Shown piece after piece: positions 1-15,203 of a DNA stretch of 15,203 nt. The position numbers and the translations under genes were made by a program. The notes under the pieces were generated by a model. It had not been told where the DNA came from. It searched no databases and saw nothing but the letters and a program-made list of their open reading frames with translations. Each line of letters starts with the position of its first letter. Positions within the stretch are counted from its first letter, which is position 1. The stretch is taken from the NCBI GenBank assembly GCA_016928495.1, contig JAFGKQ010000142.1, positions 1 through 15,203 on the forward strand. Direction: 5' to 3'. The DNA is from Candidatus Fermentibacterales bacterium. GTDB lineage: Bacteria > Fermentibacterota > Fermentibacteria > Fermentibacterales > JAFGKQ01.

Positions 1-90
1 ATGCTGTCCGAGTCGGATATCCCCATGGAGCACGAGGCCAGGGGAATGGTCGGGAAGCTGTTCAGGGCTCTCAAGATGGAGGGCGAGTAG
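1..90 (+). CDS. 3' end of an unidentified protein (partial)
   Basis: Frame 1 is open from the window edge to a TAG at 88-90 and gives 29 residues ending KMEGE. Codons end almost entirely in G or C, as in the surrounding genes, so this is probably the tail of a real gene entering from the left. The first codon happens to be ATG, but nothing shows it is the start. The tail looks like a charged helix and no family can be named. It converges on the minus-strand gene whose stop lies only 4 bases further on, with no terminator between them. Confidence 0.55.
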   Translation: MLSESDIPMEHEARGMVGKLFRALKMEGE

Positions 91-94
91 CCGC

Positions 95-709
95 TCAGTG
101 CGCCCCCATCAGTATGAGCTCCGTCAGGGCGGTGTCCTCGTAGCGATCCCCCGGAAAGACCTCGAGGATCTCGAACGAGACAACGTCGCCGTCCCCCACA
201 TCGGTGGACGGAAGCTGGACATGCTGTAGTTGCCGGGAGTCCGCGAGCTCCACGATGCAGATCGGCTCGCCGTTGACCGATACGAGCGCCCTCGCCACCC
301 GCCCATTGGCGTTCCAGGTACCTTCGGTTCTCCTGTAGCCATTCAGGAGCATCAGGCCCCACAGGGGGTACACGTGCCGCTCCCCGTCGTCGAACCCGCT
401 CTCGTATTTCTCGAGGAGGAAGTCTATCCTCTCTCCCTCGCCGTTGCCGTCCACACCCTCCACCCAGGCAGTGGCTATGTCGGAGTCGTCGAGCATGCCG
501 GGCTCGTAGCAGTGGCCGCCGATGGCGGGAAGGTACGACGTGGCGTCCACGCTCCAGCCTATGGCGCACCACAGGGCGCACATGCAGCCGATGTCCTCCA
601 GGTCCTCTTCGGCCAGGTCGGTGTCCACCCAGGCCTCGAACACGGGAAGCTCCTGTGTCTGCGCAAGCGGAGCCAGCAGCAGGGCTGCCAAGGCGGGAAT
701 CCCCATCAT
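95..709 (-). CDS. Secreted NADase-type glycan-binding (discoidin-like) domain protein
   Basis: This is a 204-residue protein. The N-terminus is a signal peptide (MMGIPALAALLLAPLAQTQ; likely cleavage after PLA), so it should be exported. The mature part fits the NADase-type glycan-binding/translocation domain: a Cys cluster near residues 42-48 (CMC..WC), TAWVEG at about 80-85 followed by GNGEGE, NGYRR near 123-127, and GDRYEDTALTEL close to the C-terminus, where the family has a YPG-K-Y-DT-aisEI signature. In that family the domain is a beta-sandwich that binds glycans; no enzymatic domain is present here. It is the last gene of the operon, 26 bases after the beta-barrel gene. The start is ATG at 709 or the adjacent ATG at 706; the upstream AAGGGGG suits 706 slightly better. 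Family assignment comes from motif recall only. Confidence 0.8.
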   Translation of the reverse strand: MMGIPALAALLLAPLAQTQELPVFEAWVDTDLAEEDLEDIGCMCALWCAIGWSVDATSYLPAIGGHCYEPGMLDDSDIATAWVEGVDGNGEGERIDFLLEKYESGFDDGERHVYPLWGLMLLNGYRRTEGTWNANGRVARALVSVNGEPICIVELADSRQLQHVQLPSTDVGDGDVVSFEILEVFPGDRYEDTALTELILMGAH

Positions 710-735
710 GTCCCCCTTCGAGAGAACGAGGTTTC

Positions 736-1989
736 CTAGAAGTACCAGCCGAACGAGCTGAAGAAGACGTCCGGGTAGCACTCGAACTCGGGTTCCGACC
801 CGCCTCTCTCGGCGGGGCCCGGCTGCCGGCCGTCGCTCCTGTTCAGGGCGTCGCCGGCGAACACCCCCGCCTGGAGCCATACGTTCTGTGCCACGCTGTA
901 ATCCGCAGTCGCCATCAGGTATCCCGACTGGTCGGCGGGGTTCAGGAGCAACTGCCCGGCAACGTTCAGGAGGGGCGTCGCCTGCCAGGAAATGCCCGGA
1001 CAGATGTAGTGCTTTCCAAGCAGGTAGACCCCTCCGGTCTGGTAGGCGGCGCTCGGGGCGAGCCCCGGGTAGTCGGCCCTGTCGGTTGCCCCGGCGGAGC
1101 TGTAGTGGTACTCGAGAAACCCGTAGAGCTCGCCTCCCCAGCTGTAGTCGGCCCCGAGGCTTGCCCTTACGAAGTCCTCGTCCTCGGGCCTCTCCTCCGA
1201 GAAGACCCCTGCTCCCACCCACGCCGCCTCGAGCCAGCCGGATGCGCCACCCAGGGCCCGGGCCAGGTCGAGGCCGATCATGAGGTTCTCGCGGTAGTCG
1301 GCCGCGATCAGAGAGACGTCCGTCCCGGCGAGGTAGAACCGCCCGCGGGCGTAGCAGGCACTGTTCCGCGCAGCGAAGTCCTCTCCGAACAACGCTCCGA
1401 CGTCGAGCTCGGACAGAGCACCCAGGGGAATGCGGGCCCTGGCCGCGTCGACCCCCGCCCTCTTCTCCGTGTCCAGCTCGTTGAAGGCCCAGGGGGCGAT
1501 GAAATCGGTAGGGTTGATCACTCTGGCAGATCCCCAGGAGATGGCCTGTCTGCCGATGTACACGTCACCCAGATCCGGGCTGAGCGAGAGCTGCAGCCGG
1601 TCGAGGTCCTGAAGCACCGCGAAGCTCCCGGTCGTATCACACGGCCCCGGATAGAGCTGGGCCCGGAGGTCGTCCAGCCTGTACCCGAACGGCGCGAAGC
1701 CTGCAGACATGACCCCTTCCCCGAACAGCACGGGGTCCTGTACCCTGGGCGCGAGGGCGTAGGCCCCCGACAGCCTGCACCATCGGGCGGGACGCCACGA
1801 GGCCTCGAGCCTCAGGCTGTTGCTCACTGCTCCCATCACTGGAAGGCTGTCGGAGGCTCCCGTCTCCAGGTAGATCGCAGTGGCATAGCTCTTCCAGCAG
1901 CCGGAGAACGAGGGGGCCGAGCCGGAGGCGGACGCAGCAAATGCGATAAGCGCCATGGCGCATCCTACTGTCCGCCAGACGCCCTTCAC
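736..1989 (-). CDS. Outer-membrane beta-barrel protein, DUF1302-like
   Basis: This 417-residue protein has an N-terminal signal peptide (hydrophobic residues about 8-20, cleavage near ASA/SGS). The rest is alternating amphipathic beta-strand sequence rich in Tyr, Trp and Gly, ending in the aromatic WYF typical of barrel-assembly targets. Residues 146-163 (GRQAISWGSARVINPTDF) resemble the conserved patch of DUF1302-type porins, which are often encoded beside lipid-type inner-membrane transporters and LolA-fold periplasmic proteins. It starts with GTG and overlaps the ATPase stop by four bases (GTGA), with GGAGG nine bases upstream, so it is translationally coupled. Inferred role: the outer-membrane component of the transport operon. 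A generic porin or alginate-export-like barrel is the main alternative. Confidence 0.8.
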   Translation of the reverse strand: MKGVWRTVGCAMALIAFAASASGSAPSFSGCWKSYATAIYLETGASDSLPVMGAVSNSLRLEASWRPARWCRLSGAYALAPRVQDPVLFGEGVMSAGFAPFGYRLDDLRAQLYPGPCDTTGSFAVLQDLDRLQLSLSPDLGDVYIGRQAISWGSARVINPTDFIAPWAFNELDTEKRAGVDAARARIPLGALSELDVGALFGEDFAARNSACYARGRFYLAGTDVSLIAADYRENLMIGLDLARALGGASGWLEAAWVGAGVFSEERPEDEDFVRASLGADYSWGGELYGFLEYHYSSAGATDRADYPGLAPSAAYQTGGVYLLGKHYICPGISWQATPLLNVAGQLLLNPADQSGYLMATADYSVAQNVWLQAGVFAGDALNRSDGRQPGPAERGGSEPEFECYPDVFFSSFGWYF

Positions 1990-2699
1990 TGCGGGGGACC
2001 TCCGGGCTGCCTGCTGTCCTCCGCGATCATGCCGTCCCTCATGACCACTATCCTCCTCGCGCGCTCCATCACTATCCTGTCGTGGGTGGAGAAGACGAAG
2101 GTCATCCCCGTTGTCCGGTTGAGATCCCTCATCATGTCCAGCAGCTCGCCGCTGGTAGTGGAGTCCAGGTTCGCGGTGGGCTCGTCCGCAAGGACGATCG
2201 CGGGCTTCGCGGCCATGGCCCTGGCAACGGCGACCCTCTGCTGCTGACCTCCAGAGAGCTTGCCGGGCAGTCTGTTCTCCATGCCTTTCATGCCGACCAT
2301 CTCGAGTATCTCGAGCACCCTCGCGTGCCTTTCCTCCCTGGGTCTTCCCTGGAGGAGCATGATGTACTCGATGTTCTCCTCGGCCGTCAGCACCGGGATG
2401 AGGTTATAGGCCTGGAACACGAAGCCGATGTTGTCCCTTCTGAAATCCGAGAGCTCCCGTCCGCTCATCTCTCCCAGGGCACGGCCGGCCAGCCAGACCC
2501 TGCCCTGCGTGAGGGAGTCGAGGCCCGCGATGAGGTTCAGGAACGTGGTCTTGCCCGATCCCGAGGGCCCTACGATGGCTGTGAACTCTCCCTCGCGGAT
2601 GACCATGTCGATGCCCCTGACGGCCTCCACCGGCACCCCGTCGTCGGAGTAGGTCTTCCTCACGTTCTCGGCAACGATCAGGCCCTCACTTCCCGTCAT
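1986..2699 (-). CDS. ABC transporter ATPase, LolD/MacB type
   Basis: This 237-residue ATPase has every motif intact: Walker A GPSGSGKT (44-51), Q-loop Gln96, signature LSGGQ (148-152), Walker B ending LADEP with Asp172 and Glu173, and H-loop STHD (His206). The length and the AYNLIPVLTAEENIEY segment are typical of the LolD/MacB/FtsE family, which powers mechanotransmission through FtsX-type permeases rather than pumping across the inner membrane. It starts one base after the stop of the second permease, with AGGAGGA upstream inside the end of that gene, and its stop overlaps the barrel gene's start. It should couple the two FtsX-like permeases encoded upstream as a LolCDE-like heterocomplex. 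Assignment to LolD rather than MacB cannot be made from sequence alone. Confidence 0.96.
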   Translation of the reverse strand: MTGSEGLIVAENVRKTYSDDGVPVEAVRGIDMVIREGEFTAIVGPSGSGKTTFLNLIAGLDSLTQGRVWLAGRALGEMSGRELSDFRRDNIGFVFQAYNLIPVLTAEENIEYIMLLQGRPREERHARVLEILEMVGMKGMENRLPGKLSGGQQQRVAVARAMAAKPAIVLADEPTANLDSTTSGELLDMMRDLNRTTGMTFVFSTHDRIVMERARRIVVMRDGMIAEDSRQPGGPPQ

Positions 2700-2700
2700 C

Positions 2701-3933
2701 CTAGAGACTCCTCCTCATTGCCAGTGCCGGTCTGATCCTGGCCGCGTGCACTGCCGGGTAGAGCCCGACGAGCGCGGTCAGGAGCAGCACCCAGAGAGGA
2801 TAGAAGATGAACTGCTGCAGGGTGAGCACCGGGCGGACAGGCTCTCTGAACGTCGCCCCGGAAAGCTCGATCCCCGTGTAGTCTATGCCCTGCTGGGCAA
2901 CGAGCCAGGTGGCCGCCAGTCCAACCAGCGAGCCGAGCGCGATGGAGATGATCGCGAGCCATGCGGCCTCCAGAACCACAAGGGAAACTATCCTGCCAGC
3001 CCTCGTCCCTATCGCCTTCATCACCCCGAACTCGAAGATGCGTTCGTAGATCGACATGAAGATCGCGTTCATTATGCCGAAGGCCACCAGCCCGAACAGG
3101 ATGACGGCCATGATCAGCGTGGAGAAGTCGGACATCGCCAGAACCGCATCGAGTTGCGCCATCAGGTCGGGCCAGCCCAGCGCCGTGTTGCCGCCTCTGG
3201 AGTAGCCCGCCCAGAAGTTGCTGTCCGCCTGCTCGGCGAGCCGCCTGTCAGAGAGAGTGAAGGCGATCTCCTGGAAGCCATCCTCCGGCAGCCCGAGCAT
3301 CTCCTGTGCCTTCCCGGCGCTCACGAATGACATGGACTCGTCCACGGCTGCCGTGCCTGTCTCCACGATCCCCGAGACCCGGATCATGTCCTGGTAGATG
3401 ATACCGCTCTCTACCTGTGAGATGGTCACCACGACCCTGTCGCCAAGGCCGACCTCCAGGTCCGCTGCGACCTTCGATCCCAGCAGGATGCCCTCCCCGC
3501 CTTCCTCCCGCAGGAACTCCCCGCCGACGATGGAATCGTCTATCCGGGAGACCCGTGACTCCCGCTCCGGGTCTATCCCCACCAGAATCACCGATCGAAG
3601 GTCGGCGGCGGAGCTGACCGTTCCCTGGGCGAGTACGCGAGGCGCGCTTGCTACCACCCGTGGATCACGATCGAGCCTGTCGAGCACCTCTGCGGCCGAG
3701 TCCACCAGGAGCTCGGGGCTGTAGGTCGTGAGGAAGCCCTCCCTGTGTATCTGGGCATCCCCCAGCCAGGTATCGGTCACCGAGTCTATGAGGTTGTCCG
3801 ACATTCCTATCATCAGGCCGTCAGTGAAGACCATAGCTGCTAGACCGATACCTATGGCTGTAGCGGCGATGATGGTCCTCCTGCGGTTGCGCAGGACGTT
3901 CCGCAGAGCGAGTGACAGCAGCTTCCCCGTCAT
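2701..3933 (-). CDS. FtsX/MacB-type ABC permease (second subunit)
   Basis: This 410-residue permease has the LolC/E-MacB topology. A basic N-terminus (ALRNVLRNRRRT) leads into TM1 at about 20-41, followed by a periplasmic MacB-type core domain to about residue 265 and three C-terminal helices. Between the second and third helices lies the coupling stretch ERIFEFGVMKAIGTRAG, the part of FtsX-like domains that contacts the ATPase. It ends with ARIRPALAMRRSL, the usual tail of the family. The start is ATG with GGAG about nine bases upstream, 12 bases after the preceding permease's stop. It shares its N-terminal and C-terminal signatures with that permease, so the two are ancient paralogues forming a heterodimer like LolC/LolE. 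The substrate is not evident from sequence. Confidence 0.94.
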   Translation of the reverse strand: MTGKLLSLALRNVLRNRRRTIIAATAIGIGLAAMVFTDGLMIGMSDNLIDSVTDTWLGDAQIHREGFLTTYSPELLVDSAAEVLDRLDRDPRVVASAPRVLAQGTVSSAADLRSVILVGIDPERESRVSRIDDSIVGGEFLREEGGEGILLGSKVAADLEVGLGDRVVVTISQVESGIIYQDMIRVSGIVETGTAAVDESMSFVSAGKAQEMLGLPEDGFQEIAFTLSDRRLAEQADSNFWAGYSRGGNTALGWPDLMAQLDAVLAMSDFSTLIMAVILFGLVAFGIMNAIFMSIYERIFEFGVMKAIGTRAGRIVSLVVLEAAWLAIISIALGSLVGLAATWLVAQQGIDYTGIELSGATFREPVRPVLTLQQFIFYPLWVLLLTALVGLYPAVHAARIRPALAMRRSL

Positions 3934-3945
3934 GGCGCAGCGCTC

Positions 3946-5160
3946 CTAGTGCATTCTCATGGCCGAGGCGGGCCGGGTGCGGGCCGCGCGCATCGCGGGG
4001 AGCAGGCCGACCAGAATGGCAGTGGCCACGACCGTGATGGACGGAATGTAGACGCTACTCGGTGTGATCATGGCTCTCACGTGCGTGAACTGAATGCCTC
4101 CGTACTCCATGGCCTGAGGCAAGCGGAGCCCGATCTCGTGGAGCAGGTGCAGGCCCAGAAGGCTGGCTGGCAGCGCCAGCAGCACGCTCAACAGCGCCAT
4201 GATCGCTATCTCGGCAAGCACCAGCCTGACGATGCAGACGGGCCTGGTCCCCAGGGCCCTGAGCACTCCGTACTCCCGTTGCCTCTCGAGCACGGACATC
4301 AGTACGGTATTGAGAACGCCCACGGCGACCACCACCATGATCACCGCTACCATGATCCACATTCCCTGCAGGTCTGCCTGCATGGCATGGTAGAACTCGC
4401 TCGCGAACTCCTGCCAGGGCTCCACCAGCAGCTCGTCGTCTGCCAGAGCCTCGCCGATCCTCCCGGCAAGATCCCTCACCCGGCCGAGCGATGCCGCGAT
4501 GACTGCGATCTCGTGGACCCGTCCCTCGAGCATGAATACGTACTGGGCATCATCGAGGTGCATGTAGCAGGAGGCTCTGTCGGTCTGCGGGTCGCCGGTG
4601 TCGACGATCCCGGCTATCGTGCAGCGCTCGTTCGCTATCGAGCCATCGGCGGCCTGTGACAGCAGGATCATGTCCTCACCAACCGCCGCATCGAGGAAAG
4701 CGGCGAGCCCGTCGCCCACCAGAACCTCGCCACGGGCGCTGTCCGAGAGCATCCTGCCGTCAGAGAGCATGCTCTCGAAGCCGGTCGCCCGCGTCTCCCG
4801 CGCGGGATCGAAGCCCACGACCCTCACCCCGCTGCTCTGCTCACCCACCTGGACGAGGGCGGCGGCGTAGAGCCTCGCGGTCCAGCTCTCGACTCCTCTC
4901 ACGGCCTCGACCTTCCCTGCGACCAGCTCGTAGTCGTAGATCGTCTCGTAGAGCGCCGGGTTCTCGACGTACTCCCCGGTGTGGATCTGCACGTGCCCCG
5001 TCCTGCTGCGCGTGAACATGTCGATCACGTCGAGGTAGGCACCTTCCTGCCAGCCGATCGAGAGGGACGAGAGGAAGAACCCGGCGAACATGGTGAGCAT
5101 GGTGAAGACGGTCCTGCGTCGCTGCCGTAGGACGTTCCTGAGTGCCAGTTTCAGGATCAA
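3946..5160 (-). CDS. FtsX/MacB-type ABC permease (first subunit), TTG start
   Basis: This is a 404-residue paralogue of the next permease. It begins (M)ILKLALRNVLRQRRRT, has TM1 at about 17-37, then a large periplasmic domain, and three C-terminal helices around the coupling segment ERQREYGVLRALGTRP. It closes with AARTRPASAMRMH. No ATG or GTG lies at the conserved N-terminus. The frame stays open upstream through the LolA-like gene, but homology to the partner permease places the start at TTG 5158-5160, five bases after the LolA-like stop, with a weak GGGGCGGA upstream. Translation is probably coupled to the upstream gene. Family role: inner-membrane half of a LolCDE/MacB-like machine that transfers a cargo from the membrane outer leaflet to a periplasmic carrier. 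Confidence 0.92.
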   Translation of the reverse strand: MILKLALRNVLRQRRRTVFTMLTMFAGFFLSSLSIGWQEGAYLDVIDMFTRSRTGHVQIHTGEYVENPALYETIYDYELVAGKVEAVRGVESWTARLYAAALVQVGEQSSGVRVVGFDPARETRATGFESMLSDGRMLSDSARGEVLVGDGLAAFLDAAVGEDMILLSQAADGSIANERCTIAGIVDTGDPQTDRASCYMHLDDAQYVFMLEGRVHEIAVIAASLGRVRDLAGRIGEALADDELLVEPWQEFASEFYHAMQADLQGMWIMVAVIMVVVAVGVLNTVLMSVLERQREYGVLRALGTRPVCIVRLVLAEIAIMALLSVLLALPASLLGLHLLHEIGLRLPQAMEYGGIQFTHVRAMITPSSVYIPSITVVATAILVGLLPAMRAARTRPASAMRMH

Positions 5161-5165
5161 GCCGG

Positions 5166-5939
5166 TCAGTCCGCCCCGGACCTGAGGTTCCGCAGGCTGA
5201 ACACGTCCGGGTCTATCTCGAGGTCGAACTCGACGTGGGTGTAGCGTATGGTCGTCCGGTGCCCCTCCTCGTCGGCCGGCACCAGCCTCGTGACTGCGGG
5301 GATGGTCCTTCCACCGAAGTCGGTGTAGTCGCTGAAGCTCATCTCGCGCATGAGCCGGCCGTGCTCGTCGAAGTACCTCATCCACACCGGCAGAAGCTCG
5401 TCCTGGCGCACGGCGCAGAGCACTCTTCCCCAGACGACCGGGACGTCCTCGCCCGGCACCATCTCGAGGTAGCAGTAGCCGTCATCGCTGCCTTCCCCAT
5501 CGTAGTCGACCAGCGAGAAGGAGTAGTCCTCCCGGAACGACGTCTCTCTGACAAGGTCGTCGTTGGTGAAATCCGAGCCCATCCAGGAGCCCATCATCAT
5601 GGAGGGTGGCACACGCATCACGCTATTGGTGTTCGGCAGGTAGTTCCACATCTCGTCACCCAGCCTGAGCGTCGCGAGGCCCCGTTCGCGCGGAGGCTCC
5701 GTCACCAGGATGTAGGTCTTGTCCATGCCCTCGCTCCAGGCCAGGAGCGAGAGGGTTCTCTCCCACTGGGGCGTCACTACCTCCATGGAAATCTCGGCGT
5801 AGCTCGACTCGCTGCGGTACAGCCTGTCCAGCATGTCCACGATCTCGTCCGCGCTCGGGCTCTGTGCCACGGCGACGCCGGACAAGACGGGCAGAGCCAC
5901 AGTGAGCAGGAGGAAGGGCGGAAGACTGCAAAGCATCAT
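5166..5939 (-). CDS. LolA-like outer membrane lipoprotein-sorting protein
   Basis: The product is about 257 residues. A signal peptide (MMLCSLPPFLLLTVALPVLSG.., cleavage after VAVA) exports it to the periplasm. The mature protein matches the LolA-like family usually annotated as outer membrane lipoprotein-sorting protein (PF17131). The hallmark is at 97-130: MWNYLPNTNSVMRVPPSMMM, then GSDFTNDDLV. The family has the open beta-barrel fold that carries acyl chains in a hydrophobic cavity. I chose ATG 5939 because GAGAGG lies seven bases upstream and the signal peptide starts there; a longer GTG start at 5984 would add 15 residues that spoil the signal peptide. It leads the operon, directly before the two permeases, and is probably the periplasmic shuttle. 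Confidence 0.93.
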   Translation of the reverse strand: MMLCSLPPFLLLTVALPVLSGVAVAQSPSADEIVDMLDRLYRSESSYAEISMEVVTPQWERTLSLLAWSEGMDKTYILVTEPPRERGLATLRLGDEMWNYLPNTNSVMRVPPSMMMGSWMGSDFTNDDLVRETSFREDYSFSLVDYDGEGSDDGYCYLEMVPGEDVPVVWGRVLCAVRQDELLPVWMRYFDEHGRLMREMSFSDYTDFGGRTIPAVTRLVPADEEGHRTTIRYTHVEFDLEIDPDVFSLRNLRSGAD

Positions 5940-6061
5940 GCGTGGTCCTCTCGGGATCGAATGGAGCATCAGCGCACCGATCACAACTACACCCGACTCC
6001 GCTCATCGTCAACGTCGTCAGTAATCCGGGAGCGCATTGACTTGTAAACATATGTGTAGCA
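5940..6061. other. Divergent intergenic region between the export operon and the repair genes
   Basis: These 122 bases separate two divergently transcribed units and must hold promoters for both. It is more AT-rich around 6036-6060 than the coding sequence on either side. One minus-strand promoter candidate is listed separately. On the plus strand, TTGACT at 6037-6042 is a possible -35, but no convincing -10 follows before the proposed GTG at 6062. I see no operator palindrome or riboswitch here. Confidence 0.5.
6020..6048 (-). promoter_or_regulatory. Weak candidate promoter for the LolA/FtsX export operon
   Basis: Read on the minus strand, TTTACA (6048-6043) matches the -35 consensus at five of six positions, and ATTACT (6025-6020) follows after a 17-base spacer as a poor -10 (three of six). 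Transcription would begin about 75 bases before the LolA-like start. The spacing and location are good and the -10 is weak, so this is only a candidate. Confidence 0.3.
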
Positions 6062-7828
6062 GTGTCCGGTATGGCCCGGGAACGAAGCACCAGCGACATC
6101 CCCCTGGGGGCGCTGCCCCTGCTTGCGGTCGACTGCCAGACTACAGGGCCGGCGCCCGCGACCAGCAGGTTGCTGGAGATCGCATGGGTCCGGCTGCCCA
6201 TGACGGCCCAACCCGGACCGCCGCCGTCCGACGGGGTCAGCTTCGTTCTGGCCCAGCCCCCGGACGAGCCGGTGGCCACGGCCATACTCAGACTCACCGG
6301 CATCTCGCAGGAGGACATCACGGGCGGAGCTGACCCGAAGGCGGTCTCCCGGGCCCTCCGGGAGGCGATGGAATCGCTCCCTCCGGTGCCGGGCGGCCCG
6401 TTCCTGCTCGCCCACTACGCCCGGTTCGAGCGACCCTGCGTCGAGTCACTGCTCGATCTGACCGGCACCGCGATGCGCCCGGTGTTCATCTGCACCTGGG
6501 AGATAGCGAGAAGGGTTCTCCCCGAGCTACCCAGGAGGGGACTGAGGGCAATCTCCGGCTACTTCGGGCACGGGATCCATGATCTGAAGCGGGCGCTGCC
6601 CAACGCACTTGCCACCGTGACCGTGTGGTACGGCCTGCTGGATCTGCTTGACTCCGAGCGCGGGATCACTGGTCTCCGGGGCCTGCTCGAGCTTCTGCAG
6701 GAACCCCCGCCAGCCCGAACCAGGAACTGGGACATCCCGATGCCCAGAGAGGACAGGCTTGCGATCCCGGACGGCCCGGGGGTCTATCGCTTCCTGGGCG
6801 CTTCCGGCCAGGTGCTCTACGTGGGCAAGGCGACCAGCCTCAGGTCCAGGGTCAACAGCTACTTCAGGACCAAGAGAGCAGACGAGAAGGTCCTCGAGCT
6901 GGTGACTCAGACCAGGCTGATCGAAACCACACCGACCGAGACGGCCCTGGAGGCGGCACTTCTGGAGCTCGAGCTGATCAGGTCGCTGAACCCGCCCTAC
7001 AACACGCTTCTCAGGGACAGGGGCCGGGAGGTCTGGCACTACTCACCCGACCTCGGTCGCTGCTCGTGCGAGGGCGCCACCGGGTTCCCCGTGGGCCCCC
7101 TGCCATCGAGCGACTGCCTGGCTCCGATGCTCATGGTCCGAGAGCTCCTGGATCGGGGGGCCGCTGACGAGAAGCACAGGGACCTCTTCTGCTCCGTCAT
7201 GGCCATCGAGCCCTCCAGGCTCGATGCCGATACGCTGGAAGAGGCGCTGGACCGCTTCAGGATCGCGCGACTCGACGGGCTGGCCGGCACGCCGTCCATC
7301 ACTTCCATGCTCCGAGCGGGCGCCGCGATCTGGATCGAGAAACTGGCCGAGAGGGAAGAGGCGCGGCAGGTCGAGGAAGGAAAGGGCGCCGAAGGGTGCG
7401 AGCCTGCCTCGGTTGCCGTTGCGGAGCCCCCTCTTTCTGCCGACCAGGCCACGCGCTATCTGGAGGGCGCGGTGTCGCACTGCGCTCATCTCGTCAGGCG
7501 CTCGAGGTGGTTCAGGCTGCTCTCCGACTCCCTGCTCCTGTGGACCCCCGGAGGAGTCACTTCCCGCTCCAGGCGATGCCTGGTGCTCCGTGGAGGACAG
7601 GTGATCCGCTGCGACGCCCTTCGGCATGCCGGCGAGCCTGAGGATGGCGGCCCCGGCCCGGGAGGAGCGCGCCGGATACCTGACAGGGCGGCCTACGAGA
7701 GGCTCCGCCTGGTCACGACCGAGCTCCGCCGGCTGGTCTCGACCGATGGCGCCGCTCCGGAGGTCCACCTGCCAACGGAAAGAGTGCTGTCGGCCGAGCG
7801 GCTCGAGCGCCTCCTCCGCATGCAATAA
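6062..7828 (+). CDS. DnaQ-fold (degenerate) exonuclease + GIY-YIG (UvrC N-terminal) fusion protein
   Basis: This is a 588-residue protein. Residues ~20-200 have the DEDDh exonuclease fold (LLAVDCQTTG at 21-29, LAHYARFE at 116-123, KRALPNALAT at 176-185), but most metal-binding residues are replaced. Residues ~235-325 are a UvrC-type GIY-YIG nuclease with its signature intact: PGVYRF (239-244), LYVGKA (252-257), Arg261/263, Glu302 or Glu304 in ALLELELIRS, and PPYN ending at Asn314. The C-terminal ~260 residues resemble the poorly characterised tail of this fusion family (VGPLPSSDCL..), which is best known from actinobacterial DnaQ-UvrC proteins and is related to Cho/UvrC incision activity. Start is GTG 6062 or ATG 6071; neither has a clear ribosome site. 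The TAA stop lies inside the first copy of a repeat. It is the first of two plus-strand nuclease-type genes. Confidence 0.9.
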   Translation: MSGMARERSTSDIPLGALPLLAVDCQTTGPAPATSRLLEIAWVRLPMTAQPGPPPSDGVSFVLAQPPDEPVATAILRLTGISQEDITGGADPKAVSRALREAMESLPPVPGGPFLLAHYARFERPCVESLLDLTGTAMRPVFICTWEIARRVLPELPRRGLRAISGYFGHGIHDLKRALPNALATVTVWYGLLDLLDSERGITGLRGLLELLQEPPPARTRNWDIPMPREDRLAIPDGPGVYRFLGASGQVLYVGKATSLRSRVNSYFRTKRADEKVLELVTQTRLIETTPTETALEAALLELELIRSLNPPYNTLLRDRGREVWHYSPDLGRCSCEGATGFPVGPLPSSDCLAPMLMVRELLDRGAADEKHRDLFCSVMAIEPSRLDADTLEEALDRFRIARLDGLAGTPSITSMLRAGAAIWIEKLAEREEARQVEEGKGAEGCEPASVAVAEPPLSADQATRYLEGAVSHCAHLVRRSRWFRLLSDSLLLWTPGGVTSRSRRCLVLRGGQVIRCDALRHAGEPEDGGPGPGGARRIPDRAAYERLRLVTTELRRLVSTDGAAPEVHLPTERVLSAERLERLLRMQ

Positions 7829-7848
7829 TGGGGACACAACACTTATCT
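7824..7848 (+). repeat. 25-bp repeat end, copy A (contains a stop codon)
   Basis: This copy matches the consensus seen at 7956-7980 (reverse strand) at 22 of 25 positions by eye. Its core reads GGGGACACAACACTTATCT. The TAA that ends the GIY-YIG fusion gene (7826-7828) falls within it. It lies in the same orientation as copy B, six bases before it, so it may be the remnant end of another element. Confidence 0.8.
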
Positions 7849-7853
7849 CTAGG

Positions 7854-7980
7854 AGTTATGGGGACACAACACATATCTCTCTGCTGACACAGTCTACTGC
7901 CCGATGAGCAACACTGGCCGGCTCGAGGGATGCCTTCCGGACCGGACAGACGGGGAGATAAGTGATGTGTCCCCATAACT
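7854..7980. mobile_element. REPIN/MITE-like element 1, ~127 bp with inverted ends (copies B and C)
   Basis: The left end (7854-7878, core GGGGACACAACACATATCT) and the right end (7956-7980, reading GTGATGTGTCCCCATAACT on the plus strand) are inverted copies of a 25-bp sequence agreeing at 23 of 25 positions. The interior of about 77 bases holds no gene. Element 2 is nearly the same length, and its interior shares short blocks (CTCTGC..CACAG at the left, TCCGGA towards the right). Non-autonomous elements with such ends are typically moved by a transposase encoded elsewhere, for example a REP-associated Y1 (RAYT) enzyme; none is present in this window. Confidence 0.7.
7956..7980 (-). repeat. 25-bp repeat end, copy C (contains the phosphoesterase start codon)
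   Basis: This copy is identical over all 25 bases to copy E at 8872-8896, in the same orientation. On the plus strand it contains GTGATG, and the ATG at 7965-7967 is the best start for the metallophosphoesterase. The adjoining GGGGAG at 7952-7957 is a good ribosome binding site seven bases upstream, and its last two bases belong to the repeat. Confidence 0.85.
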
Positions 7981-8894
7981 CCATCAGACTGCTCTTCCTG
8001 TCAGACACCCACCTCGGGTATGACATGCCCCGGCGCATGACGGGGTCGGTCCGTCCGCGGCGCGGACAGGACTTCTTCGAGAGCTTCGACAAGGCACTGC
8101 GCCCTGCCCTGGACGGACAGGTGGATGTGGTGGTCCATGGCGGCGACCTGTTCTTCCGCAGTCGAGTGCGGCCAAGGCTGGTGGGCATGGTCCTGGACCG
8201 GGTCCGGAAGGTCGTCGAGGCAGGAGTGCCGTTCGTGGTCGTACCGGGCAATCACGAGAGGTCCTCGATGCCCTTGCCGATGCTGTGGCCCATGGAAGGC
8301 ATCGAGGTGCTGAGCGAGCCGCGCACGGTCCTGCTCGATCGGCGAGGCCTGAGGGTAGCCCTGGGCGGATTCCCCTACTTCGACGGCGACGTGAGGGGCC
8401 GCTTCCCCGACCTGGTCGGGCGAACCGGCCTGGGCAGCGCCGGAGCGGACATCAGGCTCCTGTGCATGCACCAGCTCGTGGAGGGTGCCACGGTCGGGCC
8501 CTCGGACTACGTGTTCCGGGGAGGCCCGGACGTCATCCCCGGCGCTGCCCTGCCCCGGAACGTGGCGGTCGTTCTGTGCGGCCATGTCCACAGGATGCAG
8601 GTGCTTACCAGGGATCTCCGGGGCAGCAGGCTACCGTCCCCGGTGATCTACGCCGGCTCGACGGAGCGAACCTCACTTGCCGAACGGGGCGAGCAGAAGG
8701 GCTACTACATCCTCCAGCTCTGCCCAGCGGCTTCGGGTGCGGGCAGGGTCGTCTCCCGCACCTTCAACCCCCTGGACATGGGGCACACGACACTCATCTC
8801 TGCCTCCACAGAAGCAGGTCGCCCCCGTACGAGCACACCCTATCCGGAAGACGGCCCTCGTCAGCCGCGGCAGATAAGTGATGTGTCCCCATAA
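7965..8894 (+). CDS. SbcD/Mre11-like metallophosphoesterase (putative DNA repair nuclease)
   Basis: This 309-residue calcineurin-like phosphoesterase has all metal ligands of the Mre11/SbcD/YhaO group: DTH (Asp14, His16), GGDLF (Asp61), GNHE (Asn96, His97), MHQ (His169) and GHVH (His207, His209), with YAGSTERTSLAE after the last motif as in SbcD-like nucleases. It lacks the long capping region of full SbcD, and no SbcC-type ATPase is nearby. ATG 7965 was chosen over GTG 7962 because GGGGAG sits at the right distance. The start codon lies in repeat copy C and the stop in the identical copy E. About the last 40 residues (270-309, MGHTTLIS.. to ..ISDVSP) are encoded by element 2 and are unlikely to be part of the native fold. 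It follows the GIY-YIG fusion gene, suggesting a repair pair. Confidence 0.9.
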   Translation: MCPHNSIRLLFLSDTHLGYDMPRRMTGSVRPRRGQDFFESFDKALRPALDGQVDVVVHGGDLFFRSRVRPRLVGMVLDRVRKVVEAGVPFVVVPGNHERSSMPLPMLWPMEGIEVLSEPRTVLLDRRGLRVALGGFPYFDGDVRGRFPDLVGRTGLGSAGADIRLLCMHQLVEGATVGPSDYVFRGGPDVIPGAALPRNVAVVLCGHVHRMQVLTRDLRGSRLPSPVIYAGSTERTSLAERGEQKGYYILQLCPAASGAGRVVSRTFNPLDMGHTTLISASTEAGRPRTSTPYPEDGPRQPRQISDVSP

Positions 8895-8896
8895 CT
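8774..8896. mobile_element. REPIN/MITE-like element 2, ~123 bp with inverted ends (copies D and E)
   Basis: The right end (8872-8896) is identical to copy C. The left end (8774-8799, GGGGCACACGACACTCATCT) is a diverged inverted copy with one extra base and several mismatches. The element lies across the 3' ends of two convergent genes: it encodes the last 40 residues and stop of the phosphoesterase, and the last 11 residues and stop of the GNAT fusion on the other strand. The length is close to that of element 1, which supports the two being copies of one family. Confidence 0.65.
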
Positions 8897-11869
8897 GAAG
8901 GCCCGGGAGAGGTCCTGCGCGGTCGAGCCAGAGCCGAAGATCCAGACCGTCTCGACGGTTCTGCAGGCATCGGTGGCTTCCCAGACGCCCACGTGGCAGC
9001 CCTCCCTGGCGTAGTCCTCCACCCAGATCTGGGAGCTCCCCAGCCTGTGCAGCTCGACGAACTCGCCTCCGGGTCCCGTCATCCTCGCCCAGTTGCCGGC
9101 GATCAGCCACGTCCCTCCGTGATCCCGTGAGACCGAGACCGAGGGGTCCCGCTGGCAGGTCATCAGAACGCCTTCCCTGCCGCCTCCGGGCGCCAGGTTG
9201 GCCCTGATGGCGAAGCCCCGGGGAGGGGTGCCTCCCGCCAGGGGCTCCACTTCCACGGCGGCGTGGAGCAGGGGCAGACCCGGCGCGAGGCCGACTCGCC
9301 AGACGAGGACGAGAGAGCCGAACCTCTCATCATCCACCTTCCAGCGGGTCTCCCAGCCCTTCAGGGGCAAGCTGCCCAAGGCGCCTTCCATCCCGGAGAT
9401 CTCGCACTCCAGCCTCTCCAGCTCCAGGGGTCTCTCGTGTTCCTCTTCCAGCCAGGGCCGTATGCCGCCGAACCAGGGCTTCTCCCAAGCGAACTCGCCC
9501 GGCCCGGGATCGCAGGCGTGCAGGTACTCCGAGCCTTCGGCGACAACACTGAAGACATGCCCCCTGGAGGAGGGCCTCATCTTCACCGACAGTGCGCCGT
9601 TCTCGACCGAGAGCACGCCGTCGTCGTCCTTCGACAGCATGGGTTCCGCCGCTCCCGAAGCAACGAACACCGGCAGCTCGATCCGCCTCCCGGCCATGGC
9701 CACCTCGAGAATGTTGAGGCCGGCGTTATCCAGAGCGGCCTCCACTGCCGAGCCCTCGTGCGAGCATCCCTCTCCCGCCTTCTCTCCACCGGTGGTCACA
9801 TCGATCTTCCTCTGCCCGTGGGCATGGTTGATCACGGAGAGGCTAGAGCCTGCCAGCGCTGCGGGGAGTCCTCTCACTTCGGGGAACCCGACCAGCATCT
9901 CCCTGTCGCTGACGTCCCAGCCGAGAGCCCTGGCAGCCCTGAGGGCGCTGTCAGTGCCTCCCTCCGTTGCCAGCAGCCGGAAGACCGGGGAGCGGAAGCT
10001 CCCGGCGGGTTCCAGAACCAGCTCCTCTGACACGAGGTTGCCGTTGGCCATCGAGTCCCAGTCCGGGAAGTAGCCGAGCACGGACCTGCCCCGGCCGGAG
10101 GCCACGAGCCATGGAGCACCGAGGTCAGCGACCCTGGACGGGAAATCGTTGTCGCCATCCGGGAACATGTTGTAGGCGTGCATGGCAGAGACCGTTCCGG
10201 TCGCGAACGGTATCGTGGTCGTCTCTCTCAGGAGCTGGGACAGGCTCCACCACCAGCTGCAGCAGAACTGAGCCTTGCCGGCCCTGTCGGAACCGTTGGC
10301 AACCTCGGCCCAGGCCTCCACGATGCCGCCTTCGAGCAACCGGCAGGAGATCCTGTGCTCCCACCCCGGGCGGGACGGCCACGAGGTTCTGCCCGAGATG
10401 CCGCTTCCGTCCGGATCCAGCGATAGCTCGTAGGTCTGGTAGGGGAAATCCGAGTTCCAGAAGGGCGGCCCCGCCGGAACCGTAATCGAGGCTAGCCTCA
10501 TTGGCTCGTCTTCGTAACCGGGTCCCAGAAGGCTGACCCTGGCTCCGCGGCGGCCAACCGCGATGGAGTAGAGGCCCCTGGTGATGACCAGGTATCTGCG
10601 GCCCTGGCACGAAGCCGCGCCGGAGAAGGCCCCCGCAACCAGAACGGTCCTGGTCTCCACGCCCTCGGTGCCGTCACAGACGGGCAGCAGGCCGAGTTCG
10701 GTCGGGCCGGTCTCGAGCGATGGCAGCGGTATCTCCACCTTCTGGAACCTGGTGCCGGCGAGATCGAACTCGTGGCTCTCCCGCCGGCCTCCGGCGACGG
10801 ACACCCCGATCGATACGCTAGAGACATCGGCGTTCCGCCTAATAAGGAGCCCCAGGCGATCCTGCCCGAAGCAGGGCCTCCGGATGGGAGCGGTCTCGAT
10901 CGAGATCAGGTCCTCGGCCCTGAAGCCCAGCCCCAGCTCCATCCAGCGGCCCTGCCCCGCGGGAACGCTGAGGGTGAGCCTCGGGGCCCTGTCGTGAGAG
11001 GTGTAGGGCACCGCCAGCGGCTTCGGATTCACGGCCATCGAGATGCCGCCGTCCGGCTCCTCCACGGTGTCACCGACCTCGAGCTCGGGAGCCAGCGTCA
11101 GGTCGCGGCCGGCGCTGCCTGTGCTGCAACTGACGGCGACCCTTACGGGAACGCCGAAGTATACCTTCTCCGCTTCGCGCTCGATGGACACGGATATGTC
11201 AGGGTCGCGCCAGGCCGAGAGCATCCTTCCCTCGGCGTCGAACTCGACCTCGAGCCTCGCGCCGTCCCTGCGCTCGAAGGCGTAGCGGAACACCTTCCTT
11301 CCGCTCGGTGCCTTCATCAGGTCCGGCTCGACGCCGAGATCCCGGACCTGGGCCGAGTACCACTCCTCCTCACCGAGGAACTCCGCGAGCTCAGGCCTTC
11401 CGAGCACGAAGGGCATGTAGTTCTGCATGTAGACGGTCGTCTCGGGTACCCAGAAGAAGCCGGTCTTCTTGTAGAGAGGAACGGCCTTCATGTTGGCGGG
11501 CCAGGTGTGCAGGTCCAGCCTGTAGTAGCCGGCCTGCGTGACTCTCTCGACCCCGTCCAGCAGGAGCCTCTTGCCTATCTTGCGTCCGTGCATGTCGGTC
11601 ACGACGTTGAGGAGAGCAACGTATGCAGCGTCGCTCTCGCCGCCGTAGGGCTCCACCCGGTTGTAGCCGACCACCCGCTCACCGTCGAAGGCGAGCATCG
11701 TGAAGAGCTTGCCGGAGAGCCTCTCCTCGCGGGAGACGCTCTGGGCGGTCATCTCCGTGGCTCCGAGGAATCCCGGAGGCCAGCCGTCGCGGCTCTCTTC
11801 CCACATGCGGGCAACGGCGGCTGCGTGGGCGTCCTCGTACTGCCTCAGGACTATCGGTTCTTCAGACAT
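8861..11869 (-). CDS. GNAT N-acetyltransferase fused to a large unknown beta-rich region
   Basis: This is a 1002-residue protein. Residues ~5-150 are a GNAT acetyltransferase: ERVVGYNRV (beta-4 region), LLNVVTDMHGRKIGKRLLL (motif A, with RKIGKR at 96-101, so the last Gly/Ala of RxxGxG/A is Arg) and PANMKAVPLYKKTGF (motif B). Acetyl-CoA binding is therefore likely. The remaining ~850 residues have no signal peptide or membrane helix and are rich in short beta-strands, Gly and Trp (for example CCSWWWSLSQLL, NMFPDGDNDFPSR, GYFPDWDSMANGN). I do not recognise this part; it could be carbohydrate-active or binding, but I see no catalytic signature. Start ATG 11869 begins MSEEPIVLRQ, the natural GNAT N-terminus; the frame is open upstream but looks non-coding. 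The last 11 residues come from a repeat element. Confidence 0.85.
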   Translation of the reverse strand: MSEEPIVLRQYEDAHAAAVARMWEESRDGWPPGFLGATEMTAQSVSREERLSGKLFTMLAFDGERVVGYNRVEPYGGESDAAYVALLNVVTDMHGRKIGKRLLLDGVERVTQAGYYRLDLHTWPANMKAVPLYKKTGFFWVPETTVYMQNYMPFVLGRPELAEFLGEEEWYSAQVRDLGVEPDLMKAPSGRKVFRYAFERRDGARLEVEFDAEGRMLSAWRDPDISVSIEREAEKVYFGVPVRVAVSCSTGSAGRDLTLAPELEVGDTVEEPDGGISMAVNPKPLAVPYTSHDRAPRLTLSVPAGQGRWMELGLGFRAEDLISIETAPIRRPCFGQDRLGLLIRRNADVSSVSIGVSVAGGRRESHEFDLAGTRFQKVEIPLPSLETGPTELGLLPVCDGTEGVETRTVLVAGAFSGAASCQGRRYLVITRGLYSIAVGRRGARVSLLGPGYEDEPMRLASITVPAGPPFWNSDFPYQTYELSLDPDGSGISGRTSWPSRPGWEHRISCRLLEGGIVEAWAEVANGSDRAGKAQFCCSWWWSLSQLLRETTTIPFATGTVSAMHAYNMFPDGDNDFPSRVADLGAPWLVASGRGRSVLGYFPDWDSMANGNLVSEELVLEPAGSFRSPVFRLLATEGGTDSALRAARALGWDVSDREMLVGFPEVRGLPAALAGSSLSVINHAHGQRKIDVTTGGEKAGEGCSHEGSAVEAALDNAGLNILEVAMAGRRIELPVFVASGAAEPMLSKDDDGVLSVENGALSVKMRPSSRGHVFSVVAEGSEYLHACDPGPGEFAWEKPWFGGIRPWLEEEHERPLELERLECEISGMEGALGSLPLKGWETRWKVDDERFGSLVLVWRVGLAPGLPLLHAAVEVEPLAGGTPPRGFAIRANLAPGGGREGVLMTCQRDPSVSVSRDHGGTWLIAGNWARMTGPGGEFVELHRLGSSQIWVEDYAREGCHVGVWEATDACRTVETVWIFGSGSTAQDLSRAFSYGDTSLICRG
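8872..8896 (-). repeat. 25-bp repeat end, copy E (end of two convergent genes)
   Basis: This is an exact 25-base match to copy C, 916 bases away. The TAA stop of the phosphoesterase (8892-8894) lies inside it. Read on the minus strand it encodes SYGDTSLI, close to the C-terminus of the GNAT fusion protein. The two genes overlap here by 34 bases. Confidence 0.85.
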
Positions 11870-12220
11870 CGCGTTCTTCTTCCTTCTTCTCGAGAATGCA
11901 GACTGTCCGGGACCACCCCTTTCGGGGGCAGGTGCATGTGAGACTCCGGGAGAGACGAAGCAGCCTTCACGCCGCTGGTCGAGCACTCGGCTCAGTGCAT
12001 CCGCTATCTGTTAACGTGATCCGGGCGGGCCGGAGGTGCCAGCGGCAGACTCCGCTCTCTAGAAGCAGGAGCCCCCGTACGAAAGAAGATTGATCATTCG
12101 GCACCCCCAATCACTGGTGGCCCTGATGGCCGGGGCTGAACGGGAAGCGAACGCGGGAATATCGAAGCAGCCAGTGAGGCTGTCCAGTGACCGGGAAGGC
12201 TGGGGGAGGCCGGGACCGCC
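11870..12220. other. 351-base intergenic region
   Basis: No convincing gene is seen; the short open frames here lack family signals. It must hold the promoter of the GNAT gene and the 3' end of the secreted-protein transcript. Visible items are a four-base-pair hairpin CCCC-GAAA-GGGG on the minus strand (11927-11916), about 45 bases before the GNAT start; CCAGTGA repeated at 12171-12177 and 12184-12190; and a 22-base stretch at 12061-12082 resembling the interior of repeat element 2. No U-tract terminator and no clear -10/-35 pair were found. Confidence 0.6.
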
Positions 12221-13219
12221 CTACTCCACCAGGATCAGCCTGAGGCTGGAGCAGGCGTCCCCCGCTCTGAGCCTTGCGATGTAGACCCCCGCGGGAAGCC
12301 AGCCCGCGTCGAAGCTGCACGACGCCGGCCCTGCCGGCATGGTGGTGTCGAGGAGTGTCGAGACGAGCCTTCCAGTAAGATCGAAGATTCTGAGAGCAGC
12401 CCTCCCGGGGGCGGGGAGCTCGATCTCCAGCAGGACCTCGTCAGCGAAGGGATTGGGGAAGGCCCCGAGCGACAGCCCTGTCTCCGCAGGCGGCTCCCCC
12501 GCCCCGCCCATGCTCTCGCAGTAGCGGTGGATCAGCCCCATGTCGGGATCGCTGAAGTAGAAGCGGTCCCCGCAGAACCTCTCGACCCCTACGGCGCTCT
12601 CGTAGTCACCGAAGCCCAGGACCTCCCAGTTGTGGTCGTCCCAGTATATCCTGACCGGACTCGCGGGGTCCTCGCAGGCAACCGGGATGCCGCACACGCC
12701 CTGGCCTCCGACGTCGTGAATCGTAGGGCAGTCCTGGGGCACCAGCAGCGTGTCCAGGTCGGCGAAGCCCTCATCGTAGGACGCGCAGTAGATCACGCCC
12801 TGCCCCGCGTCGGCCAGCAGCAGATCGTTGTCGTAGTAATCGTGGTAACCCAGCCCGCATATGCTCTGGGGCCCGCTGTCGGAGAGGTCCCACATTCCCA
12901 GGAAGGCTCCCGAGGTCGTCATCGCGTAGACCGTCGCGGTCCCGGCCAGCGCGAACCACAGGCTGTCACCTGTGCACGCTAGGCCTACCGGCGGCTCGGG
13001 CAGATAGGGAAGCGGGATCGTATCCTGGATCTCGCCGCTCCAGCCATCCATCCTGTAGACGACGTAGAGAACCGAGTCGACCACCAGGATGTCCTCGGTC
13101 GAGCCGGCCATCGCGAGGCCCGAGATGTGGTCCGAGGGAGCCGGGAAGCTCCATTCGATGAATTGCGAGTGGGAGACGCCGCATGCGAACGTGACCAACA
13201 GCGGAACAAGCCACTTCAT
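12221..13219 (-). CDS. Secreted beta-rich protein with T9SS/FlgD-like C-terminal sorting domain
   Basis: This is a 332-residue protein. The start is ATG 13219, set by GGAGG eight bases upstream; two in-frame ATGs upstream (13225, 13234) lack a site. The signal peptide is MKWLVPLLVTFACGVSHSQ. The middle ~230 residues are repetitive beta-strand sequence (ILVVDSVLYVVYRMDG, DSLWFALAGTATVYAM, DNDLLLADAGQGVIYCAS), suggestive of a small beta-propeller. Residues 254-332 form a C-terminal domain starting FPNPFADEVLL, with LRIFDLTGRLVSTL and LPAGVYIARLRAG, ending LILVE. This matches the Por-secretion/FlgD-Ig-like tail of FCB-group bacteria, which directs export through T9SS and surface attachment or release. 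It follows the PRPP synthetase by 70 bases on the same strand. The molecular function is unknown. Confidence 0.87.
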   Translation of the reverse strand: MKWLVPLLVTFACGVSHSQFIEWSFPAPSDHISGLAMAGSTEDILVVDSVLYVVYRMDGWSGEIQDTIPLPYLPEPPVGLACTGDSLWFALAGTATVYAMTTSGAFLGMWDLSDSGPQSICGLGYHDYYDNDLLLADAGQGVIYCASYDEGFADLDTLLVPQDCPTIHDVGGQGVCGIPVACEDPASPVRIYWDDHNWEVLGFGDYESAVGVERFCGDRFYFSDPDMGLIHRYCESMGGAGEPPAETGLSLGAFPNPFADEVLLEIELPAPGRAALRIFDLTGRLVSTLLDTTMPAGPASCSFDAGWLPAGVYIARLRAGDACSSLRLILVE

Positions 13220-13244
13220 GCCCATCACCTCCATGAAGGGATGT

Positions 13245-13290
13245 AGCGGCGGATCATCCCCGAGTCAATGATGCGGGTCCAGGCGCCGCT
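13245..13290 (-). other. Imperfect hairpin between the PRPP synthetase and secreted-protein genes
   Basis: AGCGGCG (13245-13251) and CGCCGCT (13284-13290) are perfect inverted arms. A second pair, ATCAT (13253-13257) and ATGAT (13268-13272), nests inside. The structure starts at the last base of the PRPP synthetase stop codon. No run of T follows, so it is not a classical terminator; mRNA processing or protection is possible, or chance. Confidence 0.3.
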
Positions 13291-14372
13291 CAGGTCCCCC
13301 AGTCCGCGAACAGCGACGGGTTGTGTGCGTCCTGGCCGGACAGGAACAGGGAGCTGAGACTGAGCCCCTCGTGAGTCCTGCGGATGGCTTCCGCGAAGAT
13401 CGGGGCTACGCTGATGGTGTCTATCTTCGTCACGCGGGTACCGGTCTCGAGCTCGACCCTCTGCGGGTCGAACTCGACGGTGTCGGTTACGAAGAGCCTG
13501 TCTATGCAGCTGTTCTCTATCTTCTCCACGGCCTTGCCCGAGAGCACGGCATGGGTGATGAAGACGTAGATGCTCTCTGCCCCCGCATTCTTCACCGCAT
13601 CGGCGCACTGTATGATGCTGCCGCCCGAGAGCACCTCGTCGTCCAGCATGATGACCGCCCTGCCGCTGAGGTCCTCTATGCCCTCTACGGATCTGACCCT
13701 CGGAGTCTCCGTATCGTCCACCCTGGCCTTCTTGACGTAGCCGGAGATCACGCTGTAGGGCCTTCCGGTCTGCTTCAGGGCACGAGCTGTGTGCATCGCG
13801 AGGAAGTCGCTCGCCATGATCGCGCCGGAATCCGGGGCAACGAATGCGAGCTTCGTCATCTCCAGCTTGAGGATGGTCTTGAGGAACTCGCCCTGGGCGT
13901 AGAGCTGGTCCACGGGGATGTTGCTGAAGCCCTGGCTCTGAGGGCAGTGAAGGGTCATCGCCAGGATCCTGTTGGCTCTGACAGCCTCGAGAAGGTCGAA
14001 CATCATCTTGGCGGTGATCGCGATCCGTGGCTTGTCCTTCTTGTCGCTCCTGGCGTAGGGGAAGTAGGGAGTCACCGCAGTTATGCGGCCCGCGCTGTCC
14101 TTGAGGGCGTAGATCATCTGCAGCAGCTCGACGATGTCCCCGGAGACCTGCAGGAAGGCCTTGGGCTTTTCCCGGAAGCAGGACCTCTCCCCCGACTGGA
14201 TGACGAACACGTCCTTCTCGCGAACGGTCTCGCCCGGGAAGTTGACCATCAGGTTGCCGTTGGAGAACTCGACGAACTCCACCGGCTCGGGCTCAACGCC
14301 GAGTATCTCGCAAATCCGCCTGCCCAGAGTCTGGCTGGACCGACCGTAACAGATCGCGATCTTGCCGAACAT
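13290..14372 (-). CDS. prs: Ribose-phosphate pyrophosphokinase (PRPP synthetase), divergent
   Basis: This 360-residue protein (the usual length is about 315) would make PRPP from ribose-5-phosphate and ATP for nucleotide, His and Trp synthesis. The family landmarks are all placed correctly: RITAVTPYFPYARSDKKDKP (96-115), TLHCPQSQGF with catalytic His142, NIPVDQLYA, PDSGA (180-184), the flexible-loop KKAR (214-217) and the phosphoribosyl loop DDEVLSGGS (244-252), followed by AEAIRR. It is divergent: classical enzymes have DDMIDTGGT in the loop, so the third Asp is Leu here. There is an insertion around residues 60-76 and a longer C-terminal tail. The start has GGGGGG five bases upstream. It sits 42 bases after the YbjN-like gene. 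An ADP-ribose-type or NDP-sugar synthase role cannot be excluded, but PRPP synthesis is most likely. Confidence 0.88.
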   Translation of the reverse strand: MFGKIAICYGRSSQTLGRRICEILGVEPEPVEFVEFSNGNLMVNFPGETVREKDVFVIQSGERSCFREKPKAFLQVSGDIVELLQMIYALKDSAGRITAVTPYFPYARSDKKDKPRIAITAKMMFDLLEAVRANRILAMTLHCPQSQGFSNIPVDQLYAQGEFLKTILKLEMTKLAFVAPDSGAIMASDFLAMHTARALKQTGRPYSVISGYVKKARVDDTETPRVRSVEGIEDLSGRAVIMLDDEVLSGGSIIQCADAVKNAGAESIYVFITHAVLSGKAVEKIENSCIDRLFVTDTVEFDPQRVELETGTRVTKIDTISVAPIFAEAIRRTHEGLSLSSLFLSGQDAHNPSLFADWGT

Positions 14373-14414
14373 CCGTTCCCCCCTGAAGAGTACGCCGCTG
14401 ATCGGGTCGGACGG

Positions 14415-14876
14415 CTACTGGATCGCCGAGAGCACCTCCATGTTCTCGTCCACCGTACCGAAGAGAACTCCCAGTATCGCTTCGAACGCCTCGTAGCCCA
14501 TGCCGTTCTCGGTGCTGAAGATGTAGCTGACGCTGACCTCGCCTGTCTCCGGGTTGACCTCGAACTTCCCGAAGAGACTGCTCCAGTTGAGCTCCATGAT
14601 CGTCTCCAGAGCGTCGTAGCGCTCCTGGCCCGACTCCGGAACGACGGCGGGAGTGAAGACCGCTAGGTAGCAGGCGTCGATATCCGGCTCTACGCCGATG
14701 TACATGACCGGCCACTGCTCCCCCTGCTCGTCCTCCATGAGAATCATGAACTCGTTCTCGACTCTGTCGTAGAGGATGCCCATCTGATCGAGATAGCCCT
14801 GCACGACATCCGAACTGATCTCAGCAAGGCACGAGCCCGCGACAAGGAGCGGGAGAGCCCATAGGAATAACCTCAA
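14415..14876 (-). CDS. Secreted YbjN-like (type III chaperone fold) protein, TTG start
   Basis: This is a 153-residue protein. No ATG precedes the signal peptide. TTG at 14876-14874 has GGAGG six bases upstream and gives (M)RLFLWALPLLVAGSCLAEIS, a clean signal sequence probably cut after CLA; the Cys is a poor lipobox. The mature part fits the YbjN/type III secretion chaperone-like fold: a first helix (SSDVVQGYLDQMGI), strands (NEFMILMEDEQGEQWPVMYIGV), the block LNWSSLFGKFEVNPETGEVS, and the final helix (YEAFEAILGVLFGTVDE). YbjN proteins are normally cytoplasmic, so export is unusual. It probably heads a minus-strand unit with the PRPP synthetase and the sorting-tail protein. Function is not known beyond the fold. 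Confidence 0.82.
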   Translation of the reverse strand: MRLFLWALPLLVAGSCLAEISSDVVQGYLDQMGILYDRVENEFMILMEDEQGEQWPVMYIGVEPDIDACYLAVFTPAVVPESGQERYDALETIMELNWSSLFGKFEVNPETGEVSVSYIFSTENGMGYEAFEAILGVLFGTVDENMEVLSAIQ

Positions 14877-14905
14877 GATGCACCTCCGGAGGGTGGGTTT
14901 GCCCG

Positions 14906-14914
14906 AGAATACCA
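14906..14914 (-). promoter_or_regulatory. Candidate extended -10 for the YbjN-like gene
   Basis: Read on the minus strand, TGGTATTCT has the TGn extended motif followed by TATTCT (a TATAAT variant), about 30 bases before the TTG start. No good -35 lies at the expected distance, which is tolerable for an extended -10. The call rests on this short match alone. Confidence 0.3.
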
Positions 14915-15047
14915 CGGAGAGCCTCTGCCGGCCACGGGGCCTGCCTGTGATGACCAGTGGCCGGAAGCAGCACTCTGGATTGCCAATGAACACGACCATT
15001 AACATCTTCTTCCGCTGATCGTTTGGCAACCTGAGAGGCAGAAGCCG

Positions 15048-15203
15048 ATGGCGGGAGAGCACAGAGAGGCGGTGCCGGAGACCACAGCCCGGCACATCCC
15101 GGACTCAGGGCCGGAGAGCTACGACTACCTTGTCACCGGGGGGCCGGCTTCATCGGCTCGCATCTCTGTGAGAGCCTCCTGGCATCGGGTTCCAGCGTGC
15201 TGG
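15048..15203 (+). CDS. NAD-dependent epimerase/dehydratase (SDR), 5' part with apparent frameshift
   Basis: The start is ATG 15048, preceded by GAGAGG nine bases upstream. The first 32 codons give an extended N-terminus and then YDYLVTGG, the first strand and glycine loop of an extended SDR. The frame then breaks at a run of six G (15138-15143). Restoring one G gives AGFIGSHLCESLLASGSSVL to the window end, i.e. the intact VTGGAGFIGSH nucleotide-binding motif. The real product is therefore very probably a sugar-nucleotide epimerase or dehydratase (GalE/RmlB type). Either the base is missing through sequencing or assembly error, or the gene is broken. It continues beyond the window, so the substrate cannot be judged. 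It is divergent from the YbjN-like gene. Confidence 0.8.
   Translation, partial: MAGEHREAVPETTARHIPDSGPESYDYLVTGGPASSARISVRASWHRVPACW

Follow-up and report, generated by a model that had tools for sequence, protein, structure and literature searches.

A DnaQ-fold/GIY-YIG fusion protein of Fermentibacterota with a uniformly rewritten exonuclease site and a candidate helicase partner

The window analysed here is a 15,203-nucleotide stretch of Candidatus Fermentibacterales contig JAFGKQ010000142.1, and on its forward strand a gene at positions 6071–7828 (coding 6071–7825, TAA stop 7826–7828) encodes a 585-residue protein in which a DnaQ-fold domain is fused to a GIY-YIG domain. GC content at the three codon positions of this frame is 0.69/0.53/0.84, typical of coding DNA, and an alternative GTG start at 6062 would extend the protein to 588 residues, the ATG at 6071 being the more likely start. 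The DEDDh-type exonuclease-like domain spans residues 15–200 (6113–6670) and is identified by Pfam RNase_T (E 1.6e-07, residues 19–167), by an AlphaFold model and by PDB matches. It is followed by a UvrC-type GIY-YIG endonuclease domain at residues 227–316 (6749–7018; Pfam GIY-YIG E 1.6e-06, residues 237–311) and a C-terminal domain at residues 319–585 (7025–7825), which opens with a UvrC/Cho-like GP segment (G342 P343). Both Pfam matches lie above the gathering score and the predicted folds agree, so the fusion proposed in the initial annotation is real.

Inspection of the exonuclease motifs showed that the DnaQ/RNase H-like fold is present and that, from the D, E, D, D carboxylates and catalytic His of DEDDh enzymes, only D21 is kept. 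Motif I (DCQ, 6131–6139) retains D21 and carries Gln for Glu at residue 23, motif II (AHYARFE, 6410–6430) retains His115 and carries Glu for Asp at residue 120, and motif III (KRALPNALAT, 6587–6616) has Lys for the catalytic His at residue 173 and Asn for the last Asp at residue 178. These are the four substitutions first called in the initial annotation, whose residue numbers (26, 123, 176 and 181) run three too high because they were counted from the GTG at 6062. The GIY-YIG motifs are complete, as had also been noted, with the active-site tyrosines, Arg, Glu and Asn of the UvrC/Cho type in place (Y239, Y250, R260, E299 and N311, together with G252 and K253). The UvrC structure 1yd6 matched the family profile at E 6e-29, and the catalytic residues are identical to those of E. 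coli Cho and the UvrC N-terminal domain, although neither of these has a DnaQ-fold domain. Conversely, the UvrB-binding, RNase H-like (EndoV) and HhH domains of UvrC are absent from the window protein, and the UvrC model TIGR00194 aligns to residues 231–316 only, with 82.8 bits against a cut-off of 285.

The AlphaFold model of the window protein has a pLDDT of 91.6, and its DnaQ part superimposes on the PolC exonuclease (Z 21.9 over 190–195 residues), the S. aureus DinG exonuclease (Z 19.2) and E. coli epsilon (Z about 18), while its GIY-YIG part adopts the UvrC GIY-YIG fold with 40% identity to 1yd6. When a 49-sequence family profile was aligned to the T. maritima PolC exonuclease (2p1j) and the 9qpc polymerase, the changed residues fell opposite the three exonuclease motifs. 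The C-terminal remainder is also predicted confidently (pLDDT 92.4), and returned no Pfam family, no PDB sequence match and no Foldseek match below E 0.1. In VIA-align, Bax1, the partner nuclease of the XPB helicase, headed a weak list (Z 3.4 over 75 residues), and we treat this likeness of the modelled domain as a lead rather than a result.

Relatives were collected by scanning one genome per species with a pattern drawn from the GIY-YIG part and not from the exonuclease site. This gave 50 loci, spread over Fermentibacterota, Melainabacteria/Cyanobacteriota, Myxococcota, Acidobacteriota, Bdellovibrionota, Planctomycetota, Pseudomonadota (Legionella) and Thermodesulfobacteriota. Added searches of 299 Pseudomonadota, 235 Myxococcota, 191 Bdellovibrionota and 247 Acidobacteriota genomes, and of plasmids, recovered both fusions with the rewritten site, hereafter remodelled, and fusions with an intact one. 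The final sets comprised 95 non-redundant remodelled sequences from at least eight phyla and 23 intact fusions; no viral relatives were present in viral_contigs. The D-x-Q motif occurs in all 94 readable remodelled sequences, and H115 and E120 (as FE or YE) in 95/95. Residue 178 is His in 83/95, Gln in nine and Asn, Phe or Tyr in one each, the Asn being that of the window, and residue 173 is Lys or Arg in 79/95, with the general-base His surviving in a few. Likewise, D21, Q23 and E120 are invariant within the window's own order, with named homologues in Candidatus Fermentibacteria, Aegiribacteria and Sabulitectum, and Y239, Y250, G252, R260, E299 and N311 of the GIY-YIG domain are invariant in all 95. 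The substitutions are not due to chance, since they are identical in every readable relative of the remodelled type, and local decay or sequencing error is ruled out by the same changes in independent genomes. The comparison with relatives that had been suggested at the outset thus shows a clade-wide loss of DEDDh, and the earlier argument against random decay holds.

Fusions of this general architecture have been described as Cho+Exo in Betaproteobacteria and Cho-like+Exo in Actinobacteria (PMC1564403), the actinobacterial form corresponding to NCBIfam PRK07883, 'DEDD exonuclease domain-containing protein'. As in these, a DnaQ (ExoIII) exonuclease domain lies N-terminal to a UvrC-type GIY-YIG domain in the window protein, and the two align by profile over residues 13–351 (E 1.1e-50). 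However, intact DEDDh (D, E, D, H, D) is found in 23/23 of the sampled other fusions, which also have conserved cysteines (C340, C357, C365 and C369), whereas the remodelled type has DxQ, FE, Lys/Arg and His/Asn, no such conserved cysteines and another C-terminal domain, with homology between the types ending at the UvrC-like GP segment. The C4 cysteine region followed by a Cho-CTD or UvrB-binding domain is missing from the window protein, which scores 80–141 bits in NCBIfam against cut-offs of 454–1038. Profile scores are bimodal (remodelled, E below 1e-80; intact, 1e-41 to 1e-50), no intermediates between the two sites were seen in the sample, and in a maximum-likelihood tree from which the five site columns were left out, one branch with SH-aLRT 100 divides the types (quick method, unrooted).

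Within the DnaQ part only six of 185 columns are invariant (D21, Q23, H115, E120, C141 and G163), and three of these belong to the site, Q23 and E120 among them being substitutions (hypergeometric P about 2e-4, a value that ignores relatedness). Because so small an invariant set includes substituted residues, the pocket has been rewritten and is held under selection rather than drifting, and with residue 178 near-invariant as His the description of the site as 'dismantled' does not stand. Nor has the metal site been filled by acidic residues from elsewhere, a possibility that the initial annotation had raised against its own reading and that a conservation scan of the remodelled type does not bear out: of the Asp, Glu, His and Cys positions conserved above 80%, all but those of the site itself are present in the intact type too, and no new acidic residue that could fill the site is conserved elsewhere in the domain. 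A new zinc site of the kind found in Maelstrom is likewise unsupported, as intact members conserve C141 and H115 as well. These data support the conclusion that the DEDDh site of the remodelled type cannot be a normal two-metal site, and on sequence grounds the predicted loss of exonuclease catalysis, as implied by the term pseudo-exonuclease, is well supported. In TREX1, the D200N change, which replaces the motif III Asp by Asn, strongly reduced DNA digestion in one study (PMC5416883), and this is disputed by a report of active enzyme, as cited in that paper.

Given the strict retention of D21, Q23, E120 and H178, part of an alternative metal site may remain. These four residues could even form a pocket that is still active, using one transition metal or acting on another substrate, for example a modified end, and it is in favour of such activity that the replacements are conserved as strictly as catalytic residues and that His takes the place of Asp at a metal-ligand position in most sequences. 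We nevertheless regard this as unlikely, since an essential ligand should not tolerate the Asn, Gln, Phe and Tyr seen at residue 178, two of the four carboxylates are gone with no conserved acidic replacement, and only a few members keep the general-base His.

We examined the genes beside the fusion and found that, outside Fermentibacterota, it adjoins a gene for a PD-(D/E)XK–DinG/XPD helicase in 43 of 74 loci (four duplicate loci, L111–L114, having been removed by hand), although these are not independent events because many loci come from close relatives (Legionella, Bdellovibrio). The adjacency is seen in Pseudomonadota, Cyanobacteriota, Bdellovibrionota, Myxococcota and Acidobacteriota, the two genes often overlap by 4–17 bp, and the helicase gene may lie upstream, downstream or divergent relative to the fusion; the link has therefore been kept through rearrangements. 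No such gene lies next door in the 23 intact-type loci (flanks of 0.4–2.4 kb, with the neighbour visible in most) or in the 37 Fermentibacterota loci. The partner matches Pfam DEAD_2, HBB and Helicase_C_2, has an intact PD-(D/E)XK motif with invariant SGR.DG, EEIK and QL..Y in its N-terminal part, and has conserved cysteines in the helicase part. By sequence it matches the EndoDinG subgroup of PMC11981726, which likewise joins a PD-(D/E)XK domain to a DinG helicase with FeS cysteines; Bdellovibrio EndoDinG is reported there as an endonuclease (unpublished data therein), and the text of that paper mentions neither GIY-YIG nor Legionella.

In most Fermentibacterota genomes tested, an EndoDinG-like helicase that has the nuclease motif is encoded away from the fusion. 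None was found in the window's own assembly (81% complete) or in 5/20 other remodelled-type genomes tested, and some Fermentibacterota have EndoDinG without the fusion, so that it is not an obligate partner. A Myxococcales genome (G063; L045, L124 and L127) contains two EndoDinG-like genes, with an extra DnaQ-type match beside the second on contig C231. Pseudo-nuclease domains often turn into interaction modules, and conservation of the gene pair in five phyla would fit a DnaQ-fold domain that binds no DNA and serves purely as a protein-docking platform for EndoDinG, a polymerase or a sliding clamp. There is a small chance that this is so, but docking does not demand invariance of buried active-site residues and the same site is kept in genomes with no detectable EndoDinG.

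For the intact fusions, Van Houten and co-workers proposed, as cited in PMC1564403, incision by the GIY-YIG domain and digestion of the damaged strand by the exonuclease. This digestion step has most likely been lost in the remodelled type, and we consider it fairly probable that the DnaQ domain is a module that binds DNA ends without cutting them and brings the GIY-YIG nuclease into position during DNA repair, often together with EndoDinG. Here, the four carboxylates of the pocket would be reduced to two (D21 and E120), accompanied by an uncharged Gln, by His (replaced by Asn in the window protein) and in most cases by Lys or Arg. With two negative charges lost and a Lys or Arg gained in most members, the phosphate could be gripped directly instead of through two Mg2+, and the pocket would hold a 3' end or single-stranded DNA in the absence of Mg2+ and leave it uncut. 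The module would thereby place the GIY-YIG domain, presumed active from its intact residues, for incision at a nick, flap or junction, and may also dock a partner. EndoDinG, in the same operon in many bacteria, would be that partner, supplying unwinding and degradation, such that the strand removal proposed for the exonuclease of intact fusions would be carried out by a helicase-nuclease instead.

We infer DNA-end binding, cooperation with EndoDinG and the repair role, and the DNA-binding or scaffold function that was also suggested in the initial annotation would fit the fold, the conserved pocket and two precedents. One is the MAEL domain of metazoan Maelstrom, a DnaQ fold that lost its DEDD residues clade-wide and became an RNA-binding module (PMC2628886, PMC4408791), although it is eukaryotic, binds RNA and has a separate structural zinc site (ECHC). 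The other is pExoDinG (PMC11981726), which also joins a pseudo-exonuclease to a repair enzyme but is DEDDy-related and fused to a helicase rather than to GIY-YIG.

The adjacency of the fusion and EndoDinG suggests that the two genes make up a DNA repair module not described before. A further, more tentative possibility is that the two form an excision system independent of UvrABC, in which a DinG/XPD-type helicase with its own Cas4-like nuclease would open and remove DNA, and the pseudo-exonuclease/GIY-YIG protein would bind the 3' end or junction and incise. Functionally, such a system would be similar to excision repair in eukaryotes and archaea, where a helicase is combined with a structure-specific nuclease (XPD; XPB–Bax1). 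Full-length UvrC was not found in the window's draft genome, at its 81% completeness, and in 14/16 relatives' genomes there is, besides the fusion, a second GIY-YIG frame of UvrC size (~600–750 codons), so that the fusion does not replace UvrC in those relatives.

On three Legionella plasmids the fusion/EndoDinG pair lies beside umuD and Y-family polymerase genes, with dinB, SOS-peptidase, Ku or UdgX genes also nearby on some of them. That conjugative plasmids carry the pair, that its distribution is patchy, that the helicase is related to type IV CRISPR DinG and that a phage-type integrase gene adjoins one locus (L067) could all be read as signs of an anti-phage or anti-plasmid defence module in place of housekeeping repair. 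This we judge very improbable, since the annotated plasmid neighbours are SOS and repair genes and not defence genes, and PADLOC returned only generic DEDDh and DinG matches. In Fermentibacterota no conserved repair neighbours of the fusion were found, the recurrent annotated neighbours being an AcrB-type transporter, a YjbH-like protein and a HAD hydrolase.

Exonuclease–GIY-YIG fusions, EndoDinG and pseudo-exonuclease domains are each already known, and we found no description of the remodelled clade or its pairing with EndoDinG in the literature searched, which covered few subscription journals. Known exonuclease–GIY-YIG fusions are split here into intact and remodelled types, and identical rewriting of a site across at least eight phyla, with no intermediates in the sample, makes a strong natural case of a nuclease domain becoming a non-cutting module. 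EndoDinG also gains a candidate partner gene, and a helicase-plus-endonuclease repair pathway becomes testable in laboratory strains of Bdellovibrio.

Several further features were recorded. In eight Obscuribacter-type loci (including L046:7794-10511) two co-directional ORFs of 262 and 642 aa without Pfam matches follow the fusion, and a Legionella israelensis plasmid (L098:1103-3772) carries, one after another, a separate 3'-5' exonuclease gene, a small gene for a GIY-YIG protein and a fusion of the intact type. The window itself gave no Rfam match. It contains copies of a 24-bp REP-like element, TTATGGGGACACA(A/T)CACTTATCTC, at 7826–7849 (+), 7856–7879 (+), 7955–7978 (-) and 8871–8894 (-), with about 30 in the genome and inverted pairs common. 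An ORF for an SbcD/Mre11-like metallophosphoesterase at 7962–8894 (+) is flanked by two same-orientation copies, its listed GTG start lying in one and its stop in the other, and the stop codon of the fusion gene likewise falls inside the element. On the opposite strand, positions 8864–11872 encode a protein of ~1000 aa with an N-terminal GNAT acetyltransferase domain and a long remainder beyond it.
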